Virus record (IMG/VR): IMGVR_UViG_3300036817_000176
Coordinates: 1-64,000 of that record
Source of the DNA: a virus
Direction: 5' to 3' (one strand)
Length of the DNA: 64,000 bases
A model generated the notes under the pieces. That model made no database searches. It worked only from the letters and a program-made list of their open reading frames with translations, and had not been told where the DNA came from. Numbering within the stretch: the first letter of the stretch is position 1; each line of letters begins with the position of its first letter. Made by a program: the position numbers and the translations under genes. Below, one piece after another: positions 1 to 64,000 of this stretch.

Positions 1-671
1 GCCGCCACTACAACACCATGAGCCTTAAAGACATGAAGGCCATGAACGTCGCCGAACTGGCCGCGCCCACGTCTGTGCTCTGGATGTGGACCACTGCGCC
101 CCAGCTCCCCGACTCCCTCGAGCTGATGAAGGCCTGGGGATTCAACTACCGCACGATCGGCTTCGTGTGGGTCAAACGCTCCCCGCAACACTGGCGCAAC
201 GTCTCCGACCGTCTGCGTAAGCGGCTGCGGGCACACCTCGCTGATCAGCAGGGTGTATCACTCCCGAAACTCCGTCACTCATCCGTAAGGGCCACCCAGG
301 CGCTGGACTTCCTCACGCCAGACCTGATTGCGGATGTCAGCAAAGACTTCTGGCACTGGGGGCAGGGGCACTATACCCGCTCTAACGCCGAGATCGTGCT
401 GGTGGGCGTGCGTGGAAGGGGGCGGGTTCTGTCCCGCCTCGATAAGGGGGTACACCAGGTGCTTGAGGACCTGGTACAGGAGCACAGCGCCAAACCGGAG
501 GAGGTGTATCAGCGCCTTGACCGGCTCTACGGTGATGTAAAGCGTCTGGACATGTTCACCCGCCGCAACCGGCCGGGATGGTCAGCGCTGGGTGACCAGG
601 TGGCGCGCACGGATTACGTGATAGATCCCGACACCATGAAAATTGTACGCCGTGAGGACTTTGCGCCCTGA
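1..671 (+). CDS. MT-A70 family DNA adenine methyltransferase, 5' partial
   Basis: The frame is open from the left window edge; residues just before the first ATG (position 18) read RHYNTM, the segment that normally follows the catalytic DPPW motif of MT-A70 enzymes. The usual continuation is present: a SLKDMKAMNV stretch, then VLWMWTTAP (strand after the SAM site), GFVWVKRS, and NAEIVLVGVRGRGR near the middle. The catalytic DPPW itself must lie left of the window, so activity cannot be judged. The family transfers methyl groups to adenine N6; in phages it is usually read as protection from restriction. It heads a rightward run of small genes. The family call is firm; the specificity is unknown. 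Confidence 0.85.
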   Translation, partial: RHYNTMSLKDMKAMNVAELAAPTSVLWMWTTAPQLPDSLELMKAWGFNYRTIGFVWVKRSPQHWRNVSDRLRKRLRAHLADQQGVSLPKLRHSSVRATQALDFLTPDLIADVSKDFWHWGQGHYTRSNAEIVLVGVRGRGRVLSRLDKGVHQVLEDLVQEHSAKPEEVYQRLDRLYGDVKRLDMFTRRNRPGWSALGDQVARTDYVIDPDTMKIVRREDFAP

Positions 672-701
672 CGGCTGGCGAGTCATGAAACTGAGGTTTA
701 C

Positions 702-1010
702 ATGAGCGGTCCCCTCAAGAGGAAGCAAAAACGCGGTAAATCATGGAGCCAGCAGGAGCTCCAGATCATTGACGATAACCGGCACCTGACCGCCATCCAG
801 TTAGCCGAACTGCTCCCCACTCGTACACCGTCGGGTGTTGCCAAAAAGCGCGTCATGCGTCACGGGCGGCGACTGAGTAAAGCGGCAGAGCGGGGTGGAT
901 GGTCTGAGCATGACGAGGCCATCTGCAGGGACTGGAACTGGGCTCATGGCCTGCTGAATGAATGCCAGAAACAAAGACGATTCCGGGAGAAGAGCAATGA
1001 TGATGTTTAA
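702..1010 (+). CDS. Small basic protein with two SANT/HTH-like segments
   Basis: A 102-residue protein with a Lys/Arg-rich start followed by SWSQQELQIIDDNRH and, later, GWSEHDEAICRDWN. The two W-(S)-x-x-(E/D)-x-x-I segments resemble the first helix of SANT/Myb-like or terminase-small-subunit-like helix-turn-helix units, so DNA binding is plausible but inferred only. Start ATG lies 30 bp after the methyltransferase stop, and the 3' end overlaps the next gene by 14 bp, suggesting one transcript. No named family recognised. Confidence 0.6.
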   Translation: MSGPLKRKQKRGKSWSQQELQIIDDNRHLTAIQLAELLPTRTPSGVAKKRVMRHGRRLSKAAERGGWSEHDEAICRDWNWAHGLLNECQKQRRFREKSNDDV

Positions 1011-1209
1011 ACGAACAATGGTCGCCACCGCGATCACCACGGCGCTGGCGCAGCAGGCGATTCGGGCTCGCACCCGCGCCGAACAGGAACGCCGTCAGCA
1101 GCTCAAGCAAGCCATCGCGGCCGGGCTGGAAGAGACAGACCAGAAATTCAGCGGCGGCCTTCTGAGCCGCTTCCGCGCCGGGCTGAGCCGCCTGCGCGGC
1201 AAGTCCTGA
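997..1209 (+). CDS. Small basic protein with hydrophobic N-terminus, unknown
   Basis: About 70 residues. I chose the ATG at 997 (MMMFKRTMVA...) because GGGAGAAG sits directly upstream; a longer in-frame start at 958 lacks a ribosome site. The first 25 residues are hydrophobic with Lys/Arg, and the rest is rich in Arg, Gln and Glu (probable helix). It could be a membrane-anchored small protein. It overlaps the upstream gene by 14 bp in another frame. No function assigned. Confidence 0.5.
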   Translation: MMMFKRTMVATAITTALAQQAIRARTRAEQERRQQLKQAIAAGLEETDQKFSGGLLSRFRAGLSRLRGKS

Positions 1210-1228
1210 CCCTCGATTAACCCATTCT

Positions 1229-1978
1229 TTGAGCCTTACACCGATGATTTATACCTCGCCAAATAACGGCACCGACTGGATTCTCGCCGCGAAAGAAACG
1301 TTTGGCACGGATCTGACGCCGGTGCAGCACGAGATCCTGACAGCCATCCAGCGAACCGGCGCCAGCGTGTCGGCAGTTGAAACGGATGGGATGGGCAGGA
1401 GCCGCCTGTATGCGCTTATCTGCGCCTCGGCGGTGCTCCTTAACCCTGAGATTAAGGTGGTGCTCGTATCCACCGACGCAGCCCGCCTGAACAACACCCT
1501 CGGCGAGCTGCACTGCATCATTGCGAATGCCTTTGGTGAGCTGGGCTTCCATCACTCTGCGACGGCGCAGCTGAGCATGACGGTCATGCGGCTGGTGCGC
1601 GATAAGGTCGATTTCCACTATGCCCGGGAAGGGAACGAGGAGGCACTTGCGGGCTACTGCGACCGGCACTCGATTTTTATTCTGGACAATGCCGACCTGC
1701 TGCCAGCCTCGTCGCTGGGGGTGCTGCTGGGGGGCCTCACTGAAGAGGATAACCGCCTGCTGATGGTGTCCGAAGCGTACCGGAACGAGGGCTATTTCTA
1801 CGAAACGCTGCATAACCCCATCCATGAGCATTTCCATCGCGTGCGCAGCAAGTCTACCGATACTCCGCTGGTCACGCCTTCCTGGTGCGAGAAGGCCGCC
1901 GAAACACTTCCCCCGGAGCTCTACCGCCGCCGCATTCTGGGCGAGTTCCCGTTAACGACAATTGAGAAAACCGTATGA
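1229..1978 (+). CDS. Degenerate paralogue of terminase large subunit, ATPase half
   Basis: A 249-residue protein that aligns by eye along its whole length with residues 21-265 of the PacB-like terminase at 20902-22407. Shared blocks include DW..AA.E.FG, Q.EIL.A.Q.TGA, a NEE(A/S)LAG segment, and LTEEDNR.L followed by GYFY. The ATP site is damaged: the terminase GTGKS becomes GMGRS (Lys to Arg, residue 57) and the Walker B acidic pair DE becomes DN (153-154). It lacks a nuclease domain; the next gene, overlapping by ATGA, looks like that domain. A pseudoenzyme is inferred: a regulator of packaging, a decoy for another phage's terminase, or a relic kept by selection. Homology is strong; function is unknown. 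Confidence 0.75.
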   Translation: MSLTPMIYTSPNNGTDWILAAKETFGTDLTPVQHEILTAIQRTGASVSAVETDGMGRSRLYALICASAVLLNPEIKVVLVSTDAARLNNTLGELHCIIANAFGELGFHHSATAQLSMTVMRLVRDKVDFHYAREGNEEALAGYCDRHSIFILDNADLLPASSLGVLLGGLTEEDNRLLMVSEAYRNEGYFYETLHNPIHEHFHRVRSKSTDTPLVTPSWCEKAAETLPPELYRRRILGEFPLTTIEKTV

Positions 1979-2508
1979 GTGATAAAACGCTGCAGGTAGT
2001 GGCCATAACGTGCATGGATTCGTTTTACATGCGTGGCATGGATATCCGGCCCGGGAAGCTGCAGGAGGCATTCAACCTCCAGCTCGAGGAGCCGCGAAGC
2101 GTAGAAGATATGGCAACAACGGCGGCCGAGTTTTTTGCTGACAGCGGGAGGATGGTCATTCCGCTGGTGGACGTAACAGGCGCAGGAAAAGCGCTGGCCC
2201 TCGCGCTGCAGGTGAAAGGCTACGACGTGTTCATGTTCAACCCTGCAGCGTTATGCGAACCGGCACACGATGCACAGCGCTTTCTGAATCATCAGGCTAA
2301 GGGCGGCAATCTGTATAACGAGGGGGTTATGGCAGGATGTATCACCTATGTGGATGATACCGCGCCGCAGGAAGTCGAGTTGAACCGGAATGAAAGTGGC
2401 CAGCTGCAGGTACACGCTAAAAGTGGCGAAACACGGCTTTCCTGTATGCTCGGCTGGTTCTGGCATGGGCGTATTCAGGAGCTCACCACAGCGAACTGGT
2501 CAGTCTGA
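1975..2508 (+). CDS. Degenerate paralogue of terminase large subunit, nuclease half
   Basis: 177 residues, translationally coupled to the ATPase-like gene through an ATGA overlap. The middle matches the RNase H-like nuclease domain of the PacB-like terminase: an LVD..G.G block aligns with AVDGDGVGAD, and a QRFLN..A segment aligns with KRFLNKRA, each in the same order and spacing. The first catalytic aspartate region (LLLADVG in PacB) is replaced by VVAITCMD, and later acidic positions are not kept, so nuclease activity is unlikely. Together the two genes reproduce a whole TerL in two pieces. Weaker similarity than the first half, hence lower confidence. Confidence 0.6.
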   Translation: MSDKTLQVVAITCMDSFYMRGMDIRPGKLQEAFNLQLEEPRSVEDMATTAAEFFADSGRMVIPLVDVTGAGKALALALQVKGYDVFMFNPAALCEPAHDAQRFLNHQAKGGNLYNEGVMAGCITYVDDTAPQEVELNRNESGQLQVHAKSGETRLSCMLGWFWHGRIQELTTANWSV

Positions 2509-2552
2509 CGGCACTTCTTGTAAACCTCCTTGATCTGCACGCACATTGAAAT

Positions 2553-2572
2553 TACTGTATATACAAACAGTA
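2553..2572 (+). promoter_or_regulatory. LexA (SOS) box
   Basis: The palindrome reads TA-CTGT-ATATACAA-ACAG-TA, matching the enterobacterial LexA consensus CTGT-N8-ACAG with the preferred TA flanks and alternating A/T core. It ends 18 bp before the ATG at 2591, so it should repress that gene and the coupled UmuD'-like gene until DNA damage. Confidence 0.9.
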
Positions 2573-2590
2573 ATAACAGGAGTGCAGATC

Positions 2591-2830
2591 ATGCCCCGCC
2601 TATACGAAATTCATAGCGCATTTGTCGCAGCAATACATCAGAATCCAAAGGGTTTTCAGTGTGTACGCACTGACGATTTCATTCGCCAACTGGCTAAGGT
2701 TCACTGGCATTTCAGCCAGCAAGACGCCAACAACTGGATAGAGCAAAATCAGACATTTTTCGTCGATAAGACACCCGATGACAGCCAGAATCGCCTCTGG
2801 ATGTTGCGTACTATGGGGAGGGTGCTCTGA
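2591..2830 (+). CDS. SOS-regulated small protein, unknown
   Basis: 79 residues. The ATG at 2591 is preceded by ACAGGAG and lies just after the LexA box; an upstream in-frame ATG at 2546 would place the start inside or before the operator and is rejected. The sequence is rich in aromatic and polar residues (HWHFSQQDANNWIEQN) and has no Cys motif or membrane span. Its stop overlaps the ATG of the UmuD'-like gene (TGATG), so both are made together after DNA damage. I do not recognise the family. Confidence 0.7.
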   Translation: MPRLYEIHSAFVAAIHQNPKGFQCVRTDDFIRQLAKVHWHFSQQDANNWIEQNQTFFVDKTPDDSQNRLWMLRTMGRVL

Positions 2831-3147
2831 TGGCCTTCGCCTCACCCGCTAACGACTATGTAGAGAGCAGGCTCACTCCAGAGAGGATCTGCGGCGTTGG
2901 CATCGACACCCGCATCATGGACACCTCGACGGGCTTTGCGGTGATTGAGCCCGTCAGCCAGCTCGTTAATGGGCAGGTTTTATTGGTTCTGTCTGGTGGC
3001 CGTACCCAGTTCGCCCGGGTAATGGGCAAGTCGCTTATCTTCAATGATGGCGAGACGATGGAAGGCAGCGCTGCAGAAGAAGTGAATGTTCTTGGCAGGG
3101 TAACTTACTTCATCAACCGTGCGGCTGGTGATGAGTGTCCGGTGTAA
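2830..3147 (+). CDS. UmuD'/HumD-like protein lacking catalytic Ser and Lys
   Basis: 105 residues. The start FASPANDYVESRL matches the UmuD cleavage-proximal segment FPSPAADYVEQRI, and the strand order of the S24 domain continues (VNGQVLLVLSGG, then VNVLGRVTYFINRA matching the C-terminal VFGVV strand). The segment that holds the UmuD nucleophile (GDSM) reads IDTRIM here, and the lysine region VKKL reads ARVM, so both catalytic residues appear lost. Like P1 HumD it corresponds to the processed UmuD' form and has no N-terminal arm. It sits second in a LexA-controlled pair. Likely role: partner of a Y-family polymerase (UmuC) in SOS mutagenesis, or an interfering mimic. Confidence 0.65.
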   Translation: MAFASPANDYVESRLTPERICGVGIDTRIMDTSTGFAVIEPVSQLVNGQVLLVLSGGRTQFARVMGKSLIFNDGETMEGSAAEEVNVLGRVTYFINRAAGDECPV

Positions 3148-3149
3148 GT

Positions 3150-3720
3150 GGGCTGGTGGCTGTTTTACCATAGCTCCGCTACTCCTGACGAGCATCACAA
3201 AAAAGCGCGACGCTACAAGCCAGAAGTAGGCGAAACCGTGCCAGCTTTGAGATACCGGCCGTTACCCGCCGGTGCTCCCCTGATTGCGTCCTGACATCAC
3301 ACCCCGTCTCATTTTGCAGCCGGATATCCGCTCTTTCTCCTCGGTGGCGGTATCGCACTCCTCACCTGTTCCGGCACTGCTTGACCTACTGGGTGCTCGC
3401 TCCAACGCTGGGCCTTGTAATCAGACTCCCCGTCTGGCCCAGGCTAACGCGTCCACGCGCGGACTTATCTCTCCACTCCACGTCGCGCAGACACGGCAAA
3501 TCGCCGCCAATGGCGTTAGCCAATGCGGTAGCTGGACTTTGAGAGGGAACGTGCTGAGAATTAGATGGGCAAAAATTGACCCACTGATGCTTGAATGCTC
3601 TGCGTAACGCAGATACACTGATTTTACGTTTAAGGTAGCTGTTCCCTCAAAGTCGCAGTTACCTGGTAAACGTGTCCTGAGAAAACTCGTTTACCCGTTA
3701 AAACCCTGCGCCTGAGAACG
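3150..3720 (-). ncRNA. ColE1-type RNA II-like element (degenerate or divergent)
   Basis: Over 3160-3230 the plus strand follows the pMB1/ColE1 origin text: a CCATAG-CTCCGC block, the exact TGACGAGCATCACAAAAA, then GACGCT, GGCGAAACC and GAGATACC in the right order. Further right, GCCGGATA, CTTTCTCC, CTCGCTCCAA-GCTGGG and ATCGCC-AATGG-AGCCA-TGG blocks again follow the ColE1 order. The ColE1 primer RNA II would run leftward here, starting near 3700-3720, and the total length is close to the 555-nt primer. Sequence identity is recalled from the common plasmid origin, not searched. It may be a working origin, a relic, or a regulatory RNA that borrowed this fold. Confidence 0.6.
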
Positions 3721-3732
3721 CGGGGTTTTTTC
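3599..3732 (+). ncRNA. RNA I-like antisense RNA candidate
   Basis: Opposite the predicted 5' end of the RNA II-like element are three consecutive hairpins on the plus strand: 3599-3613 (TCTGCG-TAA-CGCAGA), 3665-3695 (GGTAAACG with CGTTTACC, 15-nt loop) and a terminator hairpin at 3701-3732 with a T-run. This matches the three-stem layout of ColE1 RNA I, which also ends in a terminator stem-loop. A CAGTTACC block at 3657-3663 is also found in RNA I. The pairing is visible; expression is inferred. Confidence 0.5.
3701..3732 (+). terminator. Rho-independent terminator
   Basis: AAACCCTGCG pairs with CGCGGGGTTT across an 8-nt loop, followed by a T-run. It would end a rightward RNA from 3600-3700, matching the RNA I-like candidate. 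Confidence 0.75.
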
Positions 3733-3916
3733 GTTTCTGGGCGATACCTTATCCTGGTATTAGCGCACCGGGAAGATCATTTTATGGATCCCGGATCAAA
3801 TATTTCACTCCTATTGTCACTTTTCCCCGTTTTTCCCCTCCCTCACATCAGGACGCCTGAAATCTTTTTAACTATCCTGATATTAAGTCGTTCTTTTGGG
3901 CGCGTCGGGTGTGGTA

Positions 3917-3925
3917 ACATCCTAA
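3917..3925 (+). promoter_or_regulatory. ACATCCTAA promoter motif, site 1
   Basis: Motif 41 bp before the VRR-NUC gene start; a -10-like TAATTG begins 10 bp after it. No sigma-70 -35 is seen. The preceding 3733-3916 stretch has no gene and no other signal I can support. Confidence 0.65.
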
Positions 3926-3966
3926 GACGGTAATTTAATTGCATAGTCATGGAAGCTGGAGAGTAA

Positions 3967-4620
3967 ATGGCACGGTTCGGGGAAGACTTTCTGCAGACGC
4001 AGCTGGAACGCCGTCAGAAGTGGGCCGAGAAAGGGCTGCGCAGCGGTTCCGGGAAGAGCTTCAATCTGTCGAACCCGGCCAGCAAGCCCGCCAGCAAGAA
4101 GAAGGTAAAGCGCGCTGTAGGCGCTCGCCTCGGTGACCCGGGCTACGTTTCGCCTCATGCCGTGGCAATGGCCATGCTGGCAAAGAATCCGGACCTACGG
4201 AAAGGGAACCAGGAGTATTACGAGCAGGTCGATTTGTTCGCCCGTATCGAGGTCGCAGACCCTGAGCTGTACGCTCTGACCAGCGCGATACCGAACGGGG
4301 GTTATCGCCCCGGCAAAACGGCAGGCATGATGACGGCCAGCGGCCTGAAGAATGGCTACCCTGATGTTATGGTCGATATGCCCCGTGGTGTGTATCACGG
4401 TTGCCGTCTGGAGCTGAAAGCGAAGGGCGGGCGTATCAGCGAAGCGCAGATATTCAAGCTGCGCCTGCTGGCCGAACAGGGCTACTATTGCACGCTGGCT
4501 GAAGGAGTGGAGGAGGCGTATCAGTTATTGATGCAGTATCGTCACCTTGCCCCTGGAGAATCAATGCCGACGTGGCCGCGTAATGCCGCCTGGGAAGAAA
4601 CGGAGAACAATAACAAGTGA
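3967..4620 (+). CDS. VRR-NUC domain nuclease
   Basis: 217 residues. Residues 1-60 are basic and probably disordered. The VRR-NUC core spans about 80-200: an acidic position in EYYEQ (82-86), then YPDV (D133), the LELKAKGG core (E149, K151) and Q161, the PD-(D/E)XK-type set of this family. VRR-NUC proteins in phages are structure-selective nucleases linked to replication or repair. The ATG at 3967 follows GGAGAG, 41 bp after motif site 1. The gene overlaps the next by 4 bp, starting a co-transcribed array. The family call is firm; the role is inferred. Confidence 0.8.
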   Translation: MARFGEDFLQTQLERRQKWAEKGLRSGSGKSFNLSNPASKPASKKKVKRAVGARLGDPGYVSPHAVAMAMLAKNPDLRKGNQEYYEQVDLFARIEVADPELYALTSAIPNGGYRPGKTAGMMTASGLKNGYPDVMVDMPRGVYHGCRLELKAKGGRISEAQIFKLRLLAEQGYYCTLAEGVEEAYQLLMQYRHLAPGESMPTWPRNAAWEETENNNK

Positions 4621-5207
4621 AGATGACAAGCAAGCGCGCCGATATCGTCCGCGCCCTGAAGAGTGGCCCCGCGGAATACCTCATGATCCGCCCGATGGCC
4701 ACCGTGCCTGCGCACCGCCGCCATACCCTGCTGTCCGGGGCGAAGCTGGTGGTGCTGGTGGACGGCGAAGCGCAGGAGCCTGCGGGCGTACCTGCAGCCA
4801 GCGCCATGGCCGCGCACGGGCTGATTGAGGCGGGCTACCTTGTGGAGGTAAAGCCGGGTGTATTGCGCTGGGGTCACCTGTATATCCTGAGCGATAGCGG
4901 TAAGGCCCTCGATCTGCAGAATGCCCCGGCTGACCGCCTGGGCTGGGACAGTAACCAGGGACCGCGCATCTTTCGCCGGGACCTGGAAGCGATCGCGGCC
5001 GGGTATGGCGCCAGCGTGCTGTTTAACAACACCCGCCACTGGTGGGAGCTGGCCATCCCGGGGGAGGGCGTGCGTAAGCGCCGGGTGATGTTGACCAATA
5101 CGAAGAACCAGCCGATCGCCAAACTCGGGGACCTTACCCTGAGCGCCTGGCGTGAAGTGATTGGCCGTGTGGCCGGTCAGAACGGACTGGAAAAGAAAAC
5201 CGACTGA
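4617..5207 (+). CDS. Conserved-looking hypothetical protein
   Basis: 196 residues, started at a GTG overlapping the upstream stop (GTGA); an ATG two codons later (4623) is equally possible. The N-terminal half (RADIVRALKSGPAEYLMI ... GLIEAGYLVEV) reads like a winged-helix unit: helix, helix, then a LIEAGYLVE recognition helix and wing. The C-terminal half has no recognisable motif. A DNA-binding role is inferred from this alone. Confidence 0.6.
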   Translation: MKMTSKRADIVRALKSGPAEYLMIRPMATVPAHRRHTLLSGAKLVVLVDGEAQEPAGVPAASAMAAHGLIEAGYLVEVKPGVLRWGHLYILSDSGKALDLQNAPADRLGWDSNQGPRIFRRDLEAIAAGYGASVLFNNTRHWWELAIPGEGVRKRRVMLTNTKNQPIAKLGDLTLSAWREVIGRVAGQNGLEKKTD

Positions 5208-5236
5208 CGTTAAGGGGGGTGCCATTGCGGCACTCT

Positions 5237-5255
5237 ACATCCTCAAACATCCTAA
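5237..5255 (+). promoter_or_regulatory. Tandem ACATCCTcA / ACATCCTAA motif, site 2
   Basis: Two copies of the motif begin exactly 10 bp apart (5237, one mismatch, and 5247, perfect), so they lie on the same helix face. The perfect copy lies 46 bp before the ATG at 5302. The hexamer 10 bp downstream is TAACGC, a weak -10; a better GATAAT is about 10 bp further on. Confidence 0.6.
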
Positions 5256-5301
5256 CGATGTTTTGTAACGCAAAGATAATGTGTTTAACGCGAGGGAAAC
5301 A

Positions 5302-5595
5302 ATGGCGATTCAGGTCGTAAAACGCCGCAAACCGGGTCCGGTTCGCCGCCGGAACCATAAGCAAGAAGCGGACTATCAGCGGGATCGTCGTGAGCGCGAA
5401 CGCCAGTTAGGGATCCTCGAGCTGCGCGGCCTGCGTATCTCACTGACTGAACGAAAGATGCTGGACGATTTAGTGGATGTAACGCGGTTCAGCAGCCGTG
5501 GTGAATTGTTGATGACCCTGGCGCGCCGTGAAGCGGACCGGCTTGGGGTGGATTATCGGATACAGGAACAGGGCCAGCAGGAGGCCGTGCAGTGA
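5302..5595 (+). CDS. Ribbon-helix-helix-like DNA-binding protein
   Basis: 97 residues from the ATG at 5302, which has GAGGGA upstream; the longer GTG start at 5281 is less likely. A basic N-terminus (residues 6-40, many Arg) leads to LRGLRISLTERKMLDDLVDVTRF, a beta strand followed by two helices as in CopG/Arc-type regulators. It stands directly after the double motif site 2, so it may be an early regulator. Family assignment is by pattern only. Confidence 0.55.
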   Translation: MAIQVVKRRKPGPVRRRNHKQEADYQRDRRERERQLGILELRGLRISLTERKMLDDLVDVTRFSSRGELLMTLARREADRLGVDYRIQEQGQQEAVQ

Positions 5596-5882
5596 GTAAC
5601 CAAATGGAAAACACAAAATGCCGGGCCCTGGTGGAGCTGCTGAGCAGCCACCGGGACCAGTTGGCCGCCGTGAACGTGGCGCGCCTGTACGGTTGGGGTA
5701 ACAGTCGCGTTTTGCGCCTGCTGTCGGCTCTGCAGAAGGCCGGACTTATCGAGCCTATTGCGAACCGGCCGGGCGAGTACACGGCGAACCTGGAGGCGCT
5801 GGTGGATGGCCTCCCGCAAAACATTGTCGAGCTGGTTACCGATGTGATGTTCAACGACAAGATCGGGACCAGTTATGAGTGA
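5592..5882 (+). CDS. Winged-helix-like small protein
   Basis: 96 residues, GTG start overlapping the previous stop. Residues 10-60 have the pattern helix, helix (VNVARLYGWGNSRVLRLLSAL), then KAGLIEPI and a short wing (RPGEYTANLE), typical of MarR/ROK-like winged helices. Sits between two other likely DNA-binding proteins in a coupled array. Target unknown. Confidence 0.55.
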   Translation: MSNQMENTKCRALVELLSSHRDQLAAVNVARLYGWGNSRVLRLLSALQKAGLIEPIANRPGEYTANLEALVDGLPQNIVELVTDVMFNDKIGTSYE

Positions 5883-6189
5883 GCTGATCACCTGCCCGAA
5901 TTGCGCGGGAGCAGGCCGCTATAACGCGTTTATCAACGGCGGCCAGGACCTGTCAAAACATAGTTTAGGTCCTGTGACCTGCTTACGCTGTGAGGGCAGT
6001 GGCAAGCTCCCGGCAGAGGCCCTGCGCTGGGCTGAGTACGGGAAAATGCTGCAACGCCGCCGCACCCAGGCGGGCTTTACCCTGATGACCGGCGCCCAGG
6101 CGCTGCGCATGACCCCGGCGGCGCTGTCGGCTATCGAGCATGGTTATGCGCCTGCGCCGGTAGGGTCAGACCTTTGGTGGCAACTGTGA
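5875..6189 (+). CDS. DnaJ-type zinc-binding plus XRE-like HTH protein
   Basis: 104 residues. The N-terminus carries CPNCAGAGR (C7, C10) and CLRCEGSG (C36, C39), the paired CxxCxGxG half-knuckles of DnaJ/anti-TRAP-like zinc sites. From about 52 a helix-turn-helix follows: GKMLQRRRTQAGFTLMTGAQ then MTPAALSAIEHG, the XRE signature. This combination is common in short phage regulators. It overlaps its neighbours on both sides by a few bases, so it is coupled to the methyltransferase downstream. Confidence 0.7.
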   Translation: MSELITCPNCAGAGRYNAFINGGQDLSKHSLGPVTCLRCEGSGKLPAEALRWAEYGKMLQRRRTQAGFTLMTGAQALRMTPAALSAIEHGYAPAPVGSDLWWQL

Positions 6190-7280
6190 ATATCGGCTTC
6201 GGTTCAGTCTGCAGTGGCATCGAGGCCGCCAGCATTGCCTGGCATCCGCTGGGCTTCCGTGCGCAGTGGTTTTCTGAGATTGAGCCGTTCCCCTCGGCCG
6301 TACTGGCGCACCACTGGCCAGCCGTGCCAAACCTCGGTGATATGACCCAGCTGGCCGCCGGTGTGCGTGCTGGCCGCGTCCCGGCGCCTGCTGTGCTGGT
6401 GGGCGGTACCCCGTGCCAGTCCTTTTCCGTTGTTGGCGTGCGCGAGGGCCTGAAGGACCCGCGTGGCCAGCTCACGATCTCATATGTGGAATTAGCCGAT
6501 GCAATTGATGACGCCCGCACCGCGGCCGGAGAAGAGCCAGCCGTCATTGTCTGGGAAAACGTGCCCGGCGTGTTCAGCTCCAGTGATAACGCTTTCGGAG
6601 CCTTCCTTGGACTCCTTGCCGGTGAAGACTGTGAGCTACAACCGACAGGGAAAAAATGGACGAACGCTGGTTATGTGCGTGGACCCCGGCGAACCATCGC
6701 CTGGCGTGTTCTCGATGCCCAATTTTTCAGCGTCCCCCAGAGTCGCCGTCGTGTCTACGTTGTCGCAAGTGCTCGAAAAGACATCAGTCCCGCCGAAATA
6801 TTATTTGAGTCCGAAGGCCTGTCTGGGGCTGCTGCGCCGCGCTGCGAAGCGGCGGGGGATGCCTGCGGGATTCAGGGAAGCACTGGAGCGGGTAACGGGG
6901 ATCACGAAGGACCCCGATTCGCTGCCTACGGTGGTGGAAACCGTAGCGGAGAAAGAAGCGTTGCCGCCTGCCTGACGGCGAAGGGCCAGCGCATTGATTA
7001 CGAGGTTGAAACCTTCCTCGTGCAGTACGACAAGAACGGCCACTGGCTGTCCCCGGATCTGACGGTCCGCCGCCTGACTCCGCTGGAGTGCGAGCGCCTG
7101 CAGGGCTTCCCGGATGGCCACTCAAAAATCCCGTGGCGCGGCAAGATTGAGGCGAAGTGCCCCGATGCCCCGCGCTACAAAGCAATTGGTAACAGCATGG
7201 CCGTGCCGGTCATGCGCTGGATAGGCCAGAGGATCCTGAGCCAGTTCGCCAGCAACACACTGACAGAGGACGCATTTTGA
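6186..7280 (+). CDS. C5-cytosine DNA methyltransferase
   Basis: 364 residues from the GTG at 6186 that overlaps the upstream stop (GTGA). All key motifs are present: FGSVCSGIEA (SAM binding, motif I), GGTPCQSF with catalytic Cys77 (IV), ENVPG at 124-128 (VI), QSRRRVYV (VIII), LTPLECERLQGFPDG (IX) and AIGNSM (X). Methylates cytosine in host and phage DNA, most likely to evade restriction. The target-recognition region (about 200-290) is Gly-rich and compact. No cognate restriction gene is nearby, so it is an orphan enzyme. An in-frame TTG at 6174 is a possible alternative start. Confidence 0.92.
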   Translation: MNIGFGSVCSGIEAASIAWHPLGFRAQWFSEIEPFPSAVLAHHWPAVPNLGDMTQLAAGVRAGRVPAPAVLVGGTPCQSFSVVGVREGLKDPRGQLTISYVELADAIDDARTAAGEEPAVIVWENVPGVFSSSDNAFGAFLGLLAGEDCELQPTGKKWTNAGYVRGPRRTIAWRVLDAQFFSVPQSRRRVYVVASARKDISPAEILFESEGLSGAAAPRCEAAGDACGIQGSTGAGNGDHEGPRFAAYGGGNRSGERSVAACLTAKGQRIDYEVETFLVQYDKNGHWLSPDLTVRRLTPLECERLQGFPDGHSKIPWRGKIEAKCPDAPRYKAIGNSMAVPVMRWIGQRILSQFASNTLTEDAF

Positions 7281-7465
7281 GTACCAAAACACACACCGGC
7301 CTTGTCGTGACCGCCACCGGCGAAACGCGGATGAAGATGCACGAAACCGCCAACAGCTGGGTAGTCAGCAAGAGTGAGCATTACAACAAGCAGACCGGCC
7401 GCCGGAACGGGTCACCGACTCCAAAGCGCCTGCTGCTGAACACCATTGAACCGATCGCGCAGTAG
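7277..7465 (+). CDS. Small hypothetical protein
   Basis: 62 residues from a TTG overlapping the methyltransferase stop (TTGA). Polar and basic, with TTxKRLLLNTIEPI near the end. Translational coupling is the main argument that it is real; no family recognised. Confidence 0.45.
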   Translation: MSTKTHTGLVVTATGETRMKMHETANSWVVSKSEHYNKQTGRRNGSPTPKRLLLNTIEPIAQ

Positions 7466-7500
7466 CCTTTCGCCCCTGAAGCCCATTTAAGGAAGACATA

Positions 7501-8880
7501 GTGAGTGAGTTGAACGCAGCCCCCGAGAACAACAACGTCCCGACCATTGACGGGATCTCCGACATCATCAACGCCATGTTTACCAACGTGCAGTTCGCCG
7601 GTAAGCGTATCAGCGGTGATGACCTTTCCCGTGCCGCGCTGTCGGGTATCGAGTCCCAGTTAAACCTGCTGGCCGCGGAAATTAACGCGCTTTTCAATCA
7701 TGGCGTGGATGAGTACAACGACCTTGGCGATCGGTTCGTCCAGCTAGAAACCACCCACGGCCTCACGTTAGCCGCCCTGCGCAGCGCAAACGCGCAGCAG
7801 GAGCAGCACGAAGCCCAGATCGCCGAAATGCGCGACGGTTGTGAGCAGATTGTCCGCGATGAGCAGCGCCGCGCCCAGACCGCCATTAACGCCGCCGAAC
7901 AGGCTGCCCAGAAGTGGGAAACCGCCTACAGCGCCCAGAAGAGCCAGCACGCGTCCCTGCTGGCCACCGTCTCTACCCAGAACAGTGAGCTGCGCGCCCT
8001 GAAAGCGATGGAGCCGGAGAAGCTGAAGAAAAAATACTTCGAAGAGAAGCAGAAAAACCGCGAGCTGTCTGACTCGAACCGGGACCTGCAGACAAAGCAT
8101 AACCAGCTAGCCAGCACCATGTTATCCCTCAAGAAATACACGGCCGATATCGAGGCCCGCAATGCGGTGCTGAGCGAGGACATGACCCGCTATCGTGAGC
8201 ATATGAATCTGAACGACGGCGATCACTGCGTTAAGGGCATGAAATTTTCCAGCCCGGTTAACCCGGACATCATCTTTTATCCGCACCTGTTCCACTGGTC
8301 GCCCTGGGTATCCCAGTCGATGACCGGCAAGCATGACGGCATCCGCTTCATCAACAACCTCGACTTCCACCTGCAGATCCAGAACACAATCGGCCTGGGC
8401 ACTTCCTACAAGGTCAGCGAGTGGGGGATGCCGGTCGGCATGATCCCGAAAGAGCTGGAAGAGCACTGGCCAGCCGGTATTGACCAGTTCATGGATGATT
8501 TTGTCCTCGAGCAAATCGACATCCTCAATTCGCACCTGGCCGAACGTTGCCGCTGGGCGCGCAGTATTCACGTTTCCGAACTGACCGACCTCCCGGCGAA
8601 GATCCGCAATGTGCTGGTGGATAACGGCGTGACAACGCTGGCCCACCTCGGCAGCACCTACGCCCACCAGCTGGCGAAGTACCGCGGCATTGGTGACGAA
8701 ACGATTAAAACCATCATGAACCTGTGCCGTCGCATGATGAACGAGTGGAACAAAGAGCACGGCGAACCTGAAATTGAACGAAAGCGCCCGGAAGTGAAAC
8801 AGAAGGAGCTGAACAGCCGCATTAAGGCGCTGACGGTCGAAAACCTCAAATCTCTGAACGAAAAATTCCGGGCCGCGTAA
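7501..8880 (+). CDS. Coiled-coil protein with alpha-CTD-like C-terminal domain
   Basis: 459 residues; the GTG start is preceded by AAGGAAG. Residues about 55-240 form a long heptad-rich coiled coil (Glu, Gln, Lys, Ala rich). A central globular part (240-345) contains many aromatic residues. Residues about 365-420 (LPAKIRNVLVDNGVTTLAHL followed by YRGIGDETIKTIMNL) match the helix-hairpin-helix fold of the RNA polymerase alpha C-terminal domain. That fold binds DNA minor groove or polymerase partners. A structural DNA organiser or transcription cofactor is conceivable; this is inference. The domain order is unusual to me. Confidence 0.6.
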   Translation: MSELNAAPENNNVPTIDGISDIINAMFTNVQFAGKRISGDDLSRAALSGIESQLNLLAAEINALFNHGVDEYNDLGDRFVQLETTHGLTLAALRSANAQQEQHEAQIAEMRDGCEQIVRDEQRRAQTAINAAEQAAQKWETAYSAQKSQHASLLATVSTQNSELRALKAMEPEKLKKKYFEEKQKNRELSDSNRDLQTKHNQLASTMLSLKKYTADIEARNAVLSEDMTRYREHMNLNDGDHCVKGMKFSSPVNPDIIFYPHLFHWSPWVSQSMTGKHDGIRFINNLDFHLQIQNTIGLGTSYKVSEWGMPVGMIPKELEEHWPAGIDQFMDDFVLEQIDILNSHLAERCRWARSIHVSELTDLPAKIRNVLVDNGVTTLAHLGSTYAHQLAKYRGIGDETIKTIMNLCRRMMNEWNKEHGEPEIERKRPEVKQKELNSRIKALTVENLKSLNEKFRAA

Positions 8881-8925
8881 CGGCCAGCACACACCGAATA
8901 CTGAGCATCATCAAGGAGCAAACGA

Positions 8926-9411
8926 ATGAAAGCATACCGTATTAACCAGACAGCGCTGGTGGGCGCCATCGTGAAAGAGCTGGGCCGCCAGCACCCGGGC
9001 CTGCCTGCGGACAACCGCATGAGCAAGGTGGTCGAGGCCGCCAACCTGATATGCGCCGAGTTCGAACGCGAGCCAGTGGCCAGCCTCCCGGCTGTGGGCT
9101 TTCCCGCCTGGCTCGGCAGTGACGACACCGGCGCCAGCAGTCTGTTCATGGCTTCCGTACTTTCCCATCGGCAGATCCACGCCGAGAGGGCCTACCCGCA
9201 CGACCCGGATGACCTGGGGCGCTGCATTCGCTTGCTGGGAGCCGTGCCGGAATTTGCCGATCGCCTGCACCTGATGAGTTCGCAGGGGCCGCAATGGGCT
9301 GTAGTCGTGGCGAACTGGGAGCAATGGACCCGGATGTATAACGACGAGAATGACGACGGCAGCGAGCTGTATGACGCCATGCAGGCGGCCTATGCGGGGG
9401 TGGTAGCCTGA
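8926..9411 (+). CDS. Hypothetical protein
   Basis: 161 residues with a strong AAGGAG upstream of the ATG. Acidic, mostly helical by composition, without Cys clusters. The stop overlaps the next ATG (TGATG). Part of a run of coupled small phage genes; function not recognisable. Confidence 0.65.
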   Translation: MKAYRINQTALVGAIVKELGRQHPGLPADNRMSKVVEAANLICAEFEREPVASLPAVGFPAWLGSDDTGASSLFMASVLSHRQIHAERAYPHDPDDLGRCIRLLGAVPEFADRLHLMSSQGPQWAVVVANWEQWTRMYNDENDDGSELYDAMQAAYAGVVA

Positions 9412-9722
9412 TGAGCAACGTGATCACCAAAGAGCTGCATATCGACATGCCTGACGACAGCACATGGGCGGTTCCCGTCACGCTTATCGCCACGCACCGC
9501 GCCGAGCATTACGCCCAGAATTACGGCGGCGATGTCCAGCGCAGCCTGGCCGAAGACACCCTCCCGTTGTTCCGTGCGGATGATTTCGCCATCGAGGACT
9601 GGGCCGCCAACAACATGAACTGGGACGACGTTAAGCACGCCGCCCGCTGCGTGCTGCAGGGTAGCGTGGACTACGACGAAGGCTGGGCCAACGGCGAAAA
9701 GCGTGTGGAGGAGGCGGAGTGA
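9411..9722 (+). CDS. Hypothetical acidic protein
   Basis: 103 residues, coupled to the genes on both sides. The start VITKELHIDMPDDSTWAVPV looks like a beta hairpin, and the rest is acidic and helical. No named family. Confidence 0.6.
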   Translation: MSNVITKELHIDMPDDSTWAVPVTLIATHRAEHYAQNYGGDVQRSLAEDTLPLFRADDFAIEDWAANNMNWDDVKHAARCVLQGSVDYDEGWANGEKRVEEAE

Positions 9723-10039
9723 GCCTCTTTCAGTGTGAGAACTGCGGCTGCTGTGAAAATACCGCGCTGTCCTCGCAGGGCTTTAAAGGTCCGTTTGCGG
9801 ACTTTTTCGACTGGAGCTACGCCCCGGAACGCCGGGGCAAGTTGCTGTGCTCGGCCTGCGGGCCGGTGATGTTCGCCAGCGGCGAGGCGACCGAATACGG
9901 CAGGTGGCATAACCGGTTCCCGCGCACCTTCCTGCCCAAAGGGCAGTTTGTCACGAACAGCGTCGGCAACCTCGCGCACCGTGAAACCGGCGATGAGGAC
10001 TACACGAAATATGCGCGGAGGGGCGCCCGGTATGGTTAA
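9719..10039 (+). CDS. Small Cys-rich zinc-ribbon-like protein
   Basis: 106 residues; GTG start with GGAGGCGGA just upstream. CENCGCCEN (residues 6-14) and CSACGP (about 45-50) give two CxxC knuckles, a likely zinc ribbon. The middle contains WSYAPERRGKLLC, a motif often seen in short phage zinc proteins. Metal binding is inferred from the Cys spacing. Confidence 0.65.
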   Translation: MSLFQCENCGCCENTALSSQGFKGPFADFFDWSYAPERRGKLLCSACGPVMFASGEATEYGRWHNRFPRTFLPKGQFVTNSVGNLAHRETGDEDYTKYARRGARYG

Positions 10040-10277
10040 CGGTAGCTACGTGCTGTATCTGACCTGCGATTGTCGCTACTGCGCAGGGCTGAAGGAGCTG
10101 GCCTCCTCGATCGGCGACGAGTTAAAGGTCAAACCGGTGCTGGGCGTGTTTGAAGGTACTTCCCGCTGTGCGGCACAAGACAAGGCAAGGGCGGCGGGCT
10201 GGCGGATAAGCAGAGGTTGTAAGCGCGCCACGGCGCCGAAACATCAACTTCAGAGGAGTGGAGGCAGTAATGGCTAA
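10032..10277 (+). CDS. Small Cys-containing protein, unknown
   Basis: 81 residues from the ATG at 10032; an earlier in-frame ATG (9948) would overlap the upstream gene by 90 bp and reads as a shadow. Contains TCDCRYCAGL (a CxC..C motif) and a later Cys-Lys-Arg stretch. The N-terminal YVLYLTCDC strand and following helix are thioredoxin- or glutaredoxin-like in outline, but this is weak. Confidence 0.5.
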   Translation: MVNGSYVLYLTCDCRYCAGLKELASSIGDELKVKPVLGVFEGTSRCAAQDKARAAGWRISRGCKRATAPKHQLQRSGGSNG

Positions 10278-10470
10278 ATCACCGATGAAATACATGGTGC
10301 GGGCGTGGAACAAGGAGCTGAAAAAGCCGCTGTGGAACATGGGCAACCGCAAGCACCGTAAAGCCTGCGCCCGCTCCTGGGCGGCCACCAGCATCGAGCT
10401 GGATAAAGACATCGCCGATCAGGATGCCGCCAACGATCGGCTGGCAGAAGAGCTGACGTACTGGAACTAA
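10270..10470 (+). CDS. Small basic protein, unknown
   Basis: 66 residues from the ATG at 10270, preceded by GGAGG. Lys/Arg-rich first half (KSPMKYMVRAWNKELKKP) and an acidic helix at the end. Possibly nucleic-acid binding. Overlaps the previous gene by 8 bp. Confidence 0.5.
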   Translation: MAKSPMKYMVRAWNKELKKPLWNMGNRKHRKACARSWAATSIELDKDIADQDAANDRLAEELTYWN

Positions 10471-10479
10471 CTGTAAAGC

Positions 10480-10504
10480 CCCACCAGCCAGCGTTGCTGG
10501 TGGG
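10480..10504. other. Perfect 9-bp stem hairpin between genes
   Basis: CCCACCAGC pairs with GCTGGTGGG across a 7-nt loop. There is no T-run on either strand, so it is more likely an mRNA processing or stability element than a terminator. A second short CCCGG/CCGGG hairpin follows at about 10525-10545, ahead of the gene at 10571. Confidence 0.5.
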
Positions 10505-10570
10505 CCACTGAGAACATTTTAAGCCCGGTTCGGCGGTGCCCCGGGTTAATCGAGCGATTGAGGACAGACC

Positions 10571-11479
10571 ATGGACTTTGCAAACCAATTCAACGAAGCA
10601 GCGCAGCAAGCTGTATTAAGTGCCGTCCGGAGCGGCGCATGGGTAAAGCACCGCTGGATAGAGGACCTGATCAAACAGTCGGTACTCGGCCGTATTCCCA
10701 CCGGCGCGATCGCTGCAGCTGCAGCTGAAGTCATCGAGCCCGCACCGCATGGCCATGCCTCCCACCCGGTCGCAGCGCCAACGGTAGTGTTCAGCGGGAA
10801 TGAGGGCTACGCCGTCTATCCAGCTGCACCGGCTGAAGAGCCCGCCGAACCGGCCGCGATCGTTCCAGTCGCCCCGCCCGGGTATATCGTCGTCGGGGAC
10901 GTTGATAGTGCTGTCGAACCGATTGCCCCGCCTGTCGTGACTGAATCAGCCGCCGATTCGTCGATGGCTGAGCTGATGGCGCTCGAGGAGAGCGCCGGGG
11001 CCGTCGTTATGCCTGCTGAGGCCGAACCCGAGCCCGATTCCTTTGTTTCGCGCCGCTTCGATCACGTTGAGGGCTACCCGTATCGCATTCTGGTGCTTGA
11101 TCGTGAGAAGGACCACACCCGCAGCCGTGCGGTCCATTTCAAGCGCGCCCCGACCCAGGCGGAGTTTGACTACGAGTTCCGTGACTTCCAGGCGGGTACC
11201 CACAACATCTACGTTAACCTCTGGATCGAGAGCAGCAATGACTGGGGCACGATCACCACGGACTACGTACCGCACTGGAACAAAGAAAAGCCAAAAGAGA
11301 CGCTCAAGCCGTGCAAAGACTGGCCGGACGGTAAGAATTACCGCGTCAAATTCTGGGACTCACGCGTGCCGGGCTTTAACTACGTCTACTTTGAGCGCAA
11401 GCCGAGCCCGTATGCCGTGAAGCAGTATCACGCCACTAAACACTTCGCCGTGGTTGAGCCGCGCCCGGAAGGCGTTTAA
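10571..11479 (+). CDS. Hypothetical protein with Ala/Pro-rich linker
   Basis: 302 residues. Residues 1-45 form a short helical domain, 46-155 an Ala/Pro/Glu/Val-rich linker of low complexity, and 155-295 a globular domain rich in Tyr, Trp and Lys (for example SRRFDHVEGYPYRILVLD). The C-terminal domain has regular beta-strand patterning. The layout of two domains with a flexible linker suggests a tether, but no family is recognised. Confidence 0.65.
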   Translation: MDFANQFNEAAQQAVLSAVRSGAWVKHRWIEDLIKQSVLGRIPTGAIAAAAAEVIEPAPHGHASHPVAAPTVVFSGNEGYAVYPAAPAEEPAEPAAIVPVAPPGYIVVGDVDSAVEPIAPPVVTESAADSSMAELMALEESAGAVVMPAEAEPEPDSFVSRRFDHVEGYPYRILVLDREKDHTRSRAVHFKRAPTQAEFDYEFRDFQAGTHNIYVNLWIESSNDWGTITTDYVPHWNKEKPKETLKPCKDWPDGKNYRVKFWDSRVPGFNYVYFERKPSPYAVKQYHATKHFAVVEPRPEGV

Positions 11480-11481
11480 GC

Positions 11482-11775
11482 GTGGCCACCCTGCAGCTGG
11501 CCGTCAAAGGCGAATACTTCGACGCCATGAAGCGTGGCGAAAAGCTCGAGGAATATCGCCTGGTTAACCCGTACTGGAGTAAGCGCCTGATTGGGGCGCT
11601 CACTGGTCTGCCGAGGGCGTTTGACCGGCTGATCATCACGAAGGGTTATCCGAACAGGAACGATGAGAGCCGCCGGATCGATATCCCTTACCGCGGCTTT
11701 GAGATTAAGACCATCACACACCCACATTTTGGCCCGCTGCCGGTGCAGGTGTACGCGATAAAGGTAAAACTATGA
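11482..11775 (+). CDS. ASCH-domain protein
   Basis: 97 residues, GTG start. The opening LQLAVKGEYFDAMKRGEKLEEYR is the ASCH/YqfB-like signature (strand, then F-x-x-I/M-x-x-G-x-K-x-x-E-x-R), followed by DRLIITKGYPN and a C-terminal strand VQVYAIKVKL. ASCH folds bind RNA or act on modified nucleosides. Often found in phages next to nucleotide or RNA modifying genes. Overlaps the next gene by 4 bp. Confidence 0.75.
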   Translation: MATLQLAVKGEYFDAMKRGEKLEEYRLVNPYWSKRLIGALTGLPRAFDRLIITKGYPNRNDESRRIDIPYRGFEIKTITHPHFGPLPVQVYAIKVKL

Positions 11776-12656
11776 CGACTGCAGCATTGAACCAATACGC
11801 CGAACCGGTAATGGGCGTTGCAAAATATCCGTTGCCGCCAGAGCTAAAGATTGTCTGGTACAGCACTCCTGAAGAGGCTTACGGCAAGATGTGGGAACCA
11901 GCCGCCCAGGAAGAGGATATGACTGTGGATGAGCTGGTGGCCGCAAGCGCATTTATGGGTATTGATCAAAATGGTAAGGACATAGAACTCTCCTCGGAAG
12001 ATGCTTTCGCCGGAATGCACGCCCTCGGTTGCTGGGGGTGGGTTGATACCGATCTGAACATCATTCACGCATGGTCAAGTCCAGACGCCGACCCTGCAAT
12101 GGTTATGCACTTTCTGGCACACGAAATTGCACATGCGACCGGCACTGCTGACGATGATGATTTCCAAGAAGAAATGCGCGCAGAGCAATACGGTCATGTT
12201 GCGCGTCTTGCATTCAAATTATTCAGCGATCGCAATCCACGCGCACAACCACCAGCCCCGGTGTTTCGTGATCTCTCCACACCCGTCGATCCACAAATTT
12301 CCGCGTATGAGCTTTTTATGAGCGCCACCCCGCTCACAACGGAAGAGGTAGAGCGCATGGAGCGTATGCGGCTGGCTCTGCAAATAGACCAGTCCGTGTT
12401 TGAGACGATCGGCGAGGCGCACTGCCCGAAACCAGATTCCATCCCGGAGACAGCCACGATCTCTAACATCAATCTGATCTGCCCGCCGGGCGTTAACCAG
12501 ACCGAGTTTGCTGGTGGCTGGAACGACAGCCGTCAATTTGCCCTGACTCACGGGACGGTGCCGCCGGTGATCAAGGGCATTGATGCCCGTGCGCAGGGCT
12601 GGAACGCCTGCAGCGGCCGGATGACCCTTTGTGAGGCTAACCAAAATGGCTGCTGA
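11772..12656 (+). CDS. Zincin-like metalloprotease domain protein
   Basis: 294 residues. HEIAH at 117-121 in the context HFLAHEIAHATG is a textbook zinc metalloprotease motif, with acidic residues at 133-138 available as third ligand. The C-terminal part repeats a G-W-N pattern (AGGWNDSRQFALTHG, then AQGWNACSG), which may be a separate small domain. A phage protease of this type could process a host or virion protein; the substrate is unknown. Codons in 12060-12260 look slightly AT-richer than neighbours. Confidence 0.65.
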   Translation: MTTAALNQYAEPVMGVAKYPLPPELKIVWYSTPEEAYGKMWEPAAQEEDMTVDELVAASAFMGIDQNGKDIELSSEDAFAGMHALGCWGWVDTDLNIIHAWSSPDADPAMVMHFLAHEIAHATGTADDDDFQEEMRAEQYGHVARLAFKLFSDRNPRAQPPAPVFRDLSTPVDPQISAYELFMSATPLTTEEVERMERMRLALQIDQSVFETIGEAHCPKPDSIPETATISNINLICPPGVNQTEFAGGWNDSRQFALTHGTVPPVIKGIDARAQGWNACSGRMTLCEANQNGC

Positions 12657-13044
12657 CAAGGTGCGTAGCAAGGCCGTGTCTGTGCGCACCAGCGCCGTGC
12701 CGTGCGACGGTTGCACCCTGTGCTGTCGTGGTGACGCTATAAGCCTGCGTCCTGAGCTGGGCGACGACGTGAGCCAGTATCAGACTGAGCCTCACTACAA
12801 GCCCGAACTGGCCGCCCAGGGTGTCCGTATGCTGGCGCACAAGGAGGATCTGACGTGCATCTATCTGACAGACGCCGGTTGTTCCATCCACGGCCGCGCG
12901 CCGGTGCTGTGCCGGGAATTTGACTGCCGGGCACTCATGAAGGCGCTGGGGCCGGACAGAGCGGTATGGGCGATAAGGCGCGGAATGCTTAGCCCTGAGA
13001 TTGTACTGAGGGGACACGAACTGATCCCCACGCTGCCAGTGTGA
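12646..13044 (+). CDS. YkgJ-type Cys cluster protein
   Basis: 132 residues from the ATG at 12646 (an upstream GTG at 12631 is possible). CDGCTLCC near residue 20 and later CSIHGRAPVLCREFDC form the conserved Cys set of the YkgJ / UPF0153 family, thought to bind zinc or iron. The biochemical role of the family is not established. Overlaps the metalloprotease gene by 11 bp. Confidence 0.75.
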   Translation: MAADKVRSKAVSVRTSAVPCDGCTLCCRGDAISLRPELGDDVSQYQTEPHYKPELAAQGVRMLAHKEDLTCIYLTDAGCSIHGRAPVLCREFDCRALMKALGPDRAVWAIRRGMLSPEIVLRGHELIPTLPV

Positions 13045-13099
13045 CGCAGGCCCACGAACCAACCAACTATTAACAATGCAAATCTACCGGGAAGATTAA

Positions 13100-13507
13100 A
13101 TGGATAAGCGTAACAACAACGAAAAACACGAACCCATCCTCAACTTTACCGCCGACCCGGACGCCGTGTCCCGGCTGCACCAGCTGACCATGGAAATGCA
13201 GGATATCTGCCAGGCGCACAACATTCCGATGGTGGTGGGCTTCTGTATCAAGGTGGAGGACGGGCTTCACGGTAATGTGCTGAGTTCCTATATCGACAGC
13301 CGCAAAACCCCGGCCCCTATGAACCTGGTGGGCGCGGTCGAAATGCTCAAGGCGCAAAATGTCCCGGTGGAGCTGGTGGAAATGCTGGAAGCGCGCAACA
13401 ACGGTACTTGTGATTGCGAATCCTGCCGGGCGCGTGCTGAGAGTGAGCACGAAGGCGAGCCAGACAGCGATCTGCGTGGCGCAGCGCCAGGCGTGGTGCT
13501 TCACTGA
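13100..13507 (+). CDS. Hypothetical protein with C-terminal CxC..C motif
   Basis: 135 residues; GGAAGATTAA precedes the ATG. Residues 20-75 have alternating strand and helix pattern (IPMVVGFCIKVEDGLHG). TCDCESCRAR at about 103-112 could bind metal. The C-terminus is acidic and likely disordered. No family named. Confidence 0.55.
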   Translation: MDKRNNNEKHEPILNFTADPDAVSRLHQLTMEMQDICQAHNIPMVVGFCIKVEDGLHGNVLSSYIDSRKTPAPMNLVGAVEMLKAQNVPVELVEMLEARNNGTCDCESCRARAESEHEGEPDSDLRGAAPGVVLH

Positions 13508-13974
13508 TGGGCGGGGAGAAGGTGGAAGCGATGAAGCTGAGTGATGAGCAGGTGACGGAGCTGATGGCCAGCCCCGATCCTTACGTTCGCCTGATGGCCG
13601 GTGAGCTGATGGCCCACCGGATAGACGAACCGGCGACGTGCGGCGAGGTGGCGCTGCTGCGCGAGGAAGCCCAGTACCTCCGTATGCGCTTTAAGGAAAC
13701 GGATCTGCTGTTTGGCAAAATGGTGCTGGCCATGCGTGCGGCCATCATTGAAAGCGAGCACGGCAAGGGTGCTGAGGTCGGTATCGAGTGGCTGATCGAT
13801 GCCCTGGAAGGCCCCGGCGAACTGCCACCAGCCAGCGAGACAGACGCGCGGGCATACTTTGACCGCGAACTGGTGGCTATAGACGCGGCAATGGATGCCT
13901 GTTTCGACTATTTCCAGGCACGACAGAAGAAGATCATCGACGCCCAGCAAGCGGCGCAGGGAGACGTACAATGA
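13507..13974 (+). CDS. Hypothetical helical protein
   Basis: 155 residues. The ATG at 13507 overlaps the upstream stop; an in-frame ATG at 13531 has the better ribosome site (AAGGTGGA) and may be the true start. Almost entirely helical, with coiled-coil-like stretches (EEAQYLRMRFKETDLLFG) reminiscent of Ead/Ea22-like phage proteins. Function unknown. Confidence 0.6.
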   Translation: MGGEKVEAMKLSDEQVTELMASPDPYVRLMAGELMAHRIDEPATCGEVALLREEAQYLRMRFKETDLLFGKMVLAMRAAIIESEHGKGAEVGIEWLIDALEGPGELPPASETDARAYFDRELVAIDAAMDACFDYFQARQKKIIDAQQAAQGDVQ

Positions 13975-14507
13975 CAAACGAGAAGATTAAACCGCTGGTG
14001 GATGAGTTCGAAGGCCTGCTGGCAGGCATACAGGCTAAATGCAGTGGCTTTTCAGCGGATAGCCGCGAGCGCATGGTGCGTTTCATCCGTCAGCTCACCA
14101 CTGAATACGCAGATCTGCTGGAGGTGACGCCGCTCGAGGTGCTGGCGGCGGTTGAGAAGGCACGGGACTACTCGGCCCCGAACTACTATCAGCTGGCTAA
14201 TTTCCCTAACCTCGATGGGGTGGCGGTGTTTGCCAGCCTTGGCGCGTTGCAGGCGGCGATCCCCAGCAAACAATTCCGTTGCCCGTGCTGTTTGGGCGTA
14301 TCGAGCGATCCTTACACCTGCAACAGCGGCGAGAAGCAGAAGGATGGGACGATCTGCAACTGGACCAGCTATGGCCTGTTCGGCACGCTGGGTAAGGGGT
14401 TGCGGGTGCTGATAAAAGACGCCTTCCTGACCCAGCCCCGCATACATGAGATTTTCATGCCGCTCGAGCTGGAGACAGATCCCCCGGCTGACGCTACTGC
14501 GGCCTGA
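13971..14507 (+). CDS. Hypothetical protein with zinc-ribbon-like Cys pairs
   Basis: 178 residues, ATGA-coupled to the previous gene and preceded by GGAGACG. A helical N-terminus is followed by FRCPCCLG (CxxC) and YTCNSGEKQKDGTICN, which together make a probable zinc ribbon around residues 100-130. It is the last gene before the terminator at 14511-14534, so it ends the early array that began at 3967 or a part of it. Confidence 0.6.
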   Translation: MTNEKIKPLVDEFEGLLAGIQAKCSGFSADSRERMVRFIRQLTTEYADLLEVTPLEVLAAVEKARDYSAPNYYQLANFPNLDGVAVFASLGALQAAIPSKQFRCPCCLGVSSDPYTCNSGEKQKDGTICNWTSYGLFGTLGKGLRVLIKDAFLTQPRIHEIFMPLELETDPPADATAA

Positions 14508-14510
14508 GTG

Positions 14511-14534
14511 AAAGCCTCTGCGGAGGTTTTTTTT
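14511..14534 (+). terminator. Rho-independent terminator
   Basis: AAAGCCTC and GAGGTTTT pair around a TGCG loop, followed by eight T. Ends the rightward array before the toxin-antitoxin promoter. Confidence 0.85.
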
Positions 14535-14564
14535 CTGCCCGCTGCGGGTTATGAACATCACTGA

Positions 14565-14617
14565 ATAACTAAAAATATAACTAAATATGTTTACACATAA
14601 CTAAATTATGTTATATT
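14565..14617 (+). promoter_or_regulatory. Toxin-antitoxin promoter with three ATAACTAAA repeats
   Basis: Direct repeats ATAACTAAA start at 14565, 14577 and 14597. A sigma-70-like promoter overlaps the third: TTTACA (14590-14595), 16-bp spacer, TATATT (14612-14617). Repeats in this position are the usual operator for autoregulation by the antitoxin or the complex. Confidence 0.6.
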
Positions 14618-14664
14618 GGACTCATCCCACGAGGGATATGTTCTTTAAAAACATGGAGAGGCAA

Positions 14665-14940
14665 ATGCCTGAAATTGTCTGGACTGGTAAAGCCACCAAA
14701 CAGCTTTCAAAGCTCCCCACCGCTGACGGTGACGCGATAGAGGAGGGAGTCGAAGAACTGCAAAAGTGGCCGAACGTTCCGCACCTGAACGTTAAGAAGC
14801 TGACGGATGACAAGAAAGGGCGGTGGCGGTTGGCAGTAGGCAACTACCGGGTAATCTGGACGGTAATCAAAGGGGAACCCGTGATTATCGAGGTGCTGGA
14901 AGTGCTGAAACGAACCACAACAACCTACAGAAAACGCTAA
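14665..14940 (+). CDS. RelE/HigB-family toxin
   Basis: 91 residues from the ATG at 14665, chosen because GGAGAGG lies just upstream; longer in-frame starts exist at 14608 and 14653. The pattern is typical of the family: WTGKATKQLSKLP, a helical middle, NVKKLTDDKKGRWRLAVGNYRVIW, and a final strand IIEVLEVLKRT. Members cleave mRNA on the ribosome. The gene precedes an XRE antitoxin, the higBA order. In a phage-plasmid it should act as an addiction module, the role P1 gives to phd/doc. Confidence 0.85.
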   Translation: MPEIVWTGKATKQLSKLPTADGDAIEEGVEELQKWPNVPHLNVKKLTDDKKGRWRLAVGNYRVIWTVIKGEPVIIEVLEVLKRTTTTYRKR

Positions 14941-15021
14941 CAGGAGCGGCGGGGAAACCCGCCGAAACCCTGCCTCTTCATGAATTGCCGGAAACTGAAT
15001 CTCCCTAAGACGAGAGTAATC

Positions 15022-15396
15022 ATGAGCAAAGTACAATACGTGACCGACGAACTGGGCAACCGGATCAGCGCCGTTATTCCCATCAGCCTGTTTAACCGGC
15101 TGGTGGCACAAAGCGATCTCGATGAGCTGTATGAATCTGTAGCCGTTGAAGCGGGCGAGAGCGACGATGAGACGTACCCCCACGAGGTCGTCAAGCTGCA
15201 TCGGAAAGAGGGCGTGCCTATGCACGTCGCATGGCGCATTTTCCGGGGCCTGTCGCAGGAAGACGTGGCCCGTGAGCTGGGCATCACACAATCCGGTGTT
15301 TCGATGATGGAGAAGCGCAAGAAGCCCCAGAAGGCCACTCTGGAGAAGCTGGCGGCGCTGTATAACTGCCGCGTCACACAACTGGTGCTGGAGTAA
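15022..15396 (+). CDS. XRE-family antitoxin
   Basis: 124 residues from the ATG at 15022. The N-terminal half (DELGNRISAVIPISLFNRLV, then acidic residues) is the toxin-neutralising region by position; the C-terminal half is a clear helix-turn-helix: GLSQEDVARELGITQSGVS followed by a conserved MEKRKKP. It lies 81 bp after the toxin and would bind the repeats at 14565-14605. Confidence 0.85.
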   Translation: MSKVQYVTDELGNRISAVIPISLFNRLVAQSDLDELYESVAVEAGESDDETYPHEVVKLHRKEGVPMHVAWRIFRGLSQEDVARELGITQSGVSMMEKRKKPQKATLEKLAALYNCRVTQLVLE

Positions 15397-15402
15397 TCGC
15401 CA

Positions 15403-15903
15403 ATGGCTACGTTTGAGGATGCACAACGTATGCAACGCCTTTACCCTGACACCTTCGCCGCACCTGGCCAGGCCGAACTGGATTCGGTTGAGGCCGGGTC
15501 ATACGTTAAGGTCTGCGTGGAGGGGGAGCGTTTCTGGGTAGCGGTGACGGCGGTTGATGGTGACAGCGTAACGGGACATGTCAGTAACGATTTGCAGCGC
15601 ACTGATGTTCATGGCCTGCGCGACGGGGATGATGTCACCTTTGAGAAGTGCCATATCTATGATGTGCAGGATGACGAGGCCGATCAGCGGCTCGCTGCCA
15701 CACCGTTCCCGCATGAGGAGGGGGAAGCTATGTGTCAGCATATCGCCAGTGAGTTTCATGCGTGGGGCGGGAAGGCCGATCCTGCCGTCGCTGCGGAGCT
15801 GGTGAAAGAGTTCTACGCATGGGTAGCCGAACACCCGGAGATCAGCCCGCCGGGCGTCATGGTCATGCAAATGCGTATTTCGCACCTGTCGCAACGTCAC
15901 TGA
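15403..15903 (+). CDS. Hypothetical protein, DUF2314-like N-terminal part
   Basis: 166 residues. Residues 1-90 follow a beta-rich pattern (AGSYVKVCVEGERFWVAVTAV, then VTGHVSNDLQ) like the DUF2314 group of short phage and bacterial proteins. Residues 100-160 are helical. Starts only 6 bp after the antitoxin stop, so probably in the same transcript. Function unknown. Confidence 0.55.
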   Translation: MATFEDAQRMQRLYPDTFAAPGQAELDSVEAGSYVKVCVEGERFWVAVTAVDGDSVTGHVSNDLQRTDVHGLRDGDDVTFEKCHIYDVQDDEADQRLAATPFPHEEGEAMCQHIASEFHAWGGKADPAVAAELVKEFYAWVAEHPEISPPGVMVMQMRISHLSQRH

Positions 15904-15912
15904 GGAGAGAGG

Positions 15913-16146
15913 ATGGATCAGGATATACCGCTCCAGCCGTGGAGCACGGCTTTTGACCCGTCGCAGGAAACCTACATTCACGATGGCGTGTATGCCCGGT
16001 TCGACGGCTATCAGATCTGGATACGCACCGATGGGGGTGACGCTATCGCGCTGGATGACGCCACGCTGGGCTTGTTGCTGCACTACCGTGGACGGGTGGA
16101 GGACGTGCGGAAAAAGGAAGGGAAACCGCCGGAACCGGCGCATTAA
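15913..16146 (+). CDS. Small hypothetical protein
   Basis: 77 residues with a very strong GAGGAGAGAGG before the ATG. Contains a beta-like DGVYARFDGYQIWIRTDGG segment and a short basic tail. Last gene before the terminator at 16156-16178. No family recognised. Confidence 0.6.
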   Translation: MDQDIPLQPWSTAFDPSQETYIHDGVYARFDGYQIWIRTDGGDAIALDDATLGLLLHYRGRVEDVRKKEGKPPEPAH

Positions 16147-16155
16147 CCCAATAAG

Positions 16156-16178
16156 AAAGGCGCCTGCGGGCGCCTTTT
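16156..16178 (+). terminator. Rho-independent terminator
   Basis: GGCGCC-TGCG-GGCGCC hairpin preceded by AAA and followed by TTTT. Ends the toxin-antitoxin operon. Confidence 0.85.
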
Positions 16179-16187
16179 GTATTTTTG

Positions 16188-16283
16188 TCAGTCCATGAAC
16201 CGACGGATTTGCTCTAAAAGCTGATGCACCAGTTTAACAATGGCGATCAGTCCTTTCAGAGCGCTGATTACTTTACCAAGCAT
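16188..16283 (-). CDS. 31-residue amphipathic peptide with strong ribosome site
   Basis: The minus strand has GGAGGT four bases before an ATG, then 31 codons reading MLGKVISALKGLIAIV and KLVHQLLEQIRRFMD. This is a single amphipathic helix with a hydrophobic core and Lys/Arg along one face, the make-up of small membrane-active toxins or membrane-associated regulators. It lies between two terminators and next to an imperfect hairpin (16322-16356). Too short for family assignment; the ribosome site is the main evidence. Confidence 0.45.
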   Translation of the reverse strand: MLGKVISALKGLIAIVKLVHQLLEQIRRFMD

Positions 16284-16372
16284 ACGCACCTCCAATTCTG
16301 AATCTGATTTGGAGGGGGAGCACCGGTGCTTACTCAAGATGGCCTGTAACACCGGTTTTGTTCTCATTAATA

Positions 16373-16531
16373 GTCAGTTAAAGAGAGCACCCCTACCAGT
16401 TAGAGCACTTCGTACCGGCACCACCCGTTATACAAAGCCAGGACTTTTAGATGTGTTTTGTATCTAAACGTCGTTTGCGGCGACCTAAATAATGACGTAT
16501 CATTTTTGGGTCAGTTAAAGAGAGTACCCCT
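16373..16531. repeat. 22-bp direct repeat pair
   Basis: GTCAGTTAAAGAGAGCACCC (with CT following) at 16373-16394 recurs at 16510-16531 with one change; copies start 137 bp apart. Similarity extends weakly further on the right. Not a tRNA; purpose unknown. Confidence 0.65.
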
Positions 16532-16569
16532 CCCGTTGAGTTACCAGCTCAACCGGAGTCTCAAAAAGA

Positions 16570-16594
16570 CCCGACCTTACCAGTCGGGTTTTTT
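16570..16594. terminator. Bidirectional rho-independent terminator
   Basis: CCCGAC-CTTACCA-GTCGGG with TTTTTT on the right and AAAAAG on the left, so it can stop transcription both ways. Confidence 0.8.
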
Positions 16595-16862
16595 GCATCT
16601 GGACTTTATTTAACTCTATTAATGGTGAGTATTCTAGTGAGGATTCTTTTCAGTACAAGAGTTGAAATTAAGCACATGTAGCGCTTGTCAGCCTGTAAAA
16701 ATGCGTAAGTCCACGCACCGTGAGGGCTGGACCCTGTATCAAGGTTTGAGAAAAATAAAAAGAAATTTTGATCGGTTGCTGATTTCTTCAACGGGTGGTC
16801 AAAAATGCGCAACAAACCTACGCGCAGCCTTTGGGAAAAACGGATTCTTTGCCGCAAAAATT

Positions 16863-16890
16863 CAAAAGAAAAGGCCCCTAAAAGGAGCCT
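16863..16890 (-). terminator. Rho-independent terminator for the leftward gene
   Basis: On the minus strand AGGCTCC pairs with GGGGCCT around TTTTA and is followed by a T-rich run. It lies 49 bp after the stop of the GIY-YIG-like gene. Confidence 0.7.
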
Positions 16891-16938
16891 AATTTATGCT
16901 GGTGGATCTTCATCTGTGGCACTACCGGGAATAGTGAT

Positions 16939-17508
16939 TTAGCCTCGCAGGATCATTCTCAAGAAACGCCTTTGCACATGGGCAGGCAAGATAGGGTTGA
17001 ACTCCCATGCAAGTGCGTAGCCCTCATCAATGTCTTCACTAAAGCCATAACTCATAGTCTGAAAGTAACGGTAGTGGTTATCTATCAGGTACTCGTGCAG
17101 TTCTACAAAAAAGTCCTCAAAATTAATATTGTAATAACACTCTGACAGCTGTTGTGACTCCCTGTGACGTACCCGTTTTGTCTGCCCATCCTCCCAGCAG
17201 AACACGCTATCAAGATAGCTTTTGGCGTCGCGCTCAATGATTTTGAGCTGTTCTACCTTTGTGTCGTACCTGCACTGAAAGGCGCAGAATATGAAATAAT
17301 TAGGATTGGCTGAGCTGTACGAACGGGTACTTAGATCGCCCATCGTAATGCCTATCTTTGCAAAACCGGGATTCATGTCGTCAGCGCCCAGATAAAACCA
17401 GATTTTTTGAGACTCATAATTAGCCCTGTCACGTTCCATGACATCAGTCATTTTATAGTCGTCGTCGTATGGAATTTCGAGGTCATAGATTTGCTGTTGT
17501 TTTCTCAT
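16939..17508 (-). CDS. T5orf172 / GIY-YIG-like protein
   Basis: 189 residues from the ATG at 17508, which has GAGGGAG just upstream; a longer TTG start (17544) is unlikely. Residues about 35-75 (KIWFYLGADDMNPGFAKIGI, then LSTRSYSSANPN) follow the T5orf172/MUG113 branch of the GIY-YIG fold: Y-L-G strand, K-I-G-I/T, R-x-Y/x-x-x-N. These small proteins are common in phages and in HTH fusions; nuclease activity is unproven. The gene is AT-richer than its neighbours, isolated between terminators, and reads leftward, so it looks acquired. Confidence 0.65.
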   Translation of the reverse strand: MRKQQQIYDLEIPYDDDYKMTDVMERDRANYESQKIWFYLGADDMNPGFAKIGITMGDLSTRSYSSANPNYFIFCAFQCRYDTKVEQLKIIERDAKSYLDSVFCWEDGQTKRVRHRESQQLSECYYNINFEDFFVELHEYLIDNHYRYFQTMSYGFSEDIDEGYALAWEFNPILPAHVQRRFLRMILRG

Positions 17509-17553
17509 GGCTCCCTCTCTGTTCGGGGTGAGTTCTATGGGCAATCAGGGTTG

Positions 17554-17577
17554 AAAAAGGCCCCCGTAGGAGCCTTT
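17554..17577 (-). terminator. Rho-independent terminator after parR-like gene
   Basis: On the minus strand AAAGGC pairs with GCCTTT around a 10-nt loop that can pair further, followed by TTTTT. It ends the leftward parM-parR transcript. Confidence 0.75.
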
Positions 17578-17595
17578 CTGGTGTTGGCGGAGCGG

Positions 17596-18024
17596 TTACT
17601 GACCGATTTTCGGCAGAGCTGGCCTGTGCGCAGCTGCGTGCTTCGTTTCCGCTGGTGGCGTCTGCACCGGCTGGGGCGCGTGCTGCACCTGCGGCTCTTC
17701 GACAACCGGCGTAACAGGATGGGCTGTCACGGCGTCACTTTCTGGCTGGCTGGTGGGCGTCTGACCCAGCAGGGCCAGCAGCTCCTTGATCAGGATGTTC
17801 CGGCGCACGGATGGCGTACCTTCCAGATAGGCCGGGTGCTGATCCAGCATGATGAGCGTATCCAGTACACCACACTCTTTAAGCAACATACCGCCTGCTA
17901 CGCACTGCGTAACCAACAGGCCTTTACCTGCAGTGCCCGCTTCATACAGACGAGAGAACCGGCCGTGTACGTTGTCGGCCTGCGGCATCAGCACGTATTT
18001 AGCGGAACCCAGTTTAGCTGTCAT
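17596..18024 (-). CDS. ParR/StbB-like segregation adaptor protein
   Basis: 142 residues, second gene of a leftward pair; its ATG overlaps the ParM-like stop (ATGA). Residues 1-90 are a compact domain (helical RLYEAGTAGKGLLVTQCV, then RRNILIKELLALLGQ) and 90-142 are a Pro/Gln/His-rich tail. ParR proteins bind the centromere with an N-terminal ribbon-helix-helix and touch ParM filaments with the C-terminus. I do not see a clear ribbon-helix-helix, so the name rests mainly on position after parM. Confidence 0.6.
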   Translation of the reverse strand: MTAKLGSAKYVLMPQADNVHGRFSRLYEAGTAGKGLLVTQCVAGGMLLKECGVLDTLIMLDQHPAYLEGTPSVRRNILIKELLALLGQTPTSQPESDAVTAHPVTPVVEEPQVQHAPQPVQTPPAETKHAAAHRPALPKIGQ

Positions 18025-19154
18025 GCAATACCCCTTGCGGCCAGAGCGGTTGCCGCTTCATCCAGTAAGCGATCGGCATCGGCCTGCAGCAGCAATTGCA
18101 CGCCGCGCACGATAGCCAGGTGAGGCTGTTCAGGGATGTCTACAGAATGATGCCAGCGGCTTGCCTGATCGCGCAGCCAGTTCGCCCCGCCACCCACGAA
18201 TACGATCCGGTCCAGTGTGTTCATCTGGCCGCGTGTCAGTTCGCGGATATCGGCCTGCAGCAGGTTGTTAAGGTACTCAGCAGCCTCTGTAACCAGATCA
18301 GACACGTCGATACGGGCGGCAATAGCCTGCGGGGTATCCAGTGATGAACCGATGTAGCCACGGCTGATAACGGCCTTCACGTCCGGGTCTGGCATGGACT
18401 GTACGTCTTCAATGTGACGTTCGCGCGCCAGCAGGGTGCGGAAGTGGCTCACCATCAGGTGAACGCCATGTTCATGGGTGCTGAAGTCCACGATCTCGTC
18501 GCCGGTGCTGATGATGGCGTAATCGGCGGTAAACTCGCCCAGGTCCACTACCAGCGTCTTATGTTCTTCCGGATAGGACTGGTCACCTTCGGCACGGGTG
18601 GCGCAGTAGTAATAGGCTGGCAGGGCTTCCGGGTACACGGTAACTGACAGGATCACCGGGGACTCATACGCGCCGTACACGTTGGTGCAGCCGCCCATGA
18701 GGTTATCTTTTTTGGCCTGAATGCGGAGCAGGTTAACCGGCTGTGCGTCGTCGCCGCGGTTATAGAACTGTTCCACCGGCAGGGTGCAACCAACCACGCA
18801 CGCCACACCGCCCAGATTCGCTTTAGACATCGTATCAATGGCCAGAACGCGGTTAGGCTGACCGAGCTGGTAGGCCGGGTCGAGGGTGGTCAGGGGTTTA
18901 GTCGGGTTACGGCGCACGGTAAAGCGGTTGCCTTCAGCCGTTTCCCAGATGCTGTTGCTCATGTGCGAGGAACCGAACCCGGCAGAAGCGCCTTGCTCGA
19001 TCAGCGATGGCTGGTGGGTTTCATACAGGGCACCTTCAGCGTCATGGAACGAACAGGCGATGTTGCCGCTGCCGTCGTCTAATGCCACCAGCGCAATGAA
19101 TGGCGCGTCTGGGTTAGGATGTTCTTCCACTGCTTTAATTTTTTTAACGTTCAT
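18021..19154 (-). CDS. ParM/StbA-like actin-type segregation ATPase
   Basis: 377 residues. Actin-fold signatures are present: ALDDGSGN near residue 26 (phosphate 1), VVDLGEFTADYAI around 200 (phosphate 2) and FVGGGANWL around 330 (adenosine). ParM filaments push sister plasmids apart, so this gene indicates a plasmid-state prophage using a type II system; P1 instead uses ParA/ParB (type I). AAGGAG lies upstream of the ATG. The leader 19155-19489 holds a 20-bp element shared with another leftward gene and an ACATCCTAA motif. A centromere was not identified with confidence. Confidence 0.85.
   Translation of the reverse strand: MNVKKIKAVEEHPNPDAPFIALVALDDGSGNIACSFHDAEGALYETHQPSLIEQGASAGFGSSHMSNSIWETAEGNRFTVRRNPTKPLTTLDPAYQLGQPNRVLAIDTMSKANLGGVACVVGCTLPVEQFYNRGDDAQPVNLLRIQAKKDNLMGGCTNVYGAYESPVILSVTVYPEALPAYYYCATRAEGDQSYPEEHKTLVVDLGEFTADYAIISTGDEIVDFSTHEHGVHLMVSHFRTLLARERHIEDVQSMPDPDVKAVISRGYIGSSLDTPQAIAARIDVSDLVTEAAEYLNNLLQADIRELTRGQMNTLDRIVFVGGGANWLRDQASRWHHSVDIPEQPHLAIVRGVQLLLQADADRLLDEAATALAARGIA
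19113..19121 (-). promoter_or_regulatory. ACATCCTAA motif inside the parM start region
   Basis: Perfect motif on the coding strand 33-41 bp after the parM ATG, over codons for His-Pro-Asn. May be a chance result of coding, or a binding site that links the motif protein to segregation control. Confidence 0.3.
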
Positions 19155-19210
19155 CTTCTTTGCTCCTTGATGTCAGATGTGGCAAATAAGCCAGCATTCA
19201 TCATAGCCGT

Positions 19211-19230
19211 AATTGGCTCTCAAAAGAACC
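19211..19230 (-). promoter_or_regulatory. Shared 20-bp operator-like element, copy 1
   Basis: AATTGGCTCTCAAAAGAACC matches 23331-23350 at 16 of 20 positions; both lie about 60-80 bp upstream of leftward genes in the same orientation. On the minus strand TTCTTT, 17 bp, TATGAT could be a promoter here. The rest of 19155-19489 contains AT- and G-runs but no gene. Confidence 0.5.
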
Positions 19231-19452
19231 TATTTTCCCCTCATTACCCTGAATAATGATGCACATCACGCGGCGCGCCACGTCGCCCCAGAATTTTAAG
19301 GTGCTGAAAATCCCTAAAAGGACCCAAAAGGGGCAAAAAAAAGCTAAGGGGGTTTTTGTGGTATTAATAGGGGGCGATTGTACGCTTCATATGCGACCGA
19401 ACCGGCGCCTGTTTTTGTTACTGGTTTACAGTTCAATAGATAGGCAAAATCG

Positions 19453-19461
19453 TTAGGATGT
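19453..19461 (-). promoter_or_regulatory. ACATCCTAA motif, leftward, upstream of parM
   Basis: Perfect motif on the minus strand; a -10-like TATCTA begins 10 bp after it, directing transcription toward parM with a leader of about 270 nt. It also lies 29 bp before pacA on the other strand, so a bound protein could affect pacA. Confidence 0.55.
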
Positions 19462-19489
19462 TTATGGGCGATGTAACAGAGGCGCGGGC

Positions 19490-20902
19490 GTGGCAAAGAC
19501 CGACTGGCAGTATCACATAGCTAATTATCTGGAAAATTTCGCCAGCACGCTGACGCTGGCGCAATACGCCGATGCTAATGGTCTTAACCCGAACACCGTC
19601 CGTCGTGAAATGAAGCCCGCGATCAACGTGGCGCTGGCTGGCCAGCCCACCGATAAGAAACCCGCCACCAGAAGCAAGAAGCCCCCCAAAACCCCCGACG
19701 AACCGACACCTGTCCTGAAGGTCGGCAAGGTGCTGCGCGGTGAAGTCCGCCAGATGTCCGCCGACCAGCGCGCCGCCCGAAAACGTGATCAAAAAAGTGA
19801 TCAAATCAGTGATCAAAACGGTGGTGATCAAAAATCTGATCACAATCAGGGTGATCACAATAAGGGGCGAGGAAAGCGGGAACCCGCAGCCGGTAAGGCT
19901 CCGGCGGGAGGTAAGGGGAAAAAAGCGGGGGGCGACACACACGCTGATCACCCGGCCAGCGCGCGTGATCAGAATTTCCGGGTTCATACACCGACGCGCC
20001 CAAATGATGCCGCGTTGCCCGCGTTATGCGGCGAGGTGGGCGGCACCCATAACATGGATTTCGGCGGTTACTGTTCGCTGCTGGAAATGGACGACGACAT
20101 CGTGGAGCTGGCGCTGGCCACCGGGCTGGATAACCGCGACCTCGTTTTAGCCCAGGGCCGGTACATGACCATGTACCGCAAGCAAAACCAGATCCTCAAG
20201 AAGATAGCCGAGGACTACGACCGCGAGCCGTGGGTGGATGACGAAGGCGTGCCGATGCCGCGCGACCAGGTTGAGGCGCAGGCTATCTTCGGCACCAGTC
20301 AGCGCATGACCGAGCTGGAGGCGGCGATCGCCCGCCACAAGCTGGGGCTGATGAAGCTCGAGCTCGAGCGGCAGAAACAGGCCCTCGATGTCCGCAAGCA
20401 GGCACTGGCGGAGTGGAACCGGCACCCGATGCCGCTGGCCGAGCGTATCGAGCGTACCCGGGCGCTGATGCTTCACCGCGAAGAAAATGAGCTGACGGCG
20501 CTGGAGACGGCGCGCCTGTTCGACCTCGAACACCTCGAATACCCGCCGTCCCTGCAGGCGGAAATGCTCAAAGAGGTATCCTGGCTTGAGCAGACTGCAG
20601 ACCAGCACGGCGGCGTCACTGACGATGAGCTGGAAGCCGAGTCCCGCGAATACCGCGAGAAACAGCGGCAGGTGCGCGAAGAGTGGCTTCCGGCCCGTGA
20701 TGAAGAGATTGCATCCATCATCGCCAACGAGGCCGCACACCAGGCCGGTGAGCTCCTGCAGGAGGGCGATTTCACCGGCACCGATGATTCTGGCGGGGAG
20801 GGCGTGCTGGTTGGCGACGACGTGGACGCATGGAACCCTGATGACGCCCTTCCTGATGAAGACGACGCCGACCCGGACGCTGAGCCGGTGGAGACCTGGT
20901 AA
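19490..20902 (+). CDS. pacA: PacA-like terminase small subunit (pac recognition)
   Basis: 470 residues, GTG start with AGAGG upstream. The start (TLTLAQYADANGLNPNTVRRE) is the helix-turn-helix seen at the front of P1 PacA. Residues about 95-160 encode, and are distorted by, the pac array: a run of DQ-rich repeats written by TGATCA. Residues 270-330 and 380-430 are long coiled-coil helices, and the C-terminus is acidic. In P1 the protein binds the hexamers in its own gene and recruits PacB to begin headful packaging. The TAATG overlap with the next gene supports a paired complex. Confidence 0.85.
   Translation: MAKTDWQYHIANYLENFASTLTLAQYADANGLNPNTVRREMKPAINVALAGQPTDKKPATRSKKPPKTPDEPTPVLKVGKVLRGEVRQMSADQRAARKRDQKSDQISDQNGGDQKSDHNQGDHNKGRGKREPAAGKAPAGGKGKKAGGDTHADHPASARDQNFRVHTPTRPNDAALPALCGEVGGTHNMDFGGYCSLLEMDDDIVELALATGLDNRDLVLAQGRYMTMYRKQNQILKKIAEDYDREPWVDDEGVPMPRDQVEAQAIFGTSQRMTELEAAIARHKLGLMKLELERQKQALDVRKQALAEWNRHPMPLAERIERTRALMLHREENELTALETARLFDLEHLEYPPSLQAEMLKEVSWLEQTADQHGGVTDDELEAESREYREKQRQVREEWLPARDEEIASIIANEAAHQAGELLQEGDFTGTDDSGGEGVLVGDDVDAWNPDDALPDEDDADPDAEPVETW
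19786..19971 (+). other. pac: pac packaging site: eight TGATCA hexamers
   Basis: TGATCA occurs at 19786, 19798, 19810, 19825, 19837, 19852, 19945 and 19966. Intervals of 12, 12, 15, 12 and 15 bp keep the reading frame of pacA; then an 87-bp gap separates a left cluster of six from a right pair. P1 pac has seven TGATC(A/G) elements in clusters of four and three inside pacA, and needs Dam methylation of them. The layout here is 6+2 in 186 bp. No clear IHF consensus is visible in the gap. Confidence 0.85.
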
Positions 20903-22407
20903 TGGGCAAGATACGCTCTATTACCCGCGACCCGCGCTACCGGGACCTGGTGCGCCGGTACCGTTACGACTGGACGACGGCCGCGGTGGAGCTGTTCGGC
21001 AAACACCCCACCTGGCAGCAGGAGCTGATCCTTAACTCTGCGCAGGAAACCGGCGCCAAGACGGCCGTCTCTTCCGGCCACGGTACCGGCAAGTCGGACA
21101 TGACCAGTATCATGATCCTTATCTACATGCTGTGCTTCCCCGGCGCGCGCGTGGTGGTGGTGGCCAACAAAATCGGCCAGGTGCAGCAGGTGGTCTGGAA
21201 GTACCTCAAAATCAACTATCGTGAGCTCTGCCGCCGTCACCCATGGGTGGAGCAGTATTTCGTGCTGACGGAAACCACCTTCTTCGAGCGCTCCAGTAAG
21301 GGCGTCTGGTTCGTCAGTCCGAAAGGTTGCCGTATCGGTAACGAAGAATCCCTCGCCGGTGAGCACGCCAAACACCTCTTCTACATCGTCGATGAGGCCT
21401 CTGGCGTCTCGGATAAGGCCTTTGGGGTGATGACCGGTGCTCTGACCGAGGAAGACAACCGCATCCTGCTGCTGAGCCAGCCAACGCGTCCAAGCGGCTA
21501 CTTCTACGATTGTCACCACAAGCTGGCCAAGCGCCACCCGGGCGACAAGGAAGGCTACACGGCGATCAAGCTCAACTCCGAGCAGTCACCGCTGGTTACC
21601 ACGGCGTTTATCCGTACCAAGATCCGCGAATATGGCGGCTCCCGTGACGCGCCGGAATACATGATTAAGGTCCGGGGCGAGTTCCCGCGCACCAGCGCCG
21701 CTAACCTGCTGTCGCGCGACGAGTGCGAACGCGCCACCAAATCCACGCCGAAGCTGGCCAAGGGCTGGGGCTGGCTGCTGCTGGCCGACGTGGGCAACGG
21801 CCGCGACAGCTCCGTGGCCACCCTGGTACGCGTCAGTGGCGACCGCTACGAGCGCCGCGTGGTGCCGGTGTCCGTGAAGGAATGGCCGGGTACCATCGAT
21901 CCGGTGAATTTCGGCCGCCTGCTGGCCGCTGAGTACACGACGGACCAGTACCCGAACCTTTCCATCGCTGTCGATGGCGACGGCGTAGGGGCCGATACAG
22001 CGACGATTCTGGAGGAGGCCGGTCGGCAGGTGCAGCGCATCCGCTGGGGCCAGCCGTGCTTCTCCCAGGAAGATAAGAAACGCTTCCTCAATAAACGCGC
22101 CTACGCGAACATCATGGCACGCGATGCCGTGCGAACCGGCCGCCTGCGCCTCGACCGGCACGAGAAGACCCTCGATCAGGCCTCGCGCCTCCCGTGCAAG
22201 CTGAATGAGCAGGGGCTCTGGTGCATGATGCCGAAAGAGACAATGCGCAAGGAGCTGGGCCTGCCGTCTCCTGACCGCTGGGATACGTATTGCTTCAGCT
22301 TTATGGCAGATTATGTCCCGGCAGAAATGGTCATTACCGGCGATATGGTCAAGGAGCGTGAGTCGGTGGCGGGATGGGCGCGGGATCTTGTTGCAGAGGA
22401 TGTCTGA
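20902..22407 (+). CDS. pacB: PacB-like terminase large subunit
   Basis: 501 residues. Walker A SGHGTGKS (58-65) and Walker B LFYIVDE (159-165, with E165 catalytic) give the packaging motor; the RNase H-like nuclease begins with LLLADVG (D296) and continues with AVDGDGVGAD (D358, D360). It cleaves at pac and pumps DNA into the prohead. A coupling motif SQPTRPSGYFY follows Walker B. A strongly similar but inactive two-gene copy lies at 1229-2508. A CCCCGCC/GGCGGGG hairpin without T-run (22410-22437) lies between this gene and the convergent gene. Confidence 0.92.
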   Translation: MGKIRSITRDPRYRDLVRRYRYDWTTAAVELFGKHPTWQQELILNSAQETGAKTAVSSGHGTGKSDMTSIMILIYMLCFPGARVVVVANKIGQVQQVVWKYLKINYRELCRRHPWVEQYFVLTETTFFERSSKGVWFVSPKGCRIGNEESLAGEHAKHLFYIVDEASGVSDKAFGVMTGALTEEDNRILLLSQPTRPSGYFYDCHHKLAKRHPGDKEGYTAIKLNSEQSPLVTTAFIRTKIREYGGSRDAPEYMIKVRGEFPRTSAANLLSRDECERATKSTPKLAKGWGWLLLADVGNGRDSSVATLVRVSGDRYERRVVPVSVKEWPGTIDPVNFGRLLAAEYTTDQYPNLSIAVDGDGVGADTATILEEAGRQVQRIRWGQPCFSQEDKKRFLNKRAYANIMARDAVRTGRLRLDRHEKTLDQASRLPCKLNEQGLWCMMPKETMRKELGLPSPDRWDTYCFSFMADYVPAEMVITGDMVKERESVAGWARDLVAEDV

Positions 22408-22456
22408 TGCCCCGCCCGGGGAACGTTGCGGCGGGGTGCAGAGACAACACTAATTT

Positions 22457-23254
22457 TTACTTCTGACGCGCCTGATAGCGGGCGCGGGCCTTCAGAATCT
22501 CACTTTCCTTGTAGACCAGCCCGGCAAGCCCGGACAGGGAACAATCCAGCGGTACCACACCCAGATGCTCGAGACGATCGGAACGCGGCGCCATAACGCG
22601 CGGCGTGCGGATCTCGATACTGCTGTTTGGGGCGGCGAACGCAATCCCTACGCGGGGTACCCGTACCTTGTTGCTGGTTCCATCCGTAAAGGTCAGGGTG
22701 CAGATTGTTTCCGTGCTGCAGGTGTTGCGGATCCGGTAATGCGTTTCGTTGTCACCGGCCAGCAGTTCACGCTCACGCTCGAGCTGACGCAGCAGCGTGC
22801 TGTCGTGGCTCACATCCGCGCCCTGGCGCGCATGACGGATAGCGCGGTCATAGCGGCCCAGAATGCTCGCTTTGGTGTACTTCTTGCTGGTGGTTGCGCT
22901 CCCGACGCCAATGGACATCGAGCGTACCCCGTGGATCACCTGTGGTACCGGCGCCAGCACAAAGGCATTGCTGGGGAAGCGAACCGGGTCCGCAAGGGTG
23001 AGGTCCCGCGCGCGGTTCTCCCACTCCTGGGTGAGGCGCTGCAGCTCCAGAATCTGTTCACTGTCCGACAGCACCGCAACGTGACGGTGTTTGACGACAG
23101 CGGCCGGTGCCTTCAGAGACTCCGGGTCAGTCCGCTCTTCCAGCGGAATGTTCTCTTCTTTAGTTTCGTAATGGACCGAAAAGCTCTCGATGATCTTTAT
23201 AGCGGTATTCCGAACGTTCAAAAACTTTTCGTACCGAGCGATGTCGATGGCCAT
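22457..23254 (-). CDS. Hypothetical protein between pacB and cre
   Basis: 265 residues; AAAGGTAAAACC precedes the ATG at 23254. A helical first half (LERERELLAG, QRLTQEWENRA) is followed by a beta-rich part with ETICTLTFTDGTSNKVRVPR. It has no recognisable domain. It is transcribed leftward against pacB, and its leader holds the second copy of the operator-like element (23331-23350) also found before parM, so it may belong to the lysogenic or plasmid-state programme. In P1 the region between pac and cre carries immunity genes; this could be a functional counterpart, but that is speculation. Confidence 0.6.
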   Translation of the reverse strand: MAIDIARYEKFLNVRNTAIKIIESFSVHYETKEENIPLEERTDPESLKAPAAVVKHRHVAVLSDSEQILELQRLTQEWENRARDLTLADPVRFPSNAFVLAPVPQVIHGVRSMSIGVGSATTSKKYTKASILGRYDRAIRHARQGADVSHDSTLLRQLERERELLAGDNETHYRIRNTCSTETICTLTFTDGTSNKVRVPRVGIAFAAPNSSIEIRTPRVMAPRSDRLEHLGVVPLDCSLSGLAGLVYKESEILKARARYQARQK

Positions 23255-23330
23255 GGTTTTACCTTTGCCTAATGTAACCTCTGAAAAATGCGAGCCTGGA
23301 AGGGCTTTGCCGCTTCATTACTCCGGGTCA

Positions 23331-23350
23331 TATTAGCTCACAAAAGTACC
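23331..23350 (-). promoter_or_regulatory. Shared 20-bp operator-like element, copy 2
   Basis: TATTAGCTCACAAAAGTACC lies 77 bp before the start of the leftward gene at 23254 and matches the element before parM at 16 of 20 positions. No good -10 at 17 bp, so it looks more like a repressor or activator site than a sigma-70 promoter. Confidence 0.5.
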
Positions 23351-23420
23351 GTTTGAAAGAGCTTAGGAAGTGAATCCAGACATTGCGCCAGTACCAAATG
23401 GTAACTGGCTGCAACTTGTT

Positions 23421-23741
23421 TCAGCGGCGTTTAACATCTCTGTTAGCCGCAAAGAGGACCAGGAATAGCCAGAGCAGCGCGCCAGCTATGGTGAAGTGTA
23501 GTTGAGTATTGAAAGCATGGAGGGCGAAAATGCAAAGAGTGATGCCGCATATTCGTACAGCTAAGCGATAAGGCGTCTCCGTTAGGAAGTCGAGTGGGAC
23601 GCAAATTAGGAGAAGTCCGAGCGCGGCCTGAAGTGCAATATCAACGGGAACACGGCTTAACATGCCACCGGCCAGGAATCCACTGGCGGTCGTGCGGGCC
23701 AGTTCGGTCAGTTGTGTTCCGGGGTGCTTAATGTCTGTCAC
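23421..23741 (-). CDS. Small membrane protein, three predicted spans
   Basis: 106 residues; GTG start with GGAG 7 bp upstream. Hydrophobic stretches at about 33-50, 60-78 and 83-100 with a basic end (ANRDVKRR) indicate three membrane helices. It could be a superinfection-exclusion protein or holin-like; nothing in the sequence decides. It is coupled to the upstream leftward gene by a 14-bp overlap. Confidence 0.6.
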   Translation of the reverse strand: MTDIKHPGTQLTELARTTASGFLAGGMLSRVPVDIALQAALGLLLICVPLDFLTETPYRLAVRICGITLCIFALHAFNTQLHFTIAGALLWLFLVLFAANRDVKRR

Positions 23742-23973
23742 TGTGACGCTCCTTCATGGCGGCCACGAACAGGCGACGGATTCTGGCTATTTCGCTCTGG
23801 TGGCTGTCGGGGATCGCAAACTGATAGATGATCCACGCGGACAAGATATCTGAACCTCCACATACGGCTTCCACGTCGGCGATATTCGCCGGGAGCTGAA
23901 GAGAGGCACGTTTGCGTCCGGTGGCGCGGCTGTAAACAAAATCAATATTGTTTACCACTTCTCTTACTTCCAT
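23728..23973 (-). CDS. Hypothetical protein upstream of the membrane protein
   Basis: About 81 residues from the ATG at 23973, which has GAGG 8 bp upstream; a longer in-frame ATG at 24018 lacks a ribosome site. Mixed helix and strand, with conserved-looking ATGRKRASLQLPANIADVE. First gene of a leftward pair that starts next to the lox region. No family recognised. Confidence 0.55.
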   Translation of the reverse strand: MEVREVVNNIDFVYSRATGRKRASLQLPANIADVEAVCGGSDILSAWIIYQFAIPDSHQSEIARIRRLFVAAMKERHSDRH

Positions 23974-24236
23974 TCCTTCGACCTCAACATGTTTCACCCG
24001 TGCTGGCGGGTGGGCCATCTGTATTCTGTCACATAAGTGGGGGCGTGCGGGGTTTTCCCGGTGCGATGGCCGCGGCCGCCAATACTGACAGATATCATGA
24101 ATCTTTGCAGGGGTAACTACATCAGGTCCGCTTTAAAACTGGACCCGGCTCACAATAAGCGGTTTACATATTTTGACATATAGTAACATTGCGATTGATC
24201 TGAGCGAAGTGTCACCCTCATAAAAAGACGTAATTT

Positions 24237-24270
24237 TCAATTCGGACTAATGGCAGTTATTCCGAATTGA
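24237..24270. other. lox-like recombination site
   Basis: Left arm TCAATTCGGACTA, 8-bp spacer ATGGCAGT, right arm TATTCCGAATTGA. The arms are inverted repeats matching at 12 of 13 positions; the match stops exactly at the arm ends. This is the loxP architecture (13-8-13, 34 bp) with an asymmetric spacer, although the arm sequence differs from loxP. It ends 61 bp before the Cre-like gene. Cre at such a site would resolve plasmid dimers and help circularise injected DNA. A second inverted repeat, GGTCC/GGACC (24126-24144), lies upstream. Confidence 0.85.
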
Positions 24271-24331
24271 CCCCATAATACAACAGCGCAACCGACGCGC
24301 CTAATAATTACAAAAATGTGGAAATTCCTTT

Positions 24332-25453
24332 ATGACGCAGCTCATCAATCCCGACGGCGGGAAATTGTTTCCGCCTGAAATCATAAGCAGCATAGATAGT
24401 TTGGATCTCGATGCCTTTTCGCCGGGCGACCTCGGGGACCTCATTCGCCGCGCGCGGCTGCATGGCCATCGTATCGAAAAGCACCCGCGTATCCAGGACG
24501 CCATCAAGCAGAACCTCGAGGCGTTTCAGTTCCGTGCCGGTCGTTACTCCGAGCGCACGCTCGAAGCACTCACCGGTGCCTGGCAGCGCTACGTCACCTG
24601 GTGCAGCCAATATGATGACCGTTCGCCATTACCAGCTGATGTGGCCGACGTGGAAGCCTACCTGACCGAGCGTGCCGGTTCGGTGCATCGCAACACCCTG
24701 GCGATCGACCGCTGGGCCATCGGCCGGGTCAGCCGCGCCGCCGGTTGCCCGGATCCCACGACGGATGAGCGCCTGAAGGACACCTTCGCCTCCCTGGTGC
24801 GGGCTAAGGTCCAGGCGGAAGAAACTACCGAGCAGGCCTCGGCCTTGCGCGAGCTCCACCTCGATCAGCTGGTGGAGCTGTGGCGTGAATCGCCGCTGCT
24901 GGTCTGCAGGCGTGACCTGGCCCTGCTGGTGGTGGCGTATGAAACCCTGCTGCGCGCGTCGGAGGTGGCGAGGATCCGCTGTAGCCATATCCGCACCGGC
25001 AGCGACGGTACCGCCATTCTGACCATCCCTATCACCAAGACTAATCACTCCGGCGAACCGGACAAGGCGCCGCTGTCCCGGCAGGCCATGCGTCTGGTGC
25101 TGGACTATCTGGCCATGTGCAACCGCAAGCTGGAGGGGGATCATTACCTGTTTGGCAAGGCGACGAAGCACAACAAGCCCGCCTATGTCAGCGGACCGCT
25201 GTCGGTCGATACGGTGGAGAACATCTTCGCTCGGGCCTGGGAGGCGCTGGAGCTGGAGACGCTGGGGATCCCGCGCTGGTCGGGTCACTCTGCCCGGGTC
25301 GGGGCCTCGCAGGACCTGGCGGCCGGAGGATATAACACACTGGAGATCATGCAGGCCGGGCGCTGGACCAGTGAGCGGATGGTGATCCGCTACTGTCGTG
25401 ACATTCTTGCCGGTGAATCTGCAATGGCCCGTCGCCGGGCTGGAAAACTGTAG
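24332..25453 (+). CDS. cre: Cre-like tyrosine recombinase
   Basis: 373 residues. The catalytic domain closely follows P1 Cre: ETLLRASEVARIR (R208), ITKT (K236), WSGHSARVGA (H319, R322), EIMQAGRWTS (W345) and the nucleophile Y354 in VIRYCRD. The N-terminal core-binding domain (residues 65-165) matches Cre in length; an extra N-terminal 50 residues precede it. It should act on the site at 24237-24270 for dimer resolution, supporting stable low-copy inheritance with ParM/ParR. A possible -35 TTGACA lies at 24173. Confidence 0.92.
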   Translation: MTQLINPDGGKLFPPEIISSIDSLDLDAFSPGDLGDLIRRARLHGHRIEKHPRIQDAIKQNLEAFQFRAGRYSERTLEALTGAWQRYVTWCSQYDDRSPLPADVADVEAYLTERAGSVHRNTLAIDRWAIGRVSRAAGCPDPTTDERLKDTFASLVRAKVQAEETTEQASALRELHLDQLVELWRESPLLVCRRDLALLVVAYETLLRASEVARIRCSHIRTGSDGTAILTIPITKTNHSGEPDKAPLSRQAMRLVLDYLAMCNRKLEGDHYLFGKATKHNKPAYVSGPLSVDTVENIFARAWEALELETLGIPRWSGHSARVGASQDLAAGGYNTLEIMQAGRWTSERMVIRYCRDILAGESAMARRRAGKL

Positions 25454-25465
25454 GTTATCGCTTAA

Positions 25466-25500
25466 CGGGATGGGCCTGTCTGGAGCAGGCTTACATCCCG
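25466..25500. other. Large hairpin between convergent genes
   Basis: CGGGATG pairs with CATCCCG, with an inner GCCTG/CAGGC stem. It sits between cre and a convergent gene. There is no T-run, so a terminator call is uncertain. Confidence 0.5.
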
Positions 25501-25511
25501 ACCGGCACCCA

Positions 25512-26513
25512 TCAGCCCATATAAATGGAAGGTATTGAACAAAATACTTTACTATGACACTGGTAAACAGCATTCATGTTATAGCCAGCTAACTGTGAAA
25601 GTGCCTCTTCGTTATCTTCTTGAACATAAACATTTACGTTCTTATTCAGTTTTAAAAACGCCTCCATCACTTTCTCTTTATCCATGCCTGCTGGAGCTTT
25701 TGCTTCCATGAAACGAGTGACGTCTAATATGGCAAATTTTATAAAGTAATTGGCGTTTAGATTGAATGCCATCATTAGATTTCCATCGGCAGCAGCAGAA
25801 TAATCAACGTAAGACCTGTCGCTTAATACCACCTTTTTATCGGGGTGAGCATCTGAAATGCCATAGATCGTAGCAGCCGTGCCGAGGCCTTTATTTTCAA
25901 AGAGCTCTCTTACCAGGTGTTCAAGTATTGTCTCGCCCCCTCCTACATCAATTAAAGATAGGAAGATAACTTTCATCCAGTTCAGGTATTGCTCCCGGGT
26001 AACATCAAAATCCCGGCAGATACGCTCTATCCCCCCGTCGTTCCTTTTCTCAAGCAACCGGTATTCTTCCAGCAACTGCTCCTGACTCGGATGATGATCA
26101 GCCAGCACGCCTATTGAGTTAAGGACCTTTTTAATATTGTAGGGGTTGCGGATGAAGTTAAGAAATTTCAGTCGCAGAACATCATTTAATTCTTCGAGAA
26201 TATTTTCGTCATTGGCTTTAATTTTATCCAGAAGCGCAGATGTAGCAGAACCTATTTTAGATTCATATACTCCAAATGCACTTTCGAAATTCTTTCTCAT
26301 CCCTTCATCAAGAAATTCAAATGTATATAAATCAATAAAGCTCAGGTTGCTTTGTATTCCAATCCCATTCACATTTTCCAGTTCAACTGTACATTTCTCA
26401 CGGTCCTTTAAGACAAAAGAATATATTTTTTTGCCTTTGCCGGGAATTGAGTTAAGTCTTTGTTCGACTTGTGATAAATAATGCTGATTCTTGGTTGCAT
26501 CAATATAACTCAT
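25512..26513 (-). CDS. DUF4238 family protein, accessory cargo
   Basis: 333 residues. The start ATKNQHYLSQVEQRLNS followed by KIYSF matches the opening of DUF4238 proteins (N-Q-H-Y-x-x-x-x-L/F), and DRSYVDYSAAADGNLMMAFN with a late YNMNAVYQCHSKVFCS continue the family pattern. The DNA is clearly AT-richer than the flanking genes, uses AT-ending codons, and lies leftward between cre and a small-gene operon, so it looks like a recently gained moron. DUF4238 genes often occur in defence-rich loci; a role against other phages is inferred, not shown. Confidence 0.65.
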   Translation of the reverse strand: MSYIDATKNQHYLSQVEQRLNSIPGKGKKIYSFVLKDREKCTVELENVNGIGIQSNLSFIDLYTFEFLDEGMRKNFESAFGVYESKIGSATSALLDKIKANDENILEELNDVLRLKFLNFIRNPYNIKKVLNSIGVLADHHPSQEQLLEEYRLLEKRNDGGIERICRDFDVTREQYLNWMKVIFLSLIDVGGGETILEHLVRELFENKGLGTAATIYGISDAHPDKKVVLSDRSYVDYSAAADGNLMMAFNLNANYFIKFAILDVTRFMEAKAPAGMDKEKVMEAFLKLNKNVNVYVQEDNEEALSQLAGYNMNAVYQCHSKVFCSIPSIYMG

Positions 26514-26653
26514 ATTAATTTCTCAGTCGTTAAGTGTTACACATGCCAGTAAGGGGTAAGCGAAAATCCACTTTAGCACGGCAGGTCAGCCTGTCCCATA
26601 AACAGGCTTTCCGAACGACGATTTTTGCCAGACTGGGCGATGATTAAAGCGCG

Positions 26654-26896
26654 TCAGCGCAGCCAGGAGCCGACGATCTGCGCCTCATCGCCTGAATTGC
26701 GCGGCAGCCAGGTGAAGCCATTTTGATAAAAGTGGGTATCAATCTCCTGGCGTGACTCCGCCAGTATGGCGATGTTGGTCGTTTCGACCTTGCCACCGCG
26801 GATGTCAAAGCGGCGCGCCACGAAGTGACCCGGGAAGTCTTTGGGCTTGTCGTAGATTGTCCAGAACTCGAGCTTGTTTTTGGCTTGTTTATTCAT
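26654..26896 (-). CDS. Short phage protein, unknown
   Basis: 80 residues, third gene of the leftward operon behind the DHH phosphoesterase. FWTIYDKPKDFPGHFVARR with TTNIAILAESRQEID is a pattern I associate with short conserved phage or plasmid proteins. No function assigned. A hairpin AGCCTGT/ACAGGCT (26588-26608) follows without a T-run. Confidence 0.6.
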   Translation of the reverse strand: MNKQAKNKLEFWTIYDKPKDFPGHFVARRFDIRGGKVETTNIAILAESRQEIDTHFYQNGFTWLPRNSGDEAQIVGSWLR

Positions 26897-27192
26897 TGGG
26901 GCAGCTTTCCGTCGGGGTTAGGGGCCGTCACTGTAACAATCTTACTGCGGGATTCATCCCAGCGGGCGCGGATCCCGTCCACGCCAAAGGGTCCATCGCC
27001 GAACGGCGGCAGGCAACAGTTAACCGACTTCATATCTACACGGGCTTTCAGGCTCTCCAGCGTGTCCCGCACCAGCTCAACGTCGTAGAGGCACAAACGA
27101 TAATAGTTATGCTGGAAGCGCCAGCGATTGAGCTCCGCCATTTCTTTACCGGCGATCCACCACTTTAAACGTTCCTTCAGCCAGTCGATCAT
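26893..27192 (-). CDS. Hypothetical protein in DHH operon
   Basis: 99 residues, overlapping neighbours on both sides (ATGA-type). A Trp/Arg-rich amphipathic N-terminus (MIDWLKERLKWWIAGKEMAE) suggests membrane or protein contact; the C-terminus contains CCLPPFGDGPFG. No family recognised. Confidence 0.55.
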   Translation of the reverse strand: MIDWLKERLKWWIAGKEMAELNRWRFQHNYYRLCLYDVELVRDTLESLKARVDMKSVNCCLPPFGDGPFGVDGIRARWDESRSKIVTVTAPNPDGKLPQ

Positions 27193-28058
27193 ACCTTACC
27201 TCCTAACACCGTCTGCAGGTGGGTGGCCAGTTCGCCGCCGAGCCGCTGCTGCAGGTCAGGAGGCAGGGTGAATCCGGCAGCGCGCTGATGGCCACCGCCC
27301 CCAAACCAGCGCGCCATGATGCTGACATCCACATCGGGGCGATGGGTACGCAGGGAGTATTTACGCGAGCCGTCCGGCATATCGTTGTAGATGGCCACCA
27401 GCTCGGATTGCGGGTGCAGTGTGGCCAGATGGTTACCCAGCTCGGAATGTAGCACGGAGCTGTTCACCACAACCGCGCGCTTGCCAAACAGATCGACGCG
27501 GCGCGCTTTCTTCGCCAGGGACTTCAGCTGGATCTCCTGGCTGGCCAGTAGCGCCGATCCCATCGTCATTTCCCGCTCGCCAATGCCGTCGCGCAGCACC
27601 TCGGCCCAGCGTGCGAAGTCCAGCGGCAGGATGGCCACCCAGGCGTTAATCTCCTCGGAATTGGGGAGCTCCCACTTCCATAAATCCCGGTCGGCGACGT
27701 AAGCCAGCAGGTCCGGCAGCGGTTTATCCGGGTGGAAATAGGCCCACGCCAGCTCGCAACCGGCGCGGTTCATATCGAAAAGCGCATACGGCGCCCCTGC
27801 CAGTTCTTCCCGGGTGGTTTTGTGGTGGTCGATCACCTGCAGCATGAACCGGCTGGCCAGATACTCGCACGTTTCCCGCATGTAGCTGAAATCGAGGATG
27901 AACAGCTCGATGGTGCCGGTCGGTAACGGCGGGACCGGCTCACCGTAGCGAACCGGGATATAGTTGGCGTTATCACCGTACACCAGCCAGGCGGCAAGGG
28001 CGGACGCGAAGCCGTCGGCGTCATTGTGATACAGGACGGCGGTTTTCTTCAGGGACAT
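27189..28058 (-). CDS. DHH/DHHA1 phosphoesterase
   Basis: 289 residues. Motifs in order: HNDADGF (11-17), ILDFSY (D56), IDHHKT (77-79 give the DHH name), VADRDLW, and C-terminal GGGGHQRAAGF of DHHA1. This set coordinates two Mn ions and hydrolyses oligonucleotides, pAp or cyclic dinucleotides. In phages a DHH enzyme could degrade signalling nucleotides used in host defence or recycle oligonucleotides; which applies is inference. First gene of a leftward operon with two small unknown proteins; ribosome site CCGGAGAG. Confidence 0.88.
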   Translation of the reverse strand: MSLKKTAVLYHNDADGFASALAAWLVYGDNANYIPVRYGEPVPPLPTGTIELFILDFSYMRETCEYLASRFMLQVIDHHKTTREELAGAPYALFDMNRAGCELAWAYFHPDKPLPDLLAYVADRDLWKWELPNSEEINAWVAILPLDFARWAEVLRDGIGEREMTMGSALLASQEIQLKSLAKKARRVDLFGKRAVVVNSSVLHSELGNHLATLHPQSELVAIYNDMPDGSRKYSLRTHRPDVDVSIMARWFGGGGHQRAAGFTLPPDLQQRLGGELATHLQTVLGGKV

Positions 28059-28149
28059 TGGCTCTCCGGGTGTTTGAACAGGCGGCCATTAACGCATAAT
28101 GACAAAAGGCCTCTTGCTCCAGATTTACAGACGGGTATGCTTCACAATA

Positions 28150-28158
28150 ACATCCTAA
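28150..28158 (+). promoter_or_regulatory. ACATCCTAA motif, site 3
   Basis: Motif 51 bp before the gene at 28210. CATAAT, a good -10, begins 9 bp after it. Confidence 0.7.
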
Positions 28159-28209
28159 GACGCAGATCATAATCTCGTCGTGTAAATAACCCAGCCCCGA
28201 AAGGAAAAA

Positions 28210-28824
28210 ATGATGCAAGATTCAAACGAGCCAACAACCGTAGCCGAAACCGACCTGCAGCCACTGCCGGAAGCTCACCAGCCAATGGAAGAGGCAGACC
28301 CGGCGGAAGTCCTGCGCAGCGCGATGGCCAGCAACTACCTGCAGCACTGCCTGAACAGCGCCGTGGCGGACAAGACTCACGGTGGCGCCCCACTGGCGGT
28401 GGGCGTGGCGACTGCCGTATCCGGCCTGCTGCTGGCTATCTTCCGTATGAGCCCGGAGCACTTCGAAGAAACGCTCACTGCTGTTTCCCGCGGGATTGGT
28501 GAGATCAAGATTGATGAGACGCACCTGAGTGAGATGCTTATGGGTACATGGGCTGTCGGCCTGTCCCGCAACGGCCAGCTTAACGCTACGCTGGGCCGCC
28601 TGAAGGATATAGCCGACTATGACCGCAATCAGTTCATTGCCCAGCACATGGCCACCCTGGCTGCAGGTAGCCAGGCCCCGGACGCTGTGGAGCCAGAACT
28701 GGCACAACCGGCGCCGCCCGTGGAGGCAGGTAATGCGGATGAGAAACCGGCAGAACTCCCGCGGAAAGTACGTAGCCGCGCGGCGAAGAAACGTCCGGAT
28801 GGTGAGAGTAATAAGACGGCGTAA
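28210..28824 (+). CDS. Hypothetical acidic/Ala-rich protein
   Basis: 204 residues with GAAAGGAA before the ATG. Residues 1-40 are acidic and Pro-rich; 50-150 form a helical core with GVATAVSGLLLAIF and FEETLTAVSRGIG; 165-204 is a basic tail (VRSRAAKKRP). The layout of disordered ends and helical core fits a virion or DNA-bound protein, but nothing is specific. It has its own motif promoter and stands first before the structural region. Confidence 0.55.
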   Translation: MMQDSNEPTTVAETDLQPLPEAHQPMEEADPAEVLRSAMASNYLQHCLNSAVADKTHGGAPLAVGVATAVSGLLLAIFRMSPEHFEETLTAVSRGIGEIKIDETHLSEMLMGTWAVGLSRNGQLNATLGRLKDIADYDRNQFIAQHMATLAAGSQAPDAVEPELAQPAPPVEAGNADEKPAELPRKVRSRAAKKRPDGESNKTA

Positions 28825-29064
28825 ACGGCCGTAGAAACGAAAACCCCCGGCCGAGGCCAGGGGGTCGTAATTGAGCTGGTGTCCTGCTGAGCAGCAGGCC
28901 AACATCAAGAAGCAAGGAAATCGTAGAGGATGACGCGTGCAAATACAATGCTTTTCGCGTGCTTCGTCCGGTTCGCGGCGCTTGCCACCAGCCATGCACG
29001 ACTACGGGGCGCCCTTCTCTGTACCCGGGCGCGGGATCGATGGCTGGTGCTATTGGCTATTTAC
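28825..29064. other. Intergenic region with hairpins, no gene
   Basis: ACCCCC/GGGGGT hairpin with inner GGCC/GGCC (28842-28866) directly after the stop may act as a terminator, though no T-run follows. A second perfect hairpin CCTGCTG-AG-CAGCAGG lies at about 28881-28896. No open reading frame with a ribosome site. Confidence 0.45.
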
Positions 29065-29073
29065 ACATCCTAA
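29065..29073 (+). promoter_or_regulatory. ACATCCTAA motif, site 4
   Basis: A -10-like TAATAC begins exactly 10 bp after the motif (29084-29089), so transcription should start near 29095. Confidence 0.7.
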
Positions 29074-29094
29074 CCTTATTGTGTAATACTGTTT

Positions 29095-29197
29095 GTGACG
29101 GCCCGAAATACGATAGGTGCCGTCACCTCTGTTGTCATTTCTCGACATTGTTCTGCTCATTTATCTTTTTAAGCGCCTTCGGGCGCTCTTTTTTTAA
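29095..29197 (+). ncRNA. Candidate short RNA or attenuated leader
   Basis: Transcription from motif site 4 would begin at GTGACGGC, which pairs with GCCGTCAC after 16 nt (about 29095-29126). About 70 nt later a strong terminator follows (29172-29195). The gene start lies beyond the terminator, so the promoter would yield either a short RNA of about 100 nt or read through into the gene under antitermination. Confidence 0.45.
29172..29195 (+). terminator. Rho-independent terminator
   Basis: AGCGCC-TTCG-GGCGCT followed by CTTTTTTT. Lies between the promoter motif and the start of the gene at 29208. Confidence 0.85.
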
Positions 29198-29207
29198 GGG
29201 GCTAACC

Positions 29208-29873
29208 TTGAGTCAATCAACACCTGCGCCCATTAACGTCCTGGCTGTCTCGCTGGCCACCCGGCAAGCTCCTGTCATGCTCACCGGCACGCTCACCACC
29301 AACGCCCTTCACGTTATCAGCCTGACGCCGCTCCCCCGCTCTATTGCACAAATTCGTGAGCGCATGGAGGCCATGGCGGCGCGCACCGAGTCGGGTGCAT
29401 TCGATGCCACGATCATGATAGAGGACCCGACCGGGCTGATGACCGGCATGGGTTACCGCGTGCGCCTCGATGACAAGACGGCAGACGATCGGCCGGTGCT
29501 CGCGCTGGCCATGGAGCGTTACCGCGCGCTGACGGCGATGGGCGGCCTGTATTACCCGGGCGACAACCCGAGCCAGTACCAGATCAGCGATGCCATCATG
29601 AATATCAAGATGGGCGACAACGGTAAGGCGGTCTATGAAATCGACTGGGCCCAGCTGAAGGATGCCTCCCGCGTCCTGTTGCTGCTGATTTACGGCGCAA
29701 TGTGCCAGGGTCCGATGCACGCCACCTATCTGGAGCGCCTGTTTTCCGGGCTCTCTCACGACGGTGACGATTCGGTTCGCCTGACCTCGTTTCGCGCCCT
29801 GACGGTCGATTATGACCGTGAGCAGGCGCTGTCCACGCCGCAGGTGGCCGGACTACGGGAGGGCTGGTTATGA
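29208..29873 (+). CDS. Hypothetical protein, first gene of the tail region
   Basis: 221 residues from the TTG at 29208, preceded by AAGGGG; the frame is open further left but those starts lie within the promoter and terminator region. Contains FDATIMIEDPTGLMTGMGYR and a long helix. Overlaps the gp53-like gene by ATGA. Probably a tail or baseplate component by position; no family recognised. Confidence 0.6.
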   Translation: MSQSTPAPINVLAVSLATRQAPVMLTGTLTTNALHVISLTPLPRSIAQIRERMEAMAARTESGAFDATIMIEDPTGLMTGMGYRVRLDDKTADDRPVLALAMERYRALTAMGGLYYPGDNPSQYQISDAIMNIKMGDNGKAVYEIDWAQLKDASRVLLLLIYGAMCQGPMHATYLERLFSGLSHDGDDSVRLTSFRALTVDYDREQALSTPQVAGLREGWL

Positions 29874-30193
29874 CCGAACTCTCCCGTCTTTCCTCGCTCA
29901 ACATCGATGACGACATCCTGCGCTCCTACCTCTTCGCTTCCCTGCGCGCCTACGTGGCCGATGAATCCAACGCCGACGTGCTGGAGTACGAGATACGCCT
30001 GGATGAGGAGTACCGGCGCGACCTGTCCGCTTACCGGGTGTATGGCAACGCCGATCTGCGCTGGGTCTTCTCTGTCGTGGCCGACGTGGAGGATGAGGCC
30101 GACCCTATGCCGGTGGGCACCGTGCTGCGCCTGCCGACGGCGGCCTGGTTACGTGAGGAGATCCGCCACTTTGCTGAAGGTGGAGGTCTGTAA
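29870..30193 (+). CDS. Baseplate wedge protein, T4 gp53-like
   Basis: 107 residues. After a short helical start, the pattern RRDLSAYRVYGNADLRWVFS and then LRLPTAAWLREEI follows the gp53/LysM-like wedge family (Y-x-x-Y-G-x-x-x-x-W, then a P-x-G-x-x-L-x-I/L-P strand). These proteins help join wedge subunits in contractile tails. Coupled to the genes on both sides. Confidence 0.55.
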   Translation: MTELSRLSSLNIDDDILRSYLFASLRAYVADESNADVLEYEIRLDEEYRRDLSAYRVYGNADLRWVFSVVADVEDEADPMPVGTVLRLPTAAWLREEIRHFAEGGGL

Positions 30194-31431
30194 TGCCGGT
30201 AGCCTTTGAGCAGGACAGGAGCGGCCGCTATCTCACTGAGGGGCTGGGACACCGTGACTTCATGCGCGTGTTCCGGGCTATCTACCAGGAGAACAACACG
30301 AAGCGCCGCCGGGCGCAGCGCACGCTTACCCCGGGGATCCTGAGCCGTGGCCAGCGTAACAGCGTGCAGGACCTGGTGCGGCTCGGGCGCAAGAAAGACG
30401 GTACCGAGTTTACCCAGGAGGATCTGGCGCGTTTCGCCAGGATGCGCAAGAGCTTCAAAAAGCGGGCTGGTGGCCATACCGGCGTAACGTATCTTGAGGT
30501 GGCCGCCCGATCGGCAAAAACCCGCATTGACCGCGCCAGTAACCGTTCAAATGACCGGCGCGGGATCAGTAAGGCGGCGCTGGTGGCCCTGCGTGTCAAC
30601 GTCGCAACCATCCGCGTTAAGGCCTCCGCCGCGTCGGTTCACCAGGAGCACCGCGTCAGGCTGCGTCTCGAGGAGTGGGACGACTGCATGGCCGAGGCCG
30701 AGGGCACGCCGCGTAGCTACGAGCTGGCCGCCAAACGGGCGTGCGCGGGCCGGATGTCGATCGCCTGTGATTGTGGCGATCACCAGTACCGCTACCGCTA
30801 CATGGCCACGCTGGGCAACTACTGTCTGGCGCCACCCAAAGAGCTCGCTTTCCCGAAGGTCACCAACCCCGAACTGACCGGTCTGGCGTGTAAGCACGTC
30901 ATTAAGGCCATGACCATGATGCAGTCCCCGGTCTGGCAAAAGTCACTCGGGCGCCAGATGGCCGACCAGGCACGCCGCAGCGGCTACGGTGACGACAAGC
31001 GCACCGAGAAGGTATTCACCGGCGAGGAAGAAAAGGCCCTCGCCCGCAACAAAACCACCAGCGTCGATAGCGACAAGATTAAGGCCGCCTGGGAGGACTA
31101 TCAGGCCCGTCAGGAGGCCGCCCGCGGCAAGCTCAAGTCCAGCCGCGCCAAAATCGAAGAGCTGCGCACGCAGGCCACTAAGGCCCGTCGCGTGATCACC
31201 AAAGCCCGCACCGGCGCCCGCAAAGCCCGGGAAGAGGCCCGCAAGCTAACCGCAGAGAATGACGCCCTGAAGAAACAGGCCGCCCAGCTGCTGCGCGACC
31301 GGCTGAAGATCCAGTTTGAGGCCTTCTCGGATGCGTTCACCCTGGCTGGCCTGCCGAAAGGTAAGGCGCTTGAGGCCTTTGCCAAGCAACAGAAGATGCC
31401 GCTCGACAAGCTCAAGGAGGCACTGAAATGA
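30193..31431 (+). CDS. Structural-region protein with SWIM-like zinc site and coiled coil
   Basis: 412 residues. Residues 1-170 are basic with helical turns. CDCGDHQYRYRYM (near 197) and CKHVIKAM (near 238) give a CxC...CxH set resembling a SWIM zinc finger. Residues about 300-390 form a Lys/Ala/Glu-rich coiled coil, and a final helix ends the protein. It lies in the baseplate gene run with stop-start overlaps. It could be a virion protein that binds DNA or a baseplate chaperone; the role is unknown. Confidence 0.55.
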   Translation: MPVAFEQDRSGRYLTEGLGHRDFMRVFRAIYQENNTKRRRAQRTLTPGILSRGQRNSVQDLVRLGRKKDGTEFTQEDLARFARMRKSFKKRAGGHTGVTYLEVAARSAKTRIDRASNRSNDRRGISKAALVALRVNVATIRVKASAASVHQEHRVRLRLEEWDDCMAEAEGTPRSYELAAKRACAGRMSIACDCGDHQYRYRYMATLGNYCLAPPKELAFPKVTNPELTGLACKHVIKAMTMMQSPVWQKSLGRQMADQARRSGYGDDKRTEKVFTGEEEKALARNKTTSVDSDKIKAAWEDYQARQEAARGKLKSSRAKIEELRTQATKARRVITKARTGARKAREEARKLTAENDALKKQAAQLLRDRLKIQFEAFSDAFTLAGLPKGKALEAFAKQQKMPLDKLKEALK

Positions 31432-31964
31432 GCACACCTACCCTGAACCGCGCCCGTAACCGGGGGCATAGTCCGCTCAATGACCTGATGCGTGATGACT
31501 GGCGACGGCTGGTGGAGAACCACCCCGACGGCTTCGACGTGCTGATCTACGTTCCTGGCGTGGCCACCGTGGCCGCCGAGGGCGATGAAGAGGCGTTGTT
31601 CGGTTCGCTGGACCGCCACCAGCAGGCGGTGACCTATCAGGACCCTGTGGTGATCTCCGCGCTGGCTGCAGCGCAGGATGACCCGCTTTTTTCGTCCATG
31701 TGGGATGACCCTGAATCACTCGGTACCGGTGACGCGGATACGCTGAGGCTGCTGCTGTCGGTCGGCGTGGCCCCGCTGGGGTCAATTGTTGAGTTTGAAG
31801 AGGAGATCGCCAGCGGCCAGAACCGGCGCGTCTGGTGGTACGTCCATCATGTTGAGGCGGTCGGTACCGCGGCCATCGGCGCACTGCATACCTGTATCCC
31901 GTGCGGGGATCTGGAGCAGGCACGCGCTACCGCCACGCAGGTATTAACAGGAGAGACTGAATGA
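31428..31964 (+). CDS. Hypothetical protein in tail gene cluster
   Basis: 178 residues. Starts with basic residues, then EN-HPDGFDVLIYVPG and a C-terminal VWWYVHHVEAVG strand. Coupled to its neighbours by ATGA overlaps. By position a tail or baseplate protein; no domain recognised. Confidence 0.6.
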   Translation: MSTPTLNRARNRGHSPLNDLMRDDWRRLVENHPDGFDVLIYVPGVATVAAEGDEEALFGSLDRHQQAVTYQDPVVISALAAAQDDPLFSSMWDDPESLGTGDADTLRLLLSVGVAPLGSIVEFEEEIASGQNRRVWWYVHHVEAVGTAAIGALHTCIPCGDLEQARATATQVLTGETE

Positions 31965-32269
31965 CGAAGCCACGCAAGATCTACATCGCCGGGCCTATGA
32001 CCGGCATCGAGGACTACAACCGTGCCGCGTTCGATGGCTACGAAATTGAGCTGGTAGCCCAGGGGCTGGGACATATCGTCCTGAACCCGGCCGTTCATCC
32101 GGACGGGCTCGAGCACCACGAATACATGCAGCTGTGCCGTCCTATGGTGGAGGTGGCTGATGAAATTCACCTGCTGCCGGGCTGGGAGCGCAGCAAGGGC
32201 GCCATGATGGAATACGGCTGGGCGCTGGCCGGGGGCAAATCCATTCACTACGTGGGAGAGAACCTGTGA
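31961..32269 (+). CDS. DUF4406 (deoxyribosyltransferase-like) protein
   Basis: 102 residues. IYIAGPMTGIEDYN at the start, VLNPAVHPDGLEHHEYM in the middle and LLPGWERSKGAMMEYGWA at the end are the DUF4406 signature, a Rossmann-like relative of nucleoside 2-deoxyribosyltransferases. Common as a small enzyme in phages; the substrate is unproven. Its place among tail genes is unusual and suggests insertion. Confidence 0.85.
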   Translation: MTKPRKIYIAGPMTGIEDYNRAAFDGYEIELVAQGLGHIVLNPAVHPDGLEHHEYMQLCRPMVEVADEIHLLPGWERSKGAMMEYGWALAGGKSIHYVGENL

Positions 32270-33036
32270 GCGGGGATTCACCAATACTGAGCTGGTCCGA
32301 GGTCATTCGGACCACCATCGAGGAGCGTGAAGTCAGTTCGCTCGATGGCGTTGATCGTGGCTTCGGTAACATGCTGGTGGCGGCCCTGCGTGGGCTGACT
32401 GTCTCGCGTCCCGGCTCGGCCTTTGACGATGTACGGGCGTTTCTGGCCAGACCGCCTGCAGAGCAGATCATTAAATCCCCTTACAGCGACCCGCGCACGT
32501 TCATGAAGGCATTGCGGGCGGCCGGTCGGGGGCGTGCGAGTGAAACGAAGCTCGGGGAGATCGTCAACAAGAGCGCGCTGCCAATCATCATGTTTCAGCG
32601 TGACCTCGCGCATTCGGTGTACGAGGGCGATCGCTACGCGCCGGTGCGGGACTGGGACCAGCTGGGCTTTAACGACGGCTCATCGGCCACGATTAACCAG
32701 TATCACCTGGCCACCAGCTACCGGCTGGCCATTCTGGCATGGGATCTGGAGTCGCTGGACGTGCTGTCTACTGCGCTGGGGTCATGGTTCCGTATCCATG
32801 CGCGCCGGTTCGGCTTCAACGTCCACCTGTACAACACCCCTATCGGCGCCTTTGCGGACGTGGTGACCAAAACGGTCCTCTGGGAGGACGTAAGCCCGGG
32901 TGCGGAGACGGACCGCCTGATGGGGCTGGCCTGTACCATTGAAGTGATTGCCGAGGCGTATGAGGCGCAGGGCACCACGGAAATGACGGCCAACTATGTC
33001 CTGATGGAGCCTCAAGCGCTGTACGGGGGTGAGTAA
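32266..33036 (+). CDS. Tail/baseplate protein, unknown
   Basis: 256 residues, GTG start with GGGAGAGA upstream and GTGA coupling. Regular mixed alpha/beta sequence with NKSALPIIMFQRDLAHSV and INQYHLATSYRLAIL. Directly precedes the hub, spike and PAAR genes, so a baseplate or tail-completion role is likely by position. Confidence 0.55.
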   Translation: MSGDSPILSWSEVIRTTIEEREVSSLDGVDRGFGNMLVAALRGLTVSRPGSAFDDVRAFLARPPAEQIIKSPYSDPRTFMKALRAAGRGRASETKLGEIVNKSALPIIMFQRDLAHSVYEGDRYAPVRDWDQLGFNDGSSATINQYHLATSYRLAILAWDLESLDVLSTALGSWFRIHARRFGFNVHLYNTPIGAFADVVTKTVLWEDVSPGAETDRLMGLACTIEVIAEAYEAQGTTEMTANYVLMEPQALYGGE

Positions 33037-34025
33037 TGGCCGGACGTAAGCCACAACAACGCTTTTTCCAGCAGCTGATGATTAACGGCAAGGAAGCGCC
33101 CATTTTCAGCATTGTGAGCGGGACCTACATCGAGGCGATGTCCCTCGACGGGCCCCAGCTGATCCTGAACATCAACGATCTGGACGGCAACCTGCGCGAC
33201 ACCATGGGGCTGGTGAGCGGGGCGAAGCTCGAGCTCATCATGGGCGACGTGAGCGGGCGCGGGGAGGCGTACTTCCGCACCGCGTTTAAGGTGGTATCCA
33301 TCAAGCCTGACGGGCGCCGGTTGCGGGTGGAAGCGATCGAGGCCACGGTCTACCAGCACAAACACCCCGCACCTGCAGGAACGTTCTTTATCGACCGGCG
33401 TGTGAAAGAGGTGCTGATGACCCTGTTCCAGGGCTACACCATCAACACCACGTTCACCAGCAAGGTGAACTATCACATCAACATGGGCGGTTCGGCGATC
33501 GCCATGCTCGAGAAGATGGCACGCGACCTGGGAGCGGCTATCTGGGTGGCGCGTAATACCGTCTACTGCCTGCCGCGGGATCAGCTCGGTACCCGGGAGA
33601 AAGATTTTCCGGTGCTGGAGTATCAGGCGCAGAAGAGCCAGCACCCCATTCAGGCCTTCAAGCCACTGTATAACAACCCGGCGGCCGCGCGTTCCGTCCA
33701 GCGTAATTACATGTCATGGGATACGGTCGGCGGGCTGATGGCCAGCCCGGTTAACCCGACAGCCCCGCGCCAGTTCGTGGCGGGTGCCACGCTCGATGAG
33801 CTGGACAAAATGGGCGCCTGCACCGTACCGGCAATGACGTGCGATATGCCCGGCAACGGCTCCTATACGGCCGGGATGACGGTCGGGGTGCGCTTACACC
33901 GTCTGAACCGGGAGGCAGTGCTGGACGAATCTCTGCCGCCTAAGCAGGTGATCATGACCGTGAGCCATATCGACGAAAACAGCGAGTACCGCTGCAAACT
34001 GACAACAGGAGCGTACCAGCTATGA
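33036..34025 (+). CDS. Baseplate hub protein (gp27/gpD-like)
   Basis: 329 residues. The phage late control D / gp27 pattern is seen: an opening beta barrel (LILNINDLDGNL, KLELIMGDV, AYFRTAFKVVSI), then FIDRRVKEVLMTLFQGYTIN and LEKMARDLGAAIWVARNTVY, where the long helix and GxxxW/xxR strand form the second hub domain. It is followed immediately by the spike and tip genes as expected. It forms the trimeric hub that holds the spike. Confidence 0.7.
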   Translation: MAGRKPQQRFFQQLMINGKEAPIFSIVSGTYIEAMSLDGPQLILNINDLDGNLRDTMGLVSGAKLELIMGDVSGRGEAYFRTAFKVVSIKPDGRRLRVEAIEATVYQHKHPAPAGTFFIDRRVKEVLMTLFQGYTINTTFTSKVNYHINMGGSAIAMLEKMARDLGAAIWVARNTVYCLPRDQLGTREKDFPVLEYQAQKSQHPIQAFKPLYNNPAAARSVQRNYMSWDTVGGLMASPVNPTAPRQFVAGATLDELDKMGACTVPAMTCDMPGNGSYTAGMTVGVRLHRLNREAVLDESLPPKQVIMTVSHIDENSEYRCKLTTGAYQL

Positions 34026-34699
34026 GCATGGACAAGACAATGCTGGGATCGTGGCGGGCGAAGGTGGTGAGCGTGGAGCACCCGCAGAAGCTCTACAAGG
34101 CGCAGATCCAGGTGCTGGGCCTGTGGGAGGAACTGGGGCCGGGCGAGCTGCCGTGGGCGGAGTACCGTTTCCCGCTGGGTACCCGGCCCAACAGTGGCGG
34201 CACCATCCCCTGCGAGGTGGGCGATCTGGTGTGGGTCGAGTTCGACCAGGGGGATAGCCGCTGCCCTATCATCACCGGCGCGTGCCATTACGCCCCGGGC
34301 GGCGTGCTGAACCTGCCGCACGAGGCGTTTGGCGGTCCCGAGGCCTACCAGCACAAGCGCACCGACGATGAGCCAAAACCGGAAGCGGCGGCCTACCATG
34401 CTAACCTTGCGTTCACCCTGCACAACATCCTCATCGAACTGACGAAGGAAAGCGCGCTGCGCTTCACCCACAAGCCCACCGGCTCGGCCGTCGAACTGAC
34501 CAGAGAGGGGGATATATTGCTCCACGGCGAGAAGAACATAACCCAGACGGCCGCGGAGAAATGGAAAGTTTTCGTCGTGGGCAATATCGAGCTGCAGACG
34601 AAGGGGGATTACACCGTGAAAGCCGACGGCAAGATGTCGTTTGAGGCGCGCGGGGCTATCTCATTCAAGGGTGCAAGTGCTGACTGGACACTGGGCTGA
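34022..34699 (+). CDS. Baseplate spike protein (gpV/gp5-like)
   Basis: 225 residues. Residues 10-100 fold as the OB domain of spike proteins (AKVVSVEHPQKLYKAQIQVLG ending before the 20-residue limit, then CEVGDLVWVEFDQGD, RCPIITGAC). Residues 130-225 have short alternating strands (ILLHGEKNI, NIELQTKGDYTV, GAISFKG) typical of a trimeric beta helix. There is no lysozyme insert. It punctures the outer membrane with the PAAR tip. Confidence 0.75.
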   Translation: MSMDKTMLGSWRAKVVSVEHPQKLYKAQIQVLGLWEELGPGELPWAEYRFPLGTRPNSGGTIPCEVGDLVWVEFDQGDSRCPIITGACHYAPGGVLNLPHEAFGGPEAYQHKRTDDEPKPEAAAYHANLAFTLHNILIELTKESALRFTHKPTGSAVELTREGDILLHGEKNITQTAAEKWKVFVVGNIELQTKGDYTVKADGKMSFEARGAISFKGASADWTLG

Positions 34700-34983
34700 T
34701 GGCAGAAATCGCGTTAGAAGGATCGATGTGTTCCGGACACGACGGCTACCCGCCGCGGCCCTCGGTGGAGGGTGCGCCCCTGTTCACGGTTAACGGCGTG
34801 CCGGTTCACTGTGATGGGATGGTCTGGGCCATGCACGCCAAGCCTAATCACCCGCCGCATAGCGGGGTGGGCATTGGCTCAAAGAATTTCACCATCAACG
34901 GCGCTAAGGTCTGCGTCGTCGGTGATTCTGTGTCCTGTGGGTCGGTGATCATCACCGGCGACGGGACTTTTCAAATCCTGTAG
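34699..34983 (+). CDS. PAAR-like spike tip protein
   Basis: 94 residues. CSGHDGYPPRP, then VHCDGMVWAMHAKPNHPP supply Cys and His residues for a tip zinc or iron, and short strands with Gly turns (GSKNFTINGAKVCVVGDS, CGSVIITGDGTF) make the pyramidal PAAR fold. It caps the spike. Immediately follows the spike gene. Confidence 0.8.
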   Translation: MAEIALEGSMCSGHDGYPPRPSVEGAPLFTVNGVPVHCDGMVWAMHAKPNHPPHSGVGIGSKNFTINGAKVCVVGDSVSCGSVIITGDGTFQIL

Positions 34984-34993
34984 GGGAAAAAAA

Positions 34994-35383
34994 ATGGGCT
35001 TACTGTCTAGTTTAGGTTTTGGTAAGGCGGCCACCAATGCCGCAGAGGGGGTGATCTCCGCCATTGGCGAAGCGGGCGACCGGCTTTTCACGTCGGATGC
35101 TGAGCGCGCGCAGTGGGCGGTTATCATGAAGAAGGTGGAGCAGGAGCCGCAGATCATGCAGGCGATGATTACGGCCATGAATACCGCTAACGGGAGCTGG
35201 TTCGTTGCCTCGGCGCGTTCCGCCGTGCTGTATCTCATGGGGCTGTCTGTGTTCTACGGGGTGGTGATCCGCGATCTGGTGGTGCTGGCGCTGGGCATCA
35301 AGCCTGAAGACATTCCGCCGATGCCGGTTGAATCTGGCGTGTTACTGCGCTATATCGGTTCACTGCTGGGTATTAACGGCTAA
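34994..35383 (+). CDS. 3TM-type holin-like protein
   Basis: 129 residues. GA-rich helix at the start, then an amphipathic middle (EQEPQIMQAMITAMNTANG) and hydrophobic spans RSAVLYLMGLSVFYGVVI and LVVLALG, ending with LLRYIGSLLGING. This matches the 3TM holin (GTA holin-like) family. A second holin candidate, LydA-like, lies at 57993. Its position inside the tail cluster is odd; it may serve release or be a membrane-attached tail factor. Confidence 0.65.
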   Translation: MGLLSSLGFGKAATNAAEGVISAIGEAGDRLFTSDAERAQWAVIMKKVEQEPQIMQAMITAMNTANGSWFVASARSAVLYLMGLSVFYGVVIRDLVVLALGIKPEDIPPMPVESGVLLRYIGSLLGING

Positions 35384-35426
35384 CCAACCCCTTCCCCGTT
35401 TCCGGCCGCCCAATCCGGAGACAAAG

Positions 35427-35789
35427 ATGAGCTTTAATTTTGAACAAGTCGCGCGTATCGCCTATCTGGCCATTAAGGCCCTGGCTGAAGCAAGTGGCGA
35501 CCTGAACACACCCGACTGGGACGATGCCCCAGAGAAAGATCGCCTCCGTGCAATCAACGGCGTCACCATGTACGTGGCCAACCCGCATAGCGGCCCGGAA
35601 GCGACCCACAATCGCTGGATGGCAGAGAAGAAGGCCGACGGCTGGACGCACGGCCCGGAGAAGCGCGAGGTACTGAAAGAGCACCCGCTGCTGGTCCCGT
35701 TTGAGAAGCTGGAGCCCCACCAGCAGATGAAAAACATTATGTTCTGCGACATCGTGGCAAGCCTGCGCCACCTCATCAAAACGTTCTGA
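35427..35789 (+). CDS. RyR-domain protein
   Basis: 120 residues from the ATG at 35427 (the frame is open from 35328). HNRWMAEKKADGWTHGPEKR followed by HPLLVPFEKLEPHQQ is a clear RyR repeat: N-x-W-M-x-x-K-x-x-D-G-W, then H-P-x-L-V-P-[FY]-x-x-L. RyR domains in phages and bacteria are of unproven function; they are thought to sense small ligands such as nucleotides. The gene sits between a holin-like gene and a helical protein in the structural cluster. Confidence 0.75.
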   Translation: MSFNFEQVARIAYLAIKALAEASGDLNTPDWDDAPEKDRLRAINGVTMYVANPHSGPEATHNRWMAEKKADGWTHGPEKREVLKEHPLLVPFEKLEPHQQMKNIMFCDIVASLRHLIKTF

Positions 35790-35801
35790 GGAGGGTAAGC
35801 C

Positions 35802-36587
35802 ATGCTCGATGACGAGAAGACGCAAGCCATCTACCGCGCCCTGAATAACAGCGCCGGACTGTCGTCACCCGCGGCGGCCAAGGTCACGGACACCCTCGAT
35901 AAGGGCGTGGCCATCAAGAACCGGTTCGAGGCCCTGAAGACCCTGCCGCCAGATGCCGTGGCGACACTGCCGGGTGAGGTCGGTATCAAGATCCCACCGG
36001 AGATCCGCGCTGCAGCAGAGAAATTCGGTGACTACCACGACAAGGTGAAGAGCGCCAACGATGCGCTGTCATTGCTCGGCGGGGCCATTGATAAGCGCAT
36101 GGATGACGTGACAAGTAATTTTGCCGTGCTCGGCGTGGCGGCGGGCGTGGCCCAGAAGATGGGCGATGCAAGCGGCGGTTGTGGCCCTCTGGGGTCGGCC
36201 TTCTCGGTCCTGACCTCATCCGGGCGAACCGACATTCTGAAGGGGCTGCTGGAGTCTGCAGAAGGGCCGCTCGGCGAACTGGAAGACCTCGTGAACCGCT
36301 ACCGCGCCAGCATGAGCGGCGTGATAAGCGATGCTGACAAGGATCTGCTGGAGTCCCTGAACACCATGATGGATGCCATCAAGGACCAGATCGAGGCGGC
36401 GACTGCAGCGCTGCAGCTGCTGGTGGATGAGGCAGAAGAAATGTTTGACCACCTGAAGAACAAATTTAACGTGGCGGTGCAGTCCTCCATTCTGGGCTCC
36501 ATCATCCATAACCCGTGCCTGCGTGATATCGCTGATTCCGTGATGCCGGACAACGTTAAACAGGTAATTGACGGCTTCGGCCTCTGA
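35802..36587 (+). CDS. Hypothetical structural-region protein
   Basis: 261 residues, GAGGAG upstream of the ATG. Helical throughout, with GCGPLGSAFSVLTSSGRTD in the middle and a coiled-coil-like DKDLLESLNTMMDAIKDQIE. Last gene before the capsid promoter region. Likely a virion or tail component; no family recognised. Confidence 0.55.
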   Translation: MLDDEKTQAIYRALNNSAGLSSPAAAKVTDTLDKGVAIKNRFEALKTLPPDAVATLPGEVGIKIPPEIRAAAEKFGDYHDKVKSANDALSLLGGAIDKRMDDVTSNFAVLGVAAGVAQKMGDASGGCGPLGSAFSVLTSSGRTDILKGLLESAEGPLGELEDLVNRYRASMSGVISDADKDLLESLNTMMDAIKDQIEAATAALQLLVDEAEEMFDHLKNKFNVAVQSSILGSIIHNPCLRDIADSVMPDNVKQVIDGFGL

Positions 36588-36622
36588 CCGGTTCCCCCAC
36601 TCATTCGTCCAATATAGGCGCA

Positions 36623-36653
36623 TTGACACCCGAGAAAAGAAATCCGCTATGAT
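36623..36653 (+). promoter_or_regulatory. Sigma-70-like promoter before the capsid gene
   Basis: TTGACA (36623-36628), 19-bp spacer, TATGAT (36648-36653). The spacer is longer than ideal, so strength may depend on an activator. Predicted start near 36660. Confidence 0.55.
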
Positions 36654-36657
36654 CTGC

Positions 36658-36690
36658 GTGCTCTAACATCCTAACCCGATTTTAGAGCAC
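36658..36690 (+). promoter_or_regulatory. ACATCCTAA motif in a hairpin before the capsid gene, site 5
   Basis: GTGCTCTAA pairs perfectly with TTAGAGCAC. The motif (36666-36674) begins in the last base of the left arm and fills half of the loop. If transcription starts at the sigma-70-like promoter, this hairpin is the very 5' end of the capsid mRNA, a position that stabilises messages. Confidence 0.55.
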
Positions 36691-36777
36691 CCCTTCCTTT
36701 GGTTGCCCAGCCAGGAAAACAGTAAGCGGCCCCCGCCGCCCGTTTTCTATCGACCATAAATCCAAGGGAATAAGCCC

Positions 36778-38418
36778 ATGCAAAACATGCAAGCCGTTAA
36801 AGCCCGCGCTGCGCTGATCGAGAACCTGAGCAGCGCGGTCACCAAAGTCTGTATTACCTCTCAACTTGCCGACGGCAAGCTCATCGCCGACTCCAACGCT
36901 CGCATGAGTGCTATTGCTGAAGCTGCAGCTGAGAGCCCGATGTTCGATGCCCTGGGTGATCGTTCTGCCATGGTGGCCACGGCGTGGGCCTCCGCGATCA
37001 ACGGCTATTTCGATTCTTACGATCGTATGCCGTCCAAAGAAATCCTGGCTTCCGCTGCGCAGGCGCTGGCCAACATCACCGTGGATATCGAGGGCGCGAA
37101 AGAAGTGGCGATGCTGGACTCCGTGCGCTCCTCCCTGTCCACCACGGAAGGTATCGAGATCCGTGCGAAACAGGCGGCGCTGATCCTGCCTACCCTGCTG
37201 ATGTGTGCGACCTCTGACGCCGTGACCTACATCCCGGCGCAGGCTAACGAAGCTGAAATTTTCCAGGTTCGTCGCGTGGCTGGCTCCAACTTCGGTGACT
37301 ACGAACAGGGCGACGCGCTGGATAACTCCGCGTATGGCCAGTATTCCAGCCTGAACCAGATTTACGCGTTCCCGTCAGACCAGCAGCCGGATGGCACCAA
37401 AAAAGCCTTTATCTACGATTCGGCCGTTGCCGGTTTTGCGAAGGCCCTTCCGTTCAAGAAAGGCACCGTCAAGCTGTGGCTGGACGGCAAAGTGGTGGCG
37501 ACCGAAGTCGAAGGCCAGACCGGTAAGCTGTACGGCACCACGCTGGTGGGCGGTACCGAAGTCGTTATTAACGGCACCGTGACCCCGAACATTGGCAAGG
37601 TCGAGCTGAACCTCGCCACGGCGCTGAGCGCTGGCCAGCTGATGCTGCTGGAATACGACGTGGACATCGAGAAGAACCCGGACCTGATCCCGGTCATCGC
37701 CAACGATATGCGTTCCTTCAAGCTGCGCCCGCACGAATCTGCGCTGGCCGCTGAGCACACTATCCAGGCGTACTGGACCATGAACCGCGAGTTCGGCATC
37801 GACACCCGCTCCATGCAGATGTCCGACCTGCGTAACTTCCTGGCCTACGAGAAAGACGTGCGTAACCTGCGCAAGATGATCCTGGCTATCTCCAAGAACT
37901 ACACCTTCCCGCTGGCTGTGCCGGAAGGTCAGTATTTCAAAGAGCACTACGAAACCCTCAACAAGCTGCTGCTGCAAATCTCCCAGGATATGCAGGTCAA
38001 GACCGAAGTATCCGGTCTGGTCGGCCTGTATTGCGGCCCGCAGGCATCCGCAGTGATCAAGTCTCTGGGTGCGCCGCACTTCCAGATGGTTGACGGCTAC
38101 CGCCAGGTAAACCGTGTTCACTACGTCGGCCGCCTGTTTGGCCAGTTCAAGATCTACGAAGTGCCGGTGGAAATTGAAGTCATCAAGGGCGTGCCGTCCA
38201 CCAAGCTCGGGACCTTCGACTGCCTGTGCTACGCCCGTGGTGAAGGCCACGCGGAAGCGGGCATTGTCGTTGGTGATGCGGTACCGGCCACCATCTACAA
38301 CCACAACGTTTCTACCGCGCTCAAAGACCGCAACACGATCTGGGAGCTCGCGTACTGCGACATCCACCCGAACGACGGCGGCCGTTACTTCGCGCGCCTG
38401 ACCATGATTCCTGCCTGA
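36778..38418 (+). CDS. Major capsid protein (P1 gp23-like)
   Basis: 546 residues, of the size of P1 gp23. The protein has an N-terminal helical arm, a central variable beta region (about 225-300, rich in Gly and Thr) and a C-terminal HK97-like end (FDCLCYARGEGHAEAG, then DRNTIWELAYCDIHPNDGG). It stands alone behind the strongest-looking promoter of the structural region, with a 36-bp break before the next gene, as expected of the most abundant virion protein. Codon use is strongly biased to preferred codons. Named by size, context and expression signals, not by a search. Confidence 0.65.
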   Translation: MQNMQAVKARAALIENLSSAVTKVCITSQLADGKLIADSNARMSAIAEAAAESPMFDALGDRSAMVATAWASAINGYFDSYDRMPSKEILASAAQALANITVDIEGAKEVAMLDSVRSSLSTTEGIEIRAKQAALILPTLLMCATSDAVTYIPAQANEAEIFQVRRVAGSNFGDYEQGDALDNSAYGQYSSLNQIYAFPSDQQPDGTKKAFIYDSAVAGFAKALPFKKGTVKLWLDGKVVATEVEGQTGKLYGTTLVGGTEVVINGTVTPNIGKVELNLATALSAGQLMLLEYDVDIEKNPDLIPVIANDMRSFKLRPHESALAAEHTIQAYWTMNREFGIDTRSMQMSDLRNFLAYEKDVRNLRKMILAISKNYTFPLAVPEGQYFKEHYETLNKLLLQISQDMQVKTEVSGLVGLYCGPQASAVIKSLGAPHFQMVDGYRQVNRVHYVGRLFGQFKIYEVPVEIEVIKGVPSTKLGTFDCLCYARGEGHAEAGIVVGDAVPATIYNHNVSTALKDRNTIWELAYCDIHPNDGGRYFARLTMIPA

Positions 38419-38462
38419 TAACCCGCGGTGCGGCTTCGGCCGCGCCCTTCTTGAGGGACGTT

Positions 38463-38927
38463 ATGAAACTTATCGTTATCAACTCCACCGGGCGCCACTG
38501 CTATATCGGGCACCTTAACCATCCCGGTATCAGCATTGAGCCTGTTTCCAAGGTCAATGAGCCGCAGCACTTCGACCTGCCGGAAAACCTGGTTGGCTAC
38601 TTTGTTCGCGCCATCAACACCCTGCTGCCGCAGACCACTGTGCTGCAGGGCGAAGAGGCGGAAGCCTTTGCCAGTGCCCTTAACGAACCGACTCCTGACG
38701 TTGAGCCGCTGCCGATCGTGGAGCAGCCGCCAGTCGTTGATCCGGTCGTAGAAGTGCCACCAGCCATCGAGCTGATCCCCGAGCTGCAACCCGTAGTCGA
38801 GCAGACTGCAGAGCTGCCACCAGTTGTTGAGCAGCAGACCACCGAACCGGCCCCTGAAGCTGAACAGCCGCAGGCTCCTGCAGCTGAGAGCAAAAGCAAA
38901 AAATCCACCCGTCAGAAACAGGAGTAA
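38463..38927 (+). CDS. Structural-region protein with Pro/Glu-rich tail
   Basis: 154 residues from the ATG at 38463 (TTG at 38451 possible); GAGGGACG upstream. Residues 1-70 are a compact alpha/beta domain (LIVINSTGRHCYIGHLN), and 75-154 a low-complexity Pro/Val/Glu tail ending in KSKKSTRQKQE. It lies between capsid and sheath, so it may be a head-tail or sheath terminator component. Confidence 0.55.
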   Translation: MKLIVINSTGRHCYIGHLNHPGISIEPVSKVNEPQHFDLPENLVGYFVRAINTLLPQTTVLQGEEAEAFASALNEPTPDVEPLPIVEQPPVVDPVVEVPPAIELIPELQPVVEQTAELPPVVEQQTTEPAPEAEQPQAPAAESKSKKSTRQKQE

Positions 38928-38932
38928 GCCGT

Positions 38933-40519
38933 ATGTCTACCATCCCGTTCAGCCTGAGCCAGGTCGCCCAGGTTGCCGTACAAGCGATTGATACCTCTGC
39001 CACGCTCTCCGCTGGTGGCACGGGCGGAGAGTCGGTGTTTGCGGGGATCGTTATCTCCGAAACGGGCGCCCCGTTCGAGCTGCTGCATATCAACAAATCG
39101 AACTGGAAAACGAAGCTCGGCGCACCGTACCACCCATCACTGGGGCAGACCGTTGCCGAGCCGCTGCGCCATGTGAGCGACGCCGTGAACGGTGGCGAAG
39201 GCTATGTGGTTCGCGTGGTATCTGAGGATGCACGTCGCCCGGTGCTGTTCATTCAGCGCAACGACAACGGCGGTACCATTACCTTTGACACCATGCCGGG
39301 CGCACTGTCCTTCAACACCCCGCTCGAGCTGCCACAAGCCGGTGGCGCGCTGCTGGGTCTGGCCGTGAAAGATGGTAACGTCAGCGGCCGTAGCCTGAGC
39401 ATGACCGCGATCGCCAGCAAACCGGGTTCGTACATGCTGACCGTCTCCGCAACCGACAAATTCGGTGTGGATTACGTCGTTGAAGAGATCGAGGTGTCCT
39501 TCAGCACCGACGCCACCAACGACATGGGCGAAAGCACCTTCATTCTGGATCGTATGCAGTCCACCAGCACCGTTCTGGAAGCGGTATTCGATGCAGAAGT
39601 AGACCGCACCGGCTTCACCGGCTTCAGCAAAATCACCCTGTCTGGCGGCACGCTGGGCGATCAGAAGGCTATCCAGCCTGAGCAGTACGCGAAGGCCGTG
39701 GGTATCCTGCGCAGCGCGCTGGTTGGTTATACCGCCGTGCTGGGCCTGGGCTGCTATGACGTGACCACCATGGCGGCTCTGGGTGACGTGGCCCGCGATC
39801 GTCGCGTGGACGCGTTCGTGGACCTGGCGCCGGGTAACACCTACGCCAAGGCGCTCACTGCAGCGAAAGCCCTCAACCTGAACAACAACCACCTTTGTCT
39901 GTATCACTTCCCGTACAGCGCGAAGGACCCGCATAGCGGTGGCCGTGCAATCTGGGGTATCTCCGGTGTCGCCTTCTGCGCGAAAGCTGCAGGTGTGGCG
40001 CAGGCTACCGGCAACGTCGGCGGCTGGCACTACTCACCGGCGGGCGCCGATCGCGGCATCATCGACCGTCGTGAAATTCAGATCCTCCCGGGTGTCGGTG
40101 AGTCTGACGAGAAGGCGATGTATACGGCCCGTATCAACAAAATCGGCCTGAGCCCGTCGGGTCAGCTGATGATTGACGACGCCATCACCTGCCGCACGTC
40201 GGAAGACTACCTGCGCTTCCAGCACGTCTCCTCGGTGATGAATGCAATCTCCCGTCAGTTCTTCAGCCTGGCGTCCCAGCTCAAGCACTCCCCGGACGGT
40301 CTGACCTACGACGGTCTGTACCGTGGCATGACCAACATCCTCGATGGCTACGTGTCCTCTGAAGCGCTGGTGGCACCACGTAACCCCGATGAAGACGGCG
40401 ATTCTCCGTACATCCTGAGCGTGGAACAGATCGAAATGGACTACTGGGAAGTGCGCTGGAAATGCTGCGTCACCGGCACCGCTCGTCGAATCATGGGCTC
40501 CCCTTCACTCATTCGTTAA
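38933..40519 (+). CDS. Contractile tail sheath protein (P1 gp22-like)
   Basis: 528 residues. It has the sheath layout: an N-terminal GESVFAGIVISETG segment, a beta-rich insertion domain (about 100-190), and a C-terminal contractile core with DRRVDAFVDLAPG, GRAIWGISGVAFCAKAAGVA and LRFQHVSSVMNAISRQFF, ending with DYWEVRWKCCVTGTARR. Sheath subunits surround the tube and contract on infection. Followed in order by tube and tail genes. Confidence 0.8.
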   Translation: MSTIPFSLSQVAQVAVQAIDTSATLSAGGTGGESVFAGIVISETGAPFELLHINKSNWKTKLGAPYHPSLGQTVAEPLRHVSDAVNGGEGYVVRVVSEDARRPVLFIQRNDNGGTITFDTMPGALSFNTPLELPQAGGALLGLAVKDGNVSGRSLSMTAIASKPGSYMLTVSATDKFGVDYVVEEIEVSFSTDATNDMGESTFILDRMQSTSTVLEAVFDAEVDRTGFTGFSKITLSGGTLGDQKAIQPEQYAKAVGILRSALVGYTAVLGLGCYDVTTMAALGDVARDRRVDAFVDLAPGNTYAKALTAAKALNLNNNHLCLYHFPYSAKDPHSGGRAIWGISGVAFCAKAAGVAQATGNVGGWHYSPAGADRGIIDRREIQILPGVGESDEKAMYTARINKIGLSPSGQLMIDDAITCRTSEDYLRFQHVSSVMNAISRQFFSLASQLKHSPDGLTYDGLYRGMTNILDGYVSSEALVAPRNPDEDGDSPYILSVEQIEMDYWEVRWKCCVTGTARRIMGSPSLIR

Positions 40520-40531
40520 TGGAGTAAAAGT

Positions 40532-41227
40532 ATGCGTAATCCTCAAGGTTTTGCCGGTGCTGCAGCTGGCAGTGAGTTTGGCCAGGCGGTGGCCATGTTT
40601 GACGGGGTGCAGCAGACGCCCCAGGACAGCGTATCCGAGCGTGCATTTTTCGACTCGGTAACCCCTGAGCAGATGCTCGATGCCGTGTCCGCTGCAGCCG
40701 ATCAGGTCGCGCGTGCGGATGCCATGGCGATGGCCATTGAGTGGGTCGCTGATGGCGACGACTCCGCAGAAGGCCTCGACATCTACGCGCAGGCGCTGGC
40801 TGACGTGGACGAAGACGGCGAAGTGTCCGGTGATGAAGAGCAGGACCTGTACGAAACCTCGCTGACCCTGATGGCAGAGGCGCTGGTATCGCTGGGTGTG
40901 CCTGCGCAGGTTGCCAGTGATGCGATGAACGGTGACGACACTGCAGCGGCTAAAGCCTTCGTGGCGGCCGGTGACAAGCTGGAAGGTGACGTGGACGTGG
41001 ACGAAGTGATCGCCGCGTTCTCCGTGCGTGAAACGATGATGCTGGACGCCGTGAAAAAGGTCATTCGTGACGGCAAGCTCACGCTGATCCGCCGTCCGCT
41101 GCGCAAGAAACGCCTGTCAGCAGCCCAGCGAGCGGCCCTGAAAAAGGCCCGCGCGAAGGCCAACACGGCATCGGCCCGCACGGCACGCCGTAAGTCGATG
41201 CGTATCCGTGCATCCCGCGGCCTGTAA
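40532..41227 (+). CDS. Acidic protein with basic C-terminus, virion-associated candidate
   Basis: 231 residues. Residues 60-160 are acidic and helical (many Asp/Glu; DEDGEVSGDEEQD), while 180-231 are strongly basic (RRPLRKKRLSAAQRAALKKA). Such charge separation suits a scaffold or a DNA-bound internal protein. The gene lies between sheath and tube. No family named. Confidence 0.5.
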   Translation: MRNPQGFAGAAAGSEFGQAVAMFDGVQQTPQDSVSERAFFDSVTPEQMLDAVSAAADQVARADAMAMAIEWVADGDDSAEGLDIYAQALADVDEDGEVSGDEEQDLYETSLTLMAEALVSLGVPAQVASDAMNGDDTAAAKAFVAAGDKLEGDVDVDEVIAAFSVRETMMLDAVKKVIRDGKLTLIRRPLRKKRLSAAQRAALKKARAKANTASARTARRKSMRIRASRGL

Positions 41228-41243
41228 GTAACGAGGGGGAGCA

Positions 41244-41840
41244 ATGGCTATTGTCGGCGTGAGCACCAAAGACGGGATCAGCGGGTACCTCAAGGTATAC
41301 ATCACCCAGGGGGATACCACTGTGGTCGGTTACATCGCAGAGGGGGCTTCAAAGACCCTGAGCTCGAACTGGACCAGCCCGTTTGAGAGCGACACGTTAG
41401 GCAGCACCGGCGGCGGCAGTAAGGCCGCCGGGATAGCCCAGTCGCTGCAGTCTGGCGAGGGTGAGGGCAAGCTGACCACCGTCTCGCAGCACAACTCCGT
41501 CATGGTATGGGAGGGCACCAGCCCGCCCACACTCAACCTGCCCGTGTACTTTCAGGCCTACGCTGACGCCAAGCTGGAAGTGGAGGACGCGATCCAGGCG
41601 CTGGAGCGTTTCGCCTCCCCTGAACTGAATGCGTATATGCCGCTCGGGCGCTCCCCCCAGCTGGTGGTGATCGACGTGGGTCGGCGCTTCAAAATCCTGA
41701 ATGCGCTGCTTACTGAGGTCACCAGCGAACTGGACGCCCCAAGGACAAGCGAGGGTTACATGATCCGAAACGCCGTCAACCTCACGGTGACGCCGGACAG
41801 GATGGTTAACGCCTCGGAACTGCAATCTATGTACCCATAA
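41244..41840 (+). CDS. Tail tube/baseplate-region protein
   Basis: 198 residues. Beta-rich start (GYLKVYITQGDTTVVGYIAEG), a Gly/Ser loop, and a C-terminus with VNLTVTPDRMVNASELQSMY. The pattern resembles tube-initiator or gp54-like proteins but not decisively. Just before the probable tube protein. Confidence 0.5.
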   Translation: MAIVGVSTKDGISGYLKVYITQGDTTVVGYIAEGASKTLSSNWTSPFESDTLGSTGGGSKAAGIAQSLQSGEGEGKLTTVSQHNSVMVWEGTSPPTLNLPVYFQAYADAKLEVEDAIQALERFASPELNAYMPLGRSPQLVVIDVGRRFKILNALLTEVTSELDAPRTSEGYMIRNAVNLTVTPDRMVNASELQSMYP

Positions 41841-41849
41841 GGATCCACT

Positions 41850-42350
41850 ATGTCTGGACATACCAATACCAAGAGCAGCCTGGGGCTGCTGAAAACCAAG
41901 TTCAGGAAGAACCTCGATGCAGGCGAAAAGCTGTTAGGTGCCGAGTTCGAAATGAACATCGACGGCTACCCGGAGCTCTCCGTGCTGATTCGTGCGGCGC
42001 AGATGCCTGCTATGGGGCGCGCTGACGTGGAAGACTTCGGTCCAATGGGGCTTAACTTCACCCAGCACGGCCCGCTCGAGAACAAGGGCGAGATTACCAT
42101 CAACGCGGTGGAAACCATCAAGGGCCCGGTTGTGCGTGCGCTGCAGGACATTATCCGTGGCAAGAAGTACGTGGACATCACCATGAAACCGACCCCGGAA
42201 TCCCTGGACGGCAAACCGGCTAAGGGCATGACCTGCCGTATGGAGCACTGCAAACTGCGCAGCGATGCGATCGAGTTCAGTACCGAAGATGTGGGGTCCC
42301 TGGTGAAGCCGTCAATCACTGTGACCTACAACTGGTCTGAGTGGGAGTAA
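41850..42350 (+). CDS. Tail tube protein
   Basis: 166 residues. NIDGYPELSVLIRAAQMPAM followed by VEDFGPMGLNFTQHG matches the tube fold (an opening strand pair, then P-G-x-x-x-x-Y/F-x-x-x-x). GEITINAVETIKGPVVRAL and a final VKPSITVTYNWSEWE strand complete the barrel. It lies downstream of the sheath and just before a terminator, as a highly expressed late gene. Confidence 0.65.
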   Translation: MSGHTNTKSSLGLLKTKFRKNLDAGEKLLGAEFEMNIDGYPELSVLIRAAQMPAMGRADVEDFGPMGLNFTQHGPLENKGEITINAVETIKGPVVRALQDIIRGKKYVDITMKPTPESLDGKPAKGMTCRMEHCKLRSDAIEFSTEDVGSLVKPSITVTYNWSEWE

Positions 42351-42359
42351 ACATCCTAA
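42351..42359 (+). promoter_or_regulatory. ACATCCTAA motif, site 6
   Basis: Perfect motif immediately after the tube gene stop, running into the terminator at 42358-42382, 58 bp before the next ATG. No -10-like hexamer at the usual distance. Confidence 0.5.
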
Positions 42360-42382
42360 CCCCGTCTTAGGGCGGGGTTTTT
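42358..42382 (+). terminator. Rho-independent terminator
   Basis: AACCCCG pairs with CGGGGTT around TCTTAGGG, then TTT. Ends the capsid-sheath-tube transcript and overlaps the motif by two bases. Confidence 0.8.
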
Positions 42383-42417
42383 ACTGACCACCAGCACATA
42401 ACCACGAGGTCCCTGCG

Positions 42418-42975
42418 ATGACAGCTACCGAACTACTCAATGCGGTAAAAAATCGTTTTTCGGTGCTGCTGGTAGGCGAAACCCAGCAACGCCAGTTACT
42501 CGTTGATGCCCTCGGCCAGTATCAGGATCTGGCTGGCGTCACCAAAACCGTCAAGCTCACCGAGCTGAAGGCCTATACCACACCACCGGATTTTCTGGCC
42601 CCCGTTGTGGCCACCGATGACGCCGGTAATTACACCCCCATGGAAGTGACCACCGACGACGACGGCGCAACCATCGTCGAACCGGACGCCAGCGCCATTG
42701 TGCCGGTGCGCTTCACCTACCTCGTCAACCTGCGCGCCATTGACCTGGACAAGTACCAGATCCCACCGACCGCCGTCGGGATGATTCAGGACTATCTCGA
42801 GCTGCTGATCGCCATCCCGAACGATGATCGTGTTTCCAGCATCCAGGAGGCAGGCAAGCTCGATATCTCCCGCGTACCGGCACCAGCTGACCGGGAAACC
42901 CAGCTCGCCACCCTGCGCGAAGCCATGAAGTCCCAGCGGGCCATCATGCCAATGATCACCATCCATCCGTACTGA
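42418..42975 (+). CDS. Head-tail joining or tail completion protein
   Basis: 185 residues. Helical start (ATELLNAVKNRFSVLLVGETQ), then a beta-rich centre with an acidic loop, and a helical end. By place after the tube gene and size it may be a neck or tail completion protein. Own motif site 6 precedes it. No family identified. Confidence 0.5.
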   Translation: MTATELLNAVKNRFSVLLVGETQQRQLLVDALGQYQDLAGVTKTVKLTELKAYTTPPDFLAPVVATDDAGNYTPMEVTTDDDGATIVEPDASAIVPVRFTYLVNLRAIDLDKYQIPPTAVGMIQDYLELLIAIPNDDRVSSIQEAGKLDISRVPAPADRETQLATLREAMKSQRAIMPMITIHPY

Positions 42976-42984
42976 GGAAGCGCT

Positions 42985-43473
42985 ATGGGCCTGTTAGACA
43001 GACAGCGACGGATCATCAAACAGCTGGTGGAGACGCCCTTCCAGCAGGGCTGGCAGTTCCGCGTTGAGTGCGATGGCCAGCCGTCGGACCTGGATATCTA
43101 CGTGAAGGAAATTACCTACGGCGGCACCACCATCGAGTACGACACGAAGGTGATTGGCGCCCTCGCGTTTACGTCTCCGAACAACAAAACGCCGCCCATC
43201 ATCACCCTGACCGTGCGTGACCATGAGGACGGCCGCGTGCTGGCGTTTTTCCAGAAGAAATGCGACGGCGTAATTAACAAGGATGGCACCGTCAACGTGC
43301 CCGCGAAGTACCTGTTCAAGCTGCGCCTGTTCCGGCTCATGAGCGACGACAGTGAAAAGCTCGATACCGAATGGGAAGTTTCGCCCGCGTCCTGGGGCGA
43401 GATTCCCCGTGACCGTTCCGCGCCGGGCGAGTTCGTCAGCATTCCAATGACATTCCAGACCTACCACTCCTGA
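42985..43473 (+). CDS. Tail protein with tube-like fold (baseplate end candidate)
   Basis: 162 residues. KQLVETPFQQGWQFRVECDG then EITYGGTTIEYDTKVIGA resembles the T4 gp19/gp54-type tube fold: a start helix with the pattern N/Q-x-F-x-V, and a long central strand. It lies just before the tail assembly chaperone, where tube initiator proteins are often found. Confidence 0.5.
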   Translation: MGLLDRQRRIIKQLVETPFQQGWQFRVECDGQPSDLDIYVKEITYGGTTIEYDTKVIGALAFTSPNNKTPPIITLTVRDHEDGRVLAFFQKKCDGVINKDGTVNVPAKYLFKLRLFRLMSDDSEKLDTEWEVSPASWGEIPRDRSAPGEFVSIPMTFQTYHS

Positions 43474-43483
43474 GAGAGCACCC

Positions 43484-44477
43484 ATGATTTCAATACCTCC
43501 GTATCCGCTCCCCAGCGCCCCTGAGAAGAAGATCCACTTCCGGGCGCCTACCGTTGCCGATTGCATCGACTTTAGCGACCTGCGTCCTGAGCTCGAGGAG
43601 CAATCGACCACGGAATACCTGACCCAGCTGCAGGAAGGTGGCGAGGTCAGCAACCCTGCGCTATGGACCGCGCAGGACCGCCGCACCGCGTTGTGGTGGA
43701 TTTTTGTGTCCAGCGCTGCTGACACCTCCCTGGCCTACTCGTACCCGTGCCAGCACTGCGGGGAAACCCATCACGTTGATATCGATCTGGTGGACCTGGA
43801 CGACATGGCCACCGCACTGGACCGCCCGCCGTTCATGGAAGGCGAAGTGCGGGTAAACGGCGAGTTTAAAGCCGCCCGTTTCCATCCGCTGGACGGCCGC
43901 GCCGTGACGCACCTCGAGGAGCTGCGCATGGAGCTCGAGAACAGCGAACCGGCACGTCACAAACGCCTGAAGACGGAAATGAAAGTCGCCGAGATCCTTC
44001 ATTCGTTCACGTTGCTGGAGTGGGCCGATCTGCCCTGGGAGGAAGCGCTGGCCAAAAAGCGCGAGCTCGTCACCGCTATGGACCGGGAAAGCGAATACAA
44101 GCCGCTGGTGGCGCAATGCCTTATTGCGGCCGCCGAGCTGCGTCACGGGCTTGCGGTAGAGATTAACGAGGGCCGGGTCGATCTCGTATCACCGGCGCTC
44201 CCGTGCGAAACCTTCCTGGCAAAACAGAAGGAACAGAGCGAAGAGGAGGCAGCGGGCGAGCCGGTACCGGCGACTGTCCTGCTGCTGCGATTTCGGGCTG
44301 GCCAATTCATTCCAGCAATTTAGCCTGGCCGACTGGATGACCATCATCAAGAACCTGACGGTCTACGGTGGCCAGCCGGTTGATAGCGTCATGAGCTCCA
44401 GCGCCCGCCTGATTTCCACCATCAATGACGGGCTGGTGGAGCGATTCAAACCGAAGAAACGGAGCAACTATGCGTGA
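43484..44477 (+). CDS. Tail assembly chaperone with probable frameshift extension
   Basis: The zero-frame product (43484-44323, 279 residues) contains CQHCGETHH (a Cys-His pair) and helical segments. Just before its stop, the +1 frame becomes clearly coding and runs to 44477: SLADWMTIIKNLTVYGG, then SSSARLISTINDGLVERFKP. That extension overlaps the tape-measure start by 8 bp. Tail chaperones before a tape measure classically make a longer form by ribosomal frameshift; here the shift is +1 (or -2). A candidate slip site is UUU-C at 44291-44294 after the rare codon CGA. An independent start at 44337 has no ribosome site. Confidence 0.7.
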
Positions 44478-47400
44478 CGATACCCAGGACGAGAAGCGCA
44501 CCGTACTGGCCGAGGCGGTAGAGGCCACCCCGGCTGTTGCGAGCGCGGCCGGGCGGCAGAACATCGGGGGGATGCCTAACGTCCCGGGCGTGGAGGAGTT
44601 TACCAGCGTCAGCGTCATTGAAGAGCTGGCTCACCTGACCGAAACGGTGGAGCGCCAGGGCACCGATCAGCAACGGATTCTGGTCGATATTTTCCGCCAG
44701 TTAAGGGATGGTGCTGGCCCTGACAATGCAGACCTGAAAAACCCACAAAAGGGAAAACAAGGGAAATTAAGCACTGAACAACCAACACCTATTAGTGAAA
44801 TAGAGACTAAAACGGATATTTATGGTTCCGAAAAGGGAAAAACGGAACCGAAAAGGACCGACAACCGACGCCCCAAATTATCCGAATCGACACCTGAAAG
44901 GAAAATAACGGTAAATAAAGTTATTTCAGGAACCGAAAAGGGAAAATCAGCACCAAAAAAGGAAAGAAGAGAAACACCTGTAGAGGAGCCAGTAACGGCC
45001 CCGACAGCACGCAAGACAGCCAGTGAGGCACGCGCGCGCCGCACGGTAACCCTCGGCGACACACCACCAGCACCAACCGTAGCCGAGCCAGTGACCGCTG
45101 TAAGTGACGCAGCTGCAGTGACCGATGTCGTCAGCCAACCGGCCGAACCGACAACACCGGTACCGCCGACACCGGCGCGCACCAGTGCAGACTCACCGCC
45201 TGAAAACAGCTCCCGCGCCGACGGCTTTTATCTGGGCGATGACGGACGGGTTCGCCGACCGGATGGCCGCTTTGCTAACCGGGTGGAGGTCCGACGCTTT
45301 AACCGGGATACCGGCAGCAGCAGCGGCGAGGGAGACAATGCTGCAGGTGATTCATCACTGCTGAAAAAAGCGGTCGGGATGCTCGGCGGCAAGGGTAGCC
45401 ATAGCCTCGCCGAAACGGACGCCGCTGATACCGCTGGCGTGGCTGCAGGTAGCTCTTTCTGGATGGCCGCCAAAGAAGTTAAGGGCATGGCCGATGAGGT
45501 CAAGGATGCGCTGAACGAGCGCGAGATCACCAGCGCCAAAGGGGCCAAAGCCTACGCCAAAGACAAGGCGCAGAAACTCTGGGGCGTGATTAAGAAGCCG
45601 TTTGGCACCGCGGCCGACAGTGAGACGGCCACACCGCCACCGGCGACAACCGTGGCCAACCCTGACCCCGGGCCGGGACCGGTGAATGATGTCGGGATCG
45701 GGGAGCGTAAGAATCAGGAGCAAACCGAGAACGCGCGCGCGGATGCGATCCGCCGCAAGGAGCAAGCCCAGACCCAGGAGCAGCACACGGAGGTCCTGGA
45801 TCGTCTGGATGCCCTGATTGATGCGTCCAAAAACCGGCAGCGCGGGCTGGCCGGTGAAAAGCTCAAGAGCTGGTTAGATGGCCGGGGCGACAAAGAGGGG
45901 CGCAGGGGGCGGAAGGGTCGTAAGGGACGGGGTAAGGGACCGTTCAGCCGTAGCGCCGGTGCAGACCCGGACGCGCGCAGGCGGGGCCGCCAGACAGGCG
46001 CGGATCGCACGCGTACCACTCGCCCGGGTATCGAGCGCACCACCAGCGCGGGTGACCTGCCCGATCTGTCGTCTTCCCGTCGTGAGCCGGGCCGAACCGG
46101 CCGCCAGGGTAGCGCGCCCGATCGCCCGTCAGCACGCCGTGAACCGGTTCGCGCCGGTCGCCGCGGACGAATGCCGCGCCTCGGTGCCGTCACTGAAGGT
46201 CTGAGCACCGTAACCAGCCGGGGAACCGAAACCCTCGCAAGGGCGGCGAAGACCGGACCCATTGCGCGCGTGGCAGCAGCTATGCCGCGCGTGGGTGCTC
46301 CGCTGGCATCCGTGGCCAGCATGAGCGGCGTCACCGGCGGTGTACTGAATACCGCCGTCAATACCGCCACCACGGCCGGGAAAGGAGCTGCTGCAGTCGG
46401 TAAGGGCGTGCTCTCTGCAGGCAAAGGGGCGCTCGAGGTGGGCGGACGTGGCGCACTGGCGATGGGTGGCCGTGCCATTCCGCTGATCGGTGCGGCAATG
46501 ACCGCCTATGACGCTTACACCGGCTTTAACGACGAGGAAGCGCAGCGCCGCACGTTTGGCATCAAGGATGACACCGCTCCGACGACCGGTCAGAAGACGG
46601 CTATGGCGGCCGGGCAGGTGCTCGATATGGGTGGGCTTACCTCGGGGCTGTCCGGCCTGCTGGCGAGCGGCGCGGGGGCGCTGGGCATGACGAACCTGGA
46701 GAAGTCCCTGACGTTCGACTCTGACGACATCGCCCGCAAGGTATACGACGCCTTCAGCAACGACAAATCCATGGCCCGTATGGGCGTGAAAGAAGGGGAT
46801 TCAGGCACGGCACTGCAGAAGATCACTTCTGGCGTGGCAACGGCGGCAAACCTGGGCGGCATCGTCTCGGGAACGGCCAGCCTGCTGGGCGGGATAGCGG
46901 AGGATCTGGGCTTTGACGGGGCTAAAAAGGCGCTGACCTTCGACACCGGCGATCTGGCGGAGTCGCTTTATGACTTCTTCGGCCCGCTGCTGGGGGACAA
47001 AAACACCGGCCAGAACGGTCCGGTAACCATCAACATGAGTACCGCGCGTTATGAAACTGCAAGCGCGCGCCAGAGCATAACGGAGGCAGATGTGAAACAG
47101 GCAGGCAAGCAGTATGACTTCAGCGAAGTGGAGCAGGCTAACGGCTTACCTCCAGGCTTTATGAACGCCATGGCCGCTGTGGAAAGTGGCGGTAATCCGC
47201 TGGCGTACAACGCGTCCGGCGCTGCTGGGATGTTCCAGCTGATGCCCAAAACCGCAGCGTCGCTGGGCGTAACCGACCCGTATGACGTGAAACAGTCAGC
47301 GAACGCGGCGGCCAAGCTCGCCACGGACAACGCCCGCTATTTCACCAAACAGACGGGACGCGTGCCGGAAGGCCGCGAGCTGTATCTACTCCACCAGCAG

Positions 47401-48039
47401 GGGATGGGTGGCGGTACCGCGCTGGCGCAGAATCCGACCATGAGCGCCGTCGATGCACTGACCAAAGGCGGGCAGAAAAACCCCGCGAAGGCCATTTTGC
47501 AGAACGGCGGGACCCTCAACATGACCGCCCAGCAGTTCGCCGACATGATCATGGCCAAGTACGACAAGAATTTCACCGCCCAGAGCATGGCCCGCGAGCA
47601 GGGCGCCAAGCCGGTACCGCTGGAGAAGGCCACCGAGACGGCCGTAAGCAAGTCGGTTGAAGACGCCCCGAACATGCTGCTGCGCAAGCCTGCCGCTGAC
47701 GTGGCATCTACGGGTGCTGCAGCGGCACCTGCAGCCGTGCCACCGGCCGTCGCCGTGCCGCTCAAGGATGCGACAGCTGCAGGGGTGACGGACATTCAGA
47801 AAGAGGAGGCACGGGCCGAACAGCTCAACCCGGGCGCCACCGAACTGACCGCCAAAATGGATCCTCGTATGACTGACGTGATGGTGAAGCTGGACCGGAC
47901 CCTGAACGGCATGAAGCCAGCGCAGAGCAACACCACCAACACCACAAACAACACCACCAATACCACCAACAACTATCACGGGCAGTCGCGCAGCGTGGGT
48001 GATCACGACTCTGTGAGCTGGCCGGGTGGCGGGAAATAA
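44470..48039 (+). CDS. Tape measure protein with lytic transglycosylase domain
   Basis: 1189 residues from the ATG at 44470 (GGAG upstream). Residues 90-260 are a polar, disordered linker, and part of it (44740-44970) is AT-rich with repeats of (S/T)EKGK..P. Residues 480-580 are Arg/Gly-rich, 590-780 are Ala/Gly-rich helices likely to span the membrane, and about 880-980 hold an SLT domain: NAMAAVESGGNPLAYNASGA (Glu near 904) followed by AAGMFQLMP. A Thr/Asn-rich stretch (TTNTTNNTTN) precedes the end. It fixes tail length, and the SLT domain opens peptidoglycan during entry. Confidence 0.85.
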   Translation: MRDDTQDEKRTVLAEAVEATPAVASAAGRQNIGGMPNVPGVEEFTSVSVIEELAHLTETVERQGTDQQRILVDIFRQLRDGAGPDNADLKNPQKGKQGKLSTEQPTPISEIETKTDIYGSEKGKTEPKRTDNRRPKLSESTPERKITVNKVISGTEKGKSAPKKERRETPVEEPVTAPTARKTASEARARRTVTLGDTPPAPTVAEPVTAVSDAAAVTDVVSQPAEPTTPVPPTPARTSADSPPENSSRADGFYLGDDGRVRRPDGRFANRVEVRRFNRDTGSSSGEGDNAAGDSSLLKKAVGMLGGKGSHSLAETDAADTAGVAAGSSFWMAAKEVKGMADEVKDALNEREITSAKGAKAYAKDKAQKLWGVIKKPFGTAADSETATPPPATTVANPDPGPGPVNDVGIGERKNQEQTENARADAIRRKEQAQTQEQHTEVLDRLDALIDASKNRQRGLAGEKLKSWLDGRGDKEGRRGRKGRKGRGKGPFSRSAGADPDARRRGRQTGADRTRTTRPGIERTTSAGDLPDLSSSRREPGRTGRQGSAPDRPSARREPVRAGRRGRMPRLGAVTEGLSTVTSRGTETLARAAKTGPIARVAAAMPRVGAPLASVASMSGVTGGVLNTAVNTATTAGKGAAAVGKGVLSAGKGALEVGGRGALAMGGRAIPLIGAAMTAYDAYTGFNDEEAQRRTFGIKDDTAPTTGQKTAMAAGQVLDMGGLTSGLSGLLASGAGALGMTNLEKSLTFDSDDIARKVYDAFSNDKSMARMGVKEGDSGTALQKITSGVATAANLGGIVSGTASLLGGIAEDLGFDGAKKALTFDTGDLAESLYDFFGPLLGDKNTGQNGPVTINMSTARYETASARQSITEADVKQAGKQYDFSEVEQANGLPPGFMNAMAAVESGGNPLAYNASGAAGMFQLMPKTAASLGVTDPYDVKQSANAAAKLATDNARYFTKQTGRVPEGRELYLLHQQGMGGGTALAQNPTMSAVDALTKGGQKNPAKAILQNGGTLNMTAQQFADMIMAKYDKNFTAQSMAREQGAKPVPLEKATETAVSKSVEDAPNMLLRKPAADVASTGAAAAPAAVPPAVAVPLKDATAAGVTDIQKEEARAEQLNPGATELTAKMDPRMTDVMVKLDRTLNGMKPAQSNTTNTTNNTTNTTNNYHGQSRSVGDHDSVSWPGGGK

Positions 48040-48049
48040 GGGGTGACGC

Positions 48050-48397
48050 ATGGCTTTTGAGGTCGATTACCTGATGAGGCTGGATGAGTCCGGCGTCATC
48101 ACCTGCAGCGGTGACGATGCCGTGGCCAACGATGTCGGGGAGTGGCTGGATACCCCGCGCGGACACATCTACGGGCGTCCGGAGTGGGGAAACCTGCTGG
48201 CGCTGTTTAAGCACCAGCCGCCGAATGAAGACACGTCGGTTGCGCTGGAAAACTCCATTTTGCTGGGGATGCAAACCGATCTGACGCACCTGCTGGTATC
48301 CGGTATTCGCTGCATACCGGACAGCAGCGAACCGGACCTTTACCGGGTGCAGATCATGACGCAGGAAGGCTATGTGGATGCGGTTTATCGTGTTTAA
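48050..48397 (+). CDS. Baseplate wedge protein gp25/gpW-like
   Basis: 115 residues. DAVANDVGEWLDTPRGHIYG with PEWGN, then LENSILLGMQTDLTHLLVSG, is the gp25 fold with the conserved R-x-E-x-P/G-x-G and leucine-rich helix. It links wedge to sheath and is conserved in all contractile injection systems. Followed by gpJ-like and gpI-like genes in the usual order. Confidence 0.8.
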   Translation: MAFEVDYLMRLDESGVITCSGDDAVANDVGEWLDTPRGHIYGRPEWGNLLALFKHQPPNEDTSVALENSILLGMQTDLTHLLVSGIRCIPDSSEPDLYRVQIMTQEGYVDAVYRV

Positions 48398-48407
48398 GGA
48401 GTAGGGA

Positions 48408-49844
48408 ATGAGCACTAACGAATTTGAGAAAGCTATAGAAACCGCACTGTCGCAGAAAACATGGTGGTCCCGCCTGATGGGGTCCCAGTTCGCCGCCGGT
48501 ATCGCAACGTTTGTCGGGCAGATGGTGGAGCGGTGCGATTTTCTCGCCCGCCGCCTGCTACAGGAAGCGTTTATGTCCACCGCTACCAAGCGCGCCTCCA
48601 TTCTTGCTGCAGCGGAGGATCGGGGCTACGTGGGGCGCATGATCACCCCGTCCATCGGCAAGGTGAAGGTAACTAACAAGCTGACCTCACCAATCAACCT
48701 GCCGTATGGCACGCCAATCAACGCGCCGAACCGGTTGCCGTATGTGCTGTATGAAGCGGTGAAGCTCGATCCGGGCGAATCGCAGGTTGTGTCCGCCGCC
48801 CAGCTCGAGGAGAAGGTGCTCACCACCAGCATTACCGCGGAACAGAAGTGGCTGGAGCTGCTACTGAGCAAGGAGATCAGCCAGGCGGCCTCGAAAGTGG
48901 ATGTTTATGTCACCGAACCCAAACGACCGGCGGAGCAGTGGGAGAAACGTTACCAGTTCCGCCGTGCGGACGGCGAGGCCCGCGTCTATACCGAGTTCTA
49001 CAAGCCCACCGAACAGCTCGGTGTGCGCTTCGGTAACGGGCTATCCGGCAAGATCCCACCGGTGGGCTCGGTGATCACCCTCAACGTGTGGTGTACGAAA
49101 GGCGATTCAACCCTGATTGAAGGCCAGAAGATGTCGCTCAACAGCGTGAATGACGCGCTGGTGGCCGGTGTGGAGATCGTCTCTGCCACCTCGATAGTTG
49201 GCGGTGCCGCGGGTGAATCCACGGAAGAGGTGCGTAAAGGGGCGCTGTATGCGACCGCCTACGACGAGCAGATCGTATGGGATAACGATTACCGGCACTT
49301 CATTACCACGCATATCCCCGATCTTATCTGGCTAAACGTGTGGGGCGAAACCGCGCAGGAAAAAGAGACGGGTTATGATCTCGATAACCTCAACCGAATC
49401 TTCTTCTCGGCTTACTCCGCCAAGAAAGACCAGGCCACGCTCGAGGCGGAGATCCTGGCGCTGTTCGAGTCCAACCACGAACTGAACCGCCGTTACCGTT
49501 ATGTGCCGGTACAGCGCCGTCCATTCACCATTACGCTGAATGGCATCATGAGCGGGCGCCAGCAGGCCGACGTGGTGCGCCAGTCGATGATTGATACCCT
49601 GACCAAAGCGTTTGGGGAAGATGCGATCGCCAACAAGAACAACTCAACCAGCACCAGGCAGAGCGGGAGCAGCAGCAACGACACCACAATCTACGAAAAG
49701 GATATCTGGGGCGTGCTGCGTGAACTGGATAACGTTATTGAGTTCACGCTCTCCGTGGACAACCAGTCCCGCAACGCGCTGCTGAATGAATACGTGTTCC
49801 TGGACGCGGCGAACAGCACTTACAACCTGGAGTACAAGCTGTGA
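48408..49844 (+). CDS. Baseplate J-like wedge protein (gp6-like)
   Basis: 478 residues, TAAGGAGTAGGGA upstream. Long helical start with QMVERCDFLARRLLQEAFM, a beta-rich centre containing GVRFGNGLSGKIPPVGSVI (the J-domain G-x-G-x-x-G-x-x-P-x-x-G pattern) and ESTEEVRKGA, then a C-terminal helical and strand domain. Builds the ring of wedge dimers around the hub. Confidence 0.8.
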   Translation: MSTNEFEKAIETALSQKTWWSRLMGSQFAAGIATFVGQMVERCDFLARRLLQEAFMSTATKRASILAAAEDRGYVGRMITPSIGKVKVTNKLTSPINLPYGTPINAPNRLPYVLYEAVKLDPGESQVVSAAQLEEKVLTTSITAEQKWLELLLSKEISQAASKVDVYVTEPKRPAEQWEKRYQFRRADGEARVYTEFYKPTEQLGVRFGNGLSGKIPPVGSVITLNVWCTKGDSTLIEGQKMSLNSVNDALVAGVEIVSATSIVGGAAGESTEEVRKGALYATAYDEQIVWDNDYRHFITTHIPDLIWLNVWGETAQEKETGYDLDNLNRIFFSAYSAKKDQATLEAEILALFESNHELNRRYRYVPVQRRPFTITLNGIMSGRQQADVVRQSMIDTLTKAFGEDAIANKNNSTSTRQSGSSSNDTTIYEKDIWGVLRELDNVIEFTLSVDNQSRNALLNEYVFLDAANSTYNLEYKL

Positions 49845-50701
49845 AAACAGACTGGCTAAAACAACGGCTGACAGCAGCCAAGCAGGCTTCGCCCATGTGG
49901 GCGGAGCTGGCAGAAGCCATACAGGAAGTCTTTGAGGGGCAGATAGAGCCGCTGCTGGACCGCCTGAAGGGGCTTACCAGCGCCTACACCATGGACAGTG
50001 ACGACCTGCTGCAGCGTATTAACGAGCTCGGGGAGTTCTTCATTCTGTCGGACCGCGTGGACAAAGCAGACTGGCCGCTGGCGCTTATGCAGCGCCACGA
50101 CGAGATCCACATGAAGAAAACCGACTATCCGCTGCTGAACACCATCAGCCGCGAATTTAGCGGGATGAAGGCGACGTGGGAACCGCTGTATGCGCCCAAA
50201 GACCAGGTGAATTACCCCTACGGAAGCCGGTTCGTCATCAAAAGCCAGCTCGAGTATGAAACCATCCCGGAGAAGGATTGGTTCATGACCTCGAGGGGCG
50301 TGATCCGCCTGCCGATCACCTCCCTGCATAACTTCGGGGATGCGCTGAGCATTGACGAACGCGCCGCTGCGTTTGAGGAGGTCATGACCCGCTTTATCGA
50401 GCCGCTGATCCCGCTGCATATCGTGTTTGAAGGTCCGCAGTATTACATGATCTACACCGTGCGCGAGCTGGAGGAGATTTTTGCGCTGCTGCTGGCCGAG
50501 TGTGGCCAGACGTTCCCACCAGCACTGGAATCGAACATGCTCAAACGCCCGGAAGAGCTGGCCACCGCGCCGGACGGTATCACGCAAACCATGCCGGTGA
50601 TGAACAACGGCGTGGCGTATGCGTACAGCTACCGGGCGCGTATGGATGCCTCCCCACTGGACGCATGGACGCTGGATCGGCAATTCCCAGGCGCGCCATA
50701 A
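49841..50701 (+). CDS. Baseplate wedge protein (gpI/gp7-like)
   Basis: 286 residues, GTGA-coupled to the J-like gene. Starts with helices (WLKQRLTAAKQASPMWAELA, EVFEGQIEPLLDRL), then LLQRINELGEFFILSD and a C-terminal beta part. The I-type protein follows J in P2-like tails and joins tail fibres to the wedge. Family assigned mainly by order. Confidence 0.6.
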   Translation: MKTDWLKQRLTAAKQASPMWAELAEAIQEVFEGQIEPLLDRLKGLTSAYTMDSDDLLQRINELGEFFILSDRVDKADWPLALMQRHDEIHMKKTDYPLLNTISREFSGMKATWEPLYAPKDQVNYPYGSRFVIKSQLEYETIPEKDWFMTSRGVIRLPITSLHNFGDALSIDERAAAFEEVMTRFIEPLIPLHIVFEGPQYYMIYTVRELEEIFALLLAECGQTFPPALESNMLKRPEELATAPDGITQTMPVMNNGVAYAYSYRARMDASPLDAWTLDRQFPGAP

Positions 50702-50761
50702 CGATGTGTTAGCATACCTGCGCCCCCTTTCCCGGCTTCAGCCTCTCGCCCAGAGGCTGCT

Positions 50762-51178
50762 ATGGCACAAACTGTCACACTCTATGAAGCAAAGCTCCTC
50801 TATCGCTATTTCGATAGACGCGCGAAGGCCAGTATTGGCCTGAATACCTTCCGGCTCGGGAAAGCCGTATGGGGGAAGGGGAACACTACCTTAGTCAACG
50901 GGGCCCCGTCGGTCACCACGATCCCATCAAACCTCGCCACCGTGGACGGGGTATTCCTGACCAACCAACCCATTTACAGCTATGCCAACGGGCGGATCAC
51001 CGTTCGCGCTACCCTGCAGCCCGGGGACATTCCCGCTGGCCAACAGTTTGAGTTCACCACGCTCGGCATTCTGGATGATGAAAACGGGCTGGTGGCCGTG
51101 CTGGTATCCACACCGATGTGGCTTCATGACAAGCGCTCGCTGGTCATCGAGGGCTATATCGACACCAACATCGCGTAA
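50762..51178 (+). CDS. Tail fibre/baseplate adaptor candidate
   Basis: 138 residues. Beta-rich (GRITVRATLQPGDIP, EFTTLGILDDENGLVAVLV, MWLHDKRSLVIEGYIDTN), like the small fibre-attachment or collar proteins found between wedge and fibre genes. A 60-bp gap separates it from the wedge gene. The name is by position and fold pattern. Confidence 0.5.
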   Translation: MAQTVTLYEAKLLYRYFDRRAKASIGLNTFRLGKAVWGKGNTTLVNGAPSVTTIPSNLATVDGVFLTNQPIYSYANGRITVRATLQPGDIPAGQQFEFTTLGILDDENGLVAVLVSTPMWLHDKRSLVIEGYIDTNIA

Positions 51179-51189
51179 GGGGAGGGGCT

Positions 51190-52167
51190 ATGTCTGAGCA
51201 TGAGATAGTTCTACTCCCGCCGACAGATATCGATTATGCCGCGCTGCCGCTGCTGGCTGATGTGCAGTTTCTGGAGCCGTTCGCCGCCGATGCGCTGAAC
51301 CGTAAATTCCATGGGATTGTTCCGCCGGGGATCTACCGCGGCTATCAGTACAGCCTGCCCGGACAGATGCAACTGACGATCGGCAAGGACATGACCGGTG
51401 TGGCCGTGGTGGAGCTGGGGAACTGGAGCCTGAACGTTCACCAGGTGGCGCCGGTTACCCTGACCGTACCTGCAGGCTTTAAGGGCTACGTCATCCTCGA
51501 TGCCATCTATGGCGTCGGCATTGTCACCAAACAGGTCAGCTCGAGCAGCCAGATTGACGCCGCAACGATCAAGCTGGTGGCCACGGCCGACCTGAAGCCG
51601 CAACACGTCATCCTGTACACCCTGGATGTGCCAGCCAGCGCCACCAGTATGCAGCATAGCTATATCAGCTCGGCTGACCGCATGGCTATGTCTCTGGCGC
51701 GCAGCTCGCGCGTGGACGGCGGTTACTTCGTTAACAGCCCCGAAGGGACCATGACGGTGCAGATCCGCCGCGGACCTGACGCCGAGCGCCGCACGTTCCC
51801 GGGTCTGGACGGTGAACCTTTCTGGACACTCGATACCCACCGGTTCGCCATCGGCATCGAGGGCGAACCGGGCGGCCTGCTGCTACCGGCGTCAAAGGTC
51901 GTCGAAGCGGCGGCCGTGACCGCTACCCCGCAGGGGGCGTACCAGTTCACCAAAGCGGGCACGTTGACCCTCCCGGCAGTCGCGCGCACCGGCGAGCACG
52001 TCCGGGTAAGCGTGACGGCTGCAGCCGTGGCGGCGGCGCTGGACTGTCAGGTTGTCGTTTCTGACGGTTCAGCCATTGCTACACGGGGCGGTGATGCTCT
52101 GGCTGTCAGCATGGACGTGACTCAGGAATTTGTGTTTATCAAAACCACCACCGGCTGGAGGTGCTAA
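51190..52167 (+). CDS. Tail fibre-associated protein
   Basis: 325 residues; GGGGAGG before the ATG. FLEPFAADALNRKFHGIVPP and GIYRGYQYSLPG near the start are typical of fibre-connector proteins, followed by repeating beta stretches and a C-terminal beta domain. The stop overlaps the fibre ATG (TAATG). P1 has gpR at the equivalent place ahead of the S fibre. Confidence 0.65.
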   Translation: MSEHEIVLLPPTDIDYAALPLLADVQFLEPFAADALNRKFHGIVPPGIYRGYQYSLPGQMQLTIGKDMTGVAVVELGNWSLNVHQVAPVTLTVPAGFKGYVILDAIYGVGIVTKQVSSSSQIDAATIKLVATADLKPQHVILYTLDVPASATSMQHSYISSADRMAMSLARSSRVDGGYFVNSPEGTMTVQIRRGPDAERRTFPGLDGEPFWTLDTHRFAIGIEGEPGGLLLPASKVVEAAAVTATPQGAYQFTKAGTLTLPAVARTGEHVRVSVTAAAVAAALDCQVVVSDGSAIATRGGDALAVSMDVTQEFVFIKTTTGWRC

Positions 52168-55100
52168 TGGCTGTATTAGCGAAGATCTCAGCCCGGCAAC
52201 TCCTGCTGCTGGATCTGAATCTTGAGAAAGTTAACAACTGGGGCGCCAGTTCGGCGGTCAATGACCCCAGCGACCTCACCTATGCGACTGCAGGAGCAGT
52301 CAAAAAGGCCTATGACCTGGCGAAGGCGGCTCTTCCGGCCACGTCCAATGCGGTATCAGCCAGCAAACTGCTAACGGCGCGCACGATCAGCCTGACCGGT
52401 GACGCCACCGGCAACGGGAACTTTGACGGCTCGGCCAACCTGTCTATTGCTCTGGATCTGAAGGCCTCCGGCGTGGCCGCGGGGACCTATCGATCCGTCA
52501 CGGTCGATGCCAGAGGCATAGTGACGGGCGGTACCAACCCGACCACGCTGGCGGGCTACGGCATCACCGATGCGCTGGGCATCAAAGACAACGCCGTTTC
52601 TGCCAGCAAGCTGGCCACCGCGCGCACGATCGCTCTTACCGGCGACGCCACCGGTAACGCCACCTTTGACGGCTCGGCCAACCTGTCCATTGCTCTGACG
52701 GCCAAAGATACCGGCGTCGTGGCGGGCACCTACTCATCTGTGACGGTCGATTCCAAGGGGCGCGTAACGGCAGGGGCCGCGCTTGCCTCCGCCGATCTGC
52801 CTGCCTCCGGCGTCACTGCCGGGACCTATCGATCGGTGACGGTCGATAGCAAGGGGATTGTGACCGGCGGCACGAACCCGACCACGCTGGCGGGCTATGG
52901 CATCACCGATGCGCTGGGCATCAAAGACAACGCCGTTTCTGCCAGCAAGCTGGCCACCGCACGCACTATTACCTTTACCGGCGATGCTACCGGCAGTGGG
53001 ACCTTTGACGGTTCGGGTAACCTCTCCATCGCCCTGACTGGCCGCTCCACTGGCGTTGCGGCGGGTACCTACCGATCGGTGACGGTCGATGTGAGGGGGG
53101 ACGTTACGGCCGGTTCCAATCCGACCACGCTGGCAGGCTACGGCATTACCGACGCGGCGCCGATCGCCCACGTATCAGCTGGTGGTAACGCACACGCTGC
53201 AGCCACTACCACGCTGGCAGGCTTTATGTCCGCAGCGGACAAGGCCAAGCTGGATGGGATCGCCAGCAGCGCCACCAACTACACCCACCCGAGCGGCGAC
53301 GGCAACTTGCACGTTCCGGCCACTGGCAACAACAACAGCGGCAAGGTACTACGCGCGGGCGCGACGGCGGGATCCCTGTCGTGGGCCACCCTCACACCGG
53401 CCGACGTCGGCGCGTTGCCAGATTCCGGCGGGGGCATTAAGGGCAACTTCTGGCGCGAATCAGGCGGTAAGCAGTATGCGCTGACGGCACACCTGGGCTG
53501 GACCGCCGAGGCGAAGCCTAACCTTATCCTGCTGGCCAGGAAGTACGTCACTACCTTTGTGGCCAAAACCGGCTTTATCGGGCGTATCCTTTTCGATCGC
53601 GGCTCCAACACCGCCAACATGCGCACCGACTATGTGGATGTAAACGTATCGTGCGCCTATCAGACGAACCGTGCGGAGATCCTGTACCGCACCGGCATCT
53701 CGCTGGATGATGCCAGGATTGTCGAGGTGACCTACAACAGCGAGGTGTATTACGCGCTGTATCGTCCGAGCGTGACCACCAGCAACAGCGAGGTGATCGT
53801 CGATGGCCATTCATTTGGTGGCGGCCTGCCGCTGCTGATCCCGGATGCCACGGCATACACCGTGACCGATGTCGTGACCACTGATAGCCTGTATCACGTC
53901 AACAACAAGCCGACTTCTTCCGACGTGGGTCTGGGCAACCTCGATAACGCCAGGCAGATGCGCGCGACGCTGACGAACGGCTACTGGGGTCTGACGGATG
54001 CCGCCGGGAGCTCGTCGGCCTATATTCGTACCACGTCCTCGGGGATCATCCCGTATCAGTCCGGCTCATCGAGCGCGCTCGGTACCAGCACCTGGCAGTT
54101 CAACAGCGCCTATGTCAAAACCTTCTATGAAGATGGCGCGTCGCTGGTGACCAAGTATCTGGGCATCAGTGATAACGCCGTATCGGCGACCAAGCTGGCC
54201 ACCGCCCGCACGCTGACGATCGGCAACACCGGCAAGACTTTTGACGGCTCGGCTAACGTGTCCTGGACACTGGACGAACTGGGGGCGCTGCCGATCAAAG
54301 GCGGGGCGTTAACCGGCGCTATCAGCCTGCCTGGCGGAAGGTCACTGAGAATCGTTGCTACGACGACGAACCCGGCGGCGGTCGTGAGCTCTGAAGGTGG
54401 CTACGCCATGCTCTGGCGCGACCCGACTGCGGATGAAGCGGCGGCCGGTAAGTCGATGGAGTTCGTTGGCATCAACCGGTCCAGTCAGCTGATCTTCCGC
54501 CAGGATAAGGGGAACGGAGACGGAAAATACAGCGATCAGATCGTGTATCACACGGGTAACAAGCCGTCAGCTTCCGACGTGGGCGCACTGCCAGCCGTGG
54601 GCGGAAACCCGACGGGTAACGTCTATGTAGACAAGGGCGCTTCCGCCGAACCGAACATTGGCGTGAAGCGTGATGTTCGCCTCCTGTACCTGTATGACAG
54701 CGGTTCGCACCATGGCCTTTACAGCACCGGCCTTTCCGGCAAGGTTAACGCTTCGCTGATCCGTCGCGTCGTGGCCACCGGCGATATCGATATCGGGTCC
54801 ACGATGGACGCGGGCGGCGTCGTGACGATGTACGGCGATCCGCGCTCGGCCGTGGCGCAGGGCACTAACGCCGCCTCACTGGTGCGCAAGGACTACGCCG
54901 ACGCGCAGTTTGTTTCTGGTACCGGCGGTACCGGCGTCGGCAACAACCCACTGCTGGAAACCACCACCGGCGGGGTGAGGGACTTCAACCTGGCCAAGAC
55001 CAACGGTACCTTCACCGTGGCTAACGGCTGGCTGAACGGTATCTCCAACGTTGGCGCTACATCAGTAGGCCACTCAGGTATTGTTGAGGTTTTCCAGCGT

Positions 55101-56720
55101 GCTTTTGATAACCAGACCACACAGGTCTTTACCGGTACGGCATCAGTTGACGGCGTTCGTGTCTCTAACTCCTCTTCGCGTACCTGGGTAAGCGCCGCCG
55201 AAGACTGGGGTCCCTGGATCAAGTGCGGCATATACGAAAGCGTGAACATGTACCGCGCTGGTATTCTGCGCCTTAACGCCGAAGGTGCGAATGGCCCGGA
55301 TGGCAACTACCCGTTTTACACGCTGACCAAAGAGAAGTTCCGCACCGATACCACCAGCTATTACGGCATTGGTGAGCTGGGCTTCAGGGTAAATGCCGCC
55401 AACCGCTACGATCCCCACACGGCAGATCTAATGGTGAGAGTGACCGCGCAGGTCAAGCCAAGTGGCGACGAGCATGACGGTCGTATGTATCTGGCCGCAC
55501 GCCGCCGTGACGCGGCCGGTGGTATAGCTGATGTCAGCGTTCTGGCACTGGACAGGGATTCCGGCGCGGTATTCACGCACAGCTCGAAAAGCGTCTCGAT
55601 CAAGGCGGGTGTGATTAATGCGATCGATGCGTATTTAACAGGCTCACTGACGCTGGGCGGAAAGCTCCAGCATTCCCTGTATCCCGGCGCGAATAAACAG
55701 TTGCTGAACGTCAATACCAACGGTCAGGTTTACCTGGGCAACCCGGAAGCCGCCAGCGTTGACATTGAAACCGTGGACGGGATGGCGCGCGTGAAAGTGG
55801 CCGGTGGGACGGGTTATCGTATCTACCATGAAAACTTCAAACCCACAGCATCCGACGTGGGCGCCGCACCGGATGGGTATGGTCTGGGCGGCTACGGCAA
55901 AATCATTTCCACCGTTACAGGGAATACCGATCTGCGTCGGCAGTCCGGCTTCTTCCAGGGTTCCAACGTAAACGGACTCCCGGTAGGGAATGCCTGGGCC
56001 TACGTGTTTTCGCAGGCGCATAACAACACTAATGGCTATTTCGGCTACCTGGCGATCAACTTCAACGGATCTTCGGCGTGGATTGGGGGGCAGGAGGCAG
56101 GCAACCAGAAAGGACCTTTCGCGGTCGTTCTGGATAACAGCCCCAACACCTATAACTCGATCAAGATGAGCAACTGGTTCCGCTCCACGGGCGATACCGG
56201 CTGGTTCAACGAGACATACGGCGGCGGTTTTCATATGACCGACTCGCTGTATGTCCGCGTTTATAACAATAAGCGAATACATGTACCAAGCACCGCTGAT
56301 GACGCGATAAACGTAGCGGGTGGCATCTGGATGGGTGGCCTGCTGCAGGCGGCCAATATGAGACTGGCTGGTGCTGCGTGGATAAATGGCGGCCAGCCGG
56401 TTGAGGATAACGCACTCACCCGTAAAGACTACGTGGATAACAAAACGTGGGCCGCCTGGCAGGGCAACCAGGACGTTATCACTGGCGGCTGGGCGCAGGT
56501 TGGCTCGTATCTCATGTGTGCGGTTCACACTAACGCCGGTATCCCGGGTTTAAACAACCTGATTTCTGGCGCGTATCTGGTCCCGTCTGGTGCGGGTAAG
56601 AAAAGCTATGAAGGCAGCGGCTCTATCCCCGGCACATGGCGACAGATGGGGGCGCTGGGTTCCGCCAACACCGACTCCGAGTGGGATGACCGTACAACTC
56701 TCTTCTTCCGCGTAGCGTAG
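52167..56720 (+). CDS. Long tail fibre (P1 S / P2 H-like)
   Basis: 1517 residues; GGAGGT upstream. The N-terminus resembles P2-type fibres (AVLAKISARQLLLLDLNLE). Residues 55-330 contain about four degenerate copies of a 60-70-residue repeat: GDATGNGNFDGSANLSIAL, then AAGTYRSVTVD, then TNPTTLAGYGITDALG. Later parts contain single copies of the same units (for example KPTSSDVG) and unrelated beta domains. The C-terminus (GSIPGTWRQMGALG, then TTLFFRVA) is a P2-like fibre tip motif. It determines host range. No DNA invertase was seen near it, unlike P1. Confidence 0.85.
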   Translation: MAVLAKISARQLLLLDLNLEKVNNWGASSAVNDPSDLTYATAGAVKKAYDLAKAALPATSNAVSASKLLTARTISLTGDATGNGNFDGSANLSIALDLKASGVAAGTYRSVTVDARGIVTGGTNPTTLAGYGITDALGIKDNAVSASKLATARTIALTGDATGNATFDGSANLSIALTAKDTGVVAGTYSSVTVDSKGRVTAGAALASADLPASGVTAGTYRSVTVDSKGIVTGGTNPTTLAGYGITDALGIKDNAVSASKLATARTITFTGDATGSGTFDGSGNLSIALTGRSTGVAAGTYRSVTVDVRGDVTAGSNPTTLAGYGITDAAPIAHVSAGGNAHAAATTTLAGFMSAADKAKLDGIASSATNYTHPSGDGNLHVPATGNNNSGKVLRAGATAGSLSWATLTPADVGALPDSGGGIKGNFWRESGGKQYALTAHLGWTAEAKPNLILLARKYVTTFVAKTGFIGRILFDRGSNTANMRTDYVDVNVSCAYQTNRAEILYRTGISLDDARIVEVTYNSEVYYALYRPSVTTSNSEVIVDGHSFGGGLPLLIPDATAYTVTDVVTTDSLYHVNNKPTSSDVGLGNLDNARQMRATLTNGYWGLTDAAGSSSAYIRTTSSGIIPYQSGSSSALGTSTWQFNSAYVKTFYEDGASLVTKYLGISDNAVSATKLATARTLTIGNTGKTFDGSANVSWTLDELGALPIKGGALTGAISLPGGRSLRIVATTTNPAAVVSSEGGYAMLWRDPTADEAAAGKSMEFVGINRSSQLIFRQDKGNGDGKYSDQIVYHTGNKPSASDVGALPAVGGNPTGNVYVDKGASAEPNIGVKRDVRLLYLYDSGSHHGLYSTGLSGKVNASLIRRVVATGDIDIGSTMDAGGVVTMYGDPRSAVAQGTNAASLVRKDYADAQFVSGTGGTGVGNNPLLETTTGGVRDFNLAKTNGTFTVANGWLNGISNVGATSVGHSGIVEVFQRAFDNQTTQVFTGTASVDGVRVSNSSSRTWVSAAEDWGPWIKCGIYESVNMYRAGILRLNAEGANGPDGNYPFYTLTKEKFRTDTTSYYGIGELGFRVNAANRYDPHTADLMVRVTAQVKPSGDEHDGRMYLAARRRDAAGGIADVSVLALDRDSGAVFTHSSKSVSIKAGVINAIDAYLTGSLTLGGKLQHSLYPGANKQLLNVNTNGQVYLGNPEAASVDIETVDGMARVKVAGGTGYRIYHENFKPTASDVGAAPDGYGLGGYGKIISTVTGNTDLRRQSGFFQGSNVNGLPVGNAWAYVFSQAHNNTNGYFGYLAINFNGSSAWIGGQEAGNQKGPFAVVLDNSPNTYNSIKMSNWFRSTGDTGWFNETYGGGFHMTDSLYVRVYNNKRIHVPSTADDAINVAGGIWMGGLLQAANMRLAGAAWINGGQPVEDNALTRKDYVDNKTWAAWQGNQDVITGGWAQVGSYLMCAVHTNAGIPGLNNLISGAYLVPSGAGKKSYEGSGSIPGTWRQMGALGSANTDSEWDDRTTLFFRVA
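52532..52975 (+). repeat. Near-identical DNA repeats inside the fibre gene
   Basis: A segment of roughly 95 bp beginning CCGACCACGCTGGCGGGCTA occurs at about 52539 and again at about 52877 with only a few changes; flanking parts repeat more loosely. Recombination between copies could shorten or lengthen the fibre. Confidence 0.7.
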
Positions 56721-56730
56721 GGCGCTGATA

Positions 56731-57195
56731 ATGAAATATTCATCTGTTAAAGATTTACAGTGGGGCAACGCCGAGCGCACCACGATCCTGATGACGGTTA
56801 ACTTCGACCTTATCGGTGAAGCGCCGTTTACCGCCTCCGCCACGGATACGGCAGAGCATGGCGTCCAGCTCTTTAAGGACGCCGTGGCGGGAAAATTTGG
56901 CCCGATTGCCGCCTGGGTCGATGACCGCGACTACTACGGTGCCTGGAAAGCCGAAAGGGCGGAAAAGGTGGCGGCGATCGTCGTCGAAGTGGACGGTATG
57001 CTGTTTGACGGTGATGAAAACTCCCAGAACCGCATGGGACGTGCGGTGGCCATCGCCGACAGTCTGGAAGATAAAGTGTCGTGGACGCTGGCGGATAATA
57101 CCGTGGCGCAGGTGACAGTGGCCCAGCTCAAGCAGGCGCTGGTGCTGGCAAGCCTCGAACAGACCCGGATCTGGAACGAAGAGCGACCGGAGTAG
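56731..57195 (+). CDS. Tail fibre assembly protein, DUF4376-like C-terminus
   Basis: 154 residues directly after the fibre gene. NSQNRMGRAVAIADSLEDKV and TLADNTVAQVTVAQLKQALV match the DUF4376 helical region common to fibre assembly (U/G-type) proteins. Such proteins are chaperones that assemble trimeric fibre tips. Ends at the terminator 57203-57227. Confidence 0.7.
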   Translation: MKYSSVKDLQWGNAERTTILMTVNFDLIGEAPFTASATDTAEHGVQLFKDAVAGKFGPIAAWVDDRDYYGAWKAERAEKVAAIVVEVDGMLFDGDENSQNRMGRAVAIADSLEDKVSWTLADNTVAQVTVAQLKQALVLASLEQTRIWNEERPE

Positions 57196-57202
57196 TAATG
57201 AC

Positions 57203-57227
57203 AAAGGCCCCAAAAGGGGCCTTTTTT
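57203..57227 (+). terminator. Rho-independent terminator
   Basis: GGCCCC-AAAA-GGGGCC with flanking AAA and TTTTTT. Ends the tail fibre transcript. Confidence 0.9.
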
Positions 57228-57230
57228 ATG

Positions 57231-57239
57231 ACATCCTAA
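57231..57239 (+). promoter_or_regulatory. ACATCCTAA motif, site 7
   Basis: Directly after the fibre terminator and 28 bp before the methyltransferase-like ATG. The sequence downstream is not -10-like, and the ribosome site follows within 20 bp, so a classical promoter would have to start very close to the start codon. Confidence 0.5.
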
Positions 57240-57267
57240 CGCCAAACCAAAGAGAAGGAGTCTATGA

Positions 57268-57870
57268 ATGTCAGAGTTTGACTGGACTGCCCCGAATGCA
57301 AGGAATTTTAAGCTGTGCTTTGCCGCTGGGTCAGGTATGGATACGGCGCTGGAAATTGGCGCCGGGGAAGGGCATAACACGGCCATGCTGGCGGGCCGGT
57401 TCGGCTCGGTTATGGTGGTGGACTCGCAGGTAAGCCCGGCGCTTCACCAGGTGGCGACAGCGCACCGCAATATCACTCTGTTGAAGGGTCTGCTGGTGGA
57501 GCGTATCGCGGCCTGTTCCCGCTCCCTGCTGTTTGACTTCATCTACGTGAACGGCGCCAGTATCGCCCAGGACGTGCTGTTGGATCTGACGCTGGCATGG
57601 AGCCGCCTGAAGCCGGGCGGGGTGATGCTGATTGACGATTACGATCGCCAGAATGACGCCAGCACACGTCTGGACCCGCTCATGCTGGCCGCCTTAACGC
57701 AGGAGCGGCGCTGGGATCTGTTTTCACCCCGGGCAGCGGTAGACAGCTTTATCCGGGTCAACGCGGAAGCTGAACCGCTGTTCATCGGCTATCAGGTTGT
57801 ACTACGCCGCCGGTTCGATATCCGCACTCACCTCACCCCCGTGGAGCCTTCTGTCAGCCTGCAGGAGTAA
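57268..57870 (+). CDS. Class I SAM-dependent methyltransferase-like protein
   Basis: 200 residues; GAAGGAG upstream. ALEIGAGEGHNTAMLAG (residues 27-43) is the SAM-binding motif I, VMVVDSQVSPAL the second strand with its acidic residue, and LKPGGVMLIDDYDRQND the motif IV/V region. It looks like a small Methyltransf_24-type enzyme without a target-recognition domain, so its substrate may be a protein, sugar or small molecule. It forms a one-gene cassette between a terminator and motif site 8. It might modify tail fibres or host surface components; that is speculation. Confidence 0.7.
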   Translation: MSEFDWTAPNARNFKLCFAAGSGMDTALEIGAGEGHNTAMLAGRFGSVMVVDSQVSPALHQVATAHRNITLLKGLLVERIAACSRSLLFDFIYVNGASIAQDVLLDLTLAWSRLKPGGVMLIDDYDRQNDASTRLDPLMLAALTQERRWDLFSPRAAVDSFIRVNAEAEPLFIGYQVVLRRRFDIRTHLTPVEPSVSLQE

Positions 57871-57930
57871 CCGGATTTTCATCCAATAGAGCCAATCCGC
57901 AAAAACAGGGCCGGGACGGTTACAATATTA

Positions 57931-57939
57931 ACATCCTAA
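57931..57939 (+). promoter_or_regulatory. ACATCCTAA motif, site 8
   Basis: Motif 53 bp before the holin ATG. A TACAAT hexamer ends 4 bp upstream of it, so the motif may instead sit at the transcription start here; no -10-like hexamer follows at 10 bp. Confidence 0.5.
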
Positions 57940-57992
57940 CCCCGTATCAGATTGCTGATAGTGGAGGTCAGGTGTTAACGACGGGAGGGAGT

Positions 57993-58304
57993 ATGGCCTT
58001 TGAGATCTGGCTGGTGGTGCTGGTTTCAGTGCTGGCGCTGCTGGGCGGTATTGTCTCGTATCTGAAGGGGCGACTATCCAGGCGGCTTAGCGGCAGCGGG
58101 ATGGAGCTTGCGGTAGAGCTGATTACCGCCGCCCTGGCAGGCTGGAGCATGTATTTCCTCGGGGTATGGCAACGCTGGCCAGAGCCGCTGGTGTGCCTGA
58201 TGGTGATCGCCTCCACCCATAACGGGGCGGCGGTGATCGGCCTGCTGGCAGCGAGTCTGGTCCGCTTTTTGAAATCGGCTGGCCAGCCTACGGAGGAGGG
58301 ATAA
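57993..58304 (+). CDS. LydA-like holin
   Basis: 103 residues from the ATG at 57993 (GGGAGGG upstream); a GTG at 57972 is less likely. Three hydrophobic spans: IWLVVLVSVLALLGGIVSYL, ELITAALAGWSMYFLGVW, and VCLMVIASTHNGAAVIGLLA, with basic loops (KGRLSRRL). This agrees with the P1 LydA / holin superfamily III layout. Its job is to permeabilise the inner membrane at lysis. No endolysin is recognised next to it. Confidence 0.75.
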   Translation: MAFEIWLVVLVSVLALLGGIVSYLKGRLSRRLSGSGMELAVELITAALAGWSMYFLGVWQRWPEPLVCLMVIASTHNGAAVIGLLAASLVRFLKSAGQPTEEG

Positions 58305-58520
58305 ATGGAAGGATTGCTCTTGTCGCTGCAGGTGGCGGCAACGGTACTGACGGCCGGGGTGAGTGACCGGTATTTCAGTCTGCGGGGCCGTGTCTCTCAC
58401 ACGGCCCCGGAGCACGCCTTTTTGCCCGGTTCGCGTCCTCACTACCTGATTTTCCTCCCGGTCCGTGCGATCGGCCTGCGTTTCTTCTTCCCGCTCACCG
58501 CCACCCACACCCGAAGGTAA
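58305..58520 (+). CDS. Small protein after the holin, uncertain
   Basis: 71 residues starting directly at the base after the holin stop, with GGAGGAGGG upstream. One hydrophobic segment (LLLSLQVAATVLTAG), then basic and aromatic residues. In P1 lydA is followed by the antiholin lydB, so an antiholin role is possible, but this protein is shorter. A perfect 10-bp hairpin (58384-58408) lies within the frame, which is unusual for coding DNA. Confidence 0.4.
   Translation: MEGLLLSLQVAATVLTAGVSDRYFSLRGRVSHTAPEHAFLPGSRPHYLIFLPVRAIGLRFFFPLTATHTRR
58384..58408 (+). other. Strong hairpin, possible attenuator
   Basis: GGGGCCGTGT-CTCTC-ACACGGCCCC, a perfect 10-bp stem. A CTTTTTG run follows 11 bp later, so it may work as a weak terminator or protect the mRNA end between lysis and Dar-like genes. 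Confidence 0.55.
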
Positions 58521-58527
58521 CCCATTC

Positions 58528-59163
58528 ATGACGCAAAAAGACGAACGTTACAGTCAGAACAAGGCTGAGTATTTCACCCTCGACTTTGACAACGTGACCG
58601 AAAAAGGCCTCAAGAAGCTGATCACCAGCTTCAAAAAAGCCGGACAGACTGTCGCTGCAGTGGAAGCAACGAACCGCACGATCACTAAAGACCGCATGGC
58701 AACCAAAAAGGCGCTGCTGCGCTTTGAGGGTGGCCAGTCCATCACTATCACTCTGGGCGATCACGGTGACGTTATCGAAACCAAACTGAACGCCACCATT
58801 GTGCCGGTGCAGGCGCTGAAAACCATGGACGCCTACGCCAAAGAGGTGGCGGCGAAAGTGGTGGCCAACCAGTCCCGCTGGGATAACAGCCTCGCGCGTA
58901 AAGCCATCAAGAAGGTGGACACCGACGCCTCGAAGAAAAAGCCCGCCGGTAGGACCATTCAGGCCCGCATGATCGAGGCCAAAAACGCCAACGCCAGCGC
59001 CCGCACCAACGTGGCCACCCTGACCACACGGATCCACGAGCTGCAGACCTCCAGCGCCAGCCGCACCAGCGAACTGGACGGCCTGCGCAAAAAGCTCGAG
59101 CTGGAGCGCACCACCACCAACGAACTCATTCAGCAAATCGAAGCCCTGGGAGGCGAAGCATGA
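58528..59163 (+). CDS. DarA N-terminal-like protein
   Basis: 211 residues from the ATG at 58528. FTLDFDNVTEKGLKKLITSF and the following ATKKALLRFEGGQSITITLG fit the N-terminal domain of P1 DarA (defence against restriction) as I remember it. Residues 130-211 are helical with a coiled coil (ELDGLRKKLELERTTTNELI). In P1 DarA enters the virion and is injected with the DNA to block type I restriction. Overlaps the next gene by ATGA, suggesting that one long P1 protein is split in two here. Confidence 0.55.
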   Translation: MTQKDERYSQNKAEYFTLDFDNVTEKGLKKLITSFKKAGQTVAAVEATNRTITKDRMATKKALLRFEGGQSITITLGDHGDVIETKLNATIVPVQALKTMDAYAKEVAAKVVANQSRWDNSLARKAIKKVDTDASKKKPAGRTIQARMIEAKNANASARTNVATLTTRIHELQTSSASRTSELDGLRKKLELERTTTNELIQQIEALGGEA

Positions 59164-61706
59164 TTTACGCACGACACAACGGCGTGCGGGTGGCCAACGT
59201 GATTGACCACACCGCCAAACGACTGACACGCGAGCAGTACCTCGACGCGCTCGGCATCGACACCATGATGCTGGAACCGACGACGCTCGAGGAGATCATC
59301 GCCACGCACCTGTTTGATCTGCCGGGGCAGGGTGAAACCGCCTTCACCGATGCGATCGTGACCACGCGCAACCGCATTGACCGCACCATGATGGGCTTCA
59401 TCCGTGCGCTGAACGGCTCCCTGACGGGTACCGACATTGCCGCCAGCGATGCCCTGATTGGCGACCCACGCCGTTCCGGTGACATCGCCGTGATTGCCGC
59501 GGAAATCCCGCTGTCCGATGGCCAGTCGATTTTTGTGATTTTCCATAGCCCGAGCAACGACCCGAGCAAAATCACCGGTACCGACACGCTGGTGGCTTTC
59601 CGCTTCCTGCTGAACAAGCGCGACGTGACCCACGTTGTTGCCCCGAACAAGGGCCGCGACATTTCGCTCAAGCAAACCACCCTGTCACTGTCGAATCTCG
59701 TGGAACGCAACAGCGCCAAATTTGCCAGCAAACAGGCCGACAACAAGGCGAAGGCCGAAGAACTGGCCGCGCTGGAAGCGGACACCGAGCAGCAGATGAA
59801 AGAGGCCGACCAGCTCACTGAGCAGGCCGACACCCTGGCTAACTCGCGTAATGCGACCGATGCCGAAGTGGGTAAAGTGGCATCACAACTGAATCGCCAG
59901 GTAGAGCGCAACGACGAGCTACGCAAAACGCTGGCCGGGCTACAGGCGAAGAAAGAGGCATCAAAGCCAGCCCCGATCCCGGTACCAAAACCTGAGCCAG
60001 TACCGACCCCGGAACCAACGCCAGAACCTGAACCGGCACCTGAGCCAACACCGACCGGCAAGCACGCCGAGAAGCTGGGCATGATCACCCCTGACACCCT
60101 CCCGGGCACCGGCAGCACGCTCGGCCAGTTCACCGTTGTGAAGGCCAGCGCCCGCGTGATTGACGTGAACGGCGCCAAAGGGAATGAACGTTACACCTGG
60201 GATGGCACCGGCTATAAGCGCCGTGATATGTACCTGATGGCTGACGGCAGCACCCTCGATGCGTTAAAGGCGCGGGGAAAAATCCGCGCAGCGGAAAACA
60301 CGCCGGAAGACGGCCTGCGCTACGTTAAGCAGCAGCTGATGATCAATGGTACCCACACTCTGACGAACGGCGCGGTGATTGCCTACCGCACGGTGGACGT
60401 GAACGGCGAGCTGGTGGGCCAGGTCACCATTACCGAGCAGAACGGCGACCTGTACCGCATTGATTCGGCCAGTTCCCAGGGTGGCGCCATGGGTGATGCT
60501 GCAGGCAAGCTCTATACCGCGTACCGTGACGACAAAGCGGATCGTTACTGGGTCGAAGTGGAGTCGGACGAGGACCGAGAAGCCCGTGAAAAGGCCGAGC
60601 TGATTGCCCTGCAGAGGACCGCCCTGAAACCGTTTGAGGGGAGCTACGGCAAGGGCTGGAAAGGGACCCCGGACGAGATTGGTGATGACAGACCGGTTAT
60701 TTTCATTTCAACGCCGCCCCTCCCGGGCGAAGACGAGCACGACGGTTATATCGTCGTGGCCAACGTGAGTGATGACAACAAGCTGACCGGCACATTCCGC
60801 GTGATTTACGGCAGTGACGGCGGCCCGATCACCGGCGGTACCGAGGTGACCAGCAAGGATGAAGCCAAAGAGGTGGCCTACCGGGAATACCAGCGCGAGC
60901 TCGAGGAAAAGCTCGAGCGCAACACCCCGAATCCGACGCCTGAGCCAGTTCCCGAGCCAGCCCCGGAAGCGGCGCTTTACTGGTACGGCCTGCGCATTCG
61001 TCCGTTCTCCCCGTCAAACCAGCCAGAAGGTCACACCGCCTATATCGCCCCGGAAGATGTGGCGACCGATCCGCGCGTATCCGGGCTTATCCGCGATCGC
61101 AACGAGCGCGACATGCGTTACGGGCTGGTGGGCTACGCCGAGCCGCTGACCGCTGAAGCGGTTGATCACTACAACCTCACCGATATGTCCGCCACGTCAT
61201 GGAATGAGCGCACCCGTGCCGAGTCGCTGGCCCGCGTGGATGAGCTGGTGGAGCAGATGGTGCAGGGCGATGAATCGCCGGAGGCTATCTGGGATCTGCT
61301 GTTCAAACCGAATGGCGACCTGATCAAGAACAACCCGTTCTTTGCGGATGGAAAATACCAGACCAACCAACTCACAACCGCACTGCAGGAGGCCGGTTAT
61401 TCCGGCAGCGTGAAAGCCATGGTTAACGCCCTTATCGACAAAGCCACCAGCAAGAACAAGCCCGAACCGGCCCCGGAGCCTGAACCAACCCCGGGCAACC
61501 AGTGGGATGAAACTGACCCGGCAATTCTGGCGATCCTCGAGCAGCTGGAGGCACTGCGCACCGGCGAAACGGATTACAACACCTACCTGGAGAAGATGGG
61601 CGGCCTGATTGAGCAGCTGGAAAAAGCGGGCGCGGTCGAGAAGCACGAGCCGTATCTGCATACCGTTGCCGATCGCCTGACTGAACTGATGGAGGAGGCT
61701 GTCTGA
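59160..61706 (+). CDS. Large DarA-like / internal head protein
   Basis: 848 residues. Residues 1-180 begin MIYARHNGVRVANVIDHTAK and form a conserved-looking alpha/beta domain; 180-265 is a coiled coil; 265-300 a PEP/PTP-rich linker; 300-600 an alpha/beta region with TVVKASARVIDVNGAKGNER; then a second Pro/Glu linker (about 600-612), another domain to 760, a third linker and a helical tail. Linkers joining separate domains suggest a protein unfolded during injection. By place between the DarA-like start and DdrB it is probably part of the antirestriction set; the exact counterpart is uncertain. Confidence 0.5.
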   Translation: MIYARHNGVRVANVIDHTAKRLTREQYLDALGIDTMMLEPTTLEEIIATHLFDLPGQGETAFTDAIVTTRNRIDRTMMGFIRALNGSLTGTDIAASDALIGDPRRSGDIAVIAAEIPLSDGQSIFVIFHSPSNDPSKITGTDTLVAFRFLLNKRDVTHVVAPNKGRDISLKQTTLSLSNLVERNSAKFASKQADNKAKAEELAALEADTEQQMKEADQLTEQADTLANSRNATDAEVGKVASQLNRQVERNDELRKTLAGLQAKKEASKPAPIPVPKPEPVPTPEPTPEPEPAPEPTPTGKHAEKLGMITPDTLPGTGSTLGQFTVVKASARVIDVNGAKGNERYTWDGTGYKRRDMYLMADGSTLDALKARGKIRAAENTPEDGLRYVKQQLMINGTHTLTNGAVIAYRTVDVNGELVGQVTITEQNGDLYRIDSASSQGGAMGDAAGKLYTAYRDDKADRYWVEVESDEDREAREKAELIALQRTALKPFEGSYGKGWKGTPDEIGDDRPVIFISTPPLPGEDEHDGYIVVANVSDDNKLTGTFRVIYGSDGGPITGGTEVTSKDEAKEVAYREYQRELEEKLERNTPNPTPEPVPEPAPEAALYWYGLRIRPFSPSNQPEGHTAYIAPEDVATDPRVSGLIRDRNERDMRYGLVGYAEPLTAEAVDHYNLTDMSATSWNERTRAESLARVDELVEQMVQGDESPEAIWDLLFKPNGDLIKNNPFFADGKYQTNQLTTALQEAGYSGSVKAMVNALIDKATSKNKPEPAPEPEPTPGNQWDETDPAILAILEQLEALRTGETDYNTYLEKMGGLIEQLEKAGAVEKHEPYLHTVADRLTELMEEAV

Positions 61707-62821
61707 TGGCACTAAGCATTCTGGAAAAAATCGCGCTGCAGAAACAGGCTGCAGGGCTGAAAGGGGAGCTCAAGAGCGGCACGCTGTCGATCATGGAAAA
61801 GCTCGGCAGGCAACGTGAGCTGGCCGTGATCATGGCTACCCTGAAAGGGGACGCGAAGCCCGCGCCGGTTCCGACCCCGGAACCCACGCCTGAACCTGGC
61901 GCCGGTGACGAGGAGGGGACCGATGAAGAGGCCGAGACAGAAGCCTCCCGCTCGGTGCAGGGCTTCGAGCTGGCAGGGGTCACCCATCCGGCATGGACCA
62001 AACCGTTCGCCAACAAGGCGGGGCTGTACGGCGGTGACGTGGTGGTGTCTAACGAGGGCCTGAACATCGCGATCATTCTGGTGCTGTCCGGTGGTAAAAG
62101 CCTGAGCCGCGACGATCTGAAGATCGCGTGGCCTGACTACATTGCAGGCACAAGCAAGGTCGAAGATTACCTCTCGATGCCAGCCCAGCGCGCGTGGGAT
62201 GGCGTTTACAGCCCGTTCCCGCCCAAGATGCGTAAGAAGGTCCGCCGTCTGGTGGAGCAGGGCCTGAAGGTGGCGGAGCGGGCCTTCTCTGAGGGGATCG
62301 GCGAGTACCGCCTGACCCTCAAACCCGGTGCTTCGGTGGAAATTACCCTCGGCAATGAGTCGGCCTCCGACTGGACCGTGGGGGCCGCGGCCGCGCGTCT
62401 GAAGCTGGCAAACCAGGGGCTGGAAGTGGTGGCGGGGATGCTGACCCAGGGTGACGCCCGCGCCGCCCGCGCCAAGCTGCTCGAGGAGCTGGCCAAGCTG
62501 GATCATAATGCCAACGATCTGACCAGCGAGGAGCGCACGAAAGCCATCGAGGAGCTGCGCGCGTTGATGACCCATCCGGACATCGGCATCACCGCTGATA
62601 CCATCAAGGATGCGCTCGACAAGCTGGTGGCCCTGCAGCCTGAAGCCGAACCGGAAACCACACTGTCAGAACGCTTTATGCGCGGTGACTTCAACACCGA
62701 CGCGCCCGAATTGTTCCGCACGCGCATTCTGGCGGTTGCTGACGAGGGTCTGGTGCTCGATGACGTTAAAACCGGTGTGAACCGCTGGATCGAGGCGAAC
62801 CCGGAGCTAATCGCCGCGTAA
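61706..62821 (+). CDS. Antirestriction-region protein, unknown
   Basis: 371 residues. Residues 1-45 are a helical cap (ALSILEKIALQKQAAGLKGE), 50-78 a Pro/Glu/Asp-rich linker like those of the previous gene, 80-215 an alpha/beta domain (GDVVVSNEGLNIAIILVLSG), and 230-371 helical. The shared linker style ties it to the same virion-injected group. Probably a Ddr/Hdf-type component by position. Confidence 0.5.
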   Translation: MALSILEKIALQKQAAGLKGELKSGTLSIMEKLGRQRELAVIMATLKGDAKPAPVPTPEPTPEPGAGDEEGTDEEAETEASRSVQGFELAGVTHPAWTKPFANKAGLYGGDVVVSNEGLNIAIILVLSGGKSLSRDDLKIAWPDYIAGTSKVEDYLSMPAQRAWDGVYSPFPPKMRKKVRRLVEQGLKVAERAFSEGIGEYRLTLKPGASVEITLGNESASDWTVGAAAARLKLANQGLEVVAGMLTQGDARAARAKLLEELAKLDHNANDLTSEERTKAIEELRALMTHPDIGITADTIKDALDKLVALQPEAEPETTLSERFMRGDFNTDAPELFRTRILAVADEGLVLDDVKTGVNRWIEANPELIAA

Positions 62822-62876
62822 ACCATCCTGGCGCGGGTGCCCACCCTTTCCCGCCGACGCCCCTTAAAGGGCTCAT

Positions 62877-64000
62877 ATGCAGTACAACATTCAAAAGGCC
62901 GTCCAGAGCATTCTGGGGGCGACCTCGCCCGTTGCGCTGGTGAAGGTCTTCGACGAGATCACCGCCGTACCCGTGGCCGCCGCCGCACTGCCTGAATCCG
63001 TGCCACCGGATGAGCTGGACCACGGGCGCGTCAGCTACGTGGCCACCGTCAAAGGCGCGTCAGTTCGCACGGCGTTTAAGCTGGTGGAGGCCAACGCCCT
63101 GATCCCGTCAAACGGGCTGGACGGCAAGCTGAACGGCGCCTATCCGCAGGAGCTGCAGCCGCGCGACCGCACCCGTGTATCGAGCGTAATGCAGATAACC
63201 AAACTTTCCCGATCGCTGCAGCCTGCCCGCCTGACGGATTCAGGCTTGTCCAGCCACGGCGCGCCGATCATCGGCCCGGACCGCGTGGTGGAGTCGGGGA
63301 ACGGCCGCACGATGGCCATCATCAAAGCCTACGTGGAGGGCAACGCCGGTGAATACCGGCAGTACCTGGAAGACAACGCCGAGCTCTACGGCTTTACCAC
63401 CGCGCAGGTTAAATCCTTCAGCTCACCGGTCCTGGTGCGCGTGCGCCTCGATGAGGTGGATCGCGTCCAGTTCACCAAAGACAGCAACGTTTCTGACATG
63501 CAGGCCATGAGCCCCACAGAACAGGCCAGAATCGACGCAGAGGCTATGGACGATGGGGTTATGTCCCTTTTTGCTCCCGGCTCGTCTGGGGACCTTCTGG
63601 CTGCGTCTAATCGCCCCTTTGTTTCGGCGTTTATGGCGAAGCTGACCGGTGAGCAGGCGGCCGGGCTCTTAACCGCCGACGGGCGCCCGACCCGGCAGGT
63701 TATCGATCGTATCCGTGGCGCCATGTTTGCCCGGGCCTACCAGAACGACAACCTGCTGCAGCTGGCCATCGAGGAACCGGACCCGGAGATCCGCAACGTC
63801 CTGACCGCGCTGACCACCGCCGCGCCCCAGTTCGTGCAGATGCGCGCGCTGTCCGGAGAGGCCCACAAGCAGACCACCGACGCCCTGGTTGAAAGCGTGG
63901 ACATGAACCGCACGCTGGATGAAGAGGCCCTGTCGGCGCTGGTGGAGGCCACCACGATCGTGCGTGAGGCCCGCAACAATGGCCAGACGGTACCGGAGTA
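62877..64000 (+). CDS. ddrB: DdrB-like protein with ParB-superfamily domain, 3' partial
   Basis: At least 374 residues, open to the window end. The start ATG at 62877 has a weak TAAAGGG upstream. Residues about 40-180 match the DdrB-type ParB domain: GRVSYVATVKGASVRTAF, RDRTRVSSVMQITKLSRSLQ, and GPDRVVESGNGRTMAII, with the G-N-G-R-T nucleotide-binding signature. In P1, DdrB belongs to the group of injected head proteins that protect DNA from type I restriction. The C-terminal part lies outside the window. Confidence 0.75.
   Translation, partial: MQYNIQKAVQSILGATSPVALVKVFDEITAVPVAAAALPESVPPDELDHGRVSYVATVKGASVRTAFKLVEANALIPSNGLDGKLNGAYPQELQPRDRTRVSSVMQITKLSRSLQPARLTDSGLSSHGAPIIGPDRVVESGNGRTMAIIKAYVEGNAGEYRQYLEDNAELYGFTTAQVKSFSSPVLVRVRLDEVDRVQFTKDSNVSDMQAMSPTEQARIDAEAMDDGVMSLFAPGSSGDLLAASNRPFVSAFMAKLTGEQAAGLLTADGRPTRQVIDRIRGAMFARAYQNDNLLQLAIEEPDPEIRNVLTALTTAAPQFVQMRALSGEAHKQTTDALVESVDMNRTLDEEALSALVEATTIVREARNNGQTVPE

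Follow-up and report, generated by a model that had tools for sequence, protein, structure and literature searches.

The stretch of DNA analysed here (the window; 64,000 nucleotides, positions 1 to 64,000 of the IMG/VR virus record IMGVR_UViG_3300036817_000176) encodes a complete terminase large subunit (TerL) of the type of PacB, the large terminase subunit of P1, P7 and D6. The gene (20902..22407; like all window features described below it lies on the plus strand) matches phrog_5902 at 8.7e-117 and phrog_2 at 2.2e-38. Its motifs are complete (GHGTGKS, DEAS, DVGNG, VDGDG and RWDTYC), with all three nuclease Asp residues, and its start is overlapped by the gene of a PacA-like terminase small subunit (19490..20902; phrog_1711 2.6e-13, phrog_370 2e-9). 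Near the beginning of the window two further genes overlap each other by ATGA. Gene A (1244..1978) encodes 244 amino acids (aa) from its likely start ATG 1244; the open reading frame (ORF) opens at TTG 1229, which gives 249 aa, and there is no clear ribosome-binding site at either start. Gene B (1975..2508) encodes an orphan protein of 177 aa. The initial annotation described both frames as intact, and this holds: A and B are open, and coding signal is confined to the annotated frame (0.295 bits per codon for A, 0.166 for B). Gene A is flanked by an MT-A70-type DNA methyltransferase gene upstream (18..671; phrog_359 4.5e-55), which is cut by the contig start and has a like gene order in M17, and by a VRR-NUC/Holliday-junction-resolvase-like gene downstream (3967..4620; phrog_2363 7.4e-44, phrog_5702 6.2e-13), which is kept in Leclercia and Aeromonas relatives.

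The whole product of gene A can be aligned with residues 23-265 of the window TerL (gene A residues 16-244; 31% identity, blastp E 3e-28). The Smith-Waterman score of this pair is 242, compared with a mean of 33 and a maximum of 49 for shuffled sequences. Profile searches match gene A to phrog_5902 at 1.9e-33 and to phrog_2 (terminase large subunit) at 4.8e-6, and the blocks NEEALAG, LTEEDNR, GYFY and GEFP are all found in the order of the TerL. The proposal that gene A carries the ATPase half of a terminase is thus confirmed, as is the loss of the Walker A Lys and the Walker B Glu. Read directly, Walker A is GMGRS (1388..1402; Lys replaced by Arg, invariant in 4/4 A sequences) where the PacB-type TerLs have GHGTGKS, and Walker B is ILDNA (1679..1693; catalytic Glu replaced by Asn, VDN or LDN in all four A sequences) where live PacB TerLs have DEA. 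In comparison with live TerLs the coupling motif is degenerate as well, SEAYR (1769..1783) replacing SQPTR, and the three-Asp nuclease domain is missing from gene A. Judged by its sequence, gene A is a genuine paralogue of the window terminase that covers the ATPase half in full, and sequence homology settles its predicted fold. A search of solved structures (PDB) by sequence found no terminase for gene A; this empty result is uninformative because the true window PacB in the same search gave only a sub-threshold match to Gene 2 protein.

Gene A belongs to what is almost certainly a family of dead PacB paralogues. We coined the name dPacB for these proteins, which lie within PHROG 5902, a family of unassigned function that also catches true PacB (8.7e-117) and in whose entry the dead nature is not mentioned. 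Adding up identity classes gives about 169 plasmid records with a dead copy, out of about 780 in which a PacB-like match was present. The X type (356-364 aa, motifs HGIGET and VIN) occurs beside a normal PacB in P1-like plasmids, with about 120 plasmid records at an identity of at least 80%, and in phage vB_EcoM-813R1, whose copy (L011 4941-6011) has an altered C-terminal end and is shorter than those of its relatives, probably through a frameshift. The R type (363 aa, motifs HGIGRP and VDS) is found in D6-like plasmids (34 records at an identity of at least 95%), together with a divergent allele class, R2 (10 records, 60-80% identity), which has Gln or His in place of the Walker A Lys. Full-length X and R match PHROG 5902 end to end (2e-179 and 2e-165). 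They share a C-terminal domain of about 95 aa that is unrelated to the TerL nuclease and replaces the nuclease half. This domain is a separate gene in Cronobacter phage JK004 (gene_35, L102 4001-4297; 98 aa, PHROG 17928), close to a DnaB-type helicase gene. A-type copies are present in Leclercia, three of them intact and one broken (pW17-2), and a stand-alone version of 263 aa with the motifs GIGCKH and CPNA, ending directly after GLFPK, is present in two Citrobacter plasmid records.

In every dPacB record checked, the window included, a PacB gene is resident on the same element. P1 and P7 were found to have no dPacB, most phage-plasmids with PacB are without it, and no gene A was found in the Aeromonas relatives that resemble the window in the genes nearby. 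Scans of contigs required an alignment of A and X as query; gene A alone, searched against viral and genome contigs, gave nothing usable among close-relative scans. Several records contain interrupted terminase genes. In Leclercia pE1_003 (L005 25433-30622) the true terminase gene is split by Tn5403 and the dead copy is intact, and in Aeromonas pASP-135 (L010 1935-3880) TerL is cut by IS26 beside the resistance gene blaKPC-2, on a phage-plasmid. Xenorhabdus szentirmaii (L097 3952-5300) has a normal PacB-type terminase as two ORFs for the N- and C-terminal halves, perhaps because of a frameshift.

PacB and dPacB proteins are roughly 25-40% identical. Like PacB, dPacB has the ATPase-domain fold with NEE-LAG, LTEEDNR, GYFY and GEFP in order. 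PacB, however, is essential, adjoins PacA and has intact Walker A and B motifs, coupling motif and nuclease, whereas dPacB has lost both the nuclease half and the residues for catalysis, and is encoded in early or accessory gene clusters. The residue at the Walker A Lys position across the dPacB family is R, E, Q, H or C, and never K. Walker B is altered in X and R also; one R2 allele keeps the Glu and has lost the Asp. Of the 100 positions that are nearly invariant in live PacBs, 48 are retained in X, 50 in R and 42 in A, and 25 scaffold positions are retained in all three. Lys64, Glu165, Gln193, Thr195 and other ATP-site residues are lost in X, R and A alike; Gln193 and Thr195, nearly invariant in live TerLs, belong to the coupling motif region and are substituted in each type. 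dPacB is a TerL-derived pseudoenzyme, a variant of a known fold family.

Most dPacB pairs read as being under purifying selection, with dN/dS at 0.05-0.23 within R, at 0.16-0.45 in most comparisons within X and at 0.16-0.39 within A. Among near-identical copies the X values are noisy, and those above 0.45 come mostly from pairs with the frame-altered 813R1 copy. For the last 104 codons of the window A compared with M17 the ratio is 0.59, and part of the window A may therefore be fast-evolving or exchanged. This fast C-terminal part, together with the loss of most of gene A in pW17-2, where IS1 is inserted and only a fragment remains, indicates that dPacB is dispensable in some lineages. The same two observations would suit a duplicated terminase that is functionless and being lost, as would a gene B for which no relatives were found and which might be a nuclease half in decay. 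Against such decay stand the full-length copies found in four lineages (about 165 plasmids), a dN/dS that for most pairs is well below 1 and the absence of the Walker A Lys in every clade; we consider decay very improbable, and conservation largely refutes it for gene A. We likewise rejected gene A as a simple pseudogene, given its conservation, dN/dS below 1 and membership of a dead clade, yet the copy of pW17-2 is broken. The initial annotation had proposed a dead terminase paralogue kept by selection and had named frameshifted copies in all relatives as the sign of simple decay. Its proposal is borne out by kin in Leclercia, Citrobacter, P1-like and D6-like elements; most of these copies are intact, that of pW17-2 being broken.

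The dead proteins probably share one origin. In a tree that included outgroup TerLs and was computed without the ATP-site (Walker) columns, the 17 dead proteins all fell into one clade with a support of 99/98.7, with long branches involved. Placing the window-type A beside the window-type TerL costs 15 lnL units and is not rejected (AU p 0.11), and neither is a constraint under which TerL joins X and R while A stays outside (p 0.16). Once the Citrobacter copy is included, the analysis neither shows a single dead clade nor rejects it (p 0.41). A recent duplication of the window's own TerL is not the favoured origin of gene A, since the best tree groups A with X and R.

Gene B was taken in the initial annotation for the nuclease half of the terminase. 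Part of the evidence agrees. Gene B scores 29.6 bits against the window TerL (pairwise E 4e-5) and is the top scorer among about 980 unrelated (non-terminase) ORFs, the runner-up having 25.8 bits. Its alignment with the nuclease half is collinear and includes RFLN (2278..2289), which is common to gene B and the window TerL, and hhalign of the two gives a probability of 33% with an E of 4.6e-4. On the other side, an HMM of the nuclease half hardly separates gene B (5.0 bits) from its own shuffles (3.5 bits), and AlphaFold (AF2) prediction from the single sequence reaches a pLDDT of only 36. With TerL rows added the pLDDT is 52.5, and the first 90 residues adopt an RNase H-like topology at modest confidence; Foldseek places TerL nucleases among many RNase H-like folds matching this model, at low confidence. 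The model is not independent evidence, because the TerL rows informed it. If gene B is homologous to the TerL nuclease, the second catalytic Asp is retained (D66, 2170..2172, aligned with the second nuclease Asp in AVDGDG) and the first is lost, as had been claimed, and the third is lost too. We regard it as likely that gene B is a diverged nuclease half of TerL.

The further claim, that A and B form a conserved non-catalytic pair, did not survive comparison with related elements. Orthologues of gene A occur in three Leclercia plasmids (82%, 53% and 53% identity), each with its own PacB gene and none with gene B. In all intact A-type relatives gene A ends just after G(E/Q)FP, and it ends at the same point, likewise without B, in Citrobacter. 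No relative of gene B was found in 72,556 plasmids, in 50,697 phages or in the records of the gene A relatives, and none in IMG/VR contigs, which were scanned with exact peptide patterns that reach close relatives only. The split pair is thus conserved in none of the related phage-plasmids searched, and gene B as a conserved partner of A was rejected. So was a large terminase subunit made by two genes, B being found only in the window and the halves not being conserved together. No similarity was found that would make gene B the C-terminal domain of X and R, or IsaA. Gene B is probably what remains of the lost nuclease half as it decays, or else a partner specific to this lineage. Collinearity of the window with pM17-63 extends to base 1951 and resumes at base 2516. 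The slot after gene A between these points (1952-2515) is variable: it holds B in the window, a gene for an HTH regulator in pM17-63, and IS1, HigB and HTH in pW17-2.

In P1-like elements the gene order is ssb-isaA-dPacB, set apart from pacA-pacB, with dPacB adjoining hxr-ddrB-ddrA-darA. The C1 operator upstream of ssb is identical in P1 and three records with handles L006, L011 and L012. An orthologue of the P1 protein IsaA (PHROG 2326) is encoded directly upstream of dPacB in both P1-likes and D6-likes, and isaA and dPacB overlap. P1 itself retains isaA, and IS1-isaB occupies the place of dPacB (P1 NC_005856, L013 7570-10133); P1 appears to have lost the dPacB gene, with IS1 and isaB now in its place. 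P1 can do without either isaA or isaB (PMC10695390). In D6-likes a conserved early cluster consists of dut (dUTPase), a Tad2-like gene (PF11195), isaA and dPacB (L104 6045-9089; L118 1485-4595; L119 1527-4598), and in an E. albertii P1-like element a Tad2-like gene precedes isaA as well. No Tad2-like gene was found in the window record, in pM17-63, in pW17-2 or in two of the three P1-like dPacB records checked. The Citrobacter dPacB comes after a gene for a Ref-type nuclease. A separate architecture is seen in the window and the A-type relatives, in which neither IsaA nor the C-terminal domain of about 95 aa adjoins gene A.

This neighbourhood could be read as that of early DNA metabolism, with the TerL fold re-used as a structural scaffold together with IsaA and, where present, the C-terminal domain. 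The sharing of an operon with ssb (P1-likes) or dut (D6-likes), the overlap of isaA and dPacB, the free-standing C-terminal domain near a helicase gene in JK004 and the nuclease gene before the Citrobacter copy all fit such a scaffold. It is nonetheless an improbable role in our estimate, as the A-type and Citrobacter members have neither the upstream IsaA nor the C-terminal domain, and as it is the TerL-like domain that varies most.

Alternatively, dPacB could regulate the packaging of its own element. By binding PacA, the portal or PacB it would delay or limit early packaging, as a dominant-negative subunit. The retained residues of the TerL ATPase scaffold, the separate C1-controlled operon of P1-likes and the PacB gene in every record checked are in keeping with this. 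However, P1, P7 and the Aeromonas relatives do without dPacB, as do most phage-plasmids with PacB; P1 packages with IS1-isaB in the slot, isaA and isaB being non-essential there (PMC10695390); and gene A is just about 31% identical to its own TerL. We judge regulation of the element's own packaging to be unlikely.

Variation in dPacB is greatest in the TerL-like domain. The R and R2 elements have only 49-53% identity in the DIVERSIFYING domain (TerL-like), with a dS of about 1.25, but 95-97% in the C-terminal domain, 92-98% in the live TerL and, for most pairs, 97-98% in IsaA, of which these elements also have a second allele (about 73%). Residues 85-140 concentrate the amino-acid change within both X and R2 (p 2e-5 and 4e-11), and pN/pS there rises up to 0.6-0.9 compared with about 0.05-0.28 in more diverged pairs of live TerLs. 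The pattern fits domain exchange plus local relaxation or diversification, and would be compatible with a role in recognition without being proof of one. Swapping of the TerL-like domain between alleles would also be expected if dPacB were a weapon with a varying target, halting the packaging of co-infecting phages or satellites by being built into them or by occupying their portal; the accessory distribution agrees with that. Yet dPacB is closest to PacB-type TerLs, so that the element's own motor would be threatened at least equally, and we hold a weapon against competitors to be quite unlikely.

We consider it most likely that dPacB is an early-acting mimic or decoy rather than part of a split motor. 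In the window the conserved unit would be gene A alone, as a mimic of the ATPase half. Keeping the scaffold of a packaging ATPase without the residues for hydrolysis, dPacB would act by binding and not by catalysis. It may be an accessory protein that is made early in the lytic cycle and, as a TerL mimic or decoy, occupies or blocks a protein of the host or of a rival element that recognises the packaging motor. To this overall explanation, a family of dead paralogues acting as early TerL mimics or decoys, we assign a probability of about 0.4. Avs immune receptors recognise TerL and are known to be triggered by it (PMC12931631), and such TerL-sensing receptors are one candidate class of targets. 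With the sensor blocked, the real terminase would be free to work later. The proposed logic, in which a sensor is engaged without being activated, is that of decoys against immune sensors such as DSAD1 against DSR2; no sequence relation is claimed.

As a tentative proposal, the mechanism we favour is mimicry of TerL to weaken a defence that recognises it, because dPacB is accessory and encoded apart from the packaging genes, because its TerL-like part is variable and because some members have an anti-defence neighbour. The early-operon context, the domain swapping and that neighbour favour counter-defence slightly over the two possible roles suggested in the initial annotation, control of the element's own packaging and poisoning of a competitor's. 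Two arguments weigh against the decoy: made early, it could set off a TerL sensor rather than block it, and genes outside arms races undergo domain exchange too. dPacB was rejected as a known defence or anti-defence family, as the dead paralogues had no match above cut-off in PADLOC, which covers defence and not counter-defence proteins, in Pfam or in NCBIfam. The more specific picture of a dedicated, diversifying dead terminase mimic that blinds TerL-sensing defences, or else disarms rival packaging, is possible though doubtful.

In the open-access papers searched no description of a dead terminase paralogue was found, and the dPacB family is apparently undescribed so far. The terminase motor is among the most conserved phage machines. 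In E. coli, Salmonella and Klebsiella, phage-plasmids of the P1-like and D6-like kinds carry a dead copy of its engine domain that is intact and widespread. dPacB also suggests an explanation of the variable isaA-IS1-isaB region of phage P1, in that P1 appears to be without a gene retained by many related elements. Proteins filed as hypothetical (PHROG 5902 and 2326) become the subject of a testable hypothesis. If the role in counter-defence is true, dPacB would represent a new class of phage counter-defence, a pseudoenzyme built from the phage's own motor.
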